DNA of 64,000 bases from the NCBI RefSeq assembly GCF_014931565.1, contig NZ_CP063353.1:1674001-1738000 (forward strand), given 5' to 3'. Below, piece after piece: positions 1 through 64,000 of the stretch. Below the pieces are notes generated by a model. It worked only from the letters and a program-made list of their open reading frames with translations. It was not told the DNA's origin and searched no databases. Origin of the DNA: Clostridium sp. 'deep sea' (GTDB lineage Bacteria > Bacillota > UBA994 > PWPR01). A program made the position numbers and the translations under genes. Within the stretch, counting starts at the first letter, position 1, and every line of letters begins with the position of its first letter.

Positions 1-1
1 C

Positions 2-751
2 TTTAGCAGTATTCCTATTATTTTAATTGATTATGATACAACAGAAGCAGAAATAGTGGCAGGCTTTAAACACGGTTGTATTGACTATATTAGCAAACCT
101 ATTTTTGCACAAGAACTTATTGCTAGAGTAAATTCTCATTTAGCAGTGAAACAACAAATTAAGGACTTACAGGCGTCTATTATTTCATTGCAGAAAGCTG
201 TAGTTGAAATTCAGCAAAAAAATATTGACTTAAAGCAAATGATGGGTAAACTAAAAATAGCGTCAACTACCGACTACCTAACTGGTATTTATAATAAAAG
301 ATATGCCATAGAAATATTTCAAGAGCATATTTCCAATGGCAATAATATAGAGCCATTTACAGTTATTATTGCGGATATAGACTCCTTTAAAAGTATAAAT
401 GATACCTATGGTCATTTATGTGGTGATGCTATTCTAAAATCTGTTGTAAACACTCTTAAGTCTTCTTTACGTGAAGGTGACCTATTTTGTAGATGGGGCG
501 GAGAAGAGTTTTTATTTTTACTGCCCTGCTCTAACATAGAGAAAGCTAAAGTTTTTGCAGAAAGAATGCGTAAACTAGTAACAAGCACTTTATATAAATG
601 TGATGTGGAAGAAATCTCGGTAACTATTACCATGGGAATTGCAGAGTATAGTGATGAACTAGGCATTGAGGGTACCATTAAAAAAGCTGATGACGCTTTA
701 TATAAAGGCAAAAGAAATGGTAAAAACCAGGTTATATTAGCTTCACTTTAA
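2..751 (+). CDS. Response regulator with GGDEF diguanylate cyclase domain (5' partial)
   Basis: Makes the second messenger cyclic di-GMP from two GTP, probably under phosphorylation control. The reading frame is open to the left edge, so the N-terminus lies outside the window. The first ~40 visible residues are the end of a receiver domain, including the conserved lysine stretch DYISKPI. A short coiled-coil linker (about residues 45-85) follows, then a full GGDEF domain. The catalytic signature is GGEEF, within RWGGEEF. An RxxD inhibitory site (REGD) lies five residues upstream, so product feedback inhibition is likely. The order receiver-linker-GGDEF matches PleD/WspR-type proteins. The gene ends at a bidirectional hairpin shared with the convergent gene at 805-1509. 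The GTG at 56 is inside the receiver domain and is not the real start. Confidence 0.93.
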   Translation, partial: FSSIPIILIDYDTTEAEIVAGFKHGCIDYISKPIFAQELIARVNSHLAVKQQIKDLQASIISLQKAVVEIQQKNIDLKQMMGKLKIASTTDYLTGIYNKRYAIEIFQEHISNGNNIEPFTVIIADIDSFKSINDTYGHLCGDAILKSVVNTLKSSLREGDLFCRWGGEEFLFLLPCSNIEKAKVFAERMRKLVTSTLYKCDVEEISVTITMGIAEYSDELGIEGTIKKADDALYKGKRNGKNQVILASL

Positions 752-761
752 TACCAAATAT

Positions 762-795
762 AAAATCAGGAAACAGCTAAGTTTCCTGATTTTTA
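762..795. terminator. Bidirectional intrinsic terminator
   Basis: A perfect inverted repeat (AATCAGGAAAC / GTTTCCTGATT) with a 6-nt loop is flanked by A and T runs. It lies between two convergent genes (751 and 805), so it can stop transcription from both sides. Confidence 0.85.
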
Positions 796-804
796 TTAAT
801 ACTG

Positions 805-1509
805 TTAAACTACTTCTTCTGGCTCTGATAATTCTTTGTAGCAGGTTAATTTATCTGTAATCGCTGTTAATTTTAGTTGATTGTAGACCTCTGTTAAGGC
901 TGTTTCTTGGTAAGGGAATACAAAAAAAATACCTATGCCAAATGCTATTGAACCTAATATATACCATCCTAAAAAAGTTAAGTCAAACACAAATAAATTC
1001 CATTTATGCCCATCAGTCATATCCATACTTAATTCTAACGCCCGGCTTGGCTTCATGTTAGGGTTATCTGCTAAAAGATATGGCACAAACCTATACGCAT
1101 ATGACATTATTATTCCTGGAATAATTAAAAGCAGCGACCACAAGAATAATAGAATGTTTTTGTAGAGCATGGTTTTAACTATATTTGTATACCTACTCTT
1201 GCAAAAGCCATACCCTATAGTACCTATATTATTATGCCCTTTACATAAATCTAATAGGTATCTACGTGAACCAACATCAAGAATATATCCGATTAAAATG
1301 CGTATCACCATAATTACTAACAAACCCACTGCTATTTTAATATAATTTGAATTAGTGAGATAGTAATCCTTATGTTCATAGGTATAACGAAAAGTATTAC
1401 TATAGTTTCCATTCACTATTGCAACTAACAAACAAACCAAAAAAGCTGACCAATATGTTCCATTTAATACTCGCTTAGCCTGTTCTTTTACATTACTAAT
1501 TGACCACAT
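805..1509 (-). CDS. DUF975 family integral membrane protein
   Basis: A 234-residue polytopic membrane protein of unknown function. The N-terminus (MWSISNVKEQAKRVLNGTYW) is the typical opening of DUF975 proteins, which are common in Bacillota. Hydrophobic segments are visible at about residues 20-35, 58-76, 118-138 and 172-200. The central part carries the family's SxxYRFVPY-type stretch (here SYAYRFVPYLLADNP) and the following SRALELSMDMTDGHK. A ribosome site (GGAGAAAA) precedes the ATG. It is transcribed alone, convergent with the GGDEF gene and followed on its 5' side by the two-component genes. Nothing in the sequence shows its substrate or role. Confidence 0.8.
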   Translation of the reverse strand: MWSISNVKEQAKRVLNGTYWSAFLVCLLVAIVNGNYSNTFRYTYEHKDYYLTNSNYIKIAVGLLVIMVIRILIGYILDVGSRRYLLDLCKGHNNIGTIGYGFCKSRYTNIVKTMLYKNILLFLWSLLLIIPGIIMSYAYRFVPYLLADNPNMKPSRALELSMDMTDGHKWNLFVFDLTFLGWYILGSIAFGIGIFFVFPYQETALTEVYNQLKLTAITDKLTCYKELSEPEEVV

Positions 1510-1579
1510 ATTTTCTCCTAACGTTTTTAAATATACATTTTAATTTATGAAATATGAAAGGGAATAATGTCTATGCAAA

Positions 1580-2266
1580 TTAACTAGGGTCAAATTTATA
1601 TCCTACTCCCCATACTGTTTTAATATATGTTGGCTGGTTACTGTCTTGCTCGAGTTTTTGCCTAAGTTTTCTAATATGTACTGTAACTGTGTTTAAATCT
1701 CCAGTATATTCATAACCCCAAATTTGATCATATAACTGTTGGCGAGTATACACCTTATGGGGGTTTTGAGCTAAATAACTAAGTAGCTGAAATGATTTAT
1801 TATTAAGCTGTATTGGTTTATTATGTAAATTAACACTGTAGTTATTGAGGTCTATAACCAAACTCTTAAATTTAAGATTATTTTTTTTACTAGCAGAAAG
1901 TTCTTTATATCTTCTCAACAAAGCCTTTACCTGTGCTACTAATACATTAGGACTAAAAGGCTTAGTCATATAGTCATCAGCGCCAAAGCCTAGAGATAAA
2001 ATTTTATCTACATCACTCTGTCGGGCACTTAGCATTAATAAAGGTATATTAGACAACATTCTTATTTTTTTGCATAAATCCATACCACTCATACCAGGCA
2101 TCATTATGTCTAATATCATTAAACTTGGTTGTAAGCAGTTAAAAAGTTTTAAAGCATCTTTTGCATTATAAGCTATTTCAACTCTATAAGACTCGCTTAC
2201 TAAATAGTCTCTAATTAATTCTGCTATTTCTTTTTCATCATCAACTACAATAATTAAGTCACTCAA
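1580..2266 (-). CDS. OmpR/PhoB-family response regulator
   Basis: DNA-binding response regulator of 228 residues, a normal length for the family. The receiver domain (residues 1-118) shows the acidic pair D9-D10, the phosphoacceptor D53 (MILDIMMPG), and the conserved lysine in MTKPFSP. A winged-helix trans_reg_C domain follows (about 128-226), ending in the usual VWGVGYKF motif. The gene lies 19 nt downstream of its sensor kinase (2286-3767) and is surely co-transcribed with it. The pair resembles the VanR/VanS or PhoP/PhoR class by architecture, but no target gene is adjacent, so the stimulus and regulon cannot be inferred. Confidence 0.93.
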   Translation of the reverse strand: MSDLIIVVDDEKEIAELIRDYLVSESYRVEIAYNAKDALKLFNCLQPSLMILDIMMPGMSGMDLCKKIRMLSNIPLLMLSARQSDVDKILSLGFGADDYMTKPFSPNVLVAQVKALLRRYKELSASKKNNLKFKSLVIDLNNYSVNLHNKPIQLNNKSFQLLSYLAQNPHKVYTRQQLYDQIWGYEYTGDLNTVTVHIRKLRQKLEQDSNQPTYIKTVWGVGYKFDPS

Positions 2267-2285
2267 GCTTTATGCTCCCTTCTTA

Positions 2286-3767
2286 TTAATTAAAAAGTGG
2301 CAAGGTAAATACTATGCTAGTACCTTCACCTTTTTCACTTTTTGCTTTTATTTGTCCGTTATGCAGTTCAACTATTTCTTTACAGATAGCTAAACCCATT
2401 CCTGAGCCACCGGCTTTTTCAGCGTTATTTGGTACATAAGTAAAGAATCTTTCAAATACCTTTTTAATGTTATTTGATTCTATGCCAATACCGTTGTCTG
2501 TAATTGTTATTTGCAAAAAATCGTTTACAACTCTGCAACATATATTAATATTATTTGCCCCAAATTTTACTGAATTAACAATTATATTTCTAAAAACCCT
2601 ATCAATTTGTTTTTTATCTATGTATAAAAGTTCATTTTCTACTAAACAGCTTTCAGCTATGACGATAGGCACTTCATACTCTTTATTTAAATATGGCTTT
2701 AATAAATCTAGTTTTTTAACAGGCTTTTGATTAACTTTTAACTGACCTAACTCAAGCTGTGAAAAGGTAAATAAATCGTTTATTAAAAAATCTAGTTCAT
2801 TAGTTTTGTCATTTATTACTTTATAGTATCGCTCTAAAGCCTGTTTATCTTTAACAATACCGTCTTGTAGACCCTCAATATAACCCTTAATAGAGGTAAT
2901 TGGGGTTCTTAAATCATGGGCTATATTGCCAATTAATAATTTACGTGCCTCCGACTCTTGTACTAGGTTTTGCCTACTTATTAATAACTGTTGTTTCATG
3001 TCATTAAAGGCATTACAAAATTTACCCATCTCATCGTTTTTGTTATAGGTAACTTCTTTAGTGAAATCCTTATTAGCTATAGCTTTTGCTGAACTGTTTA
3101 GTTGATTGAGAGGAATAAGCATCTTACACTTTATTACTCTAGAAAGAATATAAACAATTACTATAAGTGAGGCATACATAAAAGCACTTAGTCTTTTAGA
3201 GTTTAAGTGTGCTTTAGATGAGATAGAATTTAATAAATCAGTATAATTTACAATATACATTCCATAAATATCATTATTTTCTTGATTTATCTTAAACTCA
3301 TACCGATACCAATCCTCATCATGATTTGAATTCATTACTGTGAATTTCCCATTTTTAGAGTTTATGAAGTTAGCGTTATAGGCAAAAAAAGAATACTTGA
3401 ATTTTAAATCTGAATTACCTAAATAGTCTGGGTTTATAATTTTAGTTTTGGGAGTGTTATCATGTGAGTCGAATAAAACATAGTTTTTTTCATTATGTAG
3501 AATTAATCTACTATTGTCATTAAGATATGGTGTCATAATTGTTTTAAATGTATTATAGTCATTTATCTTACTAACATTTTTAGTTGTAAGGTCTACTATT
3601 TCCTTAACAAGCTGATAATCAGTTCGCAGTTGCTGCATTTCTACAGACTTGTATAAACTCTTTCCCACTACTTGAACACCACCCATGAATTCTATTAAAG
3701 GAATTAAAAGAATAGCCACAAACAGTATGTATAAAGCTATTCTAATACTAATACCATGTTTTTTCAT
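2286..3767 (-). CDS. Membrane sensor histidine kinase (HAMP-HisKA-HATPase)
   Basis: Sensor partner of the downstream OmpR-type regulator; 493 residues. Transmembrane helix 1 (about residues 8-28) and helix 2 (about 190-212) enclose an extracellular sensing region of ~160 residues that I cannot assign to a named fold. A HAMP linker follows, then the HisKA box with the phosphoacceptor histidine in NIAHDLRTPITSIKGY. The HATPase domain shows the N box (RNIIVNSVKFG), the G1 box (ITDNGIGI) and the G2 box (GGSGMGLAICKEIVE). All catalytic motifs are intact. Order in the operon is kinase then regulator. A GAGGTG ribosome site precedes the ATG. Confidence 0.93.
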   Translation of the reverse strand: MKKHGISIRIALYILFVAILLIPLIEFMGGVQVVGKSLYKSVEMQQLRTDYQLVKEIVDLTTKNVSKINDYNTFKTIMTPYLNDNSRLILHNEKNYVLFDSHDNTPKTKIINPDYLGNSDLKFKYSFFAYNANFINSKNGKFTVMNSNHDEDWYRYEFKINQENNDIYGMYIVNYTDLLNSISSKAHLNSKRLSAFMYASLIVIVYILSRVIKCKMLIPLNQLNSSAKAIANKDFTKEVTYNKNDEMGKFCNAFNDMKQQLLISRQNLVQESEARKLLIGNIAHDLRTPITSIKGYIEGLQDGIVKDKQALERYYKVINDKTNELDFLINDLFTFSQLELGQLKVNQKPVKKLDLLKPYLNKEYEVPIVIAESCLVENELLYIDKKQIDRVFRNIIVNSVKFGANNINICCRVVNDFLQITITDNGIGIESNNIKKVFERFFTYVPNNAEKAGGSGMGLAICKEIVELHNGQIKAKSEKGEGTSIVFTLPLFN

Positions 3768-3857
3768 TTATTTCACCTCTTATTTATTATGATAGCTTAA
3801 TTCTACTAGTAAAAACTTGAATAATAATAAATAATATATTAAATTTTAATAAACTAG

Positions 3858-3885
3858 TTGATTTTTATAATACATAAAATATAAT
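3858..3885 (+). promoter_or_regulatory. Sigma-A type promoter for the acetyltransferase gene
   Basis: TTGATT (3858-3863) and TATAAT (3880-3885) are separated by 16 nt and lie 31 nt upstream of the start codon of the acetyltransferase at 3917. Confidence 0.6.
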
Positions 3886-3916
3886 AGTTTTATTACATAT
3901 GTAAGGCGGTGGCAAT

Positions 3917-4465
3917 ATGATTATTGAAAAGATTACCAGCTTTTCTATTACAGATTTAAACAAGTTAGGTAAGTATGGCTACACAGCAAATGAAAAGTAT
4001 GTAGTTGAGAGGTATTTTATTAATAATGAGCTAATAATTCGTTTTAGAAAAGAGGCCCTAAAGGAGCCTTATGATAAGACTTGGCCGATACTACAAACCC
4101 ACTTGGATTATTATAATACTGTCTTAGAACAAGGAAATTGCTATGCAGCATATTTAGAAAACGAGTTATTAGGTGTAATAATTTTGGACATACGCAAGTG
4201 GAATAAAACTCTTTTTATAGATTTAATACAGGTCTCTGATAAACATCATAACGAGGGTATTGGTACGGAATTGTTGGCAAAAGCCAAGGAAATAGCTATT
4301 GAAAACAAACTAAGAATTGTGGCACTAGAGACTCAAAATACTAATGTAAACGCTATTGAATTTTATAAAAAAAATGGCTTTACCATAGATGGATTTGATT
4401 TGTCTTATTACGATAATAACTACCCCTATAATGAGGTTGCAATTTTTATGAAATGCAAGCTTTAG
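3917..4465 (+). CDS. GNAT acetyltransferase, streptothricin acetyltransferase-like
   Basis: Acetyl-CoA dependent N-acetyltransferase of 182 residues. The acetyl-CoA binding motif A is seen in HHNEGIGTELLAKAKEIA (Q/RxxGxG/A, here NEGIGT), followed by ALETQNTNVNAIEFYKKNGF, a strong motif-B signature. The order IEDxxV-type strand, GIG loop and LETQxxNxxAxxFYxxxGF is also that of streptothricin acetyltransferases (Sat), so aminoglycoside-like antibiotics are a possible substrate; this is inference from pattern similarity only. Ribosome site AGGCGG lies 8 nt before the ATG. The stop codon is followed directly by the first hairpin array (4464-4585). Confidence 0.8.
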   Translation: MIIEKITSFSITDLNKLGKYGYTANEKYVVERYFINNELIIRFRKEALKEPYDKTWPILQTHLDYYNTVLEQGNCYAAYLENELLGVIILDIRKWNKTLFIDLIQVSDKHHNEGIGTELLAKAKEIAIENKLRIVALETQNTNVNAIEFYKKNGFTIDGFDLSYYDNNYPYNEVAIFMKCKL

Positions 4466-4585
4466 ACTCGCCTAATAGACTTCGTGGGGTGGATATTTCA
4501 CAGAGTGAAATATGGGGTGGGCTCGTTTCACGTCGCGGGGTGGGTGTTCCTGATAGGAACACGGTTTGGGCTAGCGCGGTTTTAA
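4464..4585 (+). repeat. Hairpin array, left arm of locus 1
   Basis: An array of short palindromes separated by a G-rich linker close to GGGGTGGG. Visible palindromes are ATATTTCACAGAGTGAAATAT (4493-4513) in shortened form TTTCAC-AGA-GTGAAA, and GTGTTCCTGATAGGAACAC (4544-4562). Linkers occur near 4485, 4514 and 4537. The array starts with ACTCGCC right after the TAG of the acetyltransferase gene. It reads towards a matching array in inverted orientation at 4803-4925. It is much richer in G than the surrounding A+T-rich DNA. Confidence 0.85.
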
Positions 4586-4655
4586 AAATTATTGTAGATT
4601 TAAAAATGATACTTATATTTTCATATGCTTATGGTAATAAGCTAATTATATATAT

Positions 4656-4688
4656 AAACTCCACTCCACAAATGATAGAGTGGAGTTT
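4656..4688. terminator. Hairpin inside hairpin-array locus 1
   Basis: An 11-bp perfect stem (AAACTCCACTC / GAGTGGAGTTT) with an 11-nt loop lies midway between the two arrays. The T tract is weak, so it could be a terminator for the acetyltransferase gene or part of the repeat locus. Confidence 0.45.
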
Positions 4689-4802
4689 CCTTTATGGATA
4701 CAGGAGTATTTATACTATTATTAAAACAAAAAATGTCACATAAATAATTTTTAGTATCCTCTATGAAAACATTACGATGCGAAGCAAGAATAATATGTTT
4801 TA

Positions 4803-4925
4803 TGGAGCGAAGCGAACACTCCGCAACCTAAAAGGTTGCCCACCCCGCGAGGTTTTGAAAACCGAGCCCACCCCATAATTCACAGAGTGAATTATCAACT
4901 CCACGAAGTAAAACGAGTCCACCCT
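4803..4925 (-). repeat. Hairpin array, right arm of locus 1 (inverted)
   Basis: Same family as 4464-4585 but on the opposite strand. Palindromes include GCAACCTAAAAGGTTGC (4823-4839) and the TAATTCAC-AGA-GTGAATTA type (4875-4895), with CCCACCCC linkers between them. The outer end reads GGGTGGACTCG on the minus strand and begins at the last base of the TAG stop of the kinase gene at 4924-5928. Between the two arms (4586-4802) there is only A+T-rich DNA and one hairpin. Confidence 0.85.
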
Positions 4926-5928
4926 ATCTTATATGAATAACTTTATTTTCAATATCTCTAATTGAGCTTTGGATATAATTTTGCTGTACTTTATTGCTTA
5001 GTTTTTCTATCCATTCTGGATGTTGGCTAAAATCTGTTATATCTAAAGATCTTCTTAGTCTGGCTATAAGATAAAGCCTATGAAACCTCATAAAAAGAGG
5101 TAATAAGGTGAGTTCTTCGTCGCTAACTTCTTTATGTAATCTATAGGATTCTATAAATCTATTAAAATCTTTATTAGTTATGTCTATCTTTTCATTGGCA
5201 AACATACTACGAACAGCGTATAAAATATCTGCAGCGAACCATAGTACACACATATCATCAAAGTCTATAATTGATATTTCATTGTTATTAAATATAATAT
5301 TATCTGTTTCAAAATCAAAATGAATTAGTCCATAATTATTTTCATTAACAGGTAGTTTACTAAGGGCTTCATATATTTTATGATATTCATTTAACAGTTG
5401 TGTTTCATTATTTTTTATATGCTCTTTAATAAAACCCATTAAATCTTGCCAATTAGGTCTATTATGCAATTGAACTTGGTTTTGTAATGCACTATGTAGT
5501 TTACCTAATTCTGCTCCCCAAAGTTTTAATTGTTGCTCATTAATTTCATGGTATTCAAACATAACTCCAGCTATTCTTTTATAAACCATTGCTATAAAAG
5601 TTCCTAAATTGCTATCTACTAGTTCGTAGTAGTTTCCTGTCAATGATTTTAGGGGTTTACAAACACTAAAGCCATTATCATTTAAGTAATTGAGCACCTC
5701 AACTTCAGCTTTAATTAAATCAACAGATCGCTCATTAATAGAGTTAAATCTTAAAACATAACTGTCTTGTTTGGTAACTACTTCAAAAATAAAGTTTGAG
5801 CTAGCACGCCAGTAAATCACCTTTTTAATGTCATTAAACCATCTACTAGCAATTTCATGAGCTAAGGGTGAACTATGTTCTTCATTTATAGTTGCCACAA
5901 CCCTACTCATTAAAGATAATTTCATCAT
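4924..5928 (-). CDS. APH-fold phosphotransferase family protein
   Basis: A 334-residue kinase of the aminoglycoside phosphotransferase / choline kinase superfamily. The catalytic loop is HFDFETDNI (HxDxxxxN pattern) and the metal-binding DFD motif appears in IIDFDDM. The N-terminal lobe contains the nucleotide-binding strand FEVVTKQDSYVLRFN with the likely ATP-contacting residues. Both catalytic motifs are intact. The family includes antibiotic kinases, homoserine kinase II and spore-coat CotS relatives, so the substrate cannot be set from sequence. It is transcribed towards the acetyltransferase, and its stop codon touches the right hairpin array. Confidence 0.78.
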   Translation of the reverse strand: MMKLSLMSRVVATINEEHSSPLAHEIASRWFNDIKKVIYWRASSNFIFEVVTKQDSYVLRFNSINERSVDLIKAEVEVLNYLNDNGFSVCKPLKSLTGNYYELVDSNLGTFIAMVYKRIAGVMFEYHEINEQQLKLWGAELGKLHSALQNQVQLHNRPNWQDLMGFIKEHIKNNETQLLNEYHKIYEALSKLPVNENNYGLIHFDFETDNIIFNNNEISIIDFDDMCVLWFAADILYAVRSMFANEKIDITNKDFNRFIESYRLHKEVSDEELTLLPLFMRFHRLYLIARLRRSLDITDFSQHPEWIEKLSNKVQQNYIQSSIRDIENKVIHIR

Positions 5929-6084
5929 ATAATAAATATTTCTCCATTTTCTTTTATTTACTAAAACTTAGTATAACATATGATTCATAAAAGTAGCTGT
6001 TTCCCTAACTCTACAAAGTCTATACCTAGGCTGCAGTATTTATTGGTTTATAAATCTTACTTAAAGCTAATACATTTTTGTTAT

Positions 6085-6213
6085 AAACCGCAAAGTACAC
6101 CTCTTACTTAGGCTCTTACTTTAAAAGGCAGACACAGTCCTGCTATTACGAGTGGCGTTATAGTTACATATATCTTTTTAAGCAATCTTTTTCTTCGTGC
6201 CCTTTGTGTCTAA
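6085..6213. repeat. Inverted pair of ACCACAAAG-type repeats (copy pair 1)
   Basis: AAACCGCAAAGTACAC at 6085-6100 is met by the complement of AGACACAAAGGGCACGAAG near 6192-6212, giving an imperfect inverted pair. The whole stretch 5929-6489 has no gene that I can support; it holds this pair and the one at 6322-6473. Confidence 0.55.
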
Positions 6214-6321
6214 AATCTATTAACTAATTGTGGATCCTGATTTTTAAAGCTGTTACTAGTATATTATTACAATTTAAGGTTTAAAAATCGAGCTTAGAGT
6301 AAAGAATTAATATTTATATTG

Positions 6322-6473
6322 AAACCACAAAGTGCGCAAAGAGGAAAGAAGATGGTATTGCTAAAATGATAATCTCTACGCCTCAGCACCTTAATCTATA
6401 GTCCATCCATTTTGCAAAATACGTACTAACTCCTACAATCGCATAGTTATTTTCTCTTTATGTTTGTGGTTTA
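6322..6473. repeat. Inverted pair of ACCACAAAG-type repeats (copy pair 2)
   Basis: AAACCACAAAGTGCGCAAAGA begins at 6322 (quoted here as AAACCACAAAG plus TGCGCAAAG). The complement of AAACCACAAACATAAAGAG ends at about 6473. The terminal 9-10 bp are perfect inverted repeats. They look like two copies of the same short element in opposite orientation, 150 bp apart. Confidence 0.6.
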
Positions 6474-6489
6474 AGTTATTTTTATTGGC

Positions 6490-6536
6490 AAAAAGGCTGC
6501 CACATTAGCTTTTTTATTTCTGCTAATGCGACAGCC
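6490..6536 (-). terminator. Intrinsic terminator of the thiD-thiM-thiE operon
   Basis: On the minus strand GGCTGTCGCATTAGC pairs with GCTAATGTGGCAGCC and is followed by TTTTT. It lies 26 nt downstream of the thiE stop codon. Confidence 0.9.
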
Positions 6537-6561
6537 TCTTATTATTCTAGCGTATATTAAA

Positions 6562-7182
6562 TCAGCTTATAACTAATTTACTTAATAAGTTCTTTGTGGC
6601 TTTAGCTACATTTTGTTTGCCTAGAATTGCTGATATAACAGCCACCCCAGCAAATCCTTGTTGCATTAACTGGCCACAATTATTTTCATTGATGCCCCCT
6701 ATGCCGACAATAGGAATAGGTATTTCCTTAACAATTTTGTTAATATCATCAGTAATGACTACAGCATCATCTTTAGAGTTGGTGGGAAATACTGCCCCTA
6801 AACCAATATAATCTGCCCCTGCTTCATAGGCCTTTAGGGCATGATTATAGCTGTTAGCAGATACTCCAATTATTTTATTCGGGAATAATTTTTTGCATAG
6901 CTCTATAGGCAAATCACTTTGACCCACATGTAAACCATCGGCATCTACAGCTAAAGCTATGTCTAACCTATCGTTAATAATTAAAGGAACTTGGTATTTT
7001 TTACACATTGTTTTTAGCTTTAAGGCTGTTTCGTAAAACTCTTTAGATCCCATATTCTTTTCACGCACTTGCAACAGAGTTACTCCACTCTTTAAGGCCT
7101 GCTCAATGGTGTTATAAAAATCTCTGTTACCCATTATTTTTTTATCTGTTACCAAATATAGTGTGTAATTAACATTTTTCAT
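6562..7182 (-). CDS. thiE: Thiamine-phosphate synthase
   Basis: Joins 4-amino-5-hydroxymethyl-2-methylpyrimidine diphosphate to thiazole phosphate, releasing pyrophosphate and giving thiamine phosphate. The 206-residue length and TIM-barrel motifs fit ThiE: LLQVREKNM, LIINDRLDIALAVDADGLHVGQ with the pyrophosphate-binding residues, GVSANS, and GLGAVFPTNSKDD where the family has GPxFPTxTK. The C-terminal IVGIGGIN and VAVISAI phosphate loops are present. It is the last gene of the TPP-riboswitch operon thiD-thiM-thiE and overlaps thiM by 14 nt, which suggests translational coupling. The second ThiE-like gene at 34406-35002 is better read as TenI, so this is probably the working synthase. Confidence 0.96.
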   Translation of the reverse strand: MKNVNYTLYLVTDKKIMGNRDFYNTIEQALKSGVTLLQVREKNMGSKEFYETALKLKTMCKKYQVPLIINDRLDIALAVDADGLHVGQSDLPIELCKKLFPNKIIGVSANSYNHALKAYEAGADYIGLGAVFPTNSKDDAVVITDDINKIVKEIPIPIVGIGGINENNCGQLMQQGFAGVAVISAILGKQNVAKATKNLLSKLVIS

Positions 7183-7993
7183 AACTTATTTTACCTCGTG
7201 AATTAATAATTTGATCATTTAGCTGCTCTATCTTATCAAATATTTTAGTTCTAAAGGTGCCAATGCCAGCATCACCTAGGTTCTCGTACGCCAGTTCACC
7301 TGCTAAACCCATAGCACAAATACCATAACTGGCGGCTTCTATAGGCTCTGCAAGGGTCAAAAATGCTGCTATAAGAGCAGTAGTCATACAGCCAGTTCCA
7401 GTAACCTTAGCTAAGTATTTAACGCCATTATTAATTTTAACTAGCTCTTTACCATTGCAGATATAGTCAGTTGCTCCAGTTATAGCAACATTAGTACCTA
7501 GCAGTTTACTGGCCTGTACAGCAACTACTTTACCATCGCTTTCATCAGCAACCGAGTCAACTCCTTTAGTTTGACCTGCTAACCCAATAAGGGCCTTGAT
7601 TTCCGACATATTGCCACGCACTAAGTCTATTTTGATCTCCTTGATTAATTTTAGAGCAGTTTCGGTTCTAAATTTAGTTGCACCAGCTCCTACTGGGTCT
7701 AAAACAATAGGCACTGCTAGCTCATTGGCTCTAGCACCAGCAAATAACATATTTTTTACCTGCTCTGTGTCTAGGGTGCCAATATTTAAAACCAAAGCCC
7801 CCCCAACTGCCTTTACAACTGCTAATAAATCTTGGGTATCTTGGGGTGAGTGACTCATAACAGGTGATGCCCCAATAGCTAATAAAACATTAGCTACATC
7901 ATTTACTGAAACATAGTTTGTTATATTGTGAACTAAAGGTGCTTTTTCTTTTAACTTAGCTAACGCTAAGGCAAAACTATTATTGTTTATCAT
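7169..7993 (-). CDS. thiM: Hydroxyethylthiazole kinase
   Basis: Phosphorylates salvaged 5-(2-hydroxyethyl)-4-methylthiazole for thiamine synthesis. At 274 residues it has family length. Recognisable motifs include PLVHNITNYVSVNDVANVLL near the N-terminus, GASPVMSHSPQD, VLDPVGAGATKFR, RGNMSEIKAL and the anion-hole/catalytic stretch KVTGTGCMTTALIAAF with the general-base cysteine in GTGC. It sits between thiD (50 nt upstream) and thiE (14-nt overlap) and is controlled by the same TPP riboswitch. Together the three enzymes form the salvage and condensation branch of the pathway. Confidence 0.96.
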   Translation of the reverse strand: MINNNSFALALAKLKEKAPLVHNITNYVSVNDVANVLLAIGASPVMSHSPQDTQDLLAVVKAVGGALVLNIGTLDTEQVKNMLFAGARANELAVPIVLDPVGAGATKFRTETALKLIKEIKIDLVRGNMSEIKALIGLAGQTKGVDSVADESDGKVVAVQASKLLGTNVAITGATDYICNGKELVKINNGVKYLAKVTGTGCMTTALIAAFLTLAEPIEAASYGICAMGLAGELAYENLGDAGIGTFRTKIFDKIEQLNDQIINSRGKISYEKC

Positions 7994-8043
7994 TAAATTA
8001 TTCTCCTTATTGAGTATTTTATTAATGCCTTATTATGATTAAT

Positions 8044-8844
8044 CTATTTACTATTAGAGCTATAAAACTCATAAAAATGGTGGGTAGGACCTACCCCTTT
8101 GCCAATACTAAAACTATTCACAATAGCTCCAGTTATATACTGTTTAGCCTTTTCTACAGCCTTTGGAACAGCCATTCCTTTGGCAATATTGGCTGCGATA
8201 GCACTCGATAACGTACATCCTGTGCCATGCGTATTTTTGGTATTAATTCGTTTACTTTTATAAACAAAAAACTCGTTGCCATCGTATAAAATATCTACAG
8301 CTATCTCATCACTTAAATGCCCACCCTTTAACAAAACATATTTAGGGCCAAGAGCATGTATTTTAAGGGCTGCCTGTCTCATATCTGCTATAGATTTAAT
8401 CGGCATTTTTACAAAAACCGCTGCCTCCGGAATATTAGGCGTTACCACTAAAGCCATTGGCAAGAGCCTTTTGATTAGGCTATTTTCAGCCTCAGGTAAC
8501 AACAGTTTATAACCACTTTTTGAGACCATTACAGGGTCAAGTATTATATTTTTATAGTTATACTTAGCTAAAGATGTGGCTATTGCTTCTATGGATGCTA
8601 TTTGGGATACCATACCAATCTTTACTGCATCTATGTTAATATCCTCAAATAAAACCTCTATTTGTTTGCTAATAATCCCGGGGTCAACATCCTGCACCGC
8701 AAAAACCCCTTGGCTGTTTTGAGCTGTAATTGCTGTAATTACACTCATAGCGTAAACCCCATTAGCACTCATGCTTTTTATATCGGCCTGTATTCCTGCA
8801 CCACCACATGAATCACTGCCTGCAATTGTACATGCAATTTTCAT
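8044..8844 (-). CDS. thiD: Hydroxymethylpyrimidine / phosphomethylpyrimidine kinase
   Basis: Adds phosphate to HMP and then to HMP phosphate, giving the pyrimidine pyrophosphate used by ThiE. The 266-residue protein is a ribokinase-fold enzyme: AGSDSCGGAGIQADIKSM at the N-terminus is the ThiD substrate loop, followed by GVYAMSVITAITAQNS, DPVMVSKSG, VVTPNIPEA and the C-terminal anion hole NTHGTGCTLSSAIAA. The first gene of the operon, it starts 41 nt downstream of the riboswitch terminator at 8885-8917. No thiC is in the window, so de novo pyrimidine synthesis, if present, is encoded elsewhere. Confidence 0.96.
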   Translation of the reverse strand: MKIACTIAGSDSCGGAGIQADIKSMSANGVYAMSVITAITAQNSQGVFAVQDVDPGIISKQIEVLFEDINIDAVKIGMVSQIASIEAIATSLAKYNYKNIILDPVMVSKSGYKLLLPEAENSLIKRLLPMALVVTPNIPEAAVFVKMPIKSIADMRQAALKIHALGPKYVLLKGGHLSDEIAVDILYDGNEFFVYKSKRINTKNTHGTGCTLSSAIAANIAKGMAVPKAVEKAKQYITGAIVNSFSIGKGVGPTHHFYEFYSSNSK

Positions 8845-8884
8845 TATTACACCCCACTTTTTTATTTATGTGTCGCTTATATCA

Positions 8885-8917
8885 CAAAAAAACCATGTTC
8901 CAGAAAAAGAACATGGT
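8885..8917 (-). terminator. Riboswitch-controlled terminator before thiD
   Basis: On the minus strand ACCATGTTC pairs with GAACATGGT and is followed by seven T residues. It lies directly after the TPP aptamer and before thiD, so it is the expression platform for transcription attenuation. Confidence 0.88.
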
Positions 8918-8924
8918 CATAATT

Positions 8925-9030
8925 TCATACAGCCTTCCTTTCGCTGGAATTACCCAGGGCAAGTTCATGGGTCAAAAGATTATGGTCTTTTATCTCAGCC
9001 AGCCAATTGTGGCACCCCAAGGACACTATT
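8925..9030 (-). promoter_or_regulatory. TPP riboswitch (THI element) of thiD-thiM-thiE
   Basis: Read on the minus strand, the stretch contains the TPP aptamer landmarks in order: CTTGGGGTGCC, GGCTGAGAT, GACCC, GAACTTG, CTGGGTAATTCCAGCG and AAAGGAAG. The UGAGA pyrimidine-sensing segment is intact. The aptamer is followed by a terminator hairpin, so thiamine pyrophosphate is expected to switch the operon off by early termination. Confidence 0.93.
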
Positions 9031-9156
9031 CAATTACATTCACAATAACAAATATTTACTCTAAAATCAATACAATTAGGCTTTATTACCAGCATTTTTT
9101 TACTTAAAATCCTTAAAATCTTTAGTTTATGCAACCATGAAATTCCATACATTACA

Positions 9157-9172
9157 ATGAATATTAATCCAT
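9157..9172. promoter_or_regulatory. Candidate ARG box (ArgR/AhrC operator) upstream of arcA
   Basis: ATGAATATTAATCCAT differs by one base from a perfect ARG-box palindrome (TGAATATTAATTCA core). It lies 16 nt upstream of the proposed arcA promoter, where an arginine-responsive activator could bind. No argR gene is in the window. Confidence 0.45.
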
Positions 9173-9187
9173 TTTGCCCTTTTACCT

Positions 9188-9216
9188 TGTTTCGACATAT
9201 TTCGGGGTGCTATACT
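9188..9216 (+). promoter_or_regulatory. Candidate arcA promoter
   Basis: TTGTTT (9188-9193) and TATACT (9211-9216) with a 17-nt spacer lie about 100 nt upstream of the arcA start. The remaining gap DNA between the riboswitch (9030) and 9157 shows nothing I can name. Confidence 0.5.
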
Positions 9217-9314
9217 AACCCTGCGATTGTTTAACATTCATGCCTAAAAAAACAATCATTTAGCTAAAGATAGGTGATAAGTTCATAAAAATATAGCTAG
9301 AGAGGAAGTTGAGA

Positions 9315-10547
9315 ATGGATGAAAAACAAGTATTTTTAAATATTCAATCAGAAATAGGTAAGTTAAATTCAGTATTATTGCACCGTCCTGGTAAAGAGCT
9401 AGAAAGATTAACTCCAGAAAACCTTGAAAAATCATTGTTTGACGACATACCATGGGTAAAACAAATGCAAGTTGAACACGATGGATTTGCTGATGTTTTA
9501 AGAAGTAGAGGGGTTAATGTTCACTATATTGAAGATTTAATTGAAGACATTATTAAAGTTAAAGATCAAAAAGACATAATTATTAAGGCTGTATTACAAG
9601 ATGCGGGTTTACGTAGTAAAGCTTTAGAGTCTGTATTACATGACTTTTTAACTGATCAACCCAGTGAAAAGGTTGTTGAATACTTAATAGCGGGTTTAGA
9701 AAAGTCTGAAACTAATCACCTTAAACGTGAGTTTACTTTAGCTGACCATATTAAAGCACATCATAAATTTTTCTTAAACCCAATTCCAAACCTATACTTT
9801 ATGCGAGATCCAGCTACAGTTGTAGGTAATGCTTTGAGTGTTAATACCATGAATACCGCTGCCAGAAAACGTGAAAGCTTATTATTACAATATGTATATG
9901 AATATCATACTTTATTTAATAAAAGTAAAACACCATTAATTCACCATGTAAATGATGATAGCAGTATTGAAGGTGGAGATATCTTAATTTTGAGTAATAA
10001 GGTAATAGCTATTGGCTGTAGCCAAAGAACATCACCTTTTGCTATTGAAAGATTAGCCCAAAATGCTTTTGATAAATTACCTGAACTTACAGAAATTTTA
10101 GTAGTGCAAATCCCTAAGGTTAGGTCATTTATGCATTTAGATACTGTATTTACTATGGTAGACTATAATAAGTTTACAGTTTACCCTGGCATTTACAATG
10201 CATTTAGACTATTTAAAATTAGTCGTGGTAAAGATGTACTAAAGTACAATGCAATAACAGATTCTCTCATTCATACCCTAGAGAAGTCTCTTAATATAGA
10301 CAAAATTGATTTAATAAGAAGTGGCGGTGGATGCCCAATTACCGCAGCTAGAGAGCAATGGAATGATAGTACAAATACCCTAGCAATTGCCCCAGGTGTT
10401 GTTGTAACCTACAGCCGTAACGAAGCCTCTAATGCTGTGTTACGTCAACATGGAGTTGAGGTGCTTGAAATTGCTGACTCTGAATTAATTAGAGGTAGAG
10501 GTGGCCCTCGCTGTATGAGTATGCCACTGCAAAGACAACCTTTATAG
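9315..10547 (+). CDS. arcA: Arginine deiminase
   Basis: Hydrolyses L-arginine to citrulline and ammonia, the first step of the fermentative arginine deiminase pathway in the cytoplasm. Guanidino-modifying enzyme motifs are all visible in the 410 residues: FMRDPATVVG, SSIEGGDIL, FMHLDTVFTMVD with the catalytic histidine, and GGPRCMSMPL with the nucleophilic cysteine near the C-terminus. I chose the ATG at 9315 because GAGGAAG lies 6 nt upstream; a TTG two codons earlier would sit on top of that site. Unusually there is no arcB, arcC or arginine/ornithine antiporter beside it. It is a single-gene unit closed by a strong terminator. Confidence 0.95.
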   Translation: MDEKQVFLNIQSEIGKLNSVLLHRPGKELERLTPENLEKSLFDDIPWVKQMQVEHDGFADVLRSRGVNVHYIEDLIEDIIKVKDQKDIIIKAVLQDAGLRSKALESVLHDFLTDQPSEKVVEYLIAGLEKSETNHLKREFTLADHIKAHHKFFLNPIPNLYFMRDPATVVGNALSVNTMNTAARKRESLLLQYVYEYHTLFNKSKTPLIHHVNDDSSIEGGDILILSNKVIAIGCSQRTSPFAIERLAQNAFDKLPELTEILVVQIPKVRSFMHLDTVFTMVDYNKFTVYPGIYNAFRLFKISRGKDVLKYNAITDSLIHTLEKSLNIDKIDLIRSGGGCPITAAREQWNDSTNTLAIAPGVVVTYSRNEASNAVLRQHGVEVLEIADSELIRGRGGPRCMSMPLQRQPL

Positions 10548-10550
10548 AAT

Positions 10551-10589
10551 AAAAAAGAGTTGTAGTTAAAATAACTACAACTTTTTTAT
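10551..10589 (+). terminator. Intrinsic terminator of arcA
   Basis: AAAGAGTTGTAGTT / AACTACAACTTTTTT forms a stem of about 12 bp followed by a T run, just after the arcA stop codon. It is also A-rich on the other flank and could act in both directions. Confidence 0.88.
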
Positions 10590-10700
10590 TGGGGTGGGTA
10601 TTTCACTTTGTGAAATACGGGGGGGACTCGCCTTACGGCATTGTGGGGTGGGCAACCCTTTAGGTTGCGGGGTGGGTAACCCCTTGGGTTACGGGAGAGT
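10589..10700 (+). repeat. Hairpin array, left arm of locus 2
   Basis: Three clear palindromes are joined by GGGGTGGG-type linkers: TATTTCACTTTGTGAAATA (10599-10617), GCAACCCTTTAGGTTGC (10652-10668) and GTAACCCCTTGGGTTAC (10676-10692). The segment GGACTCGCCTTACGGCATTG lies between the first and second. The array starts right after the arcA terminator and faces an inverted partner at 10801-10892; 10701-10800 between them is plain A+T-rich DNA. Confidence 0.88.
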
Positions 10701-10800
10701 ATGCTCGCTGACGCATCGCATGAATATCTATTTAATTACAGAAAAAAAACTTATTGCCATAAAGATAGTGACATTTTTAAATCTGCAATGACATTAAAAA

Positions 10801-10892
10801 ATCGCGACAGCCCACACCGAATGCCCAACAGGCATTCCCACCCCATAATTCACTATGTGAATTATCCACACCACGAAGACAAAGTCAAGTCC
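10801..10892 (-). repeat. Hairpin array, right arm of locus 2 (inverted)
   Basis: Inverted counterpart of 10589-10700. It contains the palindromes GAATGCCCAACAGGCATTC (10819-10837) and the ATAATTCAC-TAT-GTGAATTAT type (10845-10865), separated by CCCACCCC. On the minus strand its outer end GGACTTGAC begins on the last base of the TAG stop codon of the gene at 10892-12040. Confidence 0.86.
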
Positions 10893-12040
10893 TAACCAAG
10901 CATTTCTATAAATGCTTCTAAGCGGGTTTTTATTTGGCCGCTGTCGTTTTGCGAGAAGTTTGTTTCAAGCATTAAATATGGGGTTTCTTTCTCTTCGTTT
11001 ACAAATTGTTTTATGGTTTTAGCTTCTATGTTATAGGTATGGCAGGCCTGTAAAACTACCTCAACTACCCCATCTACTTGGTATTCATCTATTAATTGAT
11101 TTAGTAAATCTAATCTACTTTTATTGGGACTCATTACGGAGCAACAAATATTGAGGTATTTTTTAGTTAGGGCATCATAGGGGTCTATTGTTTCATCTGT
11201 GTTTAGCTCTAGGTTTTTAACACCACCACAGTTTTCAAAACAAACAACTACTGCTCCTAAATCTTCTATAACTTTAGTAATCTTTTCATTAACCCCACCC
11301 ATAGGGCAGCCTGTTATAAGTATTCGGGGAGCTACCTTAGATATTGGTTTAAATCCTTGTTCATATTCTTTTTTGATAGTTTGCGTAATTTCTACTACAT
11401 CCTGTAGTAAATCATCTCTATTAGCTGTAAAATTATTGGCCTCAAGCACAATTTGCATTTCACTACCACTAATTGCAGGTGGACATAGTTTACCTAGCTC
11501 ATAAAACTCTCGTAAAATTCGGTGCTCTTCGTTGTGCAAGGCTATGGCATCTTTTAATTTTTGCTCAGTTATTTCGGTATTAAACTCTTGTTCTAATCTG
11601 CTTTTAAGTTTATATAACTCGTTTTTCCACAACTCACAGGCCTCTTTGCCCTCTGTTGTTTGAGGCAAATTCATAACATGCATGGGTTTAACCTTGCTTA
11701 GTAGCTCGTACATTTTTTTCTTGCCATCACAGGTTGTTTCTGCAACTAACATATCCGAAAAATAAAAATATGGGCATTTATCTGTTATGCCATAACCATA
11801 ACTAGATTTAATAAGGGGGCATAAATTACGCGGTAAATCACGCTCTGCTGCTTTTATAGGCTCTTCTTTAGTACCACATAAGCCTACTGGTATAGCACCC
11901 GATGCGGTAATTAACTCTTTGGGAGTATACGTACAATAGGTGCCAACTACTTTTTGGCCATTTTCTTTAAGCTCTTTAAACTCTATAAAACCATTTCTTC
12001 GGGCATCAACCAACTGTGCAAAAAACTCTTTTCTTGACAT
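10892..12040 (-). CDS. Double-cubane-cluster reductase, 2-hydroxyacyl-CoA dehydratase family (YjiM/DCCP-like)
   Basis: Fe-S reductase of the HgdB/BcrC superfamily, 382 residues. Conserved cysteines expected to hold the double-cubane [8Fe-9S] cluster appear in TYCTYTPKE, RNLCPLIKSSYG, KCPYFYF and TTCDGKKKMYE. The last motif, together with the single-subunit form, points to the YjiM/DCCP branch rather than to a true hydroxyglutaryl-CoA dehydratase, which needs two different subunits. Such proteins reduce small molecules (acetylene is a known test substrate of DCCP); the natural substrate is unknown. Its activator ATPase lies 10 nt upstream (12051-12806) in the same operon. No acyl-CoA pathway genes are adjacent. 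Confidence 0.86.
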   Translation of the reverse strand: MSRKEFFAQLVDARRNGFIEFKELKENGQKVVGTYCTYTPKELITASGAIPVGLCGTKEEPIKAAERDLPRNLCPLIKSSYGYGITDKCPYFYFSDMLVAETTCDGKKKMYELLSKVKPMHVMNLPQTTEGKEACELWKNELYKLKSRLEQEFNTEITEQKLKDAIALHNEEHRILREFYELGKLCPPAISGSEMQIVLEANNFTANRDDLLQDVVEITQTIKKEYEQGFKPISKVAPRILITGCPMGGVNEKITKVIEDLGAVVVCFENCGGVKNLELNTDETIDPYDALTKKYLNICCSVMSPNKSRLDLLNQLIDEYQVDGVVEVVLQACHTYNIEAKTIKQFVNEEKETPYLMLETNFSQNDSGQIKTRLEAFIEMLG

Positions 12041-12050
12041 ATGTTTCTCC

Positions 12051-12806
12051 TTAATTTAAGTTATATCCTACAATTGCTGCCCCTAAAGCACCAATTAATT
12101 GGGAGTTTTCATAGGTAATTACTGGCACACCTAAGCTCTTCTCTATAGCTAATTTTAGTAAATTACTTTGAGAGAGACCTCCTGTAAAAATAATTTCATC
12201 TTTATAGTTTACTCTTTTAATCATATTACAAGCTCTATTAGCAATTGATTCTATTATGCCTGCCGCTATCGAGGCCTTGTCTACACCATTAGCTAAAAGA
12301 CTAATTACCTCTGATTCTGCAAAAACTGTACACATATTAGATATTTCAGCTGGCTTAGCTCCACTAGCTAGCTGGTCTATTTTGCCAATATCTTCACCTA
12401 ATTTATTAACCATTACCTGTAAAAACCGACCTGTACCCGCCGCACATTTATCATTCATTAAAAAATCTACTACCTTGCCATTACTATTTAGAGAAATTAC
12501 TTTACTGTCTTGCCCCCCAATATCTAAAATTGTTCGGGCTTTATTATTTAAGTAGTATGCACCTGTGGCATGACATTTAATTTCAGTTACTGTTTTATTT
12601 ACAAACTTCATTGATACCCTACCGTAACCTGTACCAATAACTTTTACATTATTTTGTTTAGCCTCATTTAACAAACAGTTGTAAACCTTAAGCGATGTTT
12701 TTTGAGGACTCCACCCCGTTGGCACTATCATACTTTTAACAATAGCACCGTTGTATAAAACCCCTTTGGTAGCAACTGATCCTGAGTCTATTCCTATAGA
12801 ATAAAT
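12051..12806 (-). CDS. Activator ATPase of the double-cubane reductase (HgdC/YjiL-like), apparent AUU start
   Basis: ASKHA-fold ATPase that fires electrons into the partner reductase through a [4Fe-4S] cluster held between two monomers. The frame encodes YSIGIDSGSVATKG (phosphate-1 loop), ILDIGGQDSKVI, and the cluster cysteine regions DKCAAGTGRFLQ and SNMCTVFAESEV, then GGLSQ and GALGAAIVG. These first residues are needed for ATP binding, yet the frame has no ATG, GTG or TTG before them. AGGGGGT (12814-12820) is followed by three in-frame ATT codons, the last giving (M)YSIGIDSGS at 12806, so I infer an AUU start. The first ATG (12731) would delete the phosphate loop. Predicted length 251 residues, normal for the family. 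A sequencing error (ATG read as ATT) is the alternative. Confidence 0.85.
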   Translation of the reverse strand: MYSIGIDSGSVATKGVLYNGAIVKSMIVPTGWSPQKTSLKVYNCLLNEAKQNNVKVIGTGYGRVSMKFVNKTVTEIKCHATGAYYLNNKARTILDIGGQDSKVISLNSNGKVVDFLMNDKCAAGTGRFLQVMVNKLGEDIGKIDQLASGAKPAEISNMCTVFAESEVISLLANGVDKASIAAGIIESIANRACNMIKRVNYKDEIIFTGGLSQSNLLKLAIEKSLGVPVITYENSQLIGALGAAIVGYNLN

Positions 12807-12914
12807 AATAATTACCCCCTAAAAATAAGCCACTTTAATATTTATATAAACAAGCTAAAGAGATTATAACATATTTTTATGTGTTGGATAATATTTTTTT
12901 ATGTAAAAATATTA

Positions 12915-13013
12915 TGGGATGGACTCGCCTTCGGCATCGTGGGGTGGGTATTTCACAAAGTGAAATACGGAGTGGGCAACCCTTTAGGTTGCGGGGTGGG
13001 TTAACCATAATCG
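12915..13013 (+). repeat. Hairpin array, left arm of locus 3
   Basis: Starts GGATGGACTCGCCTTCGGC and contains the palindromes TATTTCACAAAGTGAAATA (12949-12967) and GCAACCCTTTAGGTTGC (12976-12992) joined by TGGGGTGGG, CGGAGTGGG and CGGGGTGGG linkers. The second palindrome is identical to one in locus 2. The array lies upstream of the activator gene start (12806), so here it is not behind a stop codon on this side. Confidence 0.88.
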
Positions 13014-13014
13014 C

Positions 13015-13140
13015 GATGACAAAGTCGAGCACCCCCCGTAGCCTAAAGGGCTACCCACCCCACGAGCCATAGCGAGTCCACCCCGTATTTGCCAAGCAAA
13101 ATACCAACCCCGCGATGCTTTTGCAAAAACAAGCCCAAAC
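13015..13140 (-). repeat. Hairpin array, right arm of locus 3 (inverted)
   Basis: Inverted partner of the left arm, almost touching it. Palindromes include GTAGCCTAAAGGGCTAC (13038-13054) and GTATTTGCCAAGCAAAATAC (13085-13104), with CCCACCCC linkers and GGACTCG and GGTTTGGGCT segments on the minus strand. GGTTTGGGCT also occurs at the inner end of the left arm of locus 1. Confidence 0.85.
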
Positions 13141-13141
13141 C

Positions 13142-13170
13142 AAAAAAAGTGGCTATAAGCCACTTTTTTA
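13142..13170 (-). terminator. Terminator of the large dehydratase/activase operon
   Basis: AAAAAGTGGCT / AGCCACTTTTT is a perfect stem with T runs on both sides. It overlaps the stop codon of the gene at 13168-14430. Confidence 0.85.
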
Positions 13171-14430
13171 CCTTTTAATATTGGATAACATTAATTTTAT
13201 TCTATTACGCTGATTAACAGCCGAAGCTCCTGGGTCATAATCTATTGCTACTATATTAGCTTGGGGGTAGTTTTCTTTTATAATTTTCATGGATCCTTTA
13301 CCCGAAATATGGTTAGGCAAACAACCAAATGGCTGAGCACAAACTATATTTGGGGCATCATGTTTTATGAGCTCTATCATTTCGGCTGTTAATAACCAGC
13401 CTTCGCCCATTCTATTTCCTCGTGAAACAATGCCCTTTACTAAGCCCTTTAATTTGTCGAACTCTATGGGTCTAGAGAATCCTGCTTTCGCTAGTATGTC
13501 TCTACTATAGTCTCTTACTTTTTCAATATAGCTTATCATAAAGTGAACTGCATGTTTTTTAATTGCCTTACCGCCATACCAATCTACTTCTAGGGCTCGA
13601 TAATCTAGCTTAAACAGGATAAAATCCATTAAAGGGGGTACAACTACCTCTACTTGTTCACCTCGTAAAAAGTCCTCTAAATTGTTATTACCAATAGCTG
13701 AAAACTTAACATAAATTTCACCCACTATACCTACCTTAGGTAATTTATTGCCTGTTACAGCTATGTTAGCAAAATCACTAACCATTTTTTTAGTATTTTT
13801 TTTATAGGCCTTGCTATTTAACACAGAGTCATGTTTATAGCTGTGCATAATCTTTTGTTTCCATTTAGCCACTAAGGCATCTGTTTCACCTTTATTGATT
13901 TCATAGGGCATAACTTCATTATAAAGCTGTAACATTAGGTCACCGTAAAAAACACTCCAAATTGCCTTAAACCAAAACTTAATAGACGGTTTAAACCCTG
14001 GATTTGCTTCCAGCTTAGAAATATTAAGAGATATAACTGGAACCTGTGCTAATCCAGTTTTTTTAAGGGCTGCTCTTAACAGATGAATATAATTACTTGC
14101 CCTACAACCCCCACCAGTTTGGGTAATGATAACTGCAATTTTATCTTTATCGTAACCCTTATTTTTTATGGCATCTAAAACTTGACCAATTACTAACAAA
14201 GCAGGATAACAAGAATCATTATGCACATATTTTAATCCCTCAGAAACTAAATTAGGCCCTACATTATCTAAAAGCTCCGACTTAAACCCTTCTTGATTTA
14301 AGGTCTCTACCAACAGGTCAAAGTGAAATGGTGCCATTTGTGGAACCAATATAGTGTATTCTTTGCGCATTTCTTCGGTAAAAAGTAGTCTACCATCTTC
14401 GTTATATTGTAACTCTGCCATTCTATTCAC
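13168..14430 (-). CDS. 2-hydroxyacyl-CoA dehydratase-like protein (split C-terminal part of a large activase/reductase)
   Basis: A 420-residue protein with the fold of the reductase part of the HgdB/DUF2229 superfamily. Likely cluster-ligating cysteines are in NDSCYPALLVIGQ, TGGGCRASNY and CAQPFGCLPNHISGKG. In many Clostridia this region is the C-terminal third of a single protein of about 1,400 residues whose first part is two activase domains. Here the two parts are separate genes that overlap by 8 nt (14423-14430), and their sum (977 + 420) matches the fused form. Function of the family is unknown; a low-potential redox role is inferred from the homologous activase/dehydratase systems. A terminator follows at its stop codon. 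Confidence 0.82.
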   Translation of the reverse strand: MNRMAELQYNEDGRLLFTEEMRKEYTILVPQMAPFHFDLLVETLNQEGFKSELLDNVGPNLVSEGLKYVHNDSCYPALLVIGQVLDAIKNKGYDKDKIAVIITQTGGGCRASNYIHLLRAALKKTGLAQVPVISLNISKLEANPGFKPSIKFWFKAIWSVFYGDLMLQLYNEVMPYEINKGETDALVAKWKQKIMHSYKHDSVLNSKAYKKNTKKMVSDFANIAVTGNKLPKVGIVGEIYVKFSAIGNNNLEDFLRGEQVEVVVPPLMDFILFKLDYRALEVDWYGGKAIKKHAVHFMISYIEKVRDYSRDILAKAGFSRPIEFDKLKGLVKGIVSRGNRMGEGWLLTAEMIELIKHDAPNIVCAQPFGCLPNHISGKGSMKIIKENYPQANIVAIDYDPGASAVNQRNRIKLMLSNIKR

Positions 14431-17356
14431 CTCGTTTCTCTAACATTGTTGATATAAGTGAACGAATCCTTATTTTAACTGCTCCCAAATTACTCATCTC
14501 ATCAATTTTAATTTGTGTATATACCTTACCACTCTGTTCTAGTATTCGTTTGGTTTCATCTGAAGTTATTGCATCTAAACCACAACCAAACGATACCAAT
14601 TGAATTAGTTGCATGTTATTGTTATTACTATCTGCCACATATTTAGCTGCATCATACAGCCTAGTATGGTATGTCCATTGGTTTAAGACCTTAGCCGAGC
14701 TATGATCAGCCAAACTCGAAACACAATCTTCTGTTAAAGTAACTATATCTAATGATGATAATAAATCTGTTATACCATGGTTAACCTCTGGGTCAATATG
14801 GTATGGTCTACCAGCAAGTACTATTACTTTTTTGTGGTTTTGATTGGCAAATTCTAAAGCCTCTTTTCCATAATCTATTACAGCTTTTTTATATTTTAGA
14901 TAGGCTAACATACCTTGCTCATAGGCTTTTCCGATTTCTCTACTAGACTTTATAATAGCCATTTGTTTTAACTCTGGAATCATTTTTTTAGTAAAGACCT
15001 TTTTATCGTTAAGTGTTATATAAGGTATTACAAAGTTTTTATCTTTTATTCTACTAACATTATTTTTTATAACCTCTGCATATGAGGCAACAACCGGACA
15101 ATTATAATGATTTTTAGGGTAATCCTTTTCTTTAAAGTTATATACTATACAAGGATAAAATATGGTTTCTATCCCCAAATCTAATAAGCTTTCAATATGG
15201 CCATGTACCATTTTAGCTGGATAACAAACCGTATCACTAGGAATAGTATGTTGACCTTTTTCGTAGGTCTCACGGGTAGATATTTCACTAGTAACTACCT
15301 CAACTCCAAGCACATTAAAAAACTCTACCCAAAACGGCAGGTTTTCGTACATATTAAGTACCAGAGGTATACCTATTTTTTGGCTGTGCTTATTTGATTT
15401 AAGGTTTTGCAGGTAATTTAGTTTAAATTTATTGGCATCATAACTTTGTTTTTTCTTAGATAAACCTAAACCTTTTTCACATCTATTTCCAGATATATAT
15501 TTGCTGCCATTATTAAATGTAGAGATTGTTAAGCTACAACGGTTATTACATTTTTTACAGGTAACTGTGGTATTTTTTACGCTAAAATCACTAATTTCTT
15601 GTGGCGATATTATGCTTGATTTACTGCCTGTTATTCTCTTTTTAGCAAGCAGAGCAATGCCAAATGCTCCCATTAAACCTGCGATAGATGGCCTAACCAC
15701 TGTGCTATTTGTTTCTAATTCAAAGGAACGTAAAATAGCGTCATTATAAAAAGTACCACCTTGAACAACTATGTTTTTACCTAAATCTTCAGCACTGTTT
15801 ACTCTTAACACTTTATACAAAGCGTTTTTAACAACACTAATGCCAAGTCCTGCTGCAATATCCTCTACGCTTGCACCCTCTTTTTGAGCCTGTTTAACAC
15901 TTGAGTTCATAAAAATAGTGCATCTCGAACCAAGATCTACAGGCTGTTTTGCCTTTAAGGCCAACTCAGCAAACTGTTCTACACTGTAGTTTAAGGAGTT
16001 TGCAAAGGTAGATATAAATGAACCACAGCCCGAAGAACAAGCCTCGTTAAGCACTATAGACTCAATAACACCGTTGCTTATTTTTAAACACTTCATATCT
16101 TGGCCACCAATATCTATTATAAAATCTACTTCGGGCATAAAGTGTTTTGCTGCTTCAAAGTGAGCAATAGTCTCAACTTCGCCAATATCTAGGTTAAACG
16201 CGGCTTTAATTAATTCCTCACCATAGCCCGTTACCCCTACGGCTTTTATAAGAGCGTTTTTATGTTTTAAGCTAGTTATTTCAACTAACTGTTGTTTTAC
16301 TACCTCAATTACACTTCCATGATTATAGTCATAATAAGAGTGTAGTATTTCGTTATTTTTACCTATAACTAATATTTTGGTTGTGGTTGAACCTGCATCT
16401 ATGCCAATATATATATCATCTTGGTATTCACTTAATTTCTGCTTTACAAAATCAACCTGATGATGTCTTCTTAAAAACTGTTCTTTTTCTAGCTCATTAT
16501 TAAAAAGGGGCTTTAGTCTATTGGTAATGCTATAAGCTAAATTGGTGTTTGACAGTTTTTTTATTAAATCATGTAGATCTATTTCTTTCATATCTTGGGC
16601 ATATAATGCACAGCCCAAAGCAATGTAGTATTCGGAGTTATCTGGAAATACAATTTCACTATCCTTTAGCTTAAGGGTTTTTATAAACTGATTTCTTAAC
16701 TCGCTAAAAAAGGTTAAAGGTCCTCCTAAAAAGCAAATATTGCCTTTAAATTCTCTTCCCTGTGCTAACCCCGCAATGGTTTGATTAACTACAGCCTGAA
16801 AAATACTAATAGAGATATCTTCTTTAGTTACTCCTTGGTTAATAAGGGCTTGAATATCTGTTTTAGCAAACACCCCACAACGAGAAGCAATTGCATAAAC
16901 CTTGTTAGCTTTTTTTGCTTTTTCATTAAGCTCTGCGGGCGTAATATTTAGTAACTTAGACATCTGATCAATAAAGGCTCCAGTACCTCCTGCACAAGTA
17001 CTATTCATACGTTGCTCAATAGTTTGGTCAAAGAATATTACTTTTACATCCTCACCGCCAATTTCAATCACAGCATCGGTATGTGGCTGGTACTTTTGAA
17101 CAGCCAGAGTTGCTGCTATAACCTCTTGAGTAAATTCAATCTCTAATATTTCAGCAATATCCATGCCAGCTGAGCCAGCTATTGATACCTTGGCATGATT
17201 AATATTTGTTTCTTGCATTAAATCTTTTAGTATATCTATTAAGTTTTCTTGGATTTTTGAGTAATGTCTTCGATATCGTTTAAAAATAATTTCATTATTA
17301 TCATTTAAACAAATCAGTTTCACCGTTGTACTTCCTATATCAATTCCTATATGCAT
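14423..17356 (-). CDS. Tandem BadF/BcrA-type activase with DUF2229 domain
   Basis: A 977-residue protein with two ASKHA ATPase domains in a row. Domain 1 (about 1-260) shows GIDIGSTTVKL, EIGGEDVKVI and NSTCAGGTGAFIDQM. Domain 2 (about 312-565) shows GIDAGSTTTKILV, DIGGQDMKCLK and ACSSGCGSFI. A Cys-rich knuckle (CKKCNNRC, then GNRCEKG, around 590-625) and a DUF2229 region with PSDTVCYPAKMVHGH and FYPCIVYNF follow. Both ATPase domains keep the phosphate loops and the cysteine thought to hold the [4Fe-4S] cluster. It is co-transcribed with the 420-residue partner and with a TetR regulator 13 nt upstream. It may power an unidentified radical or low-potential reduction. Confidence 0.86.
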   Translation of the reverse strand: MHIGIDIGSTTVKLICLNDNNEIIFKRYRRHYSKIQENLIDILKDLMQETNINHAKVSIAGSAGMDIAEILEIEFTQEVIAATLAVQKYQPHTDAVIEIGGEDVKVIFFDQTIEQRMNSTCAGGTGAFIDQMSKLLNITPAELNEKAKKANKVYAIASRCGVFAKTDIQALINQGVTKEDISISIFQAVVNQTIAGLAQGREFKGNICFLGGPLTFFSELRNQFIKTLKLKDSEIVFPDNSEYYIALGCALYAQDMKEIDLHDLIKKLSNTNLAYSITNRLKPLFNNELEKEQFLRRHHQVDFVKQKLSEYQDDIYIGIDAGSTTTKILVIGKNNEILHSYYDYNHGSVIEVVKQQLVEITSLKHKNALIKAVGVTGYGEELIKAAFNLDIGEVETIAHFEAAKHFMPEVDFIIDIGGQDMKCLKISNGVIESIVLNEACSSGCGSFISTFANSLNYSVEQFAELALKAKQPVDLGSRCTIFMNSSVKQAQKEGASVEDIAAGLGISVVKNALYKVLRVNSAEDLGKNIVVQGGTFYNDAILRSFELETNSTVVRPSIAGLMGAFGIALLAKKRITGSKSSIISPQEISDFSVKNTTVTCKKCNNRCSLTISTFNNGSKYISGNRCEKGLGLSKKKQSYDANKFKLNYLQNLKSNKHSQKIGIPLVLNMYENLPFWVEFFNVLGVEVVTSEISTRETYEKGQHTIPSDTVCYPAKMVHGHIESLLDLGIETIFYPCIVYNFKEKDYPKNHYNCPVVASYAEVIKNNVSRIKDKNFVIPYITLNDKKVFTKKMIPELKQMAIIKSSREIGKAYEQGMLAYLKYKKAVIDYGKEALEFANQNHKKVIVLAGRPYHIDPEVNHGITDLLSSLDIVTLTEDCVSSLADHSSAKVLNQWTYHTRLYDAAKYVADSNNNNMQLIQLVSFGCGLDAITSDETKRILEQSGKVYTQIKIDEMSNLGAVKIRIRSLISTMLEKRGE

Positions 17357-17369
17357 TCTTTCACCTCTA

Positions 17370-17870
17370 TTACCTATTAAGTAAACTTACTAAATTCCTC
17401 ACATAGTCGTTTAAACTAAGGTTGTGATCAATTCTACTGTGAACTAAAAAACCTAATAAACTAGCTAGTAACACCTTTTGCTTTTCAACACATTTAATAT
17501 TGTAGTGTTTACCGATAACATTCCTTGTAATATTCAATCTATTACCGAGCTCTACCTGTAGTTTAGGCATACTATTTGCTAGGTTGGTAAATTCAATTAG
17601 TAGCATTAAATTTGGAATAATAAACTTGCTTAATACCTTCTCTATATCTTCATTTTCACTAATGTTGTTGATGCTTTCGCAAAATGCACCGTTTTTATAT
17701 ATTAATACAGCTATAAAGAGATCCTCTTTAGAACTAAAGTAATGATGTACTAAACCATGATTCACACCTGCATTTTTGGCTATTTCTTTTATAGTAGTTT
17801 TATTACTTCCGTTCAAGAGCAACGTTTTATGGACTGATTCTAGTAGTAATTCTCTTGTACTTGTTTTCAT
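17370..17870 (-). CDS. TetR-family transcriptional regulator
   Basis: A 166-residue TetR-type repressor. The N-terminal helix-turn-helix is clear: TTIKEIAKNAGVNHGLVHHYFSSKEDLF. The C-terminal ligand-binding half is helical and not assignable to a subfamily. I prefer the ATG at 17870 (MKTSTRELLLES), which gives the usual short arm before helix 1 and leaves AGGAG upstream; a GTG at 17900 would run the coding sequence into an operator-like palindrome. It is the first gene of the operon with the tandem activase and dehydratase-like genes, and probably represses that operon through the palindromes at 17892-17925. Confidence 0.88.
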   Translation of the reverse strand: MKTSTRELLLESVHKTLLLNGSNKTTIKEIAKNAGVNHGLVHHYFSSKEDLFIAVLIYKNGAFCESINNISENEDIEKVLSKFIIPNLMLLIEFTNLANSMPKLQVELGNRLNITRNVIGKHYNIKCVEKQKVLLASLLGFLVHSRIDHNLSLNDYVRNLVSLLNR

Positions 17871-17891
17871 TAGCTTTAGAATCTCCTCATT

Positions 17892-17925
17892 GTTAGTCAC
17901 ACGACTAACTACCTTACAGGTAGTT
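17892..17925. promoter_or_regulatory. Two adjacent palindromes, candidate TetR operators
   Basis: GTTAGTC-ACAC-GACTAAC (17892-17909) and AACTACCT-TAC-AGGTAGTT (17907-17925) are both perfect inverted repeats and overlap by three bases. They lie immediately upstream of the TetR gene, the expected place for autoregulation. Confidence 0.6.
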
Positions 17926-18019
17926 ATAATATACTATAAATAAGTTAAAATCTAGTTAAATTATATAAATAAATAAAATCTTATTAATTGCATTGAAACT
18001 AAAGCCTTATTATAAATAA

Positions 18020-18047
18020 AATCACACACTCTTATATGAATGTGTGT
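18020..18047 (-). terminator. Intrinsic terminator
   Basis: On the minus strand ACACACATTCATATAAGAGTGTGTG followed by ATTTTATTT (stem ACACAC/GTGTGT) lies just after the stop codon of the gene at 18054. Confidence 0.7.
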
Positions 18048-18053
18048 AAAGTA

Positions 18054-18458
18054 TTAGTCTGAAATGCTCAATGTTTTTTGATAATCTTTGGTTATTTCTT
18101 TATACTGTTTGATTAGTATCTTATCTAAATTCATTATTGTATTATACTCATATAAAACTTTATTGCTAATGTCAGATATCCTCTCCCCAAAACAATCTGC
18201 ATTATAAAGCTCTTTAAAAGATAACACATGCTGTAAGCTACGAGTATTATCCATATTAATATTCATAATTAACTGGTTTACTTTAACATCTAGTTGCTCA
18301 ATATATTCATTTCTTTGCTGATAATTATTATGTAATTCTTGTAGCTGTTTTGGTGTTTTTTTTAATGTCAGCTCATAATTAATATTACGCAACTCACTTA
18401 GGATTTTTAATTTTTCGTTCATAAGATCTTTAATTCTCTCAACCAGTGTTCTCGACAT
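18054..18458 (-). CDS. Uncharacterised helical (coiled-coil) protein
   Basis: I do not recognise a family. The protein has about 134 residues from the ATG at 18458, chosen because GAGGGAGTGG lies just upstream; an ATG eight codons earlier lacks such a site. It is rich in K, E, L, N and Q with heptad-like leucine and isoleucine spacing (ERIKDLMNEKLKILSELRN and QQRNEYIEQLDVKVNQLI), so one or two long helices are likely. There is no signal peptide or membrane segment, and a single cysteine. Size and pattern recall flagellar FlgN-type chaperones, but no flagellar genes are near, so this remains speculation. It is a single-gene unit with its own terminator. Confidence 0.6.
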   Translation of the reverse strand: MSRTLVERIKDLMNEKLKILSELRNINYELTLKKTPKQLQELHNNYQQRNEYIEQLDVKVNQLIMNINMDNTRSLQHVLSFKELYNADCFGERISDISNKVLYEYNTIMNLDKILIKQYKEITKDYQKTLSISD

Positions 18459-18830
18459 TTCCACTCCCTCACTTTTAAACACAAGGCTAATATCTGTAAC
18501 TATTGCTCAATTTTTTATTTATGTATTATTGATAGTTATAATTATAAACCCTGTTTTTTTTATGCACCTTAATTTTTATTTATTGTTATATAAATGCTTT
18601 TTATAACAATATGTTAAATATAGACATCAACAAACAATTTTATCATTAATAATTCATTTGTAAATAGAATTGTTTAAATTATTTATTTTTATATCTATTT
18701 TTATTAAATTTACTTAAATTAAGTCTTTTGTTTTTTTTGTTTATGAATTATTTAATGTGCTAGGGATAATCCCTCTGCCTCTATAATTAGGGGTGGAAGA
18801 AGTGAATTGAAAGTTCGATGTACAGCAACT
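18459..18830. other. A+T-rich intergenic stretch with short unexplained segment
   Basis: No gene is supported between 18459 and 18830. Most of it is plain A+T-rich DNA. From about 18755 to 18828 there is a more mixed segment (GCTAGGGATAATCCCTC, then TTAGGGGTGGAAG and GAATTGAAAGTTC) with small self-complementary pieces that resembles the edge of a mobile element or structured RNA, but I could not match it to a family. Confidence 0.4.
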
Positions 18831-18875
18831 AAAAAATAACAAAGAGGAACGACTGTGTGGTTCCTCTTTGTTATT
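18831..18875. terminator. Long bidirectional hairpin terminator behind the B12 operon
   Basis: A 16-bp perfect stem (AATAACAAAGAGGAAC / GTTCCTCTTTGTTATT) with a 9-nt loop. On the minus strand it ends in TTATTTTTT, so it can terminate the long cbi-ABC operon that ends at 19054. Confidence 0.7.
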
Positions 18876-18918
18876 ACTTAAAAATGAATTAAATATAGGA
18901 CTGCTTAACACCCCAAAC

Positions 18919-18940
18919 GGAATCACACTGAGGTGATTCC
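18919..18940. repeat. Small hairpin GGAATCAC / GTGATTCC
   Basis: An 8-bp perfect stem with a 6-nt loop, followed on the plus strand by AGTTTTATT. It lies between the long hairpin and the ABC ATPase gene; role unknown. Confidence 0.5.
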
Positions 18941-19053
18941 AGTTTTATTCACCGTAACAAACATGCCGTTCATTACTTGTTTGTTATTGCGAATTCTTAA
19001 AACAAGTAACAGTTAAACAATTTAAATGTTGTTCATCTACCATGTATATTATC

Positions 19054-19821
19054 CTAAATAGGAATGATTATAGGTTTGTTATTTATTTCATCCAAAATAA
19101 TTTTTGTTTTAAGCTTAAATACCTGTTGAATTAGTTGTTCATTAATAACATCTGTTACACTGCCCTGAGCCTTTACTTGACCCTTATTCATGACAATAAT
19201 ATTATCTGAATATCTAGCAGCTTGATTAATATCATGCAAAACCATAACAATAGTTATTTTTTGCTGTTCATTGAGTTTTTTTATTAGCTCAAGGGTTTCA
19301 TATTGGTGATTTATATCTAAAAAAGTTGTAGGTTCATCTAACAATAAGAGCTGCGGCTCTTGGGCTAAAGTCATTGCTATCCAAGCACGTTGTTTTTCAC
19401 CACCCGACATCTCATGTAGGTATTTTTCCTGTAAATTGACTATATTAGTTTGTTTAATAACCCTCTCTATAACCTCTTTATCAGCACCAGATAAACCTGA
19501 ATTCCATTTATGAAAAGGGTAGCGTCCCAAAGTAATCAGCTGTTTTGCCGTTATACTATAGGGAATTTGGGGATTCTGAGGCAACAAAGCTATTATTTTT
19601 GCAAGCTCTTTATACTTTATTTTCATCAAAGGTTTGCCATTTAAACTAATAGATCCTGCATTTATGCGTTTGCCTTTACTTATGGCCTTTAGCAAGGTAG
19701 ATTTACCACAACCATTGGGGCCAATAATTGTTGTTATTTTGTGTTTAATAAACTGGCATGAGAGCTTATTTACTACTACCTGATTATCGTAAGCTATTGA
19801 TACATTATTTAGCTCTAGCAT
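19054..19821 (-). CDS. ABC importer ATPase, B12/iron-siderophore type (BtuD/FecE-like)
   Basis: Energises a FecCD-type importer; 255 residues. Walker A is GPNGCGKSTLL, the signature is MSGGEKQRAWIA, Walker B is LLLLDEPTTFLD and the switch histidine lies in VLHDINQAARY. All are intact. It is the last gene of the operon and overlaps the permease gene by 17 nt. The position at the end of the cbi operon, behind a cobalamin riboswitch, argues for corrinoid (cobalamin or cobinamide) uptake rather than iron-siderophore uptake, although these subfamilies are hard to tell apart by sequence. Function depends on the permease, which carries a frameshift here. Confidence 0.88.
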   Translation of the reverse strand: MLELNNVSIAYDNQVVVNKLSCQFIKHKITTIIGPNGCGKSTLLKAISKGKRINAGSISLNGKPLMKIKYKELAKIIALLPQNPQIPYSITAKQLITLGRYPFHKWNSGLSGADKEVIERVIKQTNIVNLQEKYLHEMSGGEKQRAWIAMTLAQEPQLLLLDEPTTFLDINHQYETLELIKKLNEQQKITIVMVLHDINQAARYSDNIIVMNKGQVKAQGSVTDVINEQLIQQVFKLKTKIILDEINNKPIIIPI

Positions 19822-20808
19822 TCTTCATACCACCCTTTAGTAAATACAAGAAAAAAGGTACCCCAATTATAGACATTACTATTCCTAAGGGTAATTCTAG
19901 TGGTGCAAAAATAACCCTTGAGATAGTGTCACATATTAGTACTAGTCCCGCCCCTAAAATAGCACTTGCAGCAAATAATACACGGTGTTCTGATCCAACT
20001 AAAATCCTAGCAATATGGGGAACAATTAAGCCCACAAAGCCTAACAATCCTACTATGCTAACTGCACTAGCAGCCAACACAGAGGATAAGATTATTAAAA
20101 ATAAACGTGTTAATTCTACGTTTAAACCTAAGCTGCCAGCAATATCATCGCCTAACATTAATACATTTAGTTTTTCAGCAACGATAATAGCTAATACAAA
20201 GCCCACAACGGTATAAGGCACTAGTTGATAAAATTCATGCCAAGTTATAGCTGTTAAACTTCCTATTTTAAACCCTAATGTATCCGATACTCTGTCTGGA
20301 TAAAATATTAAGATTAAACTTATAAAAGCATTTAATAGTGTTGAAACAGCTATACCAGCTAAAATCATTCTTAAAGGTTGAATGCCATTCTTCCACGATA
20401 AACCATATATAATAATAGTTGTTGTTAATGCCCCTATAAAGGCAAAAGGGGTAAGCATAAATGTTAGTTTAGGCAGCAGAATTAAAGAAACAGTGGCCAT
20501 AAAGCCCGCCCCCGAAGATACTCCAATAATATTAGGAGAAGCCAGGGGTTTCGCATAACCCCCTGGAGAATTGCTCCTGCCAAGGCTAAGCTTGTTCCAA
20601 CTAAAGAGGCCACTAAAGAACGCGGAATTCTAAGATTTAATATAATTCTACTATTTAAGCTATTATCATTATGCATTATTGCTTTTAAGATCTCTTTTAT
20701 AGGTATGTGATAAGCCCCTAAGCTTACGCTTAGTAAAAAGCTAATAACGGTAAATGCCAAAAATACAAATAACAATGTTCCTGTTTTTTTGGCTTTATTA
20801 TTATTCAT
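19805..20808 (-). pseudogene. FecCD-type ABC permease, interrupted by a one-base frameshift
   Basis: The gene begins MNNNKAKKTGTLLFVFLAF at 20808 and has the first membrane helices, then the conserved GAILQGVMRNP. Directly after NP the frame goes wrong (WLLLILLEY). In the neighbouring frame the sequence continues as LASPNIIGVSSGAGFMATVS, exactly the family motif, and then reads open to 19805. Adding one C to the CCCC run at 20545-20548 restores a single 334-residue protein of normal length. The two pieces are otherwise undamaged, with no further stops. Possible explanations are a sequencing error in a homopolymer, a recent inactivating deletion, or slippage during expression. It lies between the binding-protein and ATPase genes. 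Confidence 0.9.
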
Positions 20809-20809
20809 T

Positions 20810-21820
20810 TTATTTAAATGTCTCTGGATAAATAATTTTAGCTAAATAACTTAATGCCTCTGGGTATTGAGCATTTGGTTTATACACATAGTTTTCTTTT
20901 GGCAAATAGTATACTCTATTATTTTTTACGGCGTCCATTTCCGACCAAATTGCGTTTTTCTTGATATCTTTTGCTACTTTTTCTTTACATGCATCTACAT
21001 CACCCATAGTACAAATAAACAAATACTGAGGGTCTCTAGCCGCTAAAACTTCTAAACTAAAGTCTACTCTGGTGCTACCTGCAACAGGAATATCTTTACC
21101 TTTTATAATATTTTGAGCGCCTAATAAGTCAAGCATTTCACCGGTTAAAGAGTGCTGTGTTTCTGATCTAATTGACTTACTAGTTACATATAAAACTGCT
21201 ATGTTAGGCTTCTCTGATATAGTCTCAGCTTTTTTGATAATAGAGTTACACTCATCTGTAATAGCCTTAATTTTCTCATTAAAAATATCTTGGGTTCCTA
21301 AAATTTCAGTCATTAAATAAAGGTTCTTTTGAAAGGCGGTATAAGCCTGTGTTCCAGTATCCATAGGGGCACACTCAATATTATTATCAGATAGAGTTTT
21401 ATAGAGCTTTTTATGGGCAGATGAAGTGCTGGATAGTAATACTAAATCAGGCTCAAGAGCCATTACAGCCTCAGCACTAACTGTTGCAAAGCTACCTAAA
21501 ATTGGTAGATCAGCAGCTTCAGTCGGTACATTTACGGTACCCTTTACCCTTGCTATAGATTCGCCACCTGCTAAATACCAAAGATCTAGTATAGAGTTTA
21601 ATAATACTACTACTTTTTTAGGTTTTTTAGTAACTGTAATAGACTCTCCATCTACATTTACATAAGTAACACTTGTTTCATTTGAGTCTGTAACAAACTC
21701 AGGATATACTGACTGAAAATCTGTGTTTTTATCTGCTGGTTTAGTGTTATTGGTACATCCGGCCAAACAACCGGTAATTAGTATAGATAATACTAATAAA
21801 CTAATTAGTTTATTTTTCAT
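20810..21820 (-). CDS. ABC importer substrate-binding lipoprotein (BtuF/FecB-like)
   Basis: Extracellular solute-binding protein of the TroA/BtuF fold, 336 residues. A lipoprotein signal peptide is clear: positively charged start, hydrophobic core, lipobox LAGC at about residue 21 and a low-complexity linker. The motif KPKKVVVLLNSILDLWYLAG and the helical backbone of the Peripla_BP_2 family follow. GAGGAG lies before the ATG. It starts 18 nt after cbiJ and ends 1 nt before the permease, so it belongs to the same B12-riboswitch operon and probably binds a corrinoid. Iron-siderophore binding cannot be excluded by sequence. Confidence 0.88.
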   Translation of the reverse strand: MKNKLISLLVLSILITGCLAGCTNNTKPADKNTDFQSVYPEFVTDSNETSVTYVNVDGESITVTKKPKKVVVLLNSILDLWYLAGGESIARVKGTVNVPTEAADLPILGSFATVSAEAVMALEPDLVLLSSTSSAHKKLYKTLSDNNIECAPMDTGTQAYTAFQKNLYLMTEILGTQDIFNEKIKAITDECNSIIKKAETISEKPNIAVLYVTSKSIRSETQHSLTGEMLDLLGAQNIIKGKDIPVAGSTRVDFSLEVLAARDPQYLFICTMGDVDACKEKVAKDIKKNAIWSEMDAVKNNRVYYLPKENYVYKPNAQYPEALSYLAKIIYPETFK

Positions 21821-21838
21821 ATTTTCTCCTCTTATTCT

Positions 21839-22576
21839 TTATAACATTTTGTTTATATCATCAATTCCATTAACCACCCATTTATAGGGTAGTTGTGGTC
21901 GAGATAACATTATTACTTCTACATTATTTTGCTGGGCTGCCTCTAGCTTTTGAACAAGACCTCCTTCATAACCGCTATCTTTAGTTACCAGATATTTTAT
22001 ATTAAATTGCTTTAATAGACTGCTATTTAATTCCGTGCTACATGGTCCCTGTATGGCAATTATTTGACTAGGTTTTAAACCCGCATTCTCAGCCTTTTTT
22101 AGCGATGAACTAACTGGCAACAGCCTTGCAATTATTCGGTTTTTATCAACAACCTTAGTTATTAGGTTAAGATTATTGGCTCCTATTGTTAATAGAATGT
22201 TTCCTTTATGCTGCTTAAGGTAGTAGTTTATTTCCACATAAGAGTTAAGCTTAGTTATATTCGACCGATTAACAGATGGTCGATCATAACGAATGGCCTT
22301 TATTTTTAAATGTGTACTAACTTTAATAATATTTTGAGATATTTCTACGGCATAAGGATGAGTAGCATCTATTATTGTTGTGACTTTTTCAGTTTTTATT
22401 AATGTGCAAATTTCCTCAAAATCTAGTTTTCCGTGAATCTTTTTTAAATTAGGATGATTACTTAGTAAATTAATACCGTACTCAGTAGCAGTAGAAGCAA
22501 TAACCTTATACCCTTTAGTTAGGAGCAAGTTTATGATCTCTCTGCCGTCTTTAGTGCCTCCAAATACTAAAATCAA
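21839..22576 (-). CDS. cbiJ: Cobalt-precorrin-6A reductase
   Basis: Reduces cobalt-precorrin-6A to cobalt-precorrin-6B with a nicotinamide cofactor in the anaerobic cobalamin pathway. The 245-residue protein opens with the dinucleotide-binding motif ILVFGGTKDGREIINLL and carries TTIIDATHPYAVEISQNI and RYDRPS, both typical of the CobK/CbiJ family, and a C-terminal VTKDSGYEGG that is also conserved. Its ATG overlaps the end of cbiH by 4 nt (ATGA arrangement), implying coupled translation. Confidence 0.93.
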   Translation of the reverse strand: MILVFGGTKDGREIINLLLTKGYKVIASTATEYGINLLSNHPNLKKIHGKLDFEEICTLIKTEKVTTIIDATHPYAVEISQNIIKVSTHLKIKAIRYDRPSVNRSNITKLNSYVEINYYLKQHKGNILLTIGANNLNLITKVVDKNRIIARLLPVSSSLKKAENAGLKPSQIIAIQGPCSTELNSSLLKQFNIKYLVTKDSGYEGGLVQKLEAAQQNNVEVIMLSRPQLPYKWVVNGIDDINKML

Positions 22577-23298
22577 TATGAATACCCCCTAGGGGTTATC
22601 AGTTTATTGCCATGGATATAGCTTTTGGAGTTACCCACAATAACCATAGTTGACATATTAATTTCGCATTCACACATGTTTGCTAAGTCTGTAATCTCTA
22701 TTTCCTGTTGATCTCGCTTAGCATTCCTAACTATCCCAACAGGGGTATTAGGGCTTTTATACTGCAATAGTATTTGCTGAGCTTTATTGATATGGGTAGC
22801 CCTGCCTTTGCTTTTAGGGTTATAAATGGCAACTACAAAATCCCCTTCTCCAGCACAATGAAGTCGCTTACTTATTACATCCCAATCGGTTAATAAATCA
22901 CTCAAACTAATGGTGACATAATCATGCATAAGAGCCGCCCCCAAAGATGCAGCTGCTGCATTGGCTGATGTAATACCAGGTATAACTTCAACTTTAATAT
23001 CACTGCCTTGTTTTATGACAATTTCATTCATTAGACCAGCCATGCCATATACTCCTGCATCGCCGCCACTTACTAATGCCACTGTTTTACCGAGGCTTGC
23101 CAATTGTAAAGCTTTATGGCAACGCTCTACTTCGCCACGCATTCCTGTAGTAAACACCTGTTGATTTGTTAATAGTTGCTTAATTAAATTTACATAGGTT
23201 TTATAACCAACAACGACCTCACAGTTTTTTATTAAATTTAAGGCTTTAACAGATAAATAATCTGTTGAACCTGGTCCAATGCCAATTACATATATCAC
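22573..23298 (-). CDS. cbiH: Cobalt-precorrin-3B C17-methyltransferase
   Basis: SAM-dependent methyltransferase that methylates C17 and contracts the corrin ring. The class III fold is seen in YVIGIGPGSTDYLSV, the GGDAGVYGM loop, EVIPGITSANAAAASLG and VAIYNPKSKGR. I set the start at the GTG at 23298, because GGGGG lies 6-7 nt upstream and because the start overlaps the stop of cbiG in a GTGA arrangement; the frame extends 22 codons further upstream but through the end of cbiG. Predicted length is 241 residues, normal for CbiH. Confidence 0.93.
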   Translation of the reverse strand: MIYVIGIGPGSTDYLSVKALNLIKNCEVVVGYKTYVNLIKQLLTNQQVFTTGMRGEVERCHKALQLASLGKTVALVSGGDAGVYGMAGLMNEIVIKQGSDIKVEVIPGITSANAAAASLGAALMHDYVTISLSDLLTDWDVISKRLHCAGEGDFVVAIYNPKSKGRATHINKAQQILLQYKSPNTPVGIVRNAKRDQQEIEITDLANMCECEINMSTMVIVGNSKSYIHGNKLITPRGYSY

Positions 23299-24329
23299 TT
23301 TTTTACCCCCTCTTGCCAGATAGATAGTGTCACGCCCGAGTGTTTCTCTTTTTTTACTAAACATTCACCTTGCTGTGAGGCTAAGTAACCAGCCGCCTCA
23401 CAAACCGTACCCACCCCTATTGTCTTTTTCACAAATTGAGATATTTCAAATAAATGTTCAACCTCATTTAGTTCCTTTACAGAATAGGTTATATAGCTAA
23501 CACCTAACTTTTTAGCAAGTTCTAAAATTGCAGGCTCATTCTTTTTAATATCTACGGAGGCTATTTTAACAACAGCTTCATTGGCTAAATTTAGTTGTTT
23601 TAGCTTGGCATAAACAGTGTTTATGACGTGGTTTGCTTCTATACCTTTTTTGCAACCAATACCAATTACAATATTGGGCTTTATTAGCTGAACAAGCTCC
23701 CCTGAAAACTGAGGCAATACCTGTTTATTGGTAATATAAATTAAACCATTAATATCATTGTTTATGCTTTTTATTATTTTTACATTGTGGGGCAACAACA
23801 CCCTTTTAAGAGCAAAGTCTGTTAAAATTCCCACCTGTTCTTCGTTAATTATTAAGGAAGTTACTAGTTTAGCATTATTAAAATCTTTTATAACTAAGTT
23901 ATTCTGCTTAGCAAACATATCTACAGCTAACTTATGGTTTAAATCTGAGGCTGTTGTTATTATGGCAGTGGCCAAAATCTCTTTAGCAAGTTGCTCTGCT
24001 TTTTCATTTGCTCCACCTAAATGACCAGATAACAAGCTGATAACATACTGAGCTTTGTTATCTACTACTAACACAGCTGGGTCAAGCGATTTATGTTTTA
24101 AATATGGGGCTATAGAACGTACCACAATACCCGTTGCCATTATAAATATTAAGGTATCGTATTTGTTAAATATATCCCCCACAAAACTGCTAAATTTACC
24201 ATCTATAAGCTCAGTACCTTCTAGCTGATATTTTGACATTGTATATATACAATAACTATTGTTTGTTTGTTTTATTTTAAGTGCTAAATCTCGGGCTGCT
24301 TTCGAAAGTGTTATGATGGCAGTCGACAT
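23295..24329 (-). CDS. cbiG: Cobalt-precorrin-5A hydrolase
   Basis: Opens the delta-lactone of cobalt-precorrin-5A and releases the C20 carbon as acetaldehyde, a reaction found only in the anaerobic pathway. The 344-residue protein has the CbiG N-terminal domain (FIMATGIVVRSIAPYL, LLSGHLGGANEKAEQLA) and the C-terminal domain with IGIGCKKGIEANHV and IGVGTVCEAAGYL. It abuts cbiF without spacer and overlaps cbiH by 4 nt. Confidence 0.94.
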   Translation of the reverse strand: MSTAIITLSKAARDLALKIKQTNNSYCIYTMSKYQLEGTELIDGKFSSFVGDIFNKYDTLIFIMATGIVVRSIAPYLKHKSLDPAVLVVDNKAQYVISLLSGHLGGANEKAEQLAKEILATAIITTASDLNHKLAVDMFAKQNNLVIKDFNNAKLVTSLIINEEQVGILTDFALKRVLLPHNVKIIKSINNDINGLIYITNKQVLPQFSGELVQLIKPNIVIGIGCKKGIEANHVINTVYAKLKQLNLANEAVVKIASVDIKKNEPAILELAKKLGVSYITYSVKELNEVEHLFEISQFVKKTIGVGTVCEAAGYLASQQGECLVKKEKHSGVTLSIWQEGVKK

Positions 24330-25085
24330 TTACTTTGCCTCTCTAAACATATGGCTAAAGTTTTCATCATACAACTTAGAAAACTGATATTCACAGTCGA
24401 TAAAATCACCTACAAGTATTTGAGCAGTGCGAGTTATGTTAGCCTCTTTAACTTTAGCTGCTATATTAGCTAGGGTACCGATAACTATTTTTTGATTAGG
24501 CCAAGTAGCTCGCTCTACTACAGCCACTGGAGTTGTTTCTCCATAATGCTTAGTAAGTCGTTTTACAACCTTATCAATCATTTGCACCGATAAAAATATA
24601 GCCATACTAGCTTGGTGGCTTGCTAAAAGCTCTAATTGCTCTAGTTTTGGCACGGGAGTTCTGCCTTCAAGTCTGGTACATATTACGGTTTGGGTAACGC
24701 CAGGCAAGGTAAACTCTCGCTTTATAGCAGCGGCAGAGGCAGTAAAGGAGCTAACCCCTGGTACTACTTCATATTCAATATTATGCTTTAGTAAAAAGTC
24801 CATTTGTTCTTGGATAGCTCCATATATACTAGGGTCTCCAGTATGAATGCGAACTACCGATTTATGGTTGGCAACAGCCTCTACCATTACTTTTAATACC
24901 TCTGGTAAGCTCATTTGAGCACTATTATAAACAATAGCTGAATCCTTTTTATCCTGATAAACTAAAGGGTTTACTAATGAGCCAGCATAAATTATTACAT
25001 CAGCATTGTCTATTAATTTTTTTCCTTTAAGCGTAAGTAACTCTGGATCGCCAGGTCCGGCACCAATGAAGAAAACTTTTTTCAT
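24330..25085 (-). CDS. cbiF: Cobalt-precorrin-4 C11-methyltransferase
   Basis: Methylates C11 of the corrin ring using SAM. The 251 residues show the class III methyltransferase pattern FIGAGPGDPELLTLKG at the N-terminus, YAGSLVNP, the HTGDPSIYGAIQEQM loop, EVVPGVSSFTASAA, and the family-typical CTRLEGRTPVP. The latter two clearly separate CbiF from the other methyltransferases of the operon. Between cbiT (15 nt upstream) and cbiG (immediately downstream). Confidence 0.95.
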   Translation of the reverse strand: MKKVFFIGAGPGDPELLTLKGKKLIDNADVIIYAGSLVNPLVYQDKKDSAIVYNSAQMSLPEVLKVMVEAVANHKSVVRIHTGDPSIYGAIQEQMDFLLKHNIEYEVVPGVSSFTASAAAIKREFTLPGVTQTVICTRLEGRTPVPKLEQLELLASHQASMAIFLSVQMIDKVVKRLTKHYGETTPVAVVERATWPNQKIVIGTLANIAAKVKEANITRTAQILVGDFIDCEYQFSKLYDENFSHMFREAK

Positions 25086-25099
25086 TATCTCTACCTCTT

Positions 25100-25672
25100 T
25101 TATTTTTGGGCGCTAATAATATATACTGGGTTATTTGCTATCATCATAGTTAAGTTGGCTAACGACTTGCCTTTTGCTATGCTAGCCTGCACTATTTCAA
25201 TATTTTTGTACTGGTACTGCTTTAAGAGATTTATTATTTTAACTGCGTTTTCTAAGGTAATACAGTTTGCCACAACAATGCCTTGAGCTATAAGATTAGT
25301 AGCTAGCCAGCTAAAGATATTATCAAGCTGTCCCCCACTGCCACCGATAAAAGCACTAGTTAAATTTGTTATTATAGGTAAATCTACTGGTGCCTTACCC
25401 TCTATAATTTCTACATTTTGTAGTTTAAACTTGGCAATATTTTGTTTAATAATTGGCAAGGCTTTTTCACTTTTTTCAATTGCATATACCATACCTTTAG
25501 GACAATTAAGGGCACATTCTACTGTAACAGAACCCGAGCCTGCTCCAATATCTACTACCGTATTATGAGGCATTAGCTGGAGCTTACTAAGGGTTATAGC
25601 CCGTACCTCAGCCTTAGTCATTGGCACCTCACCCCTAATAAAGAGGTCATCTTTCAAACCATATTTACTCAT
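25100..25672 (-). CDS. cbiT: Cobalt-precorrin-6B C15-methyltransferase (decarboxylating)
   Basis: Methylates C15 and removes the acetate carboxyl group at C12. This is a Rossmann-fold (class I) SAM methyltransferase of 190 residues, unlike the other methyltransferases of the operon. The SAM site is VVDIGAGSGSVTVECA, preceded by the characteristic GEVPMTKAEVRA and followed by AFIGGSGG. In many bacteria CbiE and CbiT are fused as CobL; here they are separate, adjacent genes with 4 nt between them. Confidence 0.95.
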   Translation of the reverse strand: MSKYGLKDDLFIRGEVPMTKAEVRAITLSKLQLMPHNTVVDIGAGSGSVTVECALNCPKGMVYAIEKSEKALPIIKQNIAKFKLQNVEIIEGKAPVDLPIITNLTSAFIGGSGGQLDNIFSWLATNLIAQGIVVANCITLENAVKIINLLKQYQYKNIEIVQASIAKGKSLANLTMMIANNPVYIISAQK

Positions 25673-25676
25673 TGTT

Positions 25677-26303
25677 TTACTCCTTAATTTTGCAAATAAT
25701 CACGGTATTTATATGCGGTGTCGAAAATGCCATTGCCTCTGGTACTGTTAATTGATGGATGTGCTCATTCTCGTAAGATAAATTTTCACCTATATAAAGC
25801 CTATAGTTTAATAAGTCATTGTTTATTAGTAAACTTGCGATTGCTGCTGGGCTATTTATTTTATCTGTCAGTACCCCTACATAGTCATGAATTTTAACCT
25901 TATCTATAATATCGTTAGCTCTACCATGCAGGCTGGTTAAATGGGCCTGCTGATAGCTCTGTTTTATTTTGGCAAACATATATTGCATACTACTAATACC
26001 GGGGTAAACAGTTAGCTCATTATCCTGTAAAAATCCTTTAAGGTAATTAAGTAGGCTATAAAAACCGGTATCACCAGATACCACAACAGCTATTTTTGTG
26101 GTGTTCTTATTGCTTAATATAAACTCTTTAACTTCAGTTAGGTTTTTATCAATAAGTAAAGTTTGTTGATTCTTTATTTCTATACTGGCAAGATTACGTT
26201 TAGCTGCTATTACAACTTGGCAGTCTTTTATTATCTTGTTACTGATTGGCAGAATATAATCTCTACTGCCAGGACCTAACCCTACTACCCTAACTTTTGG
26301 CAT
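25677..26303 (-). CDS. cbiE: Cobalt-precorrin-7 C5-methyltransferase
   Basis: SAM-dependent class III methyltransferase that methylates C5. At 208 residues it is the normal length for stand-alone CbiE. Motifs are VRVVGLGPGSRDYILP, VVSGDTGFYSLLNYL, YPGISSMQYMFAKI and the conserved SLHGR. It overlaps the end of cbiD by 14 nt and is followed directly by cbiT, the partner enzyme that acts with it on the same intermediate. Confidence 0.94.
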   Translation of the reverse strand: MPKVRVVGLGPGSRDYILPISNKIIKDCQVVIAAKRNLASIEIKNQQTLLIDKNLTEVKEFILSNKNTTKIAVVVSGDTGFYSLLNYLKGFLQDNELTVYPGISSMQYMFAKIKQSYQQAHLTSLHGRANDIIDKVKIHDYVGVLTDKINSPAAIASLLINNDLLNYRLYIGENLSYENEHIHQLTVPEAMAFSTPHINTVIICKIKE

Positions 26304-27408
26304 TTTTAAACTCCTTTAATAGATTATCGGCATTAGCTGATCTACCCAATTCTCCAAAACCCTGAGAGAATATTATGCACTCAATTTTTAGGCTATCATG
26401 GGTTCTTTTAGTGGCTCTGTTAGCTACTTTATTGGCCAAAATGTTAAAGACCTTAGTTAACTTATTATCCTTTATAAGTTCTACAGCTTGCTCGGTAGTA
26501 TTACAATTAAGTATTTCATTAGTAAGAATACTGCTGGCTCCTATGGAGGCACAGTAAGCCGCCAATATCTCCATTCTGGCATCAGCGTATTTGCTATGGG
26601 TTTGAAAAATTCCCCCTGCAACCTTAACCAACTTTCCTAAATGGCCGATAATAAGTATTCTTTGTAGCCCTATCTCTTCGGCTTTATCTAAAATAAAGCC
26701 TATAAAATTACTTGTTTTTATTATTTTATTGCTATCTACATTTAGTGATAAAGCATAACTAAAGCCATAATTACCAGGAACAAAAACCAAGGCTTTATTA
26801 CCCGACTCAACTTGAATATTTAACTCTAAAGCTAAAGATTCTTTAAGCGCCTGTTGAGACATTGGCTCAACTATGCCACTTGTACCTATAATTGAAATAC
26901 CACCAACAATACCTAGGTTAGGATTAAAGGTTTTCTGGGCAATTTGTTCACCATTTGGCACACTAATTTTTATTAATACGGCTTTATTTTCAGGTAAAAC
27001 CTTACTAACTTCATTTATTATCATTTGCCTGGGTACAGGATTAATAGCAGGCTCACCTACCGCTACTGATAAGCCCTTTTTGGTAACTACTCCTATACCT
27101 TTTCCACCAATTATTTTAAGGCTTTCATTTAAACTAACTGTGGCAAAAACTTTAATTCCATTAGTTATATCAGGATCGTCTCCACTATCTTTAATTACTG
27201 AACAGCTAACAAAGTCTTTAGATATTTCTATATCGTGAATATTAAGCTCTAGTCTCCAACCCTTTGGGGTATCTATCAACACTGTTTTAAGAGGCTTTTG
27301 AGTTAAAAGCATTTTAGTAGCTGCTTTAGCAGCAGCTGTAGCGCAAGAACCTGTAGTATAGCCATATCTTAGTTTTTTTCCGCCTTTATTAATAAATTTA
27401 TTAAGCAT
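26290..27408 (-). CDS. cbiD: Cobalt-precorrin-5B C1-methyltransferase
   Basis: Methylates C1 of the corrin ring in the anaerobic pathway. The 372-residue protein starts with the unmistakable CbiD signature RYGYTTGSCATAAAKAA. Further conserved pieces are SVIKDSGDDPDITNG, GVGVVTKKG-like GIGVVTKKGL, and GISIIGTSGIVEPMS. The last residues are variable. It lies 7 nt after cbiC and overlaps cbiE by 14 nt. Confidence 0.95.
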   Translation of the reverse strand: MLNKFINKGGKKLRYGYTTGSCATAAAKAATKMLLTQKPLKTVLIDTPKGWRLELNIHDIEISKDFVSCSVIKDSGDDPDITNGIKVFATVSLNESLKIIGGKGIGVVTKKGLSVAVGEPAINPVPRQMIINEVSKVLPENKAVLIKISVPNGEQIAQKTFNPNLGIVGGISIIGTSGIVEPMSQQALKESLALELNIQVESGNKALVFVPGNYGFSYALSLNVDSNKIIKTSNFIGFILDKAEEIGLQRILIIGHLGKLVKVAGGIFQTHSKYADARMEILAAYCASIGASSILTNEILNCNTTEQAVELIKDNKLTKVFNILANKVANRATKRTHDSLKIECIIFSQGFGELGRSANADNLLKEFKNAKS

Positions 27409-27415
27409 AGTTAGC

Positions 27416-28045
27416 CTACTTTATTTGTTTTAATAAGGCGTTAATAATTGCTACAGTAACAGTACTTCCACCTTTACGACCTTCAACTGTTATATAAGGA
27501 ATATGTTTATGGTTAGCTAATTGTTGTTTAGACTCTGCTGCCCCCACAAATCCTACAGGTACCCCAATAATAATGGGGGTTTCTTTGGTATACTGATTAC
27601 AGAGTTCTAATAATTTAAACAAAGCAGTTGGGGCATTACCTATGGCAAATATTTTAATATTTTTATTAAAATATGCCTTTTCAATAGCTGCCATTGATCT
27701 GGTAATGCCCTGCTCTTTAGCTATTTTCTTGATATCGTCATCGTGTACATAGTTGCATAACTCACAGTTTAATGAAGCCAGTTTTGTTTTATTAACACCT
27801 GCCTTAATCATGCTGGTGTCAGTATAAATTTGGCAGCCCTCTTTTAAGTATTTTAGGGCTTTACTTATTACTTCACCATTGAATTTTATTAACTGCTCAT
27901 ACTCAAAATCCGCAGTGGTGTGGATAACTCTCTTAATTACAGGTAATTGAATTTTTGAAAAACCAGCAGGATTTTTCATTATAGATTCAATGATTTCCAT
28001 GCTTTTTTCCTCTATAAGATATGGGTTTACTATATAGTTAGTCAT
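27416..28045 (-). CDS. cbiC: Cobalt-precorrin-8 methylmutase
   Basis: Moves the methyl group from C11 to C12 to give cobyrinate. The 209-residue protein carries the catalytic histidine in RVIHTTADFEY, the DTSMIKAGV loop, the TRSMAAIEKA helix and the IIGVPVGFVGAAESK motif that are typical of CbiC/CobH. Its start overlaps the end of cbiA by 8 nt, which indicates translational coupling in the operon. Confidence 0.95.
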   Translation of the reverse strand: MTNYIVNPYLIEEKSMEIIESIMKNPAGFSKIQLPVIKRVIHTTADFEYEQLIKFNGEVISKALKYLKEGCQIYTDTSMIKAGVNKTKLASLNCELCNYVHDDDIKKIAKEQGITRSMAAIEKAYFNKNIKIFAIGNAPTALFKLLELCNQYTKETPIIIGVPVGFVGAAESKQQLANHKHIPYITVEGRKGGSTVTVAIINALLKQIK

Positions 28046-29420
28046 TTTTTCTCCCCTTTTTTAAGTAGTTGTTAACAGATTTTACAAGGTTTTGTGGAAA
28101 ACTTAAGTTTGCATAATAGTGTAAATGAGCATATGAACCCACACCATTAAGTTTTGAAAGACCACATGTCCATTCTTTTATAACCTGTTGTTTACGTATT
28201 TTTTGTAAACTAAAAACTTTGGTTTCAGTGTTTGGCAATAGCTTAGAGCGATGAAACTCGTGAACTTTCGTTGTGTGATTTTCATCTCCATAAATGTTAC
28301 TGCTTAAATTTGTTAGGGTAGCATAACCAAAACGCTGTAATCTTTTTGTCATTACAGCATCACTATTAAACCAAGCTACCATACTATGCTTTTTGTCTTG
28401 TAGGGTAGTTATTGAATTACATAAATACATCAACCCACCACACTCTGCTACATAAGGTAGTCCTAAAGAAAGCTTATTTTTTATATCTGTTAACATTGCT
28501 TTATTGCTCTCTAATTCAGCAGCAAAGACCTCTGGAAAACCCCCACCGAACATAACCATGTTCGCTTCAATAGGTAGACATTTATCTGTTAAGGGGCTGA
28601 ATTTTATAATATTTACACCTAGTTCTTGTAACAAATCTAAATTATCTTGGTAATAAAAATTAAAGGCTTTATCATAAGCAAGTGCTAGATTTAAGTCTGT
28701 TATTTTTTCTATGTTTATAAACTCAGCTTTTATAGGCTTAGCCTTTTTAGCTAAAGCCTTTATACCATTAAGGTCTATTGTTTGCTCTGCTAAGTAAGCT
28801 AATTTATTTATAATATTGTTTAGTTGACCTTGCTCAATTGCTGGAACCAAACCCAAATGCCTCTCGGGTAACATAACCTCTTGTGATTTTGTTAAATAAC
28901 CGAGGGCTTTAACATTGCTGTATTTTTCAACAGCCTCTTTAAGAAGTTGATAGTGTTTTTCACCGCTTACATTATTAAATATAACAGCCTTAAGGTTTAA
29001 ATCTTTATCAAAATCAGCATAACCTTTAACTATAGCGGCAACTGATTGGGAGATTCCTTGCGCATTAACTACTAAAATTACTGGCAAGCTAAGTATTTTT
29101 GCAATTTTAGCAGTACTGCCAATATCACTGCCAATTTCAGCACCATCAAATAACCCCATAACTCCCTCTATGATGCTAATATCTGCATCGTTGTTATTCT
29201 TTAAATAAAGGTATTTTAAGTATTTTTCCTGAACCATCCAGGAGTCTAGATTGCGACAACTACGTTTTGTAATATAGCTATGAAAAGCAGGATCAATATA
29301 ATCTGGACCTACTTTAAAAGGCTGTACTTTATGGTGTTTTGCCAAAGCAGCCATTATAGCCATAGATACTGTTGTTTTTCCAGCGCCACTGTTGGTACCT
29401 GCGATAACTACTGCTGACAT
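28038..29420 (-). CDS. cbiA: Cobyrinate a,c-diamide synthase
   Basis: Uses ATP and glutamine to amidate the a and c carboxylates of cobyrinate. The 460-residue protein has a dethiobiotin-synthetase-like ATPase domain with the P-loop GTNSGAGKTTVS, the DYIDPAFH substrate motif and IEGVMGLFDG, followed by a class I glutamine amidotransferase-like domain with the nucleophile in AECGGLMYL and the histidine in KVHEFHRS. It is the first gene of the operon and starts about 50 nt downstream of the riboswitch terminator. Confidence 0.95.
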   Translation of the reverse strand: MSAVVIAGTNSGAGKTTVSMAIMAALAKHHKVQPFKVGPDYIDPAFHSYITKRSCRNLDSWMVQEKYLKYLYLKNNNDADISIIEGVMGLFDGAEIGSDIGSTAKIAKILSLPVILVVNAQGISQSVAAIVKGYADFDKDLNLKAVIFNNVSGEKHYQLLKEAVEKYSNVKALGYLTKSQEVMLPERHLGLVPAIEQGQLNNIINKLAYLAEQTIDLNGIKALAKKAKPIKAEFINIEKITDLNLALAYDKAFNFYYQDNLDLLQELGVNIIKFSPLTDKCLPIEANMVMFGGGFPEVFAAELESNKAMLTDIKNKLSLGLPYVAECGGLMYLCNSITTLQDKKHSMVAWFNSDAVMTKRLQRFGYATLTNLSSNIYGDENHTTKVHEFHRSKLLPNTETKVFSLQKIRKQQVIKEWTCGLSKLNGVGSYAHLHYYANLSFPQNLVKSVNNYLKKGRKND

Positions 29421-29469
29421 TTAACTTACCTCATTCTAAAATTTTAATAAGACAACTATTTTTAAAGCA

Positions 29470-29496
29470 AAAAACACACCTAGGAATAGGTGTGCA
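29470..29496 (-). terminator. Riboswitch-controlled terminator before cbiA
   Basis: On the minus strand CACACCTATTCCTAGGTGTG is followed by TTTTTT. It lies between the aptamer and cbiA, as expected for B12-controlled attenuation. Confidence 0.88.
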
Positions 29497-29524
29497 TAAA
29501 TAATAAAAGTATTATTAATTACTA

Positions 29525-29735
29525 CTGCCACCTACCTCCCACCGAAGTAGTTGATTAACTTGATATAAGGCAGGTCTCCTGGCTCACAATCACTCTACTC
29601 TCTTGCCTTCCCATTTAGTTAAAATAGTGGCTTAATTAAGATTTCGTCATGTTTACAGTAACGGGGGCTGCAACGGTTTTTCACCGTTTTCCCTCTTAGC
29701 CTTTGTTTTACCAACAAAGGAACCTTAAATCGCTA
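29525..29735 (-). promoter_or_regulatory. Cobalamin riboswitch of the cbiA-led operon
   Basis: On the minus strand the aptamer landmarks follow in order: AAGAGGGAAAACGGTG, CCGTTGCAGCCCCCG, ACTGTAA, GCCACT, GGGAAGG and the B12 box AGCCAGGAGACCTGCC. A loop near 29545 (TACTTCGGTGGGAGG) may form the kissing partner. A terminator follows. The gap upstream (29736-29952) is A+T-rich and holds only the presumed promoter. Confidence 0.95.
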
Positions 29736-29952
29736 TTCAATTTTTAATTATAAAATTAATTAATAATTTATTACATCATATTCATTAAAATTATGTTATT
29801 AAACAAATAAAATTAATCTTTTTTTATATAATTCTGAATTCATTCTATAGACTTTCTTATTATTAGTCAAGAAGAGCTTGTAAAATGTTATTTTCTACGA
29901 ATAGTTAGTATATTTTCAATGAACAAAGGCATTAACTAAGTTATTTCCTTTT

Positions 29953-30729
29953 TTATTGTCCCTGTTTTAAATGTTTCACAAATATGTCTCTAATCTCTGG
30001 TATCTCTCCAAGTCCAGTTAAATTTACTTCAACTAAGTAACCTTGACTCTCTAATAATGATTTCCATGAATCTGGCTCTTCACTTGCCATATCATTTTGG
30101 GCATGATCACCAGCTACAATCATAAAAGGCATTAGATGTATTTTAGAGATATCTTTACATTTAATAGTAAGCATTAAATCCTCTATTTCAGGGTGCCCTT
30201 CTACTGTTCCAACATAAATATTTTCTTGAGCCAACTCTCTAAAGGCATCTTCTAAATTTAAATAGGATTCGTTTGCAGCATGCTCTGTACCATGTCCCAT
30301 TAAAAATAAAGCCTCATTATCCTTAAGTTGAGGTATGTATTTTAAAACTGCTTTTGCGGAAGATATATAATCTTCATGAGAAGACAACAAAGGTTTACCA
30401 AAAGAAAACATACTAAATTTATTACTAAATTCTTTTATTTCTGCTAAAGTTTTATCATATTCAAAACCATTTATTACATGCGTGCTTTGGCACATTACTT
30501 CTTCATAGTTTTTTTGCAATATTTTTTCTAGTGCTTCTGTTGGTGTATTAACAATTATGTTATCTCTATCCTTAAGTTTTTTTATTACCTTTCGTGATGT
30601 AAATGCTCTAAATACATCATATCCCTCAAATTTATTTGCAAAGTTCTGTTCTATTGCCAAAATAGTTTTTTCTCTTGTTTCTTGATATGTTGTGCCAAAA
30701 CTTATTACCAATAAAGCTTTTTTACCCAT
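29953..30729 (-). CDS. cbiK: Sirohydrochlorin cobaltochelatase
   Basis: Inserts cobalt into sirohydrochlorin (or precorrin-2), the first committed step of the anaerobic cobalamin pathway. The 258-residue protein matches CbiK by LLVISFGTTYQETREK with its histidine-free start, the metal-site histidines in the STHVINGFEYD and LMGHGTEHAANESY motifs, EGHPEIEDLM and MPFMIVAGDHAQNDM. It is a separate transcription unit with its own cobalamin riboswitch, although it lies directly upstream of the cbiA operon. Ribosome site GGAGGG is 5 nt from the ATG. Confidence 0.95.
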   Translation of the reverse strand: MGKKALLVISFGTTYQETREKTILAIEQNFANKFEGYDVFRAFTSRKVIKKLKDRDNIIVNTPTEALEKILQKNYEEVMCQSTHVINGFEYDKTLAEIKEFSNKFSMFSFGKPLLSSHEDYISSAKAVLKYIPQLKDNEALFLMGHGTEHAANESYLNLEDAFRELAQENIYVGTVEGHPEIEDLMLTIKCKDISKIHLMPFMIVAGDHAQNDMASEEPDSWKSLLESQGYLVEVNLTGLGEIPEIRDIFVKHLKQGQ

Positions 30730-30753
30730 AGTTACCCTCCTATTTTTTTAAAA

Positions 30754-30780
30754 CAAAAAAAACACCAAAAATTGGTGTGA
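30754..30780 (-). terminator. Riboswitch-controlled terminator before cbiK
   Basis: On the minus strand CACACCAATTTTTGGTGT is followed by eight T residues. It stands between the second cobalamin aptamer and cbiK. Confidence 0.87.
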
Positions 30781-30794
30781 TTTTTAAATAAAAT

Positions 30795-30997
30795 AAAACT
30801 ATATCACCAACTTCCCTCCGAAGTAGCTTGTCACGGTAAAAGGCAGGTCTCCTGGCTCACAATCTCTCTACTCTCTTGCCTTCCCATTTTTTAAATAGTG
30901 GCTATTTAAGATTTCGTCATGTTTACAGTAGCGGGGGCTGCAACGGCTTTTACCGTTTTCCCTCTTAGCTTTTATATAAAAAATATAAAAGAACCTT
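30795..30997 (-). promoter_or_regulatory. Cobalamin riboswitch of cbiK
   Basis: Nearly the same core as the riboswitch at 29525-29735: AGAGGGAAAACGGTA, CGTTGCAGCCCCCGC, ACTGTAAACATGACG, AGCCACTATTTA, GGGAAGGC and the B12 box AGCCAGGAGACCTGCC. The variable arms differ. The similarity suggests local duplication of the control element. A small reading frame covering it (30868-31050) is not a gene. Confidence 0.95.
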
Positions 30998-31055
30998 AAA
31001 CTGTTTATTAAGTTGTTTTTAATTTTAATACCGGTGTTATATTTAGTCAAGCCAA

Positions 31056-32369
31056 TTAAGGTAAATAGCTAGCTTTTTTATCAGCTACTGAGCAAATATC
31101 ATGATTTGCTTTGCCACCTACCGCCTCAATCAACTCAACATATTGATTATAAGAATCTACTTCAGCTACCATTCTGGCTAATTCTATTTTTTCATAATGT
31201 TTTATTAAAAGATTGACAATTTCAATGTCTTTTTGGCTTTCTGAAAACATTTTTTTTAGTTCAAAGATTACCTTCTCCTTTGGAAACCTTTTTCGATACA
31301 TTCTATCTTCTCTTAATGCACTAAACACATCTGCAATAGTAAGGATTCTACACTGTATTGGTAAATATTGAGCATAAATATTAAACGGATAACCTTTACC
31401 GTCTGGCTTTTCATGGTGGTAAGCTGCCCAATCTCGCACATCTTTTAATCCTTTAATTTTCTCTAAAACTCTGTATGTATCATATGGGTGTTTTTTTATG
31501 TAACTAAACTCAACTTGACTCAACTTTGAGGCTTTGTAAAGTATTTCATCTGGCACTCCTAGCTTGCCAATGTCATGAACATAACCAGCTATTTTCAGTT
31601 TATCACATTCCTCATCGGGTAAACCACATAAAACACCTAAATAATATGAGGTTATTGCTACCCCATAAGAATGATTTATGGTATTTGGACTTTTAAAGTC
31701 GATCATATAGGCTATGATTATAGCAAATGAACATATTTCTTTATAGGTTAACATAGTATCAAACTCTTTAATTTTCTTTAACCTTAACTGTGTAATCCTA
31801 GCCGAAGGACTCACAATATGTAACCAAAAACAATCTTTATTTGTTACATTTAAAAATGCTTCTTTTACTTTGGTACTTATATCTATACAATTATTATTTG
31901 CAGTTTCTACTATTTGAGATTTTTGAACTAAGCTGTTTTCTGTTAAATCTAATTCACGAGCAATATAACAAGATAAACGAACTATATCGCTTTGAATTTT
32001 TGCAGTTTCTGTTGATACATTAATATCTTCTCTAAAGATTAAACACTTAAAAATATTGCTGATATTTTCAACCCTACTACACTTGCTTAGTATTTTGTAC
32101 ATAGAACGGCAATAAACTCTTTTAATCTTTGATTGGAGCTTATCACTATTGAACTCAAAGTTTGTAATCAATGTACCTACGCAATGTAACAAAGAGCATA
32201 CTACTAAATCCCTTTGTTGTACGCTATTTAATCCATAACTTTGTCCAATACCGTATGCAATTCTAGCTGTAACAACGCTATGTTCATGTAAATTAGGATT
32301 CGCTAATTTTAAAGATTCAACAATACATTCAACCATATCCAGTAATGTAACTTGAGTCGTATTAGTCAT
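31056..32369 (-). CDS. HD-GYP domain protein, probable c-di-GMP phosphodiesterase
   Basis: A 437-residue protein with an N-terminal degenerate HD domain (about residues 20-160, with HSVVTARIAYGIG and LLHCVG but no clear HD pair) and a full C-terminal HD-GYP domain. The latter shows NHSYGVAITSYY, the HD pair in VHDIGKLGVP, KHPYDTYRVL, HHEKPDGKGYP with the GYP signature, and IADVFSALREDRMYRK. It should hydrolyse cyclic di-GMP. The ATG at 32369 was preferred because AGGAG lies 8 nt before it. No sensor or membrane segment is visible. Together with the GGDEF protein at the left edge it shows active c-di-GMP signalling. Confidence 0.9.
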   Translation of the reverse strand: MTNTTQVTLLDMVECIVESLKLANPNLHEHSVVTARIAYGIGQSYGLNSVQQRDLVVCSLLHCVGTLITNFEFNSDKLQSKIKRVYCRSMYKILSKCSRVENISNIFKCLIFREDINVSTETAKIQSDIVRLSCYIARELDLTENSLVQKSQIVETANNNCIDISTKVKEAFLNVTNKDCFWLHIVSPSARITQLRLKKIKEFDTMLTYKEICSFAIIIAYMIDFKSPNTINHSYGVAITSYYLGVLCGLPDEECDKLKIAGYVHDIGKLGVPDEILYKASKLSQVEFSYIKKHPYDTYRVLEKIKGLKDVRDWAAYHHEKPDGKGYPFNIYAQYLPIQCRILTIADVFSALREDRMYRKRFPKEKVIFELKKMFSESQKDIEIVNLLIKHYEKIELARMVAEVDSYNQYVELIEAVGGKANHDICSVADKKASYLP

Positions 32370-32576
32370 TTGCAATTCTCCTAATATATGTATAAGCTAC
32401 CTTTAAACTATATCGACAAATTTTATATTTTTTTTAGGATATATTATTAAGTTTTTTAGTTGATTTAAGAAAAAAAGCATATGAGAATCATTAATTACAA
32501 ATTAAGTTATTATTATAGGCATTTGTTGTAGATGACTTAAAATTAAATATATTTTTGTAGTTTTTAATTTATAACA

Positions 32577-32606
32577 TAAAAAAAACTGCCGCTTTATATG
32601 CGACAG
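32577..32606 (-). terminator. Intrinsic terminator behind the MATE gene
   Basis: On the minus strand CTGTCGCATATAAAGCGGCAG is followed by eight T residues, 33 nt after the stop codon. Confidence 0.85.
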
Positions 32607-32638
32607 CTTTATATGCAACATTGTAATATCTTATATTC

Positions 32639-34006
32639 TTAGGCAGCCTCTCTTTCAACTACAGTCGGCTGCATTTGTTTTTTATTAATAACAACAGATA
32701 TTACCCCTAATATTAATTGACCAACACAAAGGCCTAATAACATGCCAATATAACCATTTATTTTTGAGCCCATAACTGTTGCAGGTATGAGTAAAACACA
32801 AGTGCCTAGCCCGTTTATTATGAAACCCCAAAATGGCTTACCAATAGCATTTAACTTTTGTCCTGCCCAATTATAGAGGTTTAGCCCAATAGAACCAAAT
32901 AACATAATTTTTAAGTACCAAACCGTTAATTTTATTACTTGAGGATCCTGAGAAAATACTCTTGTTAAAGGCTCGGCAAAAACAACTGCTGCCACAAACA
33001 TAAATAAACCAAATACTATAGCTATTTGATTAATTATTTTACGTAATTCGCTAACTCTACCGTACTGTTTTGCCCCCCAATTTTGCCCGATTAGTGGAAC
33101 TATAGTTGTGCCCACTGCACCACTAATTACAAAACCAAAACTCTCTATGCGGGTTCCTGCTGCAATTGCTGCTACCGCTGTTGAACCAGCAGTTGCCGCT
33201 GCTAAAGCTGTTAAAACACTTCTTAAAATCTGGGGGAAGAGCCTGACTACAGCACCAGGTAAACCTACATGTAAAATCCTTTTCCATGACTCAAAAACAG
33301 TTTTAAAACTCCTGATTTTAAAATCTAATAATCCATGATGAAAGTGTAAAAAGGAAAGCGTAGCAATCATACCTGCAAACCTAGAAATTATAGTTGCTAA
33401 AGCAGCTCCCTTAATACCCATAGCAGGCAAACCAAACCAACCAAAAATTAGGATTGGATCTAAAATTATATTGGTAATTGCACATACCAGCATCACTAAA
33501 AAGGGTCTAACCATATCTCCTAAAGCCCTCATACACGAATCACTTACAGGAGGCATAATCACCACAAATACACACGAATACCAAATAGTCATATACTCTT
33601 TTACCAAGGGCAAAGTTTCACTGTCTGCTCCCAATAGTTTAAATACAGGATTTAAAGTCAATAAACCAATTATAGAAATAATTATTACTGTAAGTGCAGA
33701 TAACAAGATACCATCTGTTGCTGTTCTTTTCATTAGGTTTTTATCTTTATTACCTACTGCTCTTGCCAATACAGAGGTTGCACCTATGCTCATACCAGAT
33801 GCAATAGAACCCACAATCATAACAACAGGAAATGTAAACCCCATAGCCGCCAATGATTGTGTGCCTAGCTTACCTACAAAATAGGTATCTGTTAAGTTAA
33901 AGATAGTGAAAGCTAACATACCACCTATAGTTGGAATAGCTAGTCTTATCATATGTCTCCATATACTACCCGTTGTTAAATCTAAGTACTTTTTTTTCTT
34001 GCTCAT
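32639..34006 (-). CDS. MATE family efflux transporter
   Basis: Twelve-helix inner-membrane antiporter that expels drugs or toxic metabolites with Na+ or H+. The 455-residue length is normal. Family motifs are visible: IWRHMIRLAIPTIGGMLAFT at the N-terminus, FNLTDTYFVGKLG, MSIGATSVLARAVGNKD in the first half and its counterpart IAAGTRIESFGFVISGAVG in the second half, reflecting the internal repeat. The sequence falls in the DinF/NorM-like class, but substrate cannot be told. It stands alone with its own terminator. Confidence 0.92.
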   Translation of the reverse strand: MSKKKKYLDLTTGSIWRHMIRLAIPTIGGMLAFTIFNLTDTYFVGKLGTQSLAAMGFTFPVVMIVGSIASGMSIGATSVLARAVGNKDKNLMKRTATDGILLSALTVIIISIIGLLTLNPVFKLLGADSETLPLVKEYMTIWYSCVFVVIMPPVSDSCMRALGDMVRPFLVMLVCAITNIILDPILIFGWFGLPAMGIKGAALATIISRFAGMIATLSFLHFHHGLLDFKIRSFKTVFESWKRILHVGLPGAVVRLFPQILRSVLTALAAATAGSTAVAAIAAGTRIESFGFVISGAVGTTIVPLIGQNWGAKQYGRVSELRKIINQIAIVFGLFMFVAAVVFAEPLTRVFSQDPQVIKLTVWYLKIMLFGSIGLNLYNWAGQKLNAIGKPFWGFIINGLGTCVLLIPATVMGSKINGYIGMLLGLCVGQLILGVISVVINKKQMQPTVVEREAA

Positions 34007-34364
34007 TTTTGTTTTACTCCATTCTATTCACACACCTCATAACATAATGAACTGAATGAACTAACCAATAAAAATTATACCATAAAAAGATATTAAAGAA
34101 TCCACTTTAAGCATTTAAAACTCGTAAATATGAAAAAAAACAACCAACTAAATATAAATATATTTAAACATATACAAACATTATATCAAAACGTTAACAT
34201 TTTTCAAGTAAACAATTCTATAAGTATTGCCAGAGCTAAGTAATCATGTTAACTTTGTACAATCCTAATTTATTAATTTAGTAAAAAATAATTCAATTCA
34301 AAAATTACTTCTGACTATTTAAATATGGTAGGGTTACTCTATTCATTGATAATTGTAGGTAAGT
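34007..34364. other. Intergenic region without recognisable gene
   Basis: An A+T-rich stretch of about 360 nt between the MATE gene start and the terminator of the thiazole operon. It should contain the MATE promoter. I see no hairpin array, RNA gene or open frame worth reporting. Confidence 0.6.
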
Positions 34365-34393
34365 AAAAAAGGGCTGTTTTTTAAACTGCCCTC
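34365..34393 (-). terminator. Intrinsic terminator of the thiS-F-G-H-tenI operon
   Basis: On the minus strand AGGGCAGTTTAAAAAACAGCCCT is followed by TTTTT, shortly after the tenI stop codon. Confidence 0.85.
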
Positions 34394-34405
34394 TTTTGTT
34401 TTATA

Positions 34406-35002
34406 TTATTTAAACATTGACTGCTTTAAATATTTTGCTGATAAGTAGGGGTTTAGCGAACCCATTATTGCGGACATAACAGCTACTCCATATGCACCAG
34501 CTTGTATTACTTTGGCTATATTCTTTTCACTTATTCCACCTAAAGCTATAATCGGTATTTTCACCTGTGTCTTTATTGCTTTAATTAATTCAAGACCTTT
34601 AGGTTTAAGACCTTGTTTGCATTTTGTTGGATAAATATGACTTGCCAAGACATACTGGGCGTGTCTCTGTTCTGCATAAACAGCCTCTTTAATATTATGC
34701 ACAGACATACCATAGGGCATATTATTTAAGTTTAGCTTTTGTTTTAAGTAGTCCTCATAACCAATATGAAAAAAATCTGCTTTAATTTTTTGAGCTGTTT
34801 TAAAACAGCTATTGATTATTAGCTTTTTACCATATTGGTGAGTAATATTATTAAGTTTTAGAGCTATAGGTAGTAATTCATTATATGATAAATCCTTTTC
34901 TCTTAAAATAACTGCATCTACCCCACCTCGATATGCCTCTGAAACAACACTATAGATATCACCACGTTTTATTAAATGCCTATTAGTTATAAGATATAAC
35001 AT
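34406..35002 (-). CDS. tenI: Thiazole tautomerase TenI-like (ThiE paralogue)
   Basis: A 198-residue TIM-barrel protein of the ThiE/TenI superfamily. The stretch LASHIYPTKCKQGLKPKGLE closely resembles the TenI active-site region, including the histidine used for aromatisation of the thiazole carboxylate; ThiE has a GxxFPTxTK pattern here. The first part (LITNRHLIKRGD) also fits TenI. Its place as the last gene of the thiS-F-G-H operon, which makes the thiazole, supports the tautomerase role over a second thiamine-phosphate synthase. A ThiE activity cannot be ruled out from sequence alone. Confidence 0.85.
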   Translation of the reverse strand: MLYLITNRHLIKRGDIYSVVSEAYRGGVDAVILREKDLSYNELLPIALKLNNITHQYGKKLIINSCFKTAQKIKADFFHIGYEDYLKQKLNLNNMPYGMSVHNIKEAVYAEQRHAQYVLASHIYPTKCKQGLKPKGLELIKAIKTQVKIPIIALGGISEKNIAKVIQAGAYGVAVMSAIMGSLNPYLSAKYLKQSMFK

Positions 35003-35015
35003 TTTTCACCTTTAA

Positions 35016-36119
35016 CTATAGCTGTAACCAGTCTTTACAAACTGGCTGATAACCCCGTGATAATAGATATTGTTTCATTTCAGCTACATTACGGTTATCT
35101 GATATTTCAAACTGACTGTCGCTTGTACTATCGGCAGAGTGACCTCCAACTTTGGTAGAAACCCCTGCAGACATTTTTGTTACACCTAAAGGTACTAAGT
35201 TATTTCTAAAACTTTTACTCTCTCTAGTAGAAATATTAATTGCAACTCTAGGCATAAAAACTCGTAACGCTATCATCATTTGAACCATATTTTTTTCCTC
35301 TATATTTATAAAGCTATTAAAGCTACCAATATGGGGTCTCAATCGTGGTAATGAAACGCCTACTTCTACATCGGGGTATTTATTTTGCAGATAATTGGCA
35401 TGTATTCCTGTAAAAAAGGCCTCTTTACGCCAATCATCAAGCCCAAGTAAAGCACCTATATTAACACTATGCATTTTTGCTAAACAGCCACGTTCAACTG
35501 CATCTAACCTAAACCTATAGTTCTTTTTTGGACCAGAAATATGAACTTTATCGTAAATTGTTTCGTTGTAGACCTCTTGATATACAGTAAGTGAATCTAC
35601 CCCAGCTTCAACAACCCTACAGTATTCTTCTTGTGTAAGTGGGTAAATTTCAATAGCTATAGAATCGAAGTATTGCTTTAAAACTTTAACTGCATCAACA
35701 ATATATGAAACAGGCGTGTGTTTATTTGACTCCCCTGTTAAAATTAAGATATGTCGTAAACCTGTTGCTGATATTGACTGGGCTTCTGCTTTTATCTCGG
35801 CCATGTTTAACTGCTTTCGGGCAATTTTGTTTCCAATATTAAATCCACAATAAGCACATTTGTTAATGCAATAGTTTGCCAAATACATAGGTGTATAAAG
35901 CTGAATTGTTTTACCAAAGTTTTGAACTGTTAGGCTATGTGCTTTTTGGGCTATCTGCTCTAAAAGACCCTCGGCAGTGGGAGAAAGTAAATTTAGGTAA
36001 TCATTCATGCTAAGTTGATGTTGGGAGATTGACCTAATTACATTTTCTTTTGTAACACTACTAAAAAAGGTATTAAAAACAAAGTGTTTGTATTTAAGAT
36101 ACTCTTTATAAAATGACAT
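35016..36119 (-). CDS. thiH: 2-iminoacetate synthase (radical SAM)
   Basis: Cleaves tyrosine to 2-iminoacetate (dehydroglycine) and p-cresol, supplying the glycine-derived unit of the thiazole under anaerobic conditions. The radical-SAM cluster motif is CINKCAYC (CxxxCxxC) at about residue 83-90, followed by GFNIGNK. Other ThiH features include ILILTGESNKHTPVSYI, the ESKSFRNNLVPLGVTKMSAGVST-type region (partly quoted), and a 367-residue length. Use of ThiH rather than the oxygen-dependent ThiO fits a strict anaerobe. It lies between thiG and tenI. Confidence 0.95.
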   Translation of the reverse strand: MSFYKEYLKYKHFVFNTFFSSVTKENVIRSISQHQLSMNDYLNLLSPTAEGLLEQIAQKAHSLTVQNFGKTIQLYTPMYLANYCINKCAYCGFNIGNKIARKQLNMAEIKAEAQSISATGLRHILILTGESNKHTPVSYIVDAVKVLKQYFDSIAIEIYPLTQEEYCRVVEAGVDSLTVYQEVYNETIYDKVHISGPKKNYRFRLDAVERGCLAKMHSVNIGALLGLDDWRKEAFFTGIHANYLQNKYPDVEVGVSLPRLRPHIGSFNSFINIEEKNMVQMMIALRVFMPRVAINISTRESKSFRNNLVPLGVTKMSAGVSTKVGGHSADSTSDSQFEISDNRNVAEMKQYLLSRGYQPVCKDWLQL

Positions 36120-36130
36120 TTTTAATCTCC

Positions 36131-36898
36131 TTATTTAGTCAAAAAGCCTGTTAAAGGAGAGGAAGCATCAGCACATATTTTTTCGGCTCCTGTCTTGGCT
36201 AAGTAAGCAATTCTACCAGCTTTAACACTTAAGTTAAAGGCTTTTGCCATCTGCACTGGGTCTCCAGCAGTAGCAATAGCTGTATTTACTAAAACAGCAG
36301 CAGCGCCCATTTCCATAGCTTCTGTTGCTTGAGACGGTTTACCAATGCCTGCATCAACAATAATTGGCAACTTTATTTCTGCTATTAATATTCTTAGTAG
36401 TTCTTTAGTTTTAAGCCCTCTATTTGTACCTATAGGTGCACCTAAAGGCATAACTGCTGCAGCACCTGCATTAACAAGACTTTTAGCGACCATTAAGTCA
36501 GGATTCATATAAGGTAAAACAATAAAACCTTCTTTTGCTAATATCTCTGTTGCTTTAATTGTTTCATAATTATCAGGCATTAAATACTTATTATCAGAAA
36601 TAACTTCTATTTTAATCCAGTCTCCACAGCCCATAGCTTTTGCTAACCTAGCTATCCTGACAGCTTCCTCTGCATTTCTGGCCCCAGAGGTATTAGGCAA
36701 CAAGATGTTTTGTTTAGGTATATAGTTTAGAATATTTTCTTCTGTTGAGTTTAAATCAACCCTTCTTAAAGCCATGGTTATAATTTGGGACTCAGAGCTG
36801 TTTATGACCTGAGGTATGAGTCGTTTATCTGGAAATTTTCCTGAACCAATTAAAAGCCTACTACTAAGTTCGTGCCCTGCAATAATAAGTTTATCCAT
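36131..36898 (-). CDS. thiG: Thiazole synthase
   Basis: Builds the thiazole phosphate from deoxyxylulose 5-phosphate, 2-iminoacetate and ThiS thiocarboxylate. The 255 residues form a TIM barrel with [37 protein letters not shown], the Schiff-base lysine in [10 protein letters not shown], and the phosphate loops [12 protein letters not shown] and [18 protein letters not shown]. All active-site pieces are present. Gene order thiF-thiG-thiH with gaps of 3-11 nt points to one transcript. Confidence 0.96.
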
Positions 36899-36901
36899 AG
36901 T

Positions 36902-37720
36902 TTATACATCCTTTTCGTCCATTAATATTCTTAAAACAGTATTTGCTTGATGATTGGCAGCAATAGCAACTCGAGGAGCCATAAGTCCACATCCTGGTTT
37001 TGCTTCAGAGACACTGTCACCTATTAAGTAAAAATTATCTTTAATTTTCTTGGTGATTATTGTGTTGTTAGAGAAATAACCAGCTACACCAGAGGCCGAT
37101 ACAATTATTTTATGAGGCATTTTTAACATTACTGTATTAATAAGAGTTGCCTTTGAAACTGCACTATCTAATGCCTCTACAATTATATTTGCATCCTTAA
37201 ATAACTGCTCTATATTGTTTTCCTCTATAAATATATCTTGCGTTTTTACTTCAACATAGGGATTAATGTTATAAAGTAAATCTTTTAATGCCTCTGTTTT
37301 TTTCATACCAATGTGCTTAATAAAATACTGCTGTCGGTTTAAATTACAAGGTTCAACAATATCAAAATCTAGCAAAGTTAAATGGCCAATACCAATGCGA
37401 GCCAATGATACCGCAATATTAGATCCTAATCCACCTAAGCCAGCTATGGCAACCCTAGCATTTTTAATTCTGTTATGCACGCCCGGACTATGCCGAGCTA
37501 TCAAAAGACTCTCAAGCTCTTCTCTTAAGGGAATTTCACCCCTTTTTATCAGGGTAAGTGTATCATTTTCTTTAAGAGCAGCATCTTTATTTATAATAAA
37601 GCCATTTAAAATAACCATATCAGCATTAGCTTTGTAAATTTGTTTCACTGTAAACGCTGTTGTATTAGCTGTCACCCTAAATTCTTTTTCATTTACCAAA
37701 ATTTTTATTTTAACCACCAC
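36902..37720 (-). CDS. thiF: ThiS adenylyltransferase ThiF with N-terminal ubiquitin-like domain
   Basis: Adenylates the C-terminal glycine of ThiS, preparing it for sulfur transfer. Residues ~75-272 are an E1-like domain with the nucleotide-binding GLGGLGSNIAVSLARIG, DFDIVEPCNLNRQQY and KPGCGLMAPRVAIA. Residues ~1-65 (KIKILVNEKEFRV to DTLTLIKRGE) form an extra domain with a ThiS-like beta-grasp pattern but without the C-terminal GG, so it cannot carry sulfur. Similar N-terminal extensions occur in other clostridial ThiF proteins. The gene overlaps thiS by 11 nt. Confidence 0.93.
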   Translation of the reverse strand: MVVKIKILVNEKEFRVTANTTAFTVKQIYKANADMVILNGFIINKDAALKENDTLTLIKRGEIPLREELESLLIARHSPGVHNRIKNARVAIAGLGGLGSNIAVSLARIGIGHLTLLDFDIVEPCNLNRQQYFIKHIGMKKTEALKDLLYNINPYVEVKTQDIFIEENNIEQLFKDANIIVEALDSAVSKATLINTVMLKMPHKIIVSASGVAGYFSNNTIITKKIKDNFYLIGDSVSEAKPGCGLMAPRVAIAANHQANTVLRILMDEKDV

Positions 37721-37901
37721 CTACAAAGCTAATAATTTCAATTTTATCTTCTTGTTTAAGTTTATAACTATCATAATGCTGTTTAGCAATAATTTGTAGG
37801 TTAACCTCAACAACAACCTTATTTTGTGATAGCTGCAACTTAGTGAGTAGCTGGGCAATAGTAATATTATTAATTTTCATTGCTTTACCGTTAACTATCA
37901 T
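37710..37901 (-). CDS. thiS: Sulfur carrier protein ThiS
   Basis: A 63-residue beta-grasp protein that carries sulfur as a C-terminal thiocarboxylate for thiazole synthesis. It begins MIVNGKAMKIN, has the TIAQLLTKLQ helix and ends in EIISFVGGG; the terminal Gly-Gly is the functional requirement. It is the first gene of the operon downstream of the TPP riboswitch and overlaps thiF by 11 nt, consistent with joint production of the two interacting proteins. Confidence 0.94.
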   Translation of the reverse strand: MIVNGKAMKINNITIAQLLTKLQLSQNKVVVEVNLQIIAKQHYDSYKLKQEDKIEIISFVGGG

Positions 37902-37995
37902 AATAGTCTCCTTTCTCTAGGGAAAAGAGCAAATAATAAATAAAAAAGAAGTAGAATAATCTCTACTCCCCTCATAACATATATTTTAAAATTAA

Positions 37996-38022
37996 AAATC
38001 ACAAATCCTAAGAAATTTGTGA
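37996..38022 (-). terminator. Riboswitch-controlled terminator before thiS
   Basis: On the minus strand TCACAAATTTCTTAGGATTTGTGA (stem TCACAAAT/ATTTGTGA) is followed by TTTTTAATTTT, between the TPP aptamer and thiS. Confidence 0.85.
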
Positions 38023-38043
38023 TAGATAGTTAACATATTATAT

Positions 38044-38136
38044 CTGACTTTCCTACGATGGCATTATCCACATCAGGTTATGAGGGTCAGAGATAACATC
38101 TCTTTCTCAGCCTATTTATACAGGCTCCCCTAGTTT
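38044..38136 (-). promoter_or_regulatory. TPP riboswitch of thiS-F-G-H-tenI
   Basis: On the minus strand all aptamer landmarks occur in order: CTAGGGGAGCC, GGCTGAGA, GACCCTCATAACCTGATG, GGATAATGCC and GTAGGAAAG. The match to the THI-box consensus is closer than in the copy at 8925-9030. A terminator follows, so thiamine pyrophosphate should shut off thiazole synthesis. Confidence 0.96.
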
Positions 38137-38219
38137 TTATTAAGTTTTCTAAAGAGATTTTAGCATAGCTTTATATTTTTTACAATAGAACTGTAAAAAT
38201 ATGTGTTATTACTAACACT

Positions 38220-39083
38220 TTAATTATTATTATTTCTTAGTTCTTCTCTTACTTTACTTAAATAAACTCGTACTCTTTCGTCATCTAAAAATGGGTATTG
38301 GTAGTTGAGTTTATCTGCCACCCTAGAGCCAACCTTACGTATAAAATTGCCTGCTTTTTCGAGGCTATCCCAAATTTGCTCATAATTTGTGGTAGCATGA
38401 AGCTCAATAAATTCTTGATATTCTTTTTTATTTAGATAGTTTTTATACCACTTGCCTGCCTTACCTAAGTTAACTTTCCAATTATAGTTATAGGCAATAT
38501 CCCAATCTATTAAAGCTCTAATTGCCTTCATTAAATAAACATCATATACTCTACGTACATATGGAAACTCATCTCTCCAAATCCCTTTGGCAATGTAAGG
38601 CTGTATCCACCATGCTTCATTAATAGTAGCATTATACGTTTTTTCATCTGGCTTTTGAATAAAATAGCTACTCTCATTAGGCTCAGGTAACTTTGGTGCC
38701 ATGTTATCTTTATCTAATAACCACATACTAAGACTATCTTGTTTAGCTCGCTGTGACATTTTTTTTAGTGACTCAAATGATAAATCTATTCTAAAGTCTT
38801 CAAACTGCATTAAAAATATATATGAATTATTCTTATTATCATTCTGTTGAACAATTACAGGATTACCAAAGTAGTCATAAATCCAATTATCATCAATACG
38901 GTAGTCATTATTTGCAAGATCCTTTATAAAAAATACTACATCGTAATCCTGCATTTTATCTACTGGAGCATTTTTATTTACTCTAGAACCATTAAGTAAA
39001 ACAGCTCTAATACAGGTTTCTTTATTTGCAAAATTGAGTATTATCTTTATAATATCGTCTTGAATTAATGAATTAAAATTCAT
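38220..39083 (-). CDS. Aminoglycoside 6-adenylyltransferase-like protein
   Basis: Nucleotidyltransferase of 287 residues in the ANT(6)/AadE family, which inactivates streptomycin by adenylation. The catalytic motif is LLNGSRVNKNAP followed by QDYDVVFFI, giving the GS-x9-DxD pattern. Further family pieces are WIYDYFGNPVIVQ, FRIDLSFESL, WWIQPYIAKGIWRDEFPY and the C-terminal YPFLDDERV region. The length is normal for AadE. Chromosomal homologues are common in anaerobes of this group and not all give resistance. No transfer genes or other resistance genes surround it. Confidence 0.9.
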   Translation of the reverse strand: MNFNSLIQDDIIKIILNFANKETCIRAVLLNGSRVNKNAPVDKMQDYDVVFFIKDLANNDYRIDDNWIYDYFGNPVIVQQNDNKNNSYIFLMQFEDFRIDLSFESLKKMSQRAKQDSLSMWLLDKDNMAPKLPEPNESSYFIQKPDEKTYNATINEAWWIQPYIAKGIWRDEFPYVRRVYDVYLMKAIRALIDWDIAYNYNWKVNLGKAGKWYKNYLNKKEYQEFIELHATTNYEQIWDSLEKAGNFIRKVGSRVADKLNYQYPFLDDERVRVYLSKVREELRNNNN

Positions 39084-39364
39084 TGTTTTTCTCCCTTTAT
39101 TGTATTAATCATTAGCTAACTGTTTATTTGTTTGTTCTATAATTATTCTTAGTATAGCTATAAATGTATTTGCTATTTTGCTTAAAATTACTACATCAAT
39201 ATATCGGCGCTATTGTCAGATACATTAACTATATTTATATTTTTCTTTCACTTATTTTTATATAATTTTTAATAAAGACCCAACTAACCGCACTTTACTA
39301 TTAAAATAAGCAAAGGGCTCGCTTATTATGCAAACCCCCTGTAGTCATTTACTTAAAATGTTTT

Positions 39365-40003
39365 TTATCCAAAAAACCTCTTAGACAATTGCTCTAAAAA
39401 TATTCTGGTATGTTCTTCTGTTGCTTTACGTGCTTGGTCTATATCTCTATTTTTTATTGCTGTTGCTATTCCTCTTAATGAGTCTTGAAACCATAATCTA
39501 TCTTCTAATACATAATTTATATACTGTAAAAAACGAGCAGTTTTTATATTTAGTTCATCGAGTACATTATTTAGGATAGGATTATTGGCTGCCTCTCTAG
39601 TTAGCTTATGAAACTTTTGATCTTCTATTATACATTGTTTATAGTCAACAACAATATTAATATGTTCGAACCTCTCTACAATAGCAAAAAGCTCATTAAT
39701 AACCTCATCACTAGCTCTTTGAGCTGCCAATTCAGCAGCTAATCCTTCAAGATTTTTTTTCACTTCATAAGCATGTTTTACAGACATTAAGTCTATTTGG
39801 GTAACAAATGTACCAATTCGAGGACGTATTTCAAGAAGTCCAATTTGAGATAACTTAATAATAGCCTCTCTTACTGGAGTTCTACTAACGTTAAACTCTT
39901 CTATTAAATGTTTTTCATTAATAGAATCGCCTGGTTTATATTCTAGTTCAACTATTCGCCTTTTCAGTTCATTATATATTTCAACATTAGCAGTTTTACT
40001 CAT
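39365..40003 (-). CDS. GntR-family transcriptional regulator (FadR/FCD subfamily)
   Basis: A 212-residue repressor. The N-terminal winged helix is typical: ELKRRIVELEYKPGDSINEK, then EEFNVSRTPVREAIIKLSQIGLLEIRPRIGTFV. The C-terminal FCD ligand domain shows the metal/ligand residues in EDQKFHKLTREAANNPIL and a final histidine in ATEEHTRIF. The gene lies 166 nt downstream of porB on the same strand. It may control the por operon in response to an organic acid; the palindrome at 43120-43142 is a possible binding site. This link is inference from position. Confidence 0.9.
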   Translation of the reverse strand: MSKTANVEIYNELKRRIVELEYKPGDSINEKHLIEEFNVSRTPVREAIIKLSQIGLLEIRPRIGTFVTQIDLMSVKHAYEVKKNLEGLAAELAAQRASDEVINELFAIVERFEHINIVVDYKQCIIEDQKFHKLTREAANNPILNNVLDELNIKTARFLQYINYVLEDRLWFQDSLRGIATAIKNRDIDQARKATEEHTRIFLEQLSKRFFG

Positions 40004-40169
40004 TATATCAACCCTTTTACAACAGCTATTTATAAACTACCAATTAAATTACTTTTGTCCCAAAAATATAAAGCAAGATTATCAGCAGTGCAGTACTTTG
40101 TAGCAGTATAAACAGCTTAGCTAATTTCTTTTGTTATACTATACACCAATTATAATATAATAGGTAGAA

Positions 40170-41066
40170 TTATTTAACCCAATCTCTTCTCATTTTTTGC
40201 CATTTTGCATCACGATAATCTTTAATGACCTTGATATCTGCTTCTTTTAAGTGTTTAAATCTACCCTGAACCTTCAAGTAATCTTCTACACTTGCAAACT
40301 CTTTAGGATTACGATTTAAGCTAAACTCACCCTTTTCGTATTCTGCTAAATACCATAAACCACTGTCTACAGCTAACTTTGCTAAGCTAATAGTGATATC
40401 ACTAGCGTGTCCCCAACCTGTTGGGCATGGTGCAATTACATGTATATATGATGTACCCTTAGTATTTTTTGCTTTTTCAACTTTATTCATAAAATCTTCT
40501 AAATAACCAACACTTGCTGTTGCAGCATAAGCAATACCATGAGCAGCTACAATCTCAAACATATTTTTCTTCATTGTAATAGAACCCGGCAAGTTATCTC
40601 CAGCAGGTGAAGTAGTTGTACGAGTACCATAAGGAGTTAAGCCACTTTTTTGAATACCAGTATTCATATAAGCTTCGTTATCATTACAAATATAAATAAT
40701 ATCATCATTACGATCTATTGCACCAGATAAAGCCTGTAAACCAATATCTGCAGTACCGCCATCACCAGCAAAACCAACTGTTTGGGTTTCTTTAATGCCC
40801 AAGGCTTTTAGTCCAACTGACATACCAGAGGCTACTGCTCCAGTTGAGGCAAAGGGTGTGATAATAGCATTATTTGTAAAAGCCATGTTAGGATATATAA
40901 AAGACACCGCAGACATACATCCAGCTGGTAAAGCTGCAAATGTCCTTTCCCCTAACACCTTCATAGCTAATCTTATTGCTAAACTCTCTCCACAACCACC
41001 ACAGGCTTTATGGCCATAAAACTGCTCTTTATTTGTTATTGTACGAGCGTTATATTTTTTATTCAT
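40170..41066 (-). CDS. porB: 2-oxoacid:ferredoxin oxidoreductase, beta subunit (PorB-like)
   Basis: TPP-binding subunit of the oxygen-sensitive enzyme that decarboxylates pyruvate (or a related 2-oxoacid) to acyl-CoA and CO2, reducing ferredoxin. The 298-residue protein has the Fe-S ligands in HKACGGCGESLA, the further cysteine in LPAGCMSAVS, and the TPP/Mg site GFAGDGGTADIGLQAL with DNEAYMNTGIQKSG. It overlaps porA by one base. All four subunits of the heterotetrameric form are present in the order gamma-delta-alpha-beta. Substrate could be pyruvate or 2-oxoisovalerate; the alpha-subunit pattern favours pyruvate. Confidence 0.93.
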   Translation of the reverse strand: MNKKYNARTITNKEQFYGHKACGGCGESLAIRLAMKVLGERTFAALPAGCMSAVSFIYPNMAFTNNAIITPFASTGAVASGMSVGLKALGIKETQTVGFAGDGGTADIGLQALSGAIDRNDDIIYICNDNEAYMNTGIQKSGLTPYGTRTTTSPAGDNLPGSITMKKNMFEIVAAHGIAYAATASVGYLEDFMNKVEKAKNTKGTSYIHVIAPCPTGWGHASDITISLAKLAVDSGLWYLAEYEKGEFSLNRNPKEFASVEDYLKVQGRFKHLKEADIKVIKDYRDAKWQKMRRDWVK

Positions 41067-42247
41067 TATAGCTCACACCTCACATTTACATACTGTATTC
41101 TCTCTTGTTCTTTACCTCGAGCGGCCAGACTTAAAGAGTTAAAAATACCGCTAATATTTTCTTTAGTTATGTCTCTACCACCTAAACCTCCAATAAAGTT
41201 ATAGGTTTTAGGTAATTTTTTTAGGGTTGTTAATGCTGAATTAACATTTGTAAATATTGATCCTTCATATCCAAAAGATATATTTTTATCCACCACTCCT
41301 ACTGCCTTAGCATTTTTTACTGCCTTAGCTATTTGTTTTGCTGGGAATGGACGAAGATAACGTAGTTTTAGTAAACCAACTTTTTCACCTTCAGCACGTA
41401 AGTTATCTACAACAACTCGAGCTGTGCCAGTTACACTACCTGTTGTAATTAAAATTACCTCGGCATCATCACATCTATACTGCTCTATTAAACCCTGATA
41501 TGACCTGCCAAACTGCTTGGCAAAGTCTGCATCTACTTGCTCTAACACTTTAACTGAGTTTTGCATATCGATTTCTTGTTTAATTTTAAACTCCATATTA
41601 AAATCGTTACCAGCAGATATACATAAACTCTTAGGATTATTTACATCCATAACTTGTTCTGTTAAATTAATAGGGGGTAAAAATTCATTAACTTTTGCTT
41701 GATCAGGAATATCTACTAATTCATAAGTATGGGTTAACACAAAACCATCTAAGTTAACCATAACTGGTATCATTACATCTTTATGTTCAGCAATTTTATA
41801 GGCTTGAATCATCATATCTAATGCTTCTTGAGCATCTTCTACATAGATTTGAATCCATCCTGAATTAATTAAAAACATGGAATCCATTTGATCTCCATAG
41901 ATATTCCATGGGGTAGCAATAGCTCTATTGGCATTCATCATAACAATTGGCAAACGTTGACCGCTAGCATATGGTAAACACTCTGCCATGTATAATAAGC
42001 CTTGTGAAGAGGTAGCTGTAAAGGCCCTAGCCCCTACTGAGCTTACTCCTATAGCACATGCCAAAGCACTATGTTCGGACTCTACATGCATGTATTCAGC
42101 TTTTAATGATCCGTCTTCAACCATTTCAGAAAGTCTTTCAACAGCGATAGTTTGAGGGGTGATTGGATAGGCTGAAATAACATGAGGTTTTGCTAAACGT
42201 ACACCCTCTGCAACAGCATCATTACCGCTTATAAATTTTTTGGCCAT
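41066..42247 (-). CDS. porA: 2-oxoacid:ferredoxin oxidoreductase, alpha subunit (PorA-like)
   Basis: Forms the active site together with the beta subunit. The 393-residue protein shows the substrate loop SAYPITPQTIAVERLSEM, YMHVESEHSALACAIGVS and TATSSQGLLYMAECL, all typical of PorA. The C-terminal half contains the transketolase-like domain II (ITTGSVTGTARVVVDNLR and LLKLRYLRPFP). It abuts porD and overlaps porB by one base, so the subunits are made from one messenger. Confidence 0.94.
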   Translation of the reverse strand: MAKKFISGNDAVAEGVRLAKPHVISAYPITPQTIAVERLSEMVEDGSLKAEYMHVESEHSALACAIGVSSVGARAFTATSSQGLLYMAECLPYASGQRLPIVMMNANRAIATPWNIYGDQMDSMFLINSGWIQIYVEDAQEALDMMIQAYKIAEHKDVMIPVMVNLDGFVLTHTYELVDIPDQAKVNEFLPPINLTEQVMDVNNPKSLCISAGNDFNMEFKIKQEIDMQNSVKVLEQVDADFAKQFGRSYQGLIEQYRCDDAEVILITTGSVTGTARVVVDNLRAEGEKVGLLKLRYLRPFPAKQIAKAVKNAKAVGVVDKNISFGYEGSIFTNVNSALTTLKKLPKTYNFIGGLGGRDITKENISGIFNSLSLAARGKEQERIQYVNVRCEL

Positions 42248-42547
42248 TTATTTTTCCTCCCTTACCATATCAATGGCCTTTAGCTTGCACTCATAAGCAC
42301 AAACTCCACAGCCTTTACAATAGTCGTAGTCTATCTCTAGTTTTTCACCTGATTTATCAATAGCACCGTCTGGGCATACTAAAAAACAGCGTAAACAATT
42401 AACACATTTACTAAAATCAATAACAGGTTTAAAGGTTCTCCAACCAGCATTAATACTTGTTAAGTGATCACCTTTACAGGTAGAACCAAGTGGATAATCT
42501 TTTATTGTTTTTGGCTCAGTCCATTTACGTACCTTAGGTCTATCCAT
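42248..42547 (-). CDS. porD: 2-oxoacid:ferredoxin oxidoreductase, delta subunit (ferredoxin-like)
   Basis: Small 99-residue electron-transfer subunit. It has two classical [4Fe-4S] motifs: CVNCLRCFLVCP and CKGCGVCAYECK. Electrons from the TPP intermediate leave to soluble ferredoxin by these clusters. The N-terminal ~45 residues (KTIKDYPLGSTCKGDH and following) match the usual PorD start. It lies 3 nt after porC and directly before porA. Confidence 0.94.
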   Translation of the reverse strand: MDRPKVRKWTEPKTIKDYPLGSTCKGDHLTSINAGWRTFKPVIDFSKCVNCLRCFLVCPDGAIDKSGEKLEIDYDYCKGCGVCAYECKLKAIDMVREEK

Positions 42548-42550
42548 TAG

Positions 42551-43090
42551 TTATTCCCCTTTCACCATGTGATAAGCTTTATCTATTAATTTTATATTTT
42601 TATCAGCTATTTTTGCATGCATGCCATGTTTTATGGCATTTTTGCAATCATCTAAAGAAACCATTTCACTCGTAGCTACTAAAGCACCTAACATTGCAGT
42701 GTTTGTAATAGGTCTACCCAAAATTTCAAGTGCTATTTTTGTAGCATCAAGTGTGATTATTTTATTTGGAATTATGTCTTGATATTTTTGAGGGCTATCT
42801 GTATTTATAATAATTACGGTAGCTTCTTTTAGTCCTGTTAAAACTGCTTTACCCCACAGAGTTTCATCTAAAACTACAACATAATCACAGCTATTAACTT
42901 CACTGCGATCTGTAATTTTTTCTTCTGAAATACGAGTAAATCCTAAAACAGGTGCACCACGACGCTCGGGACCAAACGATGGAAATGCTTGAGCATACTT
43001 TCCATTGTACACTGAGGCAGCCATTCCTAACAGCTTTGCTATAGTAAAGCTACCCTGTCCACCCCTTCCATGCCATCTTACTTCTATCAT
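42551..43090 (-). CDS. porC: 2-oxoacid:ferredoxin oxidoreductase, gamma subunit
   Basis: Structural subunit of the POR complex, 179 residues. The N-terminal EVRWHGRGGQGSFTIAKLL and the FPSFGPERRGAPVLGFTRIS motifs are typical of PorG/PorC proteins and bind the CoA end of the substrate site. It is the first gene of the operon. GGGAGG lies upstream of its ATG, and a perfect palindrome (43120-43142) lies within the leader region 30 nt upstream. Confidence 0.94.
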   Translation of the reverse strand: MIEVRWHGRGGQGSFTIAKLLGMAASVYNGKYAQAFPSFGPERRGAPVLGFTRISEEKITDRSEVNSCDYVVVLDETLWGKAVLTGLKEATVIIINTDSPQKYQDIIPNKIITLDATKIALEILGRPITNTAMLGALVATSEMVSLDDCKNAIKHGMHAKIADKNIKLIDKAYHMVKGE

Positions 43091-43119
43091 TTTATTTTTC
43101 CTCCCAAATATGATTAATA

Positions 43120-43142
43120 TATCAGTTTTCTAACAACTGATA
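43120..43142. promoter_or_regulatory. Palindrome upstream of porCDAB, candidate operator
   Basis: TATCAGTT-TTCTAAC-AACTGATA is a perfect 8-bp inverted repeat in the leader of the por operon. The GntR-type regulator downstream of porB is a candidate binder. The rest of 43091-43341 is A+T-rich DNA between divergent genes. Confidence 0.45.
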
Positions 43143-43341
43143 TACTAGTGATATATTAGCTATATATATTATAGATGTAAAGTGAAAATCTTGCAATGAT
43201 TTTGATGAATTAAACACAATAAAATAAAATTTACATAACCTTAAAAGATTATTTAAACAACTATATTGTTGCTTTTTACATTTTTATATACTACCATTTA
43301 ACTAATTATAAAAAACATACATTTATATAAGAGGTATTTTA

Positions 43342-43827
43342 ATGAAAAAACTTATTGTTATTAATGGAACAATGGGTGTTGGGAAAACTGCTGTTAGCTC
43401 TATGCTTAATAAAAAACTTAAACCATCTGTTTGGCTAGATGGAGACTGGTGTTGGCACATGAATCCGTGGATAATTGATGAACAAAACAAAAAAATGGTA
43501 GAAGATAATATTTCGTATCTATTAAATAATTTTTTAAAGAATGATAATTATCAATACATTATTTTTAATTGGGTTTTGCATAAAGAAAGTATTTGGCAAT
43601 CACTAAATAGTAAACTTATAAAAAAAGATTATGATTTACACCGATTCACTTTAATATGTTCTGAAAAAAAGCTAAGAGAAAGAATGATAAAGGATAATAG
43701 AGCAGTAGCTGTTGTTGAAAGGTCTGTTCAAAACTACCAACGTTACTTAGTCCAAAATACAACAAAAATAGATACTACTGACTTATTAATAAACGAGGTA
43801 GTTGATAGGATTATAGGGCTGTTATAA
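43342..43827 (+). CDS. P-loop nucleotide-binding kinase-like protein
   Basis: A 161-residue protein of the AAA_18/AAA_33-type small-molecule kinases. Walker A is INGTMGVGKTAVSS at residues 6-20. DGDWCWHMNPW follows in the place where the family binds its acceptor substrate, and CSEKKLRERMIKDNR with its arginines resembles a lid segment. The C-terminal IDTTDLLINEVVDRII is also typical of shikimate- and gluconate-kinase-like folds. It could phosphorylate a sugar, nucleoside or antibiotic; no substrate is evident from the surroundings. Single-gene unit, convergent with the ABC transporter at 43891. Confidence 0.7.
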   Translation: MKKLIVINGTMGVGKTAVSSMLNKKLKPSVWLDGDWCWHMNPWIIDEQNKKMVEDNISYLLNNFLKNDNYQYIIFNWVLHKESIWQSLNSKLIKKDYDLHRFTLICSEKKLRERMIKDNRAVAVVERSVQNYQRYLVQNTTKIDTTDLLINEVVDRIIGLL

Positions 43828-43834
43828 CAGCCCT
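43815..43834. terminator. Palindrome at the end of the P-loop kinase gene
   Basis: AGGGCTGTTATAACAGCCCT is a perfect 20-bp palindrome that includes the stop codon. It lacks a T run, so its terminator role is uncertain. It may serve both convergent genes. Confidence 0.4.
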
Positions 43835-43890
43835 GTGGTGTACTCACTATTCTCGTGGTGAGTTTTCATTATATCTATTGAAGTTTGCTT

Positions 43891-45537
43891 TTAGTCAGCA
43901 GTATTATAATGAGCTTTCACTTGCAGTTGTTCTTTTGAGAGCTTTATTAGCTTACCATTTTCTATTTTTAGTATTTCATCAACCATATCTAATAAATCTA
44001 AATTCACCTTATGAGTAACCATTATACATGTAGTATTTTTGAGATTCAAAATGGTTTTCTCTACCTCTTTAGCGGTTTCGGGATCTAGTGATGATGTCAT
44101 TTCATCAATTAATAATACTGGTGTTTTTCTTAAAATAGCTCGAGCAATTGCTATTCTTTGTTTTTCTCCACCTGATAAGTTTGATCCACCTTCCTCTATA
44201 ATCATATCCCACTTATCCATATATTTATAAAGCTGAGCATCTTGTAAAGCAGATTGTACTTCTTTATCCTCATACTTTTTAAATAGAGTTATATTATCAT
44301 ATAAGCTAGTACTAAATAGGAAAATATCTTGATGAATCATAGCCATAATCTTACTAACAGATTTATAATTAAACGATTTCATATCTATATTATCAACTCT
44401 AATTTCTCCTTTGTTTGCATGAACAGCTTTCATTAATAACTTTAACAAGGTAGACTTACCACATCCACTCTCTCCAATAAGTAGATATTTCTTTCCTTTT
44501 TTAAATTCTAAATTTAAATTATCAAACAAAACATTATTGCTGTAGGAAAACTGCAAACCTTCAACTTTAATACTTTTATTAAAAGTAACTGCTGTAGTTA
44601 ATGCACTTGATTCTGAAGATATATCTGTACTATTGCTTTTATTATATAACTTGACCTTTTTAATAATTCCTTTTACTGAATTAAACTTATTAATGTTATT
44701 GGCTACACTCATAATAGGCGATGCCAAATTGTTAGTTAATTGAATCGAGGCAATCATAGTACCTAAGGTTACTTGTCCTATTATTACTAAATAGGTTCCT
44801 ACAGACATAATTACAATAAATACTAATGTGCTAAGCATACTGTTTAAAGAACTTATAGCCACAGTTATATTGTTAAATTTATATCTTTTTTCTTCAACGC
44901 TATTATTAGAAGCATTATAATTATTTAAAACATCGTCAACAATATTAAAGCTTTTAATGGTATGTATTCCTAAAATATATTCCTTTATACTTCTAACCTG
45001 ATTTACAAGAGCATTTGTATAGTTTAGCCTAGATTTGGATATTGCTTTGCCTGTTTTAGATGCCACCAGTATAGGTATAAGAGATGATATTATGACTGCT
45101 ATAGTTAGCCAAACACTTAGGTAAAGCATATACACTAGAGCTATAACCGCTGTGGAAATACTGAGTGTTGTTTTAAATATATTTCTATAATAGTCATTTT
45201 CGAGAAGGTTAATGTCATTGTTTAGTAAAGATATTATTTTAGATGATTCATGTTTTTGTGACTCATCTAAAATAACATTTTTAAAAATATTTCTTTTTAA
45301 GCGAGTAAGGTTATTCTTTATTAACTTATTTTGCATTATGTTACTTAAAAATCCGATAATTGTGGTTAAAATAAGATATGCAATAGCCAATTTTATTGTA
45401 TTAATAAGAACACTAACATCTCCTGTTACAGATGAATCTACAATTTTCTTTAGTATTATAGCTATATAAACTGTAAAAAAAGCATTTAAGATAGTAAATA
45501 TAATACTTAGAATAAAAAGAGAACCTTTTTTAATCAC
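43891..45537 (-). CDS. ABC exporter, fused membrane and ATPase domains
   Basis: A half-transporter of 548 residues that works as a dimer and exports an unknown compound. Six membrane helices in residues ~1-290 are followed by a nucleotide-binding domain with Walker A GESGCGKSTLL, Q-loop IHQDIFLFS, signature NLSGGEKQRIAIARAI, Walker B VLLIDEMTSSLD and switch histidine VTHKVNLD. The catalytic glutamate is present, so a homodimer could be active. It is isolated from the heterodimeric exporter further right and has no regulator or peptide gene next to it. Confidence 0.9.
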   Translation of the reverse strand: MIKKGSLFILSIIFTILNAFFTVYIAIILKKIVDSSVTGDVSVLINTIKLAIAYLILTTIIGFLSNIMQNKLIKNNLTRLKRNIFKNVILDESQKHESSKIISLLNNDINLLENDYYRNIFKTTLSISTAVIALVYMLYLSVWLTIAVIISSLIPILVASKTGKAISKSRLNYTNALVNQVRSIKEYILGIHTIKSFNIVDDVLNNYNASNNSVEEKRYKFNNITVAISSLNSMLSTLVFIVIMSVGTYLVIIGQVTLGTMIASIQLTNNLASPIMSVANNINKFNSVKGIIKKVKLYNKSNSTDISSESSALTTAVTFNKSIKVEGLQFSYSNNVLFDNLNLEFKKGKKYLLIGESGCGKSTLLKLLMKAVHANKGEIRVDNIDMKSFNYKSVSKIMAMIHQDIFLFSTSLYDNITLFKKYEDKEVQSALQDAQLYKYMDKWDMIIEEGGSNLSGGEKQRIAIARAILRKTPVLLIDEMTSSLDPETAKEVEKTILNLKNTTCIMVTHKVNLDLLDMVDEILKIENGKLIKLSKEQLQVKAHYNTAD

Positions 45538-45610
45538 TTGTCAACTCAACTCCTCACAAATTTTTATATCATTTGAGAATAATTTATTAACTAAAATTTT
45601 ATATTTTTAA

Positions 45611-45675
45611 GCAAAACTATAATAAATACGAAAACTACTCTATGGGTAAACCTCGTGTTCACTTGCGTTTATCTC
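45611..45675 (-). repeat. Dispersed repeat family, copy 1 (inverted, diverged)
   Basis: On the minus strand GATAAACGCAAGTGAACACG, then AGGTTTACCC and CGTATTTATTATAGTTTTG align with the two direct copies at 45824-45930 and 45938-46018. It is the most diverged of the three. Confidence 0.65.
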
Positions 45676-45823
45676 ATTTAAAAAAGTAATATATTAAATT
45701 ATTTAAGAATATATCCACTGATTTTAATATAATACCTTTATATTTACTACATTTTCAAGATTATGTCAACTATATTTAAACTAATTATTTATGGTAATTT
45801 CTAATTCTTATGTAGTATAGTTG

Positions 45824-45930
45824 TTTTATTCTTGTTTTTTCTTCCTAAGACAAACACGGGTGAACACAAGGTTCACCCCTACATTGGGTTTGTGTATTTA
45901 TTATAATTTTAGTTTAATGGGGATTTTGTA
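45824..45930 (+). repeat. Dispersed repeat family, copy 2 (with intact hairpin)
   Basis: Contains TTCTTG, then GACAAACACGGGTGAACAC, the hairpin GGGTGAACACAAGGTTCACCC (21 nt, quoted as GGGTGAAC / GTTCACCC) with CCTACATTGGG, and GTATTTATTATAATTTTAGT. The G-rich hairpin core resembles the short GTAGGGGTGAAC-type elements seen in many bacterial genomes. Confidence 0.7.
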
Positions 45931-45937
45931 ACTATCC

Positions 45938-46018
45938 TATTCTTGTTCATCTCTTCTTATGACAAACACGGGTGAACACGAACGTATTTATTGCAGTTTT
46001 AGTATAATGAAATTTTTA
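45938..46018 (+). repeat. Dispersed repeat family, copy 3 (hairpin half deleted)
   Basis: Begins TTCTTGTTCATCTC, repeats GACAAACACGGGTGAACACG exactly over 19 bases and then jumps to GTATTTATTGCAGTTTTAGT. The second half of the hairpin (AAGGTTCACCCCTAC in copy 2) is missing. The region 45676-45823 between copies 1 and 2 is plain A+T-rich DNA. Confidence 0.7.
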
Positions 46019-46049
46019 GTAACGCCGAGAGCGGACCACCTCGTAAGAA

Positions 46050-47825
46050 TCAGCCTAATTTCCAGCCTAGGTCTTCCAACTGTTTATACACCTGATACCA
46101 GCCCTTTTCTTGAGCCAGTTGTTCTGGACTACCAGATTGTACTAAGTCTCCATTAGCTATAATATGAACAGTGTCAGCATCTACTATGCCAGACAAACGA
46201 TGGCTTATTGTTATTATGGTACGTTGTTTACTGGCCTGTCGTAGGGCTTTAAACACCTGTTCTTCAGTAATGGTATCCATTTGAGAAGTTGGCTCATCAA
46301 GTAATAATACAGGGGGATTACATACAATGGCTCTTGCTATGGATAAAAGTTGAGATTGCCCAAAAGATAATTTCATTCCAAGTGTACCCAGTACTGTATC
46401 GTATCCATTTTCGAGTTTTTTTATAAACTCATGTAATCCTACTGATTTGGCAGCTTCAATCACTGTCTCTCTAGGTATTTCATCACTATTTAAGGTAATA
46501 TTATCAGCTACGCTTCCTTCAAATATAACAACCTGTTGTGGAACTATACCTATTAGTTTCCTACGATCGTTTGGATTTAGGTTGTATGGATTAATTCCAT
46601 AAATCTTTACATTACCCTTATTTGGAGCATATAATCCAGCTATTAAATTCATTACAGTTGTTTTACCAGCGCCTGTTCTACCCACTAAGGCTACTTTTTC
46701 ACCCTGCGGTATTTTAATTGACATATTGTTTACGACATTTTGATTTTCATTGTAGGCAAAGCTAACATTTTGTAGCTCTATGCTATAAGGGTTATGATAG
46801 TATGCTATATTACCATTAAAGCTTTCTACTTCTGTCTTTTGTTCTGTTTTAACTGACAATAATTCAGCTACTCTTTTGATGCCAGCTACAGCTTGCTGAA
46901 TGATTTGTATTTGATTACTTAGTGATTCTATAGGACCGATTAAACGTGCTAAAAGGTCTATCATCGCTGCTAAGCTACCTACAGATATAGCTAAACTATC
47001 AGTTACTGAGGTTTTTGCTGCCAAGAATACTACTAAGGCAATAATAAATGACCTTAGAACCTGCATTACACAAGGAAATGCCGAGATATAAAAAGCTGCC
47101 TTATGGCTTACCTTAAGGCTATTCTCTAATGGTTGCTGAAATTTATGGCAATAATCATTTTCTTTATCAAAAGATTTTATAATTCTCATTCCACTAAAGA
47201 TTTCTTGTAGATAGGTATTAATAAGACTTATAGATTTTCGTATTAACATTTGAGCCTGTAACATGTTTTTACGAAAATATTTTGCTAATACATAAACAAT
47301 TGGCAATACTATTAGGCTCACAAAACACAAGGTAGGGCTTATAATATACATGGCAGCTAACACGCCAAATACTTGAAAAAGACTAGTAATAGAGTTAATT
47401 AAGCCTGCTGAGAATATTTTATCAATAGCATCTACATCCGATGTTACTCTACTAATTAGTTCCCCAACTGGGGTTTTATTGTAGTATTTAATAGACAGCT
47501 TTGATAAATGTGTTGCCAATTTTAAGCGCATATCATATAACAGATATTGCCCAATAAATGAGGTTAAATAGGTTTGTAAAAACTGCATAAAACTACTACC
47601 TAAATATACCAAAAGATATAATGTAGCTGCTTGCCAGAGCCCTTGTGTTATGCCTAACTTAATATAGTTATCAATAACTCTTCTTAAAATTAATGGTGGA
47701 AGTAAAGCAAAAAACATACTTACAATTGCTACAATAAATACTGCAGTAAATTTTGTCCATAATTTAGGCCAAGATTCTTTAATAGATAATTTTATTAATT
47801 GCCCAGGATTTATTTTATTATTCAT
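46050..47825 (-). CDS. Heterodimeric ABC multidrug exporter, subunit with catalytic glutamate (LmrD/YheH-like)
   Basis: Second half of a heterodimeric drug exporter; 591 residues from the ATG at 47825. That start was chosen because TTGGAGG lies 9 nt upstream; the ATG three codons earlier sits directly on the ribosome site, and the longer frame would overlap the previous gene widely. Walker A is GRTGAGKTTVMNL, Walker B VLLLDEPTSQMD with the catalytic glutamate. The signature is unusual: LSFGQSQLLSIARAI, where most transporters have LSGGQ. This defect pairs with the missing glutamate of the partner, so one of the two ATP sites is degenerate, as in LmrCD, BmrCD and TM287/288. It overlaps the partner gene by 8 nt. 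Confidence 0.93.
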   Translation of the reverse strand: MNNKINPGQLIKLSIKESWPKLWTKFTAVFIVAIVSMFFALLPPLILRRVIDNYIKLGITQGLWQAATLYLLVYLGSSFMQFLQTYLTSFIGQYLLYDMRLKLATHLSKLSIKYYNKTPVGELISRVTSDVDAIDKIFSAGLINSITSLFQVFGVLAAMYIISPTLCFVSLIVLPIVYVLAKYFRKNMLQAQMLIRKSISLINTYLQEIFSGMRIIKSFDKENDYCHKFQQPLENSLKVSHKAAFYISAFPCVMQVLRSFIIALVVFLAAKTSVTDSLAISVGSLAAMIDLLARLIGPIESLSNQIQIIQQAVAGIKRVAELLSVKTEQKTEVESFNGNIAYYHNPYSIELQNVSFAYNENQNVVNNMSIKIPQGEKVALVGRTGAGKTTVMNLIAGLYAPNKGNVKIYGINPYNLNPNDRRKLIGIVPQQVVIFEGSVADNITLNSDEIPRETVIEAAKSVGLHEFIKKLENGYDTVLGTLGMKLSFGQSQLLSIARAIVCNPPVLLLDEPTSQMDTITEEQVFKALRQASKQRTIITISHRLSGIVDADTVHIIANGDLVQSGSPEQLAQEKGWYQVYKQLEDLGWKLG

Positions 47826-49605
47826 TTTGTTCATCCTCCAACCATGTTTGAGCTGTATATATTTTATTATAGGTTTTGCCATTTTTAATAAGATGCGCAT
47901 GGCTTCCTTGCTCAATAATATTACCGTCGTTAAGTACAATTATATGATCTAAATAAGGAAATGCATTTAGCCTATGGGAGAATAAAAAAGCAGTTTTACC
48001 TTTTAGAGCTTTTCTCAATCGCTCAATTATTCGTCTTTCTGTACCTATATCAACAGCGGAAAAAGGATCATCTAAAATTTGCACATCGTTATCTGTATAT
48101 AGAGCTCTGGCTAAGGCAATTCTCTGACGTTGGCCACCAGAGACTCTTACCCCACGCTCTCCAATTAGGGTATCTGAACCATTCTCAAACAGTTCTAAAT
48201 CATCACTTAAAGCTACTAAGTAAAGAGCCTGCTCTAGTCTTTTATTATCATTATCTTGAAAACTACTACTAAACTTAATATTATCAGCAACAGATGCTGA
48301 AAATAAAAATGCATCCTGCCCCGCATAGGCTATAAGGTTGGCTTTTTGCTCTTTACTAAGATGAGAAAGCTCTTTATTACCATATTTTATGTTACCATCA
48401 TAACTGTATAAGCCTGTTAACACTAAAGCTAAAGCTGATTTACCAGAACCTATAGCGCCAGTTATTCCCACTAAAGAACCAATCGGTACTTCAAAATTTA
48501 TATTATTTAAAACATTTTGGCTTGTATTTGGATACTTAAAACTCATATTTTTAACAGATATGCTTTCATCTTTATTAAATTTAACTTTTTCAGCTGAATT
48601 TTCGTTTGATAGGTTGTTCTCAGTAAGGATTTTTTCTTTAATTCGTTGCCACGAGGCTAATGCACCATGCCAACGGTTAAATACATTTGCGGCTACCCAA
48701 GTTCTACGTGACATAGCTGTAAACATTGTTAAGTATGCTGTAAAGGTTCCGATACTCCAAAGTTTCTTAGCTACCATTTCACCACCCAAAGCTATTGCTG
48801 CAATAATACCTATTGAAGCTAAAAAAGCATATATAGGCATCATACCTTGTTTTAAAAGGGTGGTTTTAATGTTCCATTTTACTTGCTCATTGGCGTAATG
48901 TGCTAATTTCTTTTTTTCAGCTTTTTCTCTACCATAGAGCCTTAGAATTGCTACACTATTGATTGTAGAATATAAATGGGAGGTTACTCTGGAGGCATAC
49001 TGTCTGGCTTTTAAAGAGTATTGGTAAAGTGGGTGACGAGCACTCTCTGCTATCCATAAAGCAAAAGGAATCGGAATTGAACATACTAAAGTAATTTTGA
49101 AGTTATAGAATAGAAGTACAACAAAATATGATATCATTAACAGCCACGTATCCCAAGCCTCATTAATGGTATATTGCACTGTATCAACAAGTTGTTCTAC
49201 ATCGCCAACTGTTCTAGACATCATGTCTCCTACTGATTCTTGTTCAATTGAGCCCATATCTTTAGCTAAGGTACTTTCAAGCAAGCCAGCTCTCATATCA
49301 CCTCTTATCAGAAAACACATTTTTCTAATATAACGTCTTTTAATGTAGCGAGCATATTGAAAAAATGCAGTAGACAAAATAAATAATGTACACCAAAAGA
49401 TTAAGCTTTGAACTCTTATAGAAGTAACCCCTTGGTTTAATAATAATGAAACTACGTCTATGGCTTTACCCAGTATAATTGGGCCAGTAACAATAATGGT
49501 ATTGTATATAATACCACCTGCTGCCTCTAACCAAAATAATCCACGATGGCGATTAATATAAGATATTAACTTATGCTGATTGTTTTCAGGTAGTTTAAAT
49601 TTCAT
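47818..49605 (-). CDS. Heterodimeric ABC multidrug exporter, subunit with degenerate Walker B (LmrC/YheI-like)
   Basis: First half of the exporter, 595 residues: six membrane helices in ~1-320, then the nucleotide-binding domain. Walker A is GAIGSGKSALALVL, the signature VSGGQRQRIALARAL is canonical, but Walker B reads VQILDDPFSAVD with aspartate where the catalytic glutamate should be. This is the hallmark of the non-catalytic site in heterodimeric exporters, and its normal signature completes the active site of the partner. It lies 24 nt after the PadR regulator, the same arrangement as LmrR-LmrCD of lactococci. Confidence 0.93.
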   Translation of the reverse strand: MKFKLPENNQHKLISYINRHRGLFWLEAAGGIIYNTIIVTGPIILGKAIDVVSLLLNQGVTSIRVQSLIFWCTLFILSTAFFQYARYIKRRYIRKMCFLIRGDMRAGLLESTLAKDMGSIEQESVGDMMSRTVGDVEQLVDTVQYTINEAWDTWLLMISYFVVLLFYNFKITLVCSIPIPFALWIAESARHPLYQYSLKARQYASRVTSHLYSTINSVAILRLYGREKAEKKKLAHYANEQVKWNIKTTLLKQGMMPIYAFLASIGIIAAIALGGEMVAKKLWSIGTFTAYLTMFTAMSRRTWVAANVFNRWHGALASWQRIKEKILTENNLSNENSAEKVKFNKDESISVKNMSFKYPNTSQNVLNNINFEVPIGSLVGITGAIGSGKSALALVLTGLYSYDGNIKYGNKELSHLSKEQKANLIAYAGQDAFLFSASVADNIKFSSSFQDNDNKRLEQALYLVALSDDLELFENGSDTLIGERGVRVSGGQRQRIALARALYTDNDVQILDDPFSAVDIGTERRIIERLRKALKGKTAFLFSHRLNAFPYLDHIIVLNDGNIIEQGSHAHLIKNGKTYNKIYTAQTWLEDEQNE

Positions 49606-49629
49606 CTACTTCTCCCCTCACCATATTTA

Positions 49630-49938
49630 TTATTTTATTTTTAGTTCACTAACTAACTCTTTTAGATAATTACGAGCATTCTTTAGCTCTTCTTTACCCA
49701 GCTCTGTTATTTCATAGTATTTTCTTATTTTTCCGTTTACGTTTTTTTCAAAATGAGCTAATAAACCCTCTTTTTCTAAGCTGTGTAATATAGGGTAAAG
49801 GGTACCAGGACTTAAGTTATAGCCATGTTCAGCTAACTCAGCTAACATCCAACTGCCATAAATTGCTTCTTTATTGGCATGATGTAAGATGTGCAGACTA
49901 ATTAAGCCCTGAGATAATCTTTTCATTGTTAATCCCAT
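49630..49938 (-). CDS. PadR-family transcriptional repressor
   Basis: A 102-residue PadR-type winged-helix protein with ISLHILHHANKEAIYGSWML, NLSPGTLYPILHSLEKEGLL and GKIRKYYEITELGKEEL. The start at 49938 (MGLTMKRLSQG) was chosen because AAGGAG lies 7 nt upstream; an ATG 15 codons earlier would place the coding sequence over an operator-like palindrome. The protein has the short C-terminal helix that is used for dimerisation and drug binding in LmrR-type members. It leads an operon with the two exporter genes and probably represses it until a toxic compound binds. Confidence 0.92.
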   Translation of the reverse strand: MGLTMKRLSQGLISLHILHHANKEAIYGSWMLAELAEHGYNLSPGTLYPILHSLEKEGLLAHFEKNVNGKIRKYYEITELGKEELKNARNYLKELVSELKIK

Positions 49939-49964
49939 TTTTAAACTCCTTTTCAGTATTTCGT

Positions 49965-49979
49965 TATCGATTTTCGATA
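49965..49979. promoter_or_regulatory. Palindrome, candidate PadR operator
   Basis: TATCGA-TTT-TCGATA is a perfect inverted repeat about 12 nt upstream of the ribosome site of the PadR gene. Position and symmetry fit an autoregulatory site. Confidence 0.55.
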
Positions 49980-50037
49980 TCATATTTAGTAATAACAGTA
50001 TAATTGTTTATCTCAAATAATGCAAGTATAAAATCAA

Positions 50038-50073
50038 AATAAAAAAGCTGTCCACATTTAAGTGCAACAGCTT
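50038..50073 (-). terminator. Intrinsic terminator behind the TPR gene
   Basis: On the minus strand AGCTGTTGCACTTAAATGTGGACAGCT (stem AGCTGT, GCAC/GTG) is followed by TTTTTTAT, 41 nt downstream of the stop codon of the gene at 50114. Confidence 0.82.
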
Positions 50074-50113
50074 ATTATTATTAGTTTATGAATCAATAAA
50101 CACAACTAAGTTT

Positions 50114-50941
50114 TTACTCTCTGCCTACATTATTTTTAACGCAATATGCTGCTAAATAACCAAACCCCGACCAGCAATCTCCAGCTAAACTTAAAATAAC
50201 TTCAATAATCTTATTAGCCTCATCTTTCATACCTGTTAGGGCTAAATATCTACTAATTCCATATGCTTTTGTTACATATTCCATATTAGCAAAACGATAT
50301 TTCTCTTTTATTTCCAAAACTTCTTCAAAGGTTTTAGTCCCTTTATATACCTGTATCATATCTCTGTATACAAAGTTTTCTCCACAGGGCATTTTAGGGT
50401 CAACTAAACTAGCTAAATCATTGGCGTAATCAAATTCACCCATTTCCATCAGGTTAATTACTCGCCAATTAACAATTGCAGGAAACAACTCACAGTCTAA
50501 AGCAGTCATCTCATAACAGGTTTTATACGCTTTTTCTGCTCTTTCAAAATCACCTATTAAATGATAAGCAAAGCCTAGGTGATACCATATATTCCAATTA
50601 TTTTGCTCTATTCTCGAGGCAAGTTCAAAGTCTGCGGCTCCCTCATAAAACCTATAACTACTTAGTAAACGATGCCCTCTATGTCGATAGAGTAGCGCAT
50701 TAAAGGGATCTAAACAAATAGCTTTTGAAAATGCCTCAACAGCCTCTCTATAAAGCTTTTGTTTTGCTAAACCTAACCCTTTTTTCATCCATAGCTCTGC
50801 ATTACAACAATCTTTTGCTATTTTTTTTTCTAATTCTTTTACTTCTTTGCTATGTTGTATTGTAGGTACGTTTTCAAATACTTGACTCTCTTTTGTTGCA
50901 GTCACATCTGTTACAGTATACGATAGCTTATTTTTACTCAC
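50114..50941 (-). CDS. Tetratricopeptide repeat protein
   Basis: A 275-residue helical-repeat protein. At least three TPR motifs are visible between residues 40 and 150: AELWMKKGLGLAKQKLYREA, NALLYRHRGHRLLSSYRFYE and WNIWYHLGFAYHLIGDFERA, with the small-large pattern W-LG-Y-A-F-A of the family. The C-terminal half continues as helices but is more diverged. No signal peptide or catalytic domain is present, so it is probably a cytosolic protein-interaction module. Its partners cannot be read from the neighbours. It forms its own unit; 50942-51209 upstream has no gene. Confidence 0.8.
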   Translation of the reverse strand: MSKNKLSYTVTDVTATKESQVFENVPTIQHSKEVKELEKKIAKDCCNAELWMKKGLGLAKQKLYREAVEAFSKAICLDPFNALLYRHRGHRLLSSYRFYEGAADFELASRIEQNNWNIWYHLGFAYHLIGDFERAEKAYKTCYEMTALDCELFPAIVNWRVINLMEMGEFDYANDLASLVDPKMPCGENFVYRDMIQVYKGTKTFEEVLEIKEKYRFANMEYVTKAYGISRYLALTGMKDEANKIIEVILSLAGDCWSGFGYLAAYCVKNNVGRE

Positions 50942-51209
50942 TAGTAAGTCCCCTTTAACAATATCGTTAACAATTATGTATTTATCTTATATTCAATACT
51001 TAGTTTTATTATGTAAATTCTCCTGCATATTACTCTATTTTATTGTTAGCAGTTAAACATCATTTAATGTAGGTATAATTAAGTTATTAATTTTAAAGCT
51101 TTATTTTCTTTTGTTTACGGAGCAAATGAGCATATTTAGTAGCGTACAACCTTTAAATATTTAAAAGGGTTTTTTAGCAAAACGATTATACTAATAAAAC
51201 CCCTATCTT

Positions 51210-51920
51210 TTACAATACTTTAATTTCTGCTGGCTGAGTGGCAGTATAAACAAAGCGTAATGCTTCTTTAATTACTTGCTCTTGTAACTCAACATTATTT
51301 GGTTTACCAACTGTACAACCAAATGGATTTTCAATATTAATAGCTCTTGGAATACCTATAATTGATACAATTTGTTTTATTAAATTAAAAGTTACAGTTG
51401 GTACACCACTCTTTTCAATCTCTCTTGCAACTAGTCCACCGGACTGTTGACAGATAGGTCAAACAGGAACTATCAGCGCTATATCTACACCTAACTGCTT
51501 AATTCTTTGAGCAATTTGTTTACCTGTTTCAAACAAATATTTAGGCTCAGGTATAAAACCTGTAATGCTAAAATTAACTTCGCTAACCTTATTTATAAAG
51601 CCCTGCTCTGCCAACTGCTTAAGCCTTTGTACAGGAAATATTACGTTTAAATCTACTGCTGAAAAATCTTTGTTAAAGTGTTCATGAGCAATACTTAAAT
51701 CTGTATACGAAGTAGTTAATGTAATCTCCCTAAAGCCTTCATCTATATCTTTTCTATTGACTATGTTAAAAGCTTTATCGGTATTTTCATAAATACCACC
51801 AGTAGTAACAACTGCTACTTTACATTCAGCTAAAGGTTTGTTAGGTTTTGCAAAAGGTATGTTACTTGCTCTTACCCAATCAAAGGTTTCAATAAACTTT
51901 TTCAACTTAGAATTTGTCAT
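51210..51920 (-). CDS. PrdB/GrdB-like selenoprotein with in-frame UGA (selenocysteine 154)
   Basis: Member of the glycine/betaine/sarcosine/D-proline reductase selenoprotein B family. The frame from 51920 reads 153 residues to a TGA at 51459-51461 and continues open and conserved to a TAA at 51210, giving 236 residues if UGA is read as selenocysteine. The site reads IVPV-U-PICQQSGGLVARE, and the downstream part (GVPTVTFNLIKQIVSIIG, NPFGCTVGKP) is family-typical. Total length is close to D-proline reductase PrdB (about 240). A SECIS-like hairpin follows the UGA. No PrdA, GrdA or other reductase subunit is adjacent, so it is an orphan; the reductive target is unknown. A MerR regulator is transcribed divergently. 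Confidence 0.9.
51428..51461 (-). promoter_or_regulatory. UGA codon with bacterial SECIS-like hairpin
   Basis: After the UGA (51459-51461) come 18 nt, then a GGU loop at 51438-51440. The stem is CAACAGTCC / GGACTAGTTG with one bulged base. In E. coli fdhF the GGU loop is also 18 nt after its UGA, and SelB binds that loop. The structure lies within the coding region, as bacterial SECIS elements do. Confidence 0.75.
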
Positions 51921-51947
51921 TATGACCTCCTTAGTTATTAAGTGTAT

Positions 51948-51989
51948 AAAGGTAATGATTATTATAACATACCTTTACGTCAACGTCAA
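51948..51989 (-). promoter_or_regulatory. Promoter of the selenoprotein gene with overlapping dyad
   Basis: On the minus strand TTGACG (51984-51989), a 17-nt spacer and TATAAT (51961-51966) form a near-perfect promoter. A dyad AAAGGTA-N15-TACCTTT (51948-51976) is centred on the -10 box and may bind a repressor, possibly the MerR-type protein encoded divergently. Confidence 0.65.
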
Positions 51990-52017
51990 TTTACATGGGA
52001 TTATTATATGCTATAAT
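51990..52017 (+). promoter_or_regulatory. Promoter of the MerR-flavoprotein unit
   Basis: TTTACA (51990-51995) and TATAAT (52012-52017) with a 16-nt spacer, back to back with the selenoprotein promoter and 36 nt upstream of the MerR start codon. Confidence 0.6.
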
Positions 52018-52052
52018 AGCTATAGTTAATTTGTATTTGTGGGGTGAATATT

Positions 52053-52487
52053 ATGCACGAAAATAATAAGCTACTAAAAATCGGCAAATTAAGTAAAATG
52101 GCAAATATGAGTTGCAGAGCAATTCGGTACTATGAAGAACTCGAAATAATCCACCCTACCAGTGTTAGTGAAGGTGGTTTTAGATTATACGATGAAACAG
52201 TTCTTCACAAGTTATCTGTTATTAAGGATTTTAAAGAACTGGGTTTTTCACTTGAGCAAATTAAAGATATACTATTGCCTAAACCCGAGCTTACCAAAAC
52301 AAAGCTCTTGAAATACTCTCGTAATATTATTAAAACTCAATTAAAGGCCATTAATAAAGATATTGAACACCTATTAGAGCTTAAGAAAAAAAACGAAAGT
52401 GCCTTAAAAAAATTGCAAATTTGTGAGAAGTGTACTGCAAATATATGTGATGAAGAATGTGAAAATAAAAAGGCATATATTATTTAA
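52053..52487 (+). CDS. MerR-family transcriptional regulator
   Basis: A 144-residue regulator. The helix-turn-helix starts LLKIGKLSKMANMSCRAIRYYEE, followed by the wing (GGFRLYDE) and LGFSLEQIKDILLPK; a long dimer helix covers about residues 75-125. The C-terminus has four cysteines, CEKCTANICDEEC, a possible metal or redox site not usual for drug-binding members. The ATG at 52053 was chosen because GGGGTGA lies 5 nt before it; a GTG three codons earlier overlaps that site. It precedes the flavoprotein gene by 17 nt and faces the selenoprotein gene, so it may control one or both. Confidence 0.9.
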   Translation: MHENNKLLKIGKLSKMANMSCRAIRYYEELEIIHPTSVSEGGFRLYDETVLHKLSVIKDFKELGFSLEQIKDILLPKPELTKTKLLKYSRNIIKTQLKAINKDIEHLLELKKKNESALKKLQICEKCTANICDEECENKKAYII

Positions 52488-52504
52488 AGTTGAGGTAGTT
52501 TAAG

Positions 52505-54292
52505 ATGCGAAAAATATTTTCTATTATACTATTGCTTGTTGTTTTGTCTACAAACATATTATCTGTTAATGCTCTTAGTAAATATAGTTATAAATATGAT
52601 GACTTTCTTTCTAAATATCGTATCCTTGTTAAGACTAAGTATGATGTCATTGTTTATGGTAGTGATCCTGAGGGAATTTCTACTGCTGTCTCTGCAGCAA
52701 GGGCGGGTAGTAAAGTTCTATTAATAGATAAAAGAGACAAAATAGGTGGATTATTCACTTTGGGTTGGCTTAATTTTTTAGACATGAACTATTACAAACA
52801 AACTCTTTTAACTGGAGGTATTTTTGAGGAGTTTTTTAATAAAGTAGAAGGATATGCTTTTAAAATAACTACAGCGATAAAAGTTTTTAACAAAATGATA
52901 AAAGATGAAACAAATATTACTGTTCTATTAAATGCCAAAAATATTACGCCAATTATACATAACAATAAAATAACTGGTATTAAAGCAACTATTCTTAATT
53001 CAAACAAACATTTTTATTGTGACTCTATAATAGATGCTAGCCAAAATGGTGATTTGGCGTCAGATGCAGGTGTACCCTTTACACTAGGACAAGCTGCAAT
53101 TGGAGGACCCGAATACGGTATGGCTGTAACTCAGGTATTTAGTCTTAAAGGTATGAGTTCTGCTGAATGGAATAAATTATGTAAGTATTTAAAAAATGAT
53201 AATGATATACATAGTAATTCTAATAAGAATACTGCTTGGGGATTTGGAAACTTTAGCGATTTATATAAGCCTACGCAAAATAATGTACAACTGCGTGGTT
53301 TAAATTTAGCAAGAGAACCGAACGGTATAATTATGGTAAATGCCTTAAAAATATACGCTATAAACCCGTTAGATAATAAAAGTTTAGAAGAAGCTAAAAA
53401 AATGGCTAAAGAGGAACTTAAACTTATTATTCCTTTTTTAAGAAAAAACGTACCTTATATGAAACACATTGAACTTGATTCTCTTGCACCTGAATTGTAT
53501 ATACGTGAATCAAGACATTTTTCTACTGTTTATCAATTAACAATAGATGATATACTAGAAAATAAAGATTTTGATGATAGAATAGCGCTAGGTAGTTATC
53601 CTGTTGACATGCAAGGTACTACCCCAAAGGACGCTTTAATAGTTGGCAACCCTCTTAAGTACTCAGTGCCGCTCAGAAGTATTGTGCCCATTAATATAGA
53701 TAATCTATTTATTGTGGGTAGAACAGCAGGGTTTGATGCCCTTGCTCATGGAAGTACGAGGGTTGTTCCTATAGGCATGTGTACTGGTGAAGCAGCAGGA
53801 CTAGCAGCTACATTCATAAATAAACATAAAATTAGCAATAAGCAATTAGTTGATAACAAAAAGCTAGTAAGTGAGCTACAAAATAAATTAATAGCAAATG
53901 GGGCTTATTTAAAACCCTTTAATATAAAGACTGAAATTACTAAACACCCTTGTTATGATGGATTAAAACTAGTTAGAAAATATGGTCAAATTTGTGGCAA
54001 TTACAATAATGATTATCTTCTTGATAAAAATATTACTAATATGCAGTTTATGTGGTTGTTTGATGGTTTAAGCAAAAGAATTAAATGGGAACTAACTGAC
54101 ATTTTTAATAGAATCTATGACTACGAACCCCTTACTTTCAATAATGTATTATATAATTTCAGTAAAAATAAAGAACTATGTGAGTACCTAAAAATATCAG
54201 AAATGTTTAAGGATATAGATTATGAAAAGAAATTAACAAAAGGTGAATCAACTATGGTACTTTATTACTGTAAACAATTTATTAGTAAATAA
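52505..54292 (+). CDS. Exported FAD-dependent oxidoreductase (FAD_oxidored family)
   Basis: A 595-residue flavoprotein. Residues 1-24 form a signal peptide (MRKIFSIILLLVVLSTNIL then an alanine/leucine cleavage region). The FAD-binding motif follows as DVIVYGSDPEGISTAVSAAR with VLLIDKRDKIGG, a GxGxxG variant in which the first glycine position reads GSDPEG. The middle part ends in GRTAGFDALAHGSTRVVP and MCTGEAAGLAA, typical of pfam12831-like enzymes. The last 130 residues are an extra domain without clear match. Secretion of an FAD enzyme is unusual and suggests action on an extracellular or cell-wall-associated substrate. Same unit as the MerR gene. Confidence 0.85.
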   Translation: MRKIFSIILLLVVLSTNILSVNALSKYSYKYDDFLSKYRILVKTKYDVIVYGSDPEGISTAVSAARAGSKVLLIDKRDKIGGLFTLGWLNFLDMNYYKQTLLTGGIFEEFFNKVEGYAFKITTAIKVFNKMIKDETNITVLLNAKNITPIIHNNKITGIKATILNSNKHFYCDSIIDASQNGDLASDAGVPFTLGQAAIGGPEYGMAVTQVFSLKGMSSAEWNKLCKYLKNDNDIHSNSNKNTAWGFGNFSDLYKPTQNNVQLRGLNLAREPNGIIMVNALKIYAINPLDNKSLEEAKKMAKEELKLIIPFLRKNVPYMKHIELDSLAPELYIRESRHFSTVYQLTIDDILENKDFDDRIALGSYPVDMQGTTPKDALIVGNPLKYSVPLRSIVPINIDNLFIVGRTAGFDALAHGSTRVVPIGMCTGEAAGLAATFINKHKISNKQLVDNKKLVSELQNKLIANGAYLKPFNIKTEITKHPCYDGLKLVRKYGQICGNYNNDYLLDKNITNMQFMWLFDGLSKRIKWELTDIFNRIYDYEPLTFNNVLYNFSKNKELCEYLKISEMFKDIDYEKKLTKGESTMVLYYCKQFISK

Positions 54293-54318
54293 ACTTAGTT
54301 TAAAGATATGATAAAAGG

Positions 54319-54352
54319 TTCAGGTAAGATAATAATTATTATTTTACCTGAA
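54319..54352 (+). terminator. Terminator of the MerR-flavoprotein unit
   Basis: TTCAGGTAA / TTACCTGAA forms a perfect stem followed by TTTTTAT. The rest of 54293-54503 shows nothing else. Confidence 0.8.
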
Positions 54353-54503
54353 TTTTTATCGATTTAAAATAATTATTATAGCCATACTTGCCTATAAAGA
54401 AAACTTAACTATTCCTTTAGAAAACAAACCTATACTAATATTAAATATGGACTGTCTTTTGTAAATTATATATTCATTATAATTTATTGTGCTAAGTTTA
54501 AGC

Positions 54504-56009
54504 TTATTTCATAATAGGAAAAGCAATAACATCTTTGATATTATCTGTTTGGGTCAAAAACATAATTAATCTATCTATACCTACACCTAATCCGCCTGTT
54601 GGGGGCATTCCAATATCAATAGCACGTGCAAACTCTTCGTCCATGGGAAAAGCCGTCTCTGATCCTGCTCTTAGCTGCTCTGCTTGTTGCTGTAATAGCT
54701 CTCTTTGTATTAGGGGATTATTTAGCTCTGAGTAGGCATTGCCAAGCTCTATTCCCATTACAAAGGGCTCAAATCGTTCGATAAGCTCTTCATTAGCTCT
54801 ATGCTTTTTACATAAAGGAGATGTTTCATAGGGGTGATTTATAACAAAGGTAGGTTGTTTTATTTTACCTTCACAATAAGCTTCAAATAAACTATTTACT
54901 AAACTGCCTTTACTGGTATTATTCACATCTATTTCTGTTAACCCTAGGTTATTGTTTAGGCTATTACTTAATATAAACTGCTTTAATTGATGTTCACACA
55001 TATTGTAAAGGTTAATATTAAATTCATTATTTACTAAATCATACATAGGTCTTTTGCACCAAGGAGCTTTAAAATCTATTTCTGTGCCATTTATTAAAAC
55101 CTTTGTGGTTCCAATAACATTTGTGAACACATACTCATACATCTCTTGCATAAGAGTCATCATATCATTATAGTCACTATAAGCCTCATAACACTCTAAC
55201 AAAACAAACTCAGGGTAATGAGTTTTATCTATTCCCTCATTCCTAAAGGAACGGCTAAAAGTAAATACCTTTTCAATTCCCCCTACGATATATCGTTTTA
55301 AATAAAGCTCGGGTGAAACTGCTAAATAAACCTCTGTATTTAAGGCATTAATGTGAGTCACAAAAGGTGCAGCTTCGCCTCCGCCATATTTAGAATCTAA
55401 AATAGGAGTATCTACCTCAAGATAACCTTTATTAATTAAGAACTCTCTAATAGCTGATATTGCTTTTGACCTTTTTATAAATCTATTTTTAACCTCATCA
55501 TTCATTATCATATCTAGTGAACGATATCTATATTTATATTCTGTATTTTGAATTCCATGATATTTTTCTGGCAGTGCTCGTAAACACTTAGTTAATAACG
55601 TAATTTCTTTTACTCTTAAGGTGAGTTCTCCTGTTTTTGTTTTAAATACAGGTCCTATAACAGCAATTATATCTCCTATATCAACATTGATAATGTTAAA
55701 ATCCACCTGAGTATTTTTTGTATTTAAGTAGAGCTGGATACTACCCGATTGATCTTTAAGATTCATAAATACAGACTTACCCATATTACGAACTTGCATA
55801 ACCCTACCAGCAATATTAAAGAAATTCTCACTAGCTGAATTAGCTAAAACATCACTGATAAAATGCTCTTTTTTATAACTATAGGGGTAGGGATTAACTT
55901 TATTATTAACAATAGCTTGAGTCTTATTGATACGATGAATGGTGTATTCATTAGCATCTGGCATTATCTTGCGTAATTTTTTAAGATTGTTATACTCATT
56001 AAACATCAT
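54504..56009 (-). CDS. lysS: Lysyl-tRNA synthetase, class II
   Basis: Charges tRNA-Lys. The 501-residue protein has the N-terminal OB-fold anticodon-binding domain (FFNIAGRVMQVRNMGKSVFM) and the class II core: motif 1 around IREFLINKGYLEVDTPIL, motif 2 RSFRNEGIDKTHYPEFVLLE and motif 3 GLGVGIDRLIMFL. DEEFARAIDIGMPPTGG is also LysRS-specific. The length is normal. It is controlled by a T-box leader (56098-56378), so expression rises when tRNA-Lys is uncharged. Many Bacillota use the T-box for other synthetases; a lysS T-box is less common. Its ATG follows GGAGAATA. Confidence 0.95.
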   Translation of the reverse strand: MMFNEYNNLKKLRKIMPDANEYTIHRINKTQAIVNNKVNPYPYSYKKEHFISDVLANSASENFFNIAGRVMQVRNMGKSVFMNLKDQSGSIQLYLNTKNTQVDFNIINVDIGDIIAVIGPVFKTKTGELTLRVKEITLLTKCLRALPEKYHGIQNTEYKYRYRSLDMIMNDEVKNRFIKRSKAISAIREFLINKGYLEVDTPILDSKYGGGEAAPFVTHINALNTEVYLAVSPELYLKRYIVGGIEKVFTFSRSFRNEGIDKTHYPEFVLLECYEAYSDYNDMMTLMQEMYEYVFTNVIGTTKVLINGTEIDFKAPWCKRPMYDLVNNEFNINLYNMCEHQLKQFILSNSLNNNLGLTEIDVNNTSKGSLVNSLFEAYCEGKIKQPTFVINHPYETSPLCKKHRANEELIERFEPFVMGIELGNAYSELNNPLIQRELLQQQAEQLRAGSETAFPMDEEFARAIDIGMPPTGGLGVGIDRLIMFLTQTDNIKDVIAFPIMK

Positions 56010-56097
56010 TATTCTCCTTTCTACCTTAACTAACTTTATAAATTCATTAAAAAAGCTACTACTTTAATAATCATGATTACCTAAAAACAATACAAAA

Positions 56098-56378
56098 AAA
56101 CCCTCACCTCCAAGACTGTTGTCTTGAGGACGAGAGTTATTACTTCGTGGTACCACCTCAGTTTATTGTTATATTGCTATAACAACCTTATCAAGTACGG
56201 CAAAACATGCTTATACTCTAGCTCTTTTAACGGAAGCAACCGCCGTATTATCCCTAACTAATGTTAGTTCCTCTACGAAGCTCCGAGTCTTTTTTCATTA
56301 AGATAAATCTTAACCTCTTTTCAGCTAACAAGGCTCTCTGTATAAGCTTATTCTTAACTACTCTTCTCTTCATTGCAT
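56098..56378 (-). promoter_or_regulatory. T-box leader of lysS
   Basis: On the minus strand the leader has AGAGAGCCTTG and GCTGAAAAGAGG (stem I), a specifier region with an A-rich GAAAAAAGACTCGGAG in which AAA (Lys) is the likely codon, the T-box GAGGTGGTACCACG, and a terminator (CCTCAAGAC / GTCTTGGAGG, T7) at about 56093-56130. TGGT would pair with the free NCCA end of the tRNA. Downstream synthetase identity supports the lysine reading. Confidence 0.93.
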
Positions 56379-56424
56379 TTATAATATTGTATTGTATTAT
56401 AATTAGCCAGCAGTTGTTTGTCAA

Positions 56425-56880
56425 CTATTTTTTGTTATAATATTCCTTAAATTCATTAAGTTGTTGTTCAGTAAATATCTTTATATCATTTTCTAATAAC
56501 ATTTGGCTTGTAAAACCATTGCCTTTTACAAAATTACCACTAAAGCTTCCATCATAAATTTTTAAATAACCACATGATGGACTTCTGGACTGTAATACTG
56601 CAATTTTAGCATTTACAATTTGTGCAATTTGCAAAGTTTTAGTAGCCCCTTCTTTAAAGAAACTTGTTATATCCTCATTTTTAGTATTTATAACTTTTTT
56701 TTCATTTGCATGATTCACAATCTCACAACAGGGTCTTGGTATGGGTAAACCCCCTAAAACTTCTGGGCATAAAGGCAAAGCCTCACCTGTTGTTATTAGA
56801 TTCTGCAAATATTCTATATTCGTACATTTTCCATTATATCTACACTTAATTCCCACTAAACAAGCACTAACAATAACCAT
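56425..56880 (-). CDS. DUF523 family protein
   Basis: A 151-residue cytosolic protein of unknown function. The family signature is clear: VSACLVGIKCRYNGKC at the start, then LPLCPEVLGGLPIPRPCCEI and VLQSRSPSCG, with six or more conserved cysteines that suggest metal or Fe-S binding. Homologues are widespread in bacteria and often stand alone or fused to DUF1722. It is a single gene facing away from the lysS leader on the same strand. Its role cannot be inferred here. Confidence 0.88.
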   Translation of the reverse strand: MVIVSACLVGIKCRYNGKCTNIEYLQNLITTGEALPLCPEVLGGLPIPRPCCEIVNHANEKKVINTKNEDITSFFKEGATKTLQIAQIVNAKIAVLQSRSPSCGYLKIYDGSFSGNFVKGNGFTSQMLLENDIKIFTEQQLNEFKEYYNKK

Positions 56881-56958
56881 TTTAAATACTCCTTATTCTT
56901 GAAAGTTATATTTACCTAATCTATACTAAAATAAAGCATACAAAAGTGGGTAATAACT

Positions 56959-58080
56959 ATGAACAAATTTTTGAACTACATTAAAATTCTTATTTTAGCA
57001 GCTGTTATTATAATACAGCAAATAACAACTACATCTTTTAACCATGTAATTTTTGTAGTTTTAGTTTTAGCCTTTATCTTAAACCATCAAATACGCCTAA
57101 GATTAAAGAATGACTCCTCATTTATTATAACTATCTTAATAGATTTAGCAATAGTTGCATTTTTAGTTTATAACTTTAGTATAAACAATAGCTTACTGTT
57201 ATTAATAAGTTCAGTTGATGTTTTTACTTATAAAAACTATAACTATGCCCTAACTTTATTATTAGCTTTTTGTTATACCACCCTTAACATTTTAAACTAC
57301 AATGCTACAACTCTTGTAAGCCTACTTTTCTTTTATACTTTTTTGATTACCCAATTAATTATTAGTAAACAGCATAGTAATAACATAAAATTAAATTATT
57401 TATACGACGATATTAGAAAATACAGCTATGAATTAGAAAGAGCTAAAGCTCAAATAGAACGTTATAGTGCCCAAGTAAGTGAGCTCAGTACTATTAAAGA
57501 ACGTAATAGAATAGCAGAAGATATTCACGACTCAGTAGGTCACCAGCTTACATCTTTATTATTTAGGTTACAAGCATGTGAAATTGAGCTAAAAAACAAT
57601 AAGGAAAAGGGTTTAATTCAATTAACGGCTATTACCGAAACACTTAGAAATAATCTTGTTTTATTAAGAAATAAGGTAAAAAATGTAGAGGTAAAAAGCT
57701 ACTCAAATTTTAATAATACTATAGTAGAGCTACTTGAAGAGTTTAAAAAAGATAAACCTTTTAAAATCAGTTTCAGTATGAAAGGGCATGTAGTAAAACT
57801 ATCACCCGAAATTGAAACAGTATTATTTAATAATATCCGTGAGTCTCTAACTAATGCTGCAAAACATAGTAATGGTGATGAAATAGCTATTACCATAATG
57901 TATAAAGCCAATAACATAGTATTAACTTTTGTAGACAATGGCAATAATAGTAAAACTTATAAAGTAGGTTATGGATTACGGGCTATGCAAAATAGAACAA
58001 CTTTATTAAATGGATCAATGACTATAATTAATGAACAGGGTTTTTTACTTAAATTTATAATACCTTTTAAGGAGAACTAA
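56959..58080 (+). CDS. Sensor histidine kinase, NarL-system type (HisKA_3)
   Basis: A 373-residue kinase with about five membrane helices in residues 8-135 and no large extracellular loop, a design used by kinases that sense membrane-active compounds. A coiled coil (140-180) leads to HisKA_3 with the phosphohistidine in RIAEDIHDSVGHQLTSLL. The HATPase_c domain has NNIRESLTNAAKHS and LTFVDNG then GYGLRAMQNR. It is 1 nt from its response regulator and 0.9 kb from an ABC transporter operon. The order kinase-regulator-ATPase-permease-permease is that of the linearmycin-resistance locus lnrJK-lnrLMN of Bacillus. Confidence 0.92.
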   Translation: MNKFLNYIKILILAAVIIIQQITTTSFNHVIFVVLVLAFILNHQIRLRLKNDSSFIITILIDLAIVAFLVYNFSINNSLLLLISSVDVFTYKNYNYALTLLLAFCYTTLNILNYNATTLVSLLFFYTFLITQLIISKQHSNNIKLNYLYDDIRKYSYELERAKAQIERYSAQVSELSTIKERNRIAEDIHDSVGHQLTSLLFRLQACEIELKNNKEKGLIQLTAITETLRNNLVLLRNKVKNVEVKSYSNFNNTIVELLEEFKKDKPFKISFSMKGHVVKLSPEIETVLFNNIRESLTNAAKHSNGDEIAITIMYKANNIVLTFVDNGNNSKTYKVGYGLRAMQNRTTLLNGSMTIINEQGFLLKFIIPFKEN

Positions 58081-58081
58081 T

Positions 58082-58726
58082 ATGAAAGTACTTATTGTAG
58101 ACGATGATCATATGTTATGCCAAAGCCTAAAACAAATTTTAAACTGTCAAAATATTAATATTGTTGGCACTGCCAATAATGGTGATGATGCTTATAAATT
58201 TTGCATGAATAATCAAGTTGATATTATTTTAATGGATATTAGAATGCCTATATGCGATGGAGTTATCGCTACAAAGAAGATTAAAGATAGTTTTCCTAAT
58301 CTAAAAATTGTAATTTTAACTACCTTTGATGATGATGAATATATAGCTGAAGCTATTAGAAATGGTGCTTCAGCATATATTCTTAAAACAGCTAAGCCCA
58401 CTAAAATAGTAGAAACCTTAAAATTAACGTATGAGGGAGATATGGTAATAAACTCTCCGATTGTCAATAAAATGAGTTCTATGCTAAGCAAAAATCCTAA
58501 AATAGACTATAGTAAATATTCTTTAGGAGATAATCATATTATAATAATTGAGCTAATCGCTAAGGGTTATAACAATAAGGAGATATCTAAAGCTATTCAT
58601 TTAAGTGAAGGCACTATCAGAAACAAAATAAGCGATATTTTAGCTCAGTTAAATTTGAGAGACCGCACTCAAATAGCAATTTTTTGGCACACAAAAGGCT
58701 TATATAAACAAAGCAATAACAAGTGA
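58082..58726 (+). CDS. NarL/LuxR-family response regulator
   Basis: A 214-residue DNA-binding regulator. The receiver domain carries D7-D9, the phosphoacceptor D52 (IILMDIRMP), a threonine in VILTTFDDD and the lysine in YILKTAKP. The LuxR-type helix-turn-helix is at about 150-205: IAKGYNNKEISKAIHLSEGTIRNKIS. It is translationally linked to the kinase. The gap to the next gene (58727-58997) contains no further gene and should hold the promoter it regulates. Confidence 0.93.
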   Translation: MKVLIVDDDHMLCQSLKQILNCQNINIVGTANNGDDAYKFCMNNQVDIILMDIRMPICDGVIATKKIKDSFPNLKIVILTTFDDDEYIAEAIRNGASAYILKTAKPTKIVETLKLTYEGDMVINSPIVNKMSSMLSKNPKIDYSKYSLGDNHIIIIELIAKGYNNKEISKAIHLSEGTIRNKISDILAQLNLRDRTQIAIFWHTKGLYKQSNNK

Positions 58727-58997
58727 TAACTTTAGATTGATAAACATGCAGGAAAAAAATTGGGATAATTCTCTATTAGTACATTTCTTAATAGCAACTT
58801 TTATGTAAATTTTCACTTCAATTATAATACTCTTTATACCTCTTTTGTGTAAATCTGTTTAAAAAAACAAACTCCGTTGTTTGTACTTTCCAACCTTCAA
58901 CTCTGTTCATGACATTTGTCATTACAGCTAGTGATTAAAGTCAATTGTTTAGTGGTTCTCTATATCATACAATAGAATTACCAAGGGGGTATTGACT

Positions 58998-59927
58998 ATG
59001 ATTGAGCTAAAAAATGTTATTAAAAGATACGGTAACACCATTGCTGTAGATAACCTAAGTTTAAAAATAAATAAGGGTGAAATTTTTGCTCTATTGGGCC
59101 CTAATGGTGCGGGCAAAAGTACCATAAATAAAATGATTATAGGTCTGTTAAAAGCTAGTAGTGGAGAAATATTAGTTAACGGTTTAAACATTAATAAACA
59201 GGGTTTAAAGGCACGTGAATACTTAGCTTTAGTACCTCAAGAACTTGCTCTATATGAAAGCATGAGTGCAATAGATAACGTACTGTTTTTTGCAAAATTA
59301 GCAGGTTTACGAGGTAAGCAGTTAAGAGATAAAACCGATAAAGCCCTTAGCTTTTGTGGACTAGAGGATACTAAAACTAAAAAGGTAAGTACTTTTTCGG
59401 GTGGCATGAAACGTAGGCTAAACATTGCATGTGCCATAGTACATGAACCTCAAATAATTATTATGGATGAACCAACTGTTGGCATTGACCCCCAGTCTCG
59501 TACCCATATTTTAGATTCTATTAAACAGCTTAATAATAAAGATATGACAGTAATATATACTAGCCATTACATGAGTGAGGTTGAGCGTATATGTGATCGA
59601 GTAGGTATAATTGATAATGGTAAGCTAATTGCAGTAGGCACTACTAATGAACTAAAATCTCAGCTAAAAGAACAAGAAAAAATTATTATAGACATACTAG
59701 ATTTAAACTACACAGCCTTAAATGAAATTAAGCAATTATATGGTGTAAATGATGCTTATTATAATAACTATAGGCTTGAAATAAATACTACTATAAGCAA
59801 AAATACAACCCTAGAAGCACTAACTATTTTGGCTAAACACAATATGCAAATCCAAAAAATTGAAATAGAAAAACCTAGCCTTGAAGATGTATATTTATCT
59901 TTAACAGGCAAAAGCTTAAGAGACTAG
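58998..59927 (+). CDS. ABC transporter ATPase (ABC-2 type exporter, LnrL-like)
   Basis: A 309-residue ATPase. Walker A is GPNGAGKSTINKM, the signature FSGGMKRRLNIACAI, Walker B IIIMDEPTVGID and the switch histidine is in YTSHYMSEVE. The C-terminal ~90 residues form the extension typical of drug/antibiotic exporters. The start at the ATG 58998 was chosen because AAGGGGG lies 7-8 nt upstream; a TTG two codons earlier is too close to it. It heads a three-gene operon with two permeases, and probably exports membrane-active antimicrobials. Confidence 0.93.
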   Translation: MIELKNVIKRYGNTIAVDNLSLKINKGEIFALLGPNGAGKSTINKMIIGLLKASSGEILVNGLNINKQGLKAREYLALVPQELALYESMSAIDNVLFFAKLAGLRGKQLRDKTDKALSFCGLEDTKTKKVSTFSGGMKRRLNIACAIVHEPQIIIMDEPTVGIDPQSRTHILDSIKQLNNKDMTVIYTSHYMSEVERICDRVGIIDNGKLIAVGTTNELKSQLKEQEKIIIDILDLNYTALNEIKQLYGVNDAYYNNYRLEINTTISKNTTLEALTILAKHNMQIQKIEIEKPSLEDVYLSLTGKSLRD

Positions 59928-59935
59928 GTAACGCC

Positions 59936-60715
59936 ATGAACGAAATAAAAACGATTGTAATCAGAAACCTCAAAGAACAGTTTAAAAGTCCAATTTTTTG
60001 GGCTATCTTAGTTTTATTTCCTCTTGCTATGCTCTTTATGTTTAATGAAATGTTTGTTAATGACTCAACTCATGTAGCAAATTCAGCAATTAAAATTACT
60101 ATTTTAAATGTCACAGATAACCATTATGCTTTTAGTAAACTTGCGATTGTTGTATTAGCTCAATTTTTTTTAATTAGTAGTGTTGTGGCATCAGGCTCTT
60201 TAATTCAGGTGAAGACAAATAAAACATTAATGAGAATTTTTACTTACCCTATAACAAAATCAAAAATTTTAATAGCTCATTTTCTTAGTGTAATAATTGA
60301 GCTAACGGTTGTTATGAGTCTAGTAATGATATTAATAAGTGTCATATTTAAAGTAGTTTGGTCAATCAATTATTTTGGCTTAGTAATTACTAGCTTATTA
60401 TGTATTATTTTATGCTCTAGCTTTGGTCTATTTTTATCATTACTATTCAAAAATGGTAATATAGCTAGTGGAATTATGAGTGGGGTTGTAATATTGATGT
60501 CGTTCTTAAATGGTGATATGACCTCTGGTAAATTACCATTTAAAAACAGTGATTTTTTCACCTTAAATAAATGGATAACTTCAGCCTTTAATAAATTATA
60601 CATCAGCAATAACTTTAGTAATCTCTATAAAGATATTTTAGTTATTTTGTGTTTGGGTTTAGGTTTTACAATCTTATCAATAGTTCTATTTAGTAAGGAG
60701 AATAGTTATGAGTAG
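59936..60715 (+). CDS. ABC-2 type permease 1 (LnrM-like position)
   Basis: A 259-residue membrane protein. It begins with KTIVIRNLKEQFKSPIFWAI, the usual cytosolic amphipathic start and first helix of ABC2_membrane permeases; further helices are seen near residues 75-95, 120-140, 145-165, 170-190 and 235-255. An extracellular loop lies after helix 1. It is shorter than the Bacillus permeases of the same locus type (about 390 residues). It overlaps the second permease gene by 8 nt. Confidence 0.82.
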   Translation: MNEIKTIVIRNLKEQFKSPIFWAILVLFPLAMLFMFNEMFVNDSTHVANSAIKITILNVTDNHYAFSKLAIVVLAQFFLISSVVASGSLIQVKTNKTLMRIFTYPITKSKILIAHFLSVIIELTVVMSLVMILISVIFKVVWSINYFGLVITSLLCIILCSSFGLFLSLLFKNGNIASGIMSGVVILMSFLNGDMTSGKLPFKNSDFFTLNKWITSAFNKLYISNNFSNLYKDILVILCLGLGFTILSIVLFSKENSYE

Positions 60716-61694
60716 TTTAATGATTGCCAAAAATGTTATTGTTAGAATCTGCAAACAAGCTACTATAGTAATATTTTTAATAGTTTTTCCATTAATTTCT
60801 TCTTTACTAGGAGCTCTAACAGCAAAACCAAATGAACCACTTAATATAGGTATAGTAGTAACAGAAAATAACAAAGACTTAGTAGCAAAAATAAGCAAAT
60901 TGCCAGAGTATAATGTAATTAGTTTACAAACAAATGAGGTCATAGATAAACTAAACAGTAATAGTGTTAGTGTTGTAATTAAGCCGTTATTAGATCAACC
61001 TAGTTATGAAATTGTAGCAAAAAACAGTGGCTCACATGTTACCAATTTAGAAAAACAACTACAACATTATCTTAACAACAATAGTATATACTCTGTATCT
61101 AAAAGTGATAAAGATTTTGATTTAACTTCAGTATCCATTTTTCTACTATTTATGATTATGTTTATGGGAGCTAGTGCAGCAGTTATTTATGATGATAAAA
61201 GGAACAAAACCTATATGAGACTATTTTGTTTTGCTACTAGTGGTAAGAGTATTGCTTTTGGTTACCTGCTTGCTTTTTTTGCTTTAGGAACAACTCAAGT
61301 TTCAATATTTATACTAACATTGAAATTATTTTTAGCAGCTAGCTTAACTATTAGCATAACCACTTTATTTACAATACTTGTTGCTTTTTTAGTTGCAATT
61401 ATTGGTTTATGTATAGCACTCACAAGCATAATTAAACAAAAAGATCATTATCAAGTAATAATACCTATACTGGCACTCTTTACTACTTTTTTATCTGGCG
61501 GCATAATTCCTACTAAACTTATGGGTAAAACATTTAAGTTTATAGCTTACTTTTCACCTCAATTCTATGTTAATAAAACGTTAGTTGCTACAGCAACAGT
61601 TATAAATTCTACTCAAAATATTTTAATATTACTACTGTTTGCTTTAGTATTCTTTTCTTTTGGTACTAAAATGCTTGATAAAGAATCTTTATAA
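60708..61694 (+). CDS. ABC-2 type permease 2 (LnrN-like position)
   Basis: A 328-residue permease that most likely forms a heterodimeric pore with the preceding gene product. Helix 1 (about 20-40) is followed by a long extracellular domain (about 45-140) and five helices in 145-325 with the family pattern FMIMFMGASAAVIYDDKRNKTYMRLF and LFTTFLSGGIIP (residues quoted in parts). The extracellular domain is absent from its partner. Terminator at 61719-61753. Confidence 0.84.
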   Translation: MSSLMIAKNVIVRICKQATIVIFLIVFPLISSLLGALTAKPNEPLNIGIVVTENNKDLVAKISKLPEYNVISLQTNEVIDKLNSNSVSVVIKPLLDQPSYEIVAKNSGSHVTNLEKQLQHYLNNNSIYSVSKSDKDFDLTSVSIFLLFMIMFMGASAAVIYDDKRNKTYMRLFCFATSGKSIAFGYLLAFFALGTTQVSIFILTLKLFLAASLTISITTLFTILVAFLVAIIGLCIALTSIIKQKDHYQVIIPILALFTTFLSGGIIPTKLMGKTFKFIAYFSPQFYVNKTLVATATVINSTQNILILLLFALVFFSFGTKMLDKESL

Positions 61695-61718
61695 TTGAAT
61701 TTAAATCAAATATTTATT

Positions 61719-61753
61719 GGCAATTGCTACACTAGGCAATTGCTAATTTTTTA
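61719..61753 (+). terminator. Terminator of the ABC operon
   Basis: GGCAATTGC-TACACTA-GGCAATTGC (the 8-bp arms GCAATTGC are self-complementary) is followed by TAATTTTTT. Confidence 0.75.
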
Positions 61754-61803
61754 ATTATATAGTTAAATAGTTAACATAATATATGTGAGAGGGAGAAGTT
61801 ATA

Positions 61804-62319
61804 ATGAATAAAATTAGAATTAGACAAGTCACTATGGCAGACTTAGATACCGTAACAAAAATAGAAGCTATTTGTTTTCCAGCCACAGAAAAGGCCAGTA
61901 AAGATTCTTTTAAACAGCGTATTAGTACTTTCCCCCGTGGTTTTTGGCTAGCAGAGCTTAATAATGAAATTATAGGTTTTATAAATGGAGCAGCCAGTAA
62001 TAAAACCACTATAGAAGATGAGTTTTTTAGTGATATGAGTTTACACTGTGATAACGGTGAAAACATTGCAATTTTTGGTCTAGATGTATTACCACAATAC
62101 CAGCGAAACGGCTACGCTGCCCAGCTTATTAAACACTATATTAAAATTGCTAAAGAAGACAACCGAAAAAAAGTACTACTAACCTGTAAGAAGCATTTAG
62201 TTCACTATTATACTAAATTTGGATTTAACAATTGTGGTGTATCACAATCTGTACATGGTGGGGCTCAGTGGTTTGATATGGAGTTAAATCTAGTATCTTT
62301 AACAAATTCCTCTGTATGA
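61804..62319 (+). CDS. GNAT family N-acetyltransferase
   Basis: A 171-residue acetyltransferase. IRQVTMADLDTVTKIEAICFP is the standard start, followed by EIIGFINGAAS and the acetyl-CoA motif LDVLPQYQRNGYAAQLIKHY (Q/R-x-x-G-x-A: QRNGYA). The C-terminus contains YYTKFGFNNCGVS. This pattern matches AANAT-like bacterial proteins that acetylate small amines, but the substrate is unknown. GAGGGAGAAG lies upstream of the ATG. It stands alone. Confidence 0.88.
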   Translation: MNKIRIRQVTMADLDTVTKIEAICFPATEKASKDSFKQRISTFPRGFWLAELNNEIIGFINGAASNKTTIEDEFFSDMSLHCDNGENIAIFGLDVLPQYQRNGYAAQLIKHYIKIAKEDNRKKVLLTCKKHLVHYYTKFGFNNCGVSQSVHGGAQWFDMELNLVSLTNSSV

Positions 62320-62427
62320 TTTTGTAAGCATTTTTATTACTAATTAAACACTTGTTTTACTACACTTTATTGGCCAGCAGATGAGCTTGTTAACAAGTTA
62401 AACCAAAAAAATTAATGTTTTACCTAA

Positions 62428-62481
62428 CAAAAAAGGAGCAGCTAGTTAACTAATAAAAATTAGTTTCTAACAGCCCCTTTT
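62428..62481 (-). terminator. Terminator of the nitroreductase gene
   Basis: On the minus strand AAAGGGGCTG pairs imperfectly with CAGCTGCTCCTTTTT, with an internal TTAG/CTAA part; the T run follows. It lies 7 nt after the nitroreductase stop codon. Confidence 0.7.
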
Positions 62482-62487
62482 AGTTCA

Positions 62488-62982
62488 TTAATAATAAGTA
62501 ACACGTTCCTCCTCATATCTATCCGTAAACTCTTTCTCTTCTGCTGGATATCCAATTGCTATTAAAGAATAAGGCAATTTTTCATCTGTTAAATTAAATT
62601 GCTCTTTAATTGCTAACATTCTTTCATCAATTGGAGCTATGCCAATCCACACTGATCCTAAACCCAAATCACAGGCCTCTACTAAAATATTTTGGGTGCA
62701 AGCACCTAAATCTTGCTCCCAGAAACACGGATATTTCATAAAAGTAGTATTTCCTAATACTACTATGGCTAAAGGTGCATCAGCTGTCATTGCTCCATTG
62801 GGGCTTGCTTCTGCTAACTTTCTCAATTCTGCTTTGTCCTGCACCACTATAAATTGCCAAGGCTGTTGATTACCTGCAGAAGGAGCTTGCATAGCTGCAC
62901 GTAATATTTTCTCTATTTTTTCCTGCTCCACCACTTTGTTTTGATATTTTCGGATACTGCTACGATTAAAAATTGCGTTCAT
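62488..62982 (-). CDS. Nitroreductase family FMN protein
   Basis: A 164-residue FMN oxidoreductase. The FMN-binding and dimer motifs of the family are SSIRKYQNKVVEQEKIEKIL at the N-terminus, MQAPSAGNQQPWQFIVV, and GLGSVWIGIAP near the end. The start at 62982 follows AAGGAGGG at 4 nt; a TTG or ATG 14 codons earlier would run into the neighbour. It may reduce nitro-compounds, quinones or flavins. It ends the unit that begins with the Fe-S aldo/keto reductase, 10 nt upstream. Confidence 0.93.
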   Translation of the reverse strand: MNAIFNRSSIRKYQNKVVEQEKIEKILRAAMQAPSAGNQQPWQFIVVQDKAELRKLAEASPNGAMTADAPLAIVVLGNTTFMKYPCFWEQDLGACTQNILVEACDLGLGSVWIGIAPIDERMLAIKEQFNLTDEKLPYSLIAIGYPAEEKEFTDRYEEERVTYY

Positions 62983-62992
62983 GTTACCCTCC

Positions 62993-64000
62993 TTATTTAA
63001 TAAACAGTTTACCCACTTTTGCAACTGCTCTTATTACAGGCGTTTCAATATCTTTTTGAACATTTTTAAAATACTCTCTTATTTTAAGGTTTTGAGGACA
63101 TGCTTTTTCACATTTTCCACAGTCTATACACATAGTAGTCCATTTAGGTTTTTTGCTTGTCATGCCAACAATTCTTGCATACATTAATCTACGAGAGAGT
63201 CTGCCCCCAAACATATGATGATTATTATAAGTTTGAAAAGCATACGGTATATCGATACCAGCAGGACAGGGAATACAATACCTACAGCCTGTACAACCTA
63301 TTTTTAGTAAACGCTGATAGGTCTCTTTTACCTCGTTTATTATAGCTAACTCTTTTTTACTCAAGCTATTTGCTTTTGCCTCGTTTGCTATTTTTATGTT
63401 TTCAATAATATGGGCATCTTCACTCATGCCAGATAAAACCACAATAACGGCAGGGTGATTGTAAATAAACCTAAATGCCCACTCAGCTGGGCTTCTTTTA
63501 ATAGAGGCTTTATCCCATATTGCTTGAACTGCTTTAGGTATAGCTCCAACTAACTGACCACCACGTAATGGTTCCATTACTATTACACCTATATTCTTAC
63601 TGTAAGCATAATTTAATCCATCAATACCAGCTTGAAAATATTCATCCAAATAATTATACTGTATTTGACAAAAATCCCAATCATAACCATCTATTATTTC
63701 ATAAAAATCTTCTTTAGTACCATGATATGAAAAACCCATATAGGTAATTTTGCCTTCTTTTTTTATTCTATTCATAAAATCGAGTACCCCAAAGCGAAGC
63801 ATTTTTCGCCATGTAGGTCCATCTAGGGAGTGTAGTAGATAATAATCTATGTTATTAATCTTTAACTTACTTAACTGTTTATTAAGATATTTATCCATGT
63901 CCTGAGATTTATTAACTAAATAGGTGGGTAATTTTGTAGCAACTTTAACTTTCTCTCGATAACCGTCTTTTAAGATATATTCCCCTAAAAAACTCTCCGA
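62993..64000 (-). CDS. Aldo/keto reductase with C-terminal [4Fe-4S] domain (5' partial)
   Basis: The frame is open to the right window edge, so the N-terminus is missing; 336 codons including stop are visible. The AKR barrel shows REKVKVATKLPTYLVNKS, YYLLHSLDGPTW with the catalytic region, YMGFSYHG, QIQYNYLDE and VMEPLRGGQL. The C-terminal part carries two cysteine clusters, CTGCRYCIPCPAGI and CIDCGKCEKACPQ, for two Fe-S centres. Such Fe-S aldo/keto reductases are common in Clostridia and take electrons from ferredoxin or NADPH for reduction of carbonyl compounds. The likely true start lies outside the window. Same unit as the nitroreductase. Confidence 0.92.
   Translation of the reverse strand, partial: SESFLGEYILKDGYREKVKVATKLPTYLVNKSQDMDKYLNKQLSKLKINNIDYYLLHSLDGPTWRKMLRFGVLDFMNRIKKEGKITYMGFSYHGTKEDFYEIIDGYDWDFCQIQYNYLDEYFQAGIDGLNYAYSKNIGVIVMEPLRGGQLVGAIPKAVQAIWDKASIKRSPAEWAFRFIYNHPAVIVVLSGMSEDAHIIENIKIANEAKANSLSKKELAIINEVKETYQRLLKIGCTGCRYCIPCPAGIDIPYAFQTYNNHHMFGGRLSRRLMYARIVGMTSKKPKWTTMCIDCGKCEKACPQNLKIREYFKNVQKDIETPVIRAVAKVGKLFIK

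Follow-up and report, generated by a model that had tools for sequence, protein, structure and literature searches.

The UGA codon within the gene studied here is genuinely decoded as selenocysteine (Sec), and the gene encodes a true selenoprotein. Sequence comparison identifies the product as a stand-alone homologue of PrdB, itself the counterpart of the C-terminal half of GrdB. We consider it probable that this partner-free protein acts as a pyruvoyl-independent, thiol-driven reductase under the control of a MerR-family protein in its own genus; Sec coding, the SECIS hairpin, the homology and the lack of partners are computational results, whereas catalysis, electron donor and regulation are inferred. 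Throughout, the window denotes the whole 64-kb stretch of DNA that was analysed.

Decoding of the in-frame UGA as selenocysteine

On the minus strand, the gene runs from an ATG at 51920-51918 to a TAA terminator at 51212-51210 (Table 1). A mechanical ORF caller ended it at the UGA (51461-51459) with a product of 153 aa, as the original prediction had expected of automatic gene calling. Re-reading of the minus strand confirmed the predicted extent of the gene and the count of 82 codons beyond the UGA, for a total of 236 residues. Sec lies in the context VPV-U-PICQQSGGLVARE, with the extended motif VPVUPICQQSGGLVARE.

Table 1. Coordinates of the features of the selenoprotein locus within the window.
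Feature	Position	Strand	Remarks
Stand-alone PrdB-like selenoprotein gene	51210..51920	-	236 aa, Sec at residue 154
UGA codon read as Sec (U154 of the U-P-I-C motif)	51459..51461	-	UGA in 7/7 clade members
Bacterial SECIS hairpin core, CAGUCC / loop GGU / GGACUA	51432..51446	-	12 nt past the UGA; five of six pairs
Shine-Dalgarno AGGAGG	51926..51931	-	Sequence
Promoter-like TTGACG-17-TATAAT of the selenoprotein gene	51961..51989	-	Consensus match only; -35 box and flank conserved in L051
Imperfect dyad of TTRACG-4-CGTYAA type, candidate MerR operator	51974..51989	.	Overlaps the -35 box; putative
Divergent MerR-family gene, C-x2-C-x4-C-x3-C tail, candidate regulator	52044..52487	+	Pfam MerR
FAD-dependent oxidoreductase (PF12831), signal-peptide-like N-terminus	52505..54292	+	Downstream of merR

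We observed a UGA at codon 154 throughout the immediate clade (seven members, window gene included) and in most of the wider family. The six nearest other loci, found in a same-genus relative (56%), two genomes of the class (58%), two Halanaerobiaceae MAGs and one Limnochordia MAG, have in common the motif VPVUPICQQSGG with UGA. Conserved coding sequence continues past this codon, as originally claimed: amino acid identity to the nearest relative, the same-genus locus L051, was 61% after the UGA vs 56% before it, and on either side most nucleotide differences were at the third position of the codon (23/9/46 downstream of the UGA, 48/31/90 upstream). Homologues with Cys in place of Sec, which the original prediction proposed to look for, were found in a gammaproteobacterial clade (Halieaceae/SAR86), where Cys occupies the Sec column. 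Furthermore, all four genes selA, selB, selD and tRNA-Sec, likewise proposed as a check, are present in the window's genome: selB and selA are adjacent at 2.037-2.040 Mb, tRNA-Sec maps at 2.710 Mb (75.9 bits, gathering 47), and selD, which carries its own in-frame UGA, at 2.714 Mb. Across a sample of 50 homologue-carrying genomes, SelB was encoded in 41 of the 43 with a Sec form vs 4 of the 7 with a Cys form; no SelB reached the threshold used in the other two Sec-form genomes, whose assemblies are possibly incomplete.

A bacterial SECIS hairpin follows the UGA. The comparison took in 71 Sec homologues, 70 of them from the 80 loci plus the window gene itself, and 8 Cys homologues. In a fixed register, the stem averaged 5.27 of 6 pairs among the Sec homologues vs 3.66 expected when codons were redrawn synonymously by each gene's own usage, with a maximum of 4.0 in 1000 simulations. 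The loop opened with G in 71/71 sequences, and compensatory changes between homologues were seen at the third pair (G-C, C-G, A-U) and at the fourth pair (U-A, A-U, G-C). Because pair types change across phyla, shared ancestry alone is a poor explanation for the hairpin, though related sequences are not independent. The hairpin was absent from the 8 Cys homologues, whose same register held 2.1 pairs vs 2.3 by chance. An Rfam scan of the locus returned no match at gathering thresholds, and the single-sequence fold reached only z = -2.1. Mean shuffle z-scores gave no clear separation of Sec from Cys homologues, whereas the register-specific, codon-aware test separated them.

An ordinary stop, a sequencing error or a young nonsense mutation, with the downstream frame as a relic, would match the behaviour of the standard ORF caller, but we give this explanation next to no credence: the other six clade genomes and most of the wider family also have UGA at this codon, the coding sequence downstream is conserved, and a SECIS hairpin is present in a genome with Sec machinery. 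These lines of evidence agree with the UGA-encoded selenoprotein originally predicted. Neither outcome that had been named as refuting it, a genome devoid of sel genes or homologues ending at the UGA, was observed.

Relationship to PrdB and GrdB, and the pyruvoyl subunit

The protein matched the Pfam GRDB model (PF07355) at 40.7 bits (gathering 22) over the portion before Sec. Its best NCBIfam model was PrdB (TIGR04483), which it matched at 143.2 bits, below the 300-bit equivalog cut-off; true PrdB controls from relatives scored 433.5 and 388.9 bits on the same model. Membership of the PrdB/GrdB family was therefore upheld, as was the resemblance in length to PrdB (236 vs about 240 aa). Homology to PrdB extends over nearly the whole length, with Sec in a UxxC motif and DxN...FP, PR and other conserved residues in common. 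In contrast, PrdB has UGTCHRS where the window protein has UPIC, belongs to a separate clade, and lacks a SECIS hairpin in the window gene's register; furthermore, no PrdA adjoins the window gene or was identified in its genome. As for GrdB, GrdF and GrdH (PF07355, protein B of glycine, sarcosine and betaine reductase), their C-terminal half is homologous to the window protein, which matches only positions about 204-426 of the GrdB profile (full-length GrdB, about 435 aa). The window protein lacks the N-terminal half (about 200 aa), the locus is devoid of GrdE, GrdA and GrdC, and GrdB carries UGTCTRCG instead of UPIC.

In a maximum-likelihood tree of 95 sequences, the window gene fell in a clade of seven (100/99) within a large, mostly UPxC-type group, and a branch with 98/98 support split this group from PrdB, GrdB and two others. 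Some deeper placements rest on long branches, and no conclusion was drawn from them. Across 56 aligned members, D90, N92, P96, U/C154, E169, T175 and R192 were invariant and G42, H79, G121, P152, C157 and P191 nearly so. Automatic naming would make the gene the D-proline reductase subunit PrdB, in keeping with its best NCBIfam match, similar length and UxxC motif. This identity is very improbable, however, given a score of 143 bits against a cut-off of 300 and the 389-433 bits of true PrdB, UPIC rather than UGTCHRS, a position apart in the tree, and a genome with no PrdA candidate, whose three GrdE-like proteins are each paired with a GrdB.

We discarded the view of the window gene as an isolated oddity, since partnerless PrdB-like selenoproteins such as this one form a large family found in many phyla. 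The close type is rare, with seven matches above 360 bits in 398 Bacillota genomes. Several homologues depart from the common form. One from a Bacillota MAG (L064:1829-2542) has G-L-V-G for U-P-x-C and seems to be a paralogue that has no redox site, and another (L122:2283-2945) has UPLD, retaining Sec with Asp for the resolving Cys. A longer relative of about 319 aa in a same-family genome (L033:1480-2440, minus strand; UPVCHVSVGHVARILEE) represents another PrdB-like selenoprotein subtype. Long forms of about 400-420 aa with a C-terminal extension were also seen, either with Sec (L069, L075, L089-L130; Chloroflexota; UPFCTRSVCA) or with Cys (L071, L097, L112; Halieaceae, Gammaproteobacteria; CPNCSRTVCG).

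PrdB and GrdB act with a pyruvoyl subunit derived from PrdA or GrdE (PF09338), as was reportedly established by Kabisch (1999) and Bednarski (2001). No PrdA or GrdE was found within the window, and the immediate neighbours of the gene include no Grd genes. The genome contains three PF09338 (GrdE) genes at 1.44, 2.50 and 2.72 Mb, the window lying at 1.67-1.74 Mb, and each of them adjoins its own GrdB. We then considered 50 family-carrying genomes from Bacillota, Chloroflexota, Actinomycetota, Pseudomonadota, Acidobacteriota, Myxococcota and other phyla. PF09338 was absent from 44 of them; in the other six it was on a different contig or at a distance of hundreds of kilobases, never beside a family member. 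Within the UPxC group, four genomes (G001, G003, G009 and G052) had it on other contigs only, and none was found in G051, a relative of 99% completeness. As a positive control, UGTC-type prdB had PF09338 within about 2 kb in 6/6 genomes (G019, G050, G056, G065, G091 and G093). Many sampled genomes are draft MAGs, in which single absences could be gaps but the overall pattern could not. Therefore, the lack of a partner subunit, originally noted near this one gene, is a property of the family and not of the window locus.

The protein could instead be a substrate-specific B component of an amino-acid reductase, its gene lying apart from that of its partner, and borrow one of the three GrdE in trans. 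Its homology to GrdB (C-terminal half) and the three GrdE of the genome would allow this, but a GrdB already adjoins every GrdE, the GrdB N-terminal half is missing from the window protein, and 44 of the 50 family genomes, as well as the nearly complete G051, have no GrdE or PrdA at all. We regard such borrowing as quite unlikely.

Two further arrangements were observed. Frames of about 645-655 aa (L032:181-2151; G019:C3:85354-86010; G153:C1:1749927-1750610) seemingly combine PrdB with a PrdA-like portion in a single protein. A stretch of about 12 kb in the window's genome (G000:C1:2708778-2722868; L013, L135, L131, L001) holds tRNA-Sec, the selD with Sec and a grdE/grdB pair.

Gene neighbourhood and candidate regulation

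The original prediction read the divergent MerR gene and the flavoprotein as a small redox or detoxification locus. At L051, a MerR ORF with 56% identity occupies the same position with all four tail Cys kept, and a dyad of the TTGACG...ACGT type over the -35 box persists in an otherwise diverged intergenic region. No MerR gene was found beside the other homologues, so conservation of this arrangement is confined to the same genus, where the divergent Cys-rich MerR protein is the probable regulator of the selenoprotein gene. The FAD oxidoreductase is missing from L051; it was therefore dropped as a partner and is probably not part of the selenoprotein system, and the reading as a locus was not supported. 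Elsewhere in the window, the minus strand of 43891-49983 holds three consecutive ABC-transporter permease/ATPase fusion genes and, ahead of them, a gene for a small PadR-like regulator (49630-49983).

Beyond the genus, neighbours vary, with for example an Rrf2-type gene upstream in L055 and a Crp-type gene just downstream in L056. Clustering of the neighbourhoods of 80 loci revealed no gene conserved beside the whole family, synteny being limited to the lineage level. Three of the 80 loci (L057, L058 and L061), the window locus not among them, carry just downstream of the homologue a Sec-containing DsbA-like gene (SDYxUPFC: SDYLUPFC, SDYIUPFC), plus a PNPOx-type protein. When more DsbA-like Sec motifs were sought by pattern, credible ones turned up in these three loci only, and did so again on a repeat scan of them. 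These neighbours point to thiol-redox chemistry. The DsbA/FrnE-like genes, each with its own UGA (L057:10735-11300, L058 about 1200-1832, L061:11876-12487), thus make two neighbouring selenoprotein genes per locus; in L057 and L058 the MAG sequence seems to contain a frameshift.

Proposed chemistry and significance

An AlphaFold2 model built with 56 homologues had a pLDDT of 95.7. It places U154 after a strand (147-151) and C157 at the opening of a helix (157-170), and reactive selenols or thiols are commonly positioned at such a junction of a strand end with a helix start. Sequence searches of the PDB, single and profile, found no credible relative, and Foldseek against the PDB returned nothing at E <= 0.001. 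Rossmann-like domains of the LacI/periplasmic-binding type were the best VIA-align hits (Z 9.7); this arrangement is common and was not taken as kinship. As no solved structure of the family was matched, conservation and secondary structure were used to propose a redox and substrate pocket, presumably formed by U154-x-x-C157, H79, D90-x-N92, E169, T175 and R192.

Catalysis by proline reductase involves activation of the amine by the pyruvoyl group and attack by the selenol, after which the UxxC pair is reduced again. We propose that SelB, bound to the hairpin just past the UGA, would direct Sec-tRNA to codon 154, and that the protein would act without PrdA or GrdE, the amine activator of proline and glycine reductases. 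Since there is no pyruvoyl group, the substrate would have to bring its own good leaving group, and turnover would need thiol donors. U154, at its predicted position between the strand end and the helix N-terminus, may attack a small electrophilic substrate such as a halide or organohalide, a peroxide, a disulfide or a thioether, none of which is favoured. C157 would then resolve the Se-adduct into a selenenylsulfide, to be reduced by a thiol donor of the thioredoxin or DsbA type. A GrdB/GrdE-like complex, the fluoroacetate reductase FarBE (PMC10838667), has been credited with cleaving C-F bonds, which suggests that this chemistry may reach other leaving groups, though GrdE is kept there. FarBE resembles our proposal in that its GrdB-like selenoprotein is believed to break a bond that is not C-N, but differs in its GrdE-like partner and complete GrdB-type protein.

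A non-catalytic or regulatory selenoprotein, i.e. a redox sensor, a thiol-disulfide relay or a selenium carrier, is a less likely but serious alternative. It is consistent with the UxxC motif, with the Sec-DsbA neighbours in three relatives and with the lack of metabolic partner genes conserved across the family. Many invariant residues lie outside UxxC, however, several of them common to PrdB and GrdB, and this suggests binding of a small molecule.

Proteins of this kind have probably been catalogued before under another name. UxxC "PrdB" accounted for 42 Sec genes in the Sargasso set (PMC1088965) and 235 in the GOS survey (PMC2398784), and "proline reductase" was listed in Anaeromyxobacter and Geobacter (PMC1794560). 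Like our family, the Sargasso and GOS proteins have UxxC (pfam07355 in the GOS table), are mostly Sec with some Cys, and are common in marine bacteria; they were filed under proline reductase, whereas the marine MAG members found here have no PrdA or GrdE in their genomes. Because the marine and proteobacterial members found here are PrdA-less, many survey entries are, by extrapolation, probably likewise, and databases that call partnerless proteins "proline reductase" probably name them wrongly. Our literature search for free-standing PrdB-like or GrdB-like proteins did not find a description of a partnerless subfamily among the papers covered.

We put at about even the chances of a broader proposal: that seleno-reductases of the U-P-x-C type form a large and ancient family, found across phyla and independent of a pyruvoyl group, which selenoproteome catalogues have subsumed under "D-proline reductase PrdB". 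Its members would each act alone on a non-amine electrophile, in aerobes and anaerobes alike, and the window gene would belong to a Bacillota branch with its own MerR regulator. If many survey entries are indeed partnerless UPxC proteins, this would be a common selenoenzyme family with a misleading name and no known function. The absence of PrdA and GrdE from the genome provides a simple test separating the partnerless group from true PrdB, and the compact single-subunit form would open selenium active-site chemistry to study without a pyruvoyl partner.
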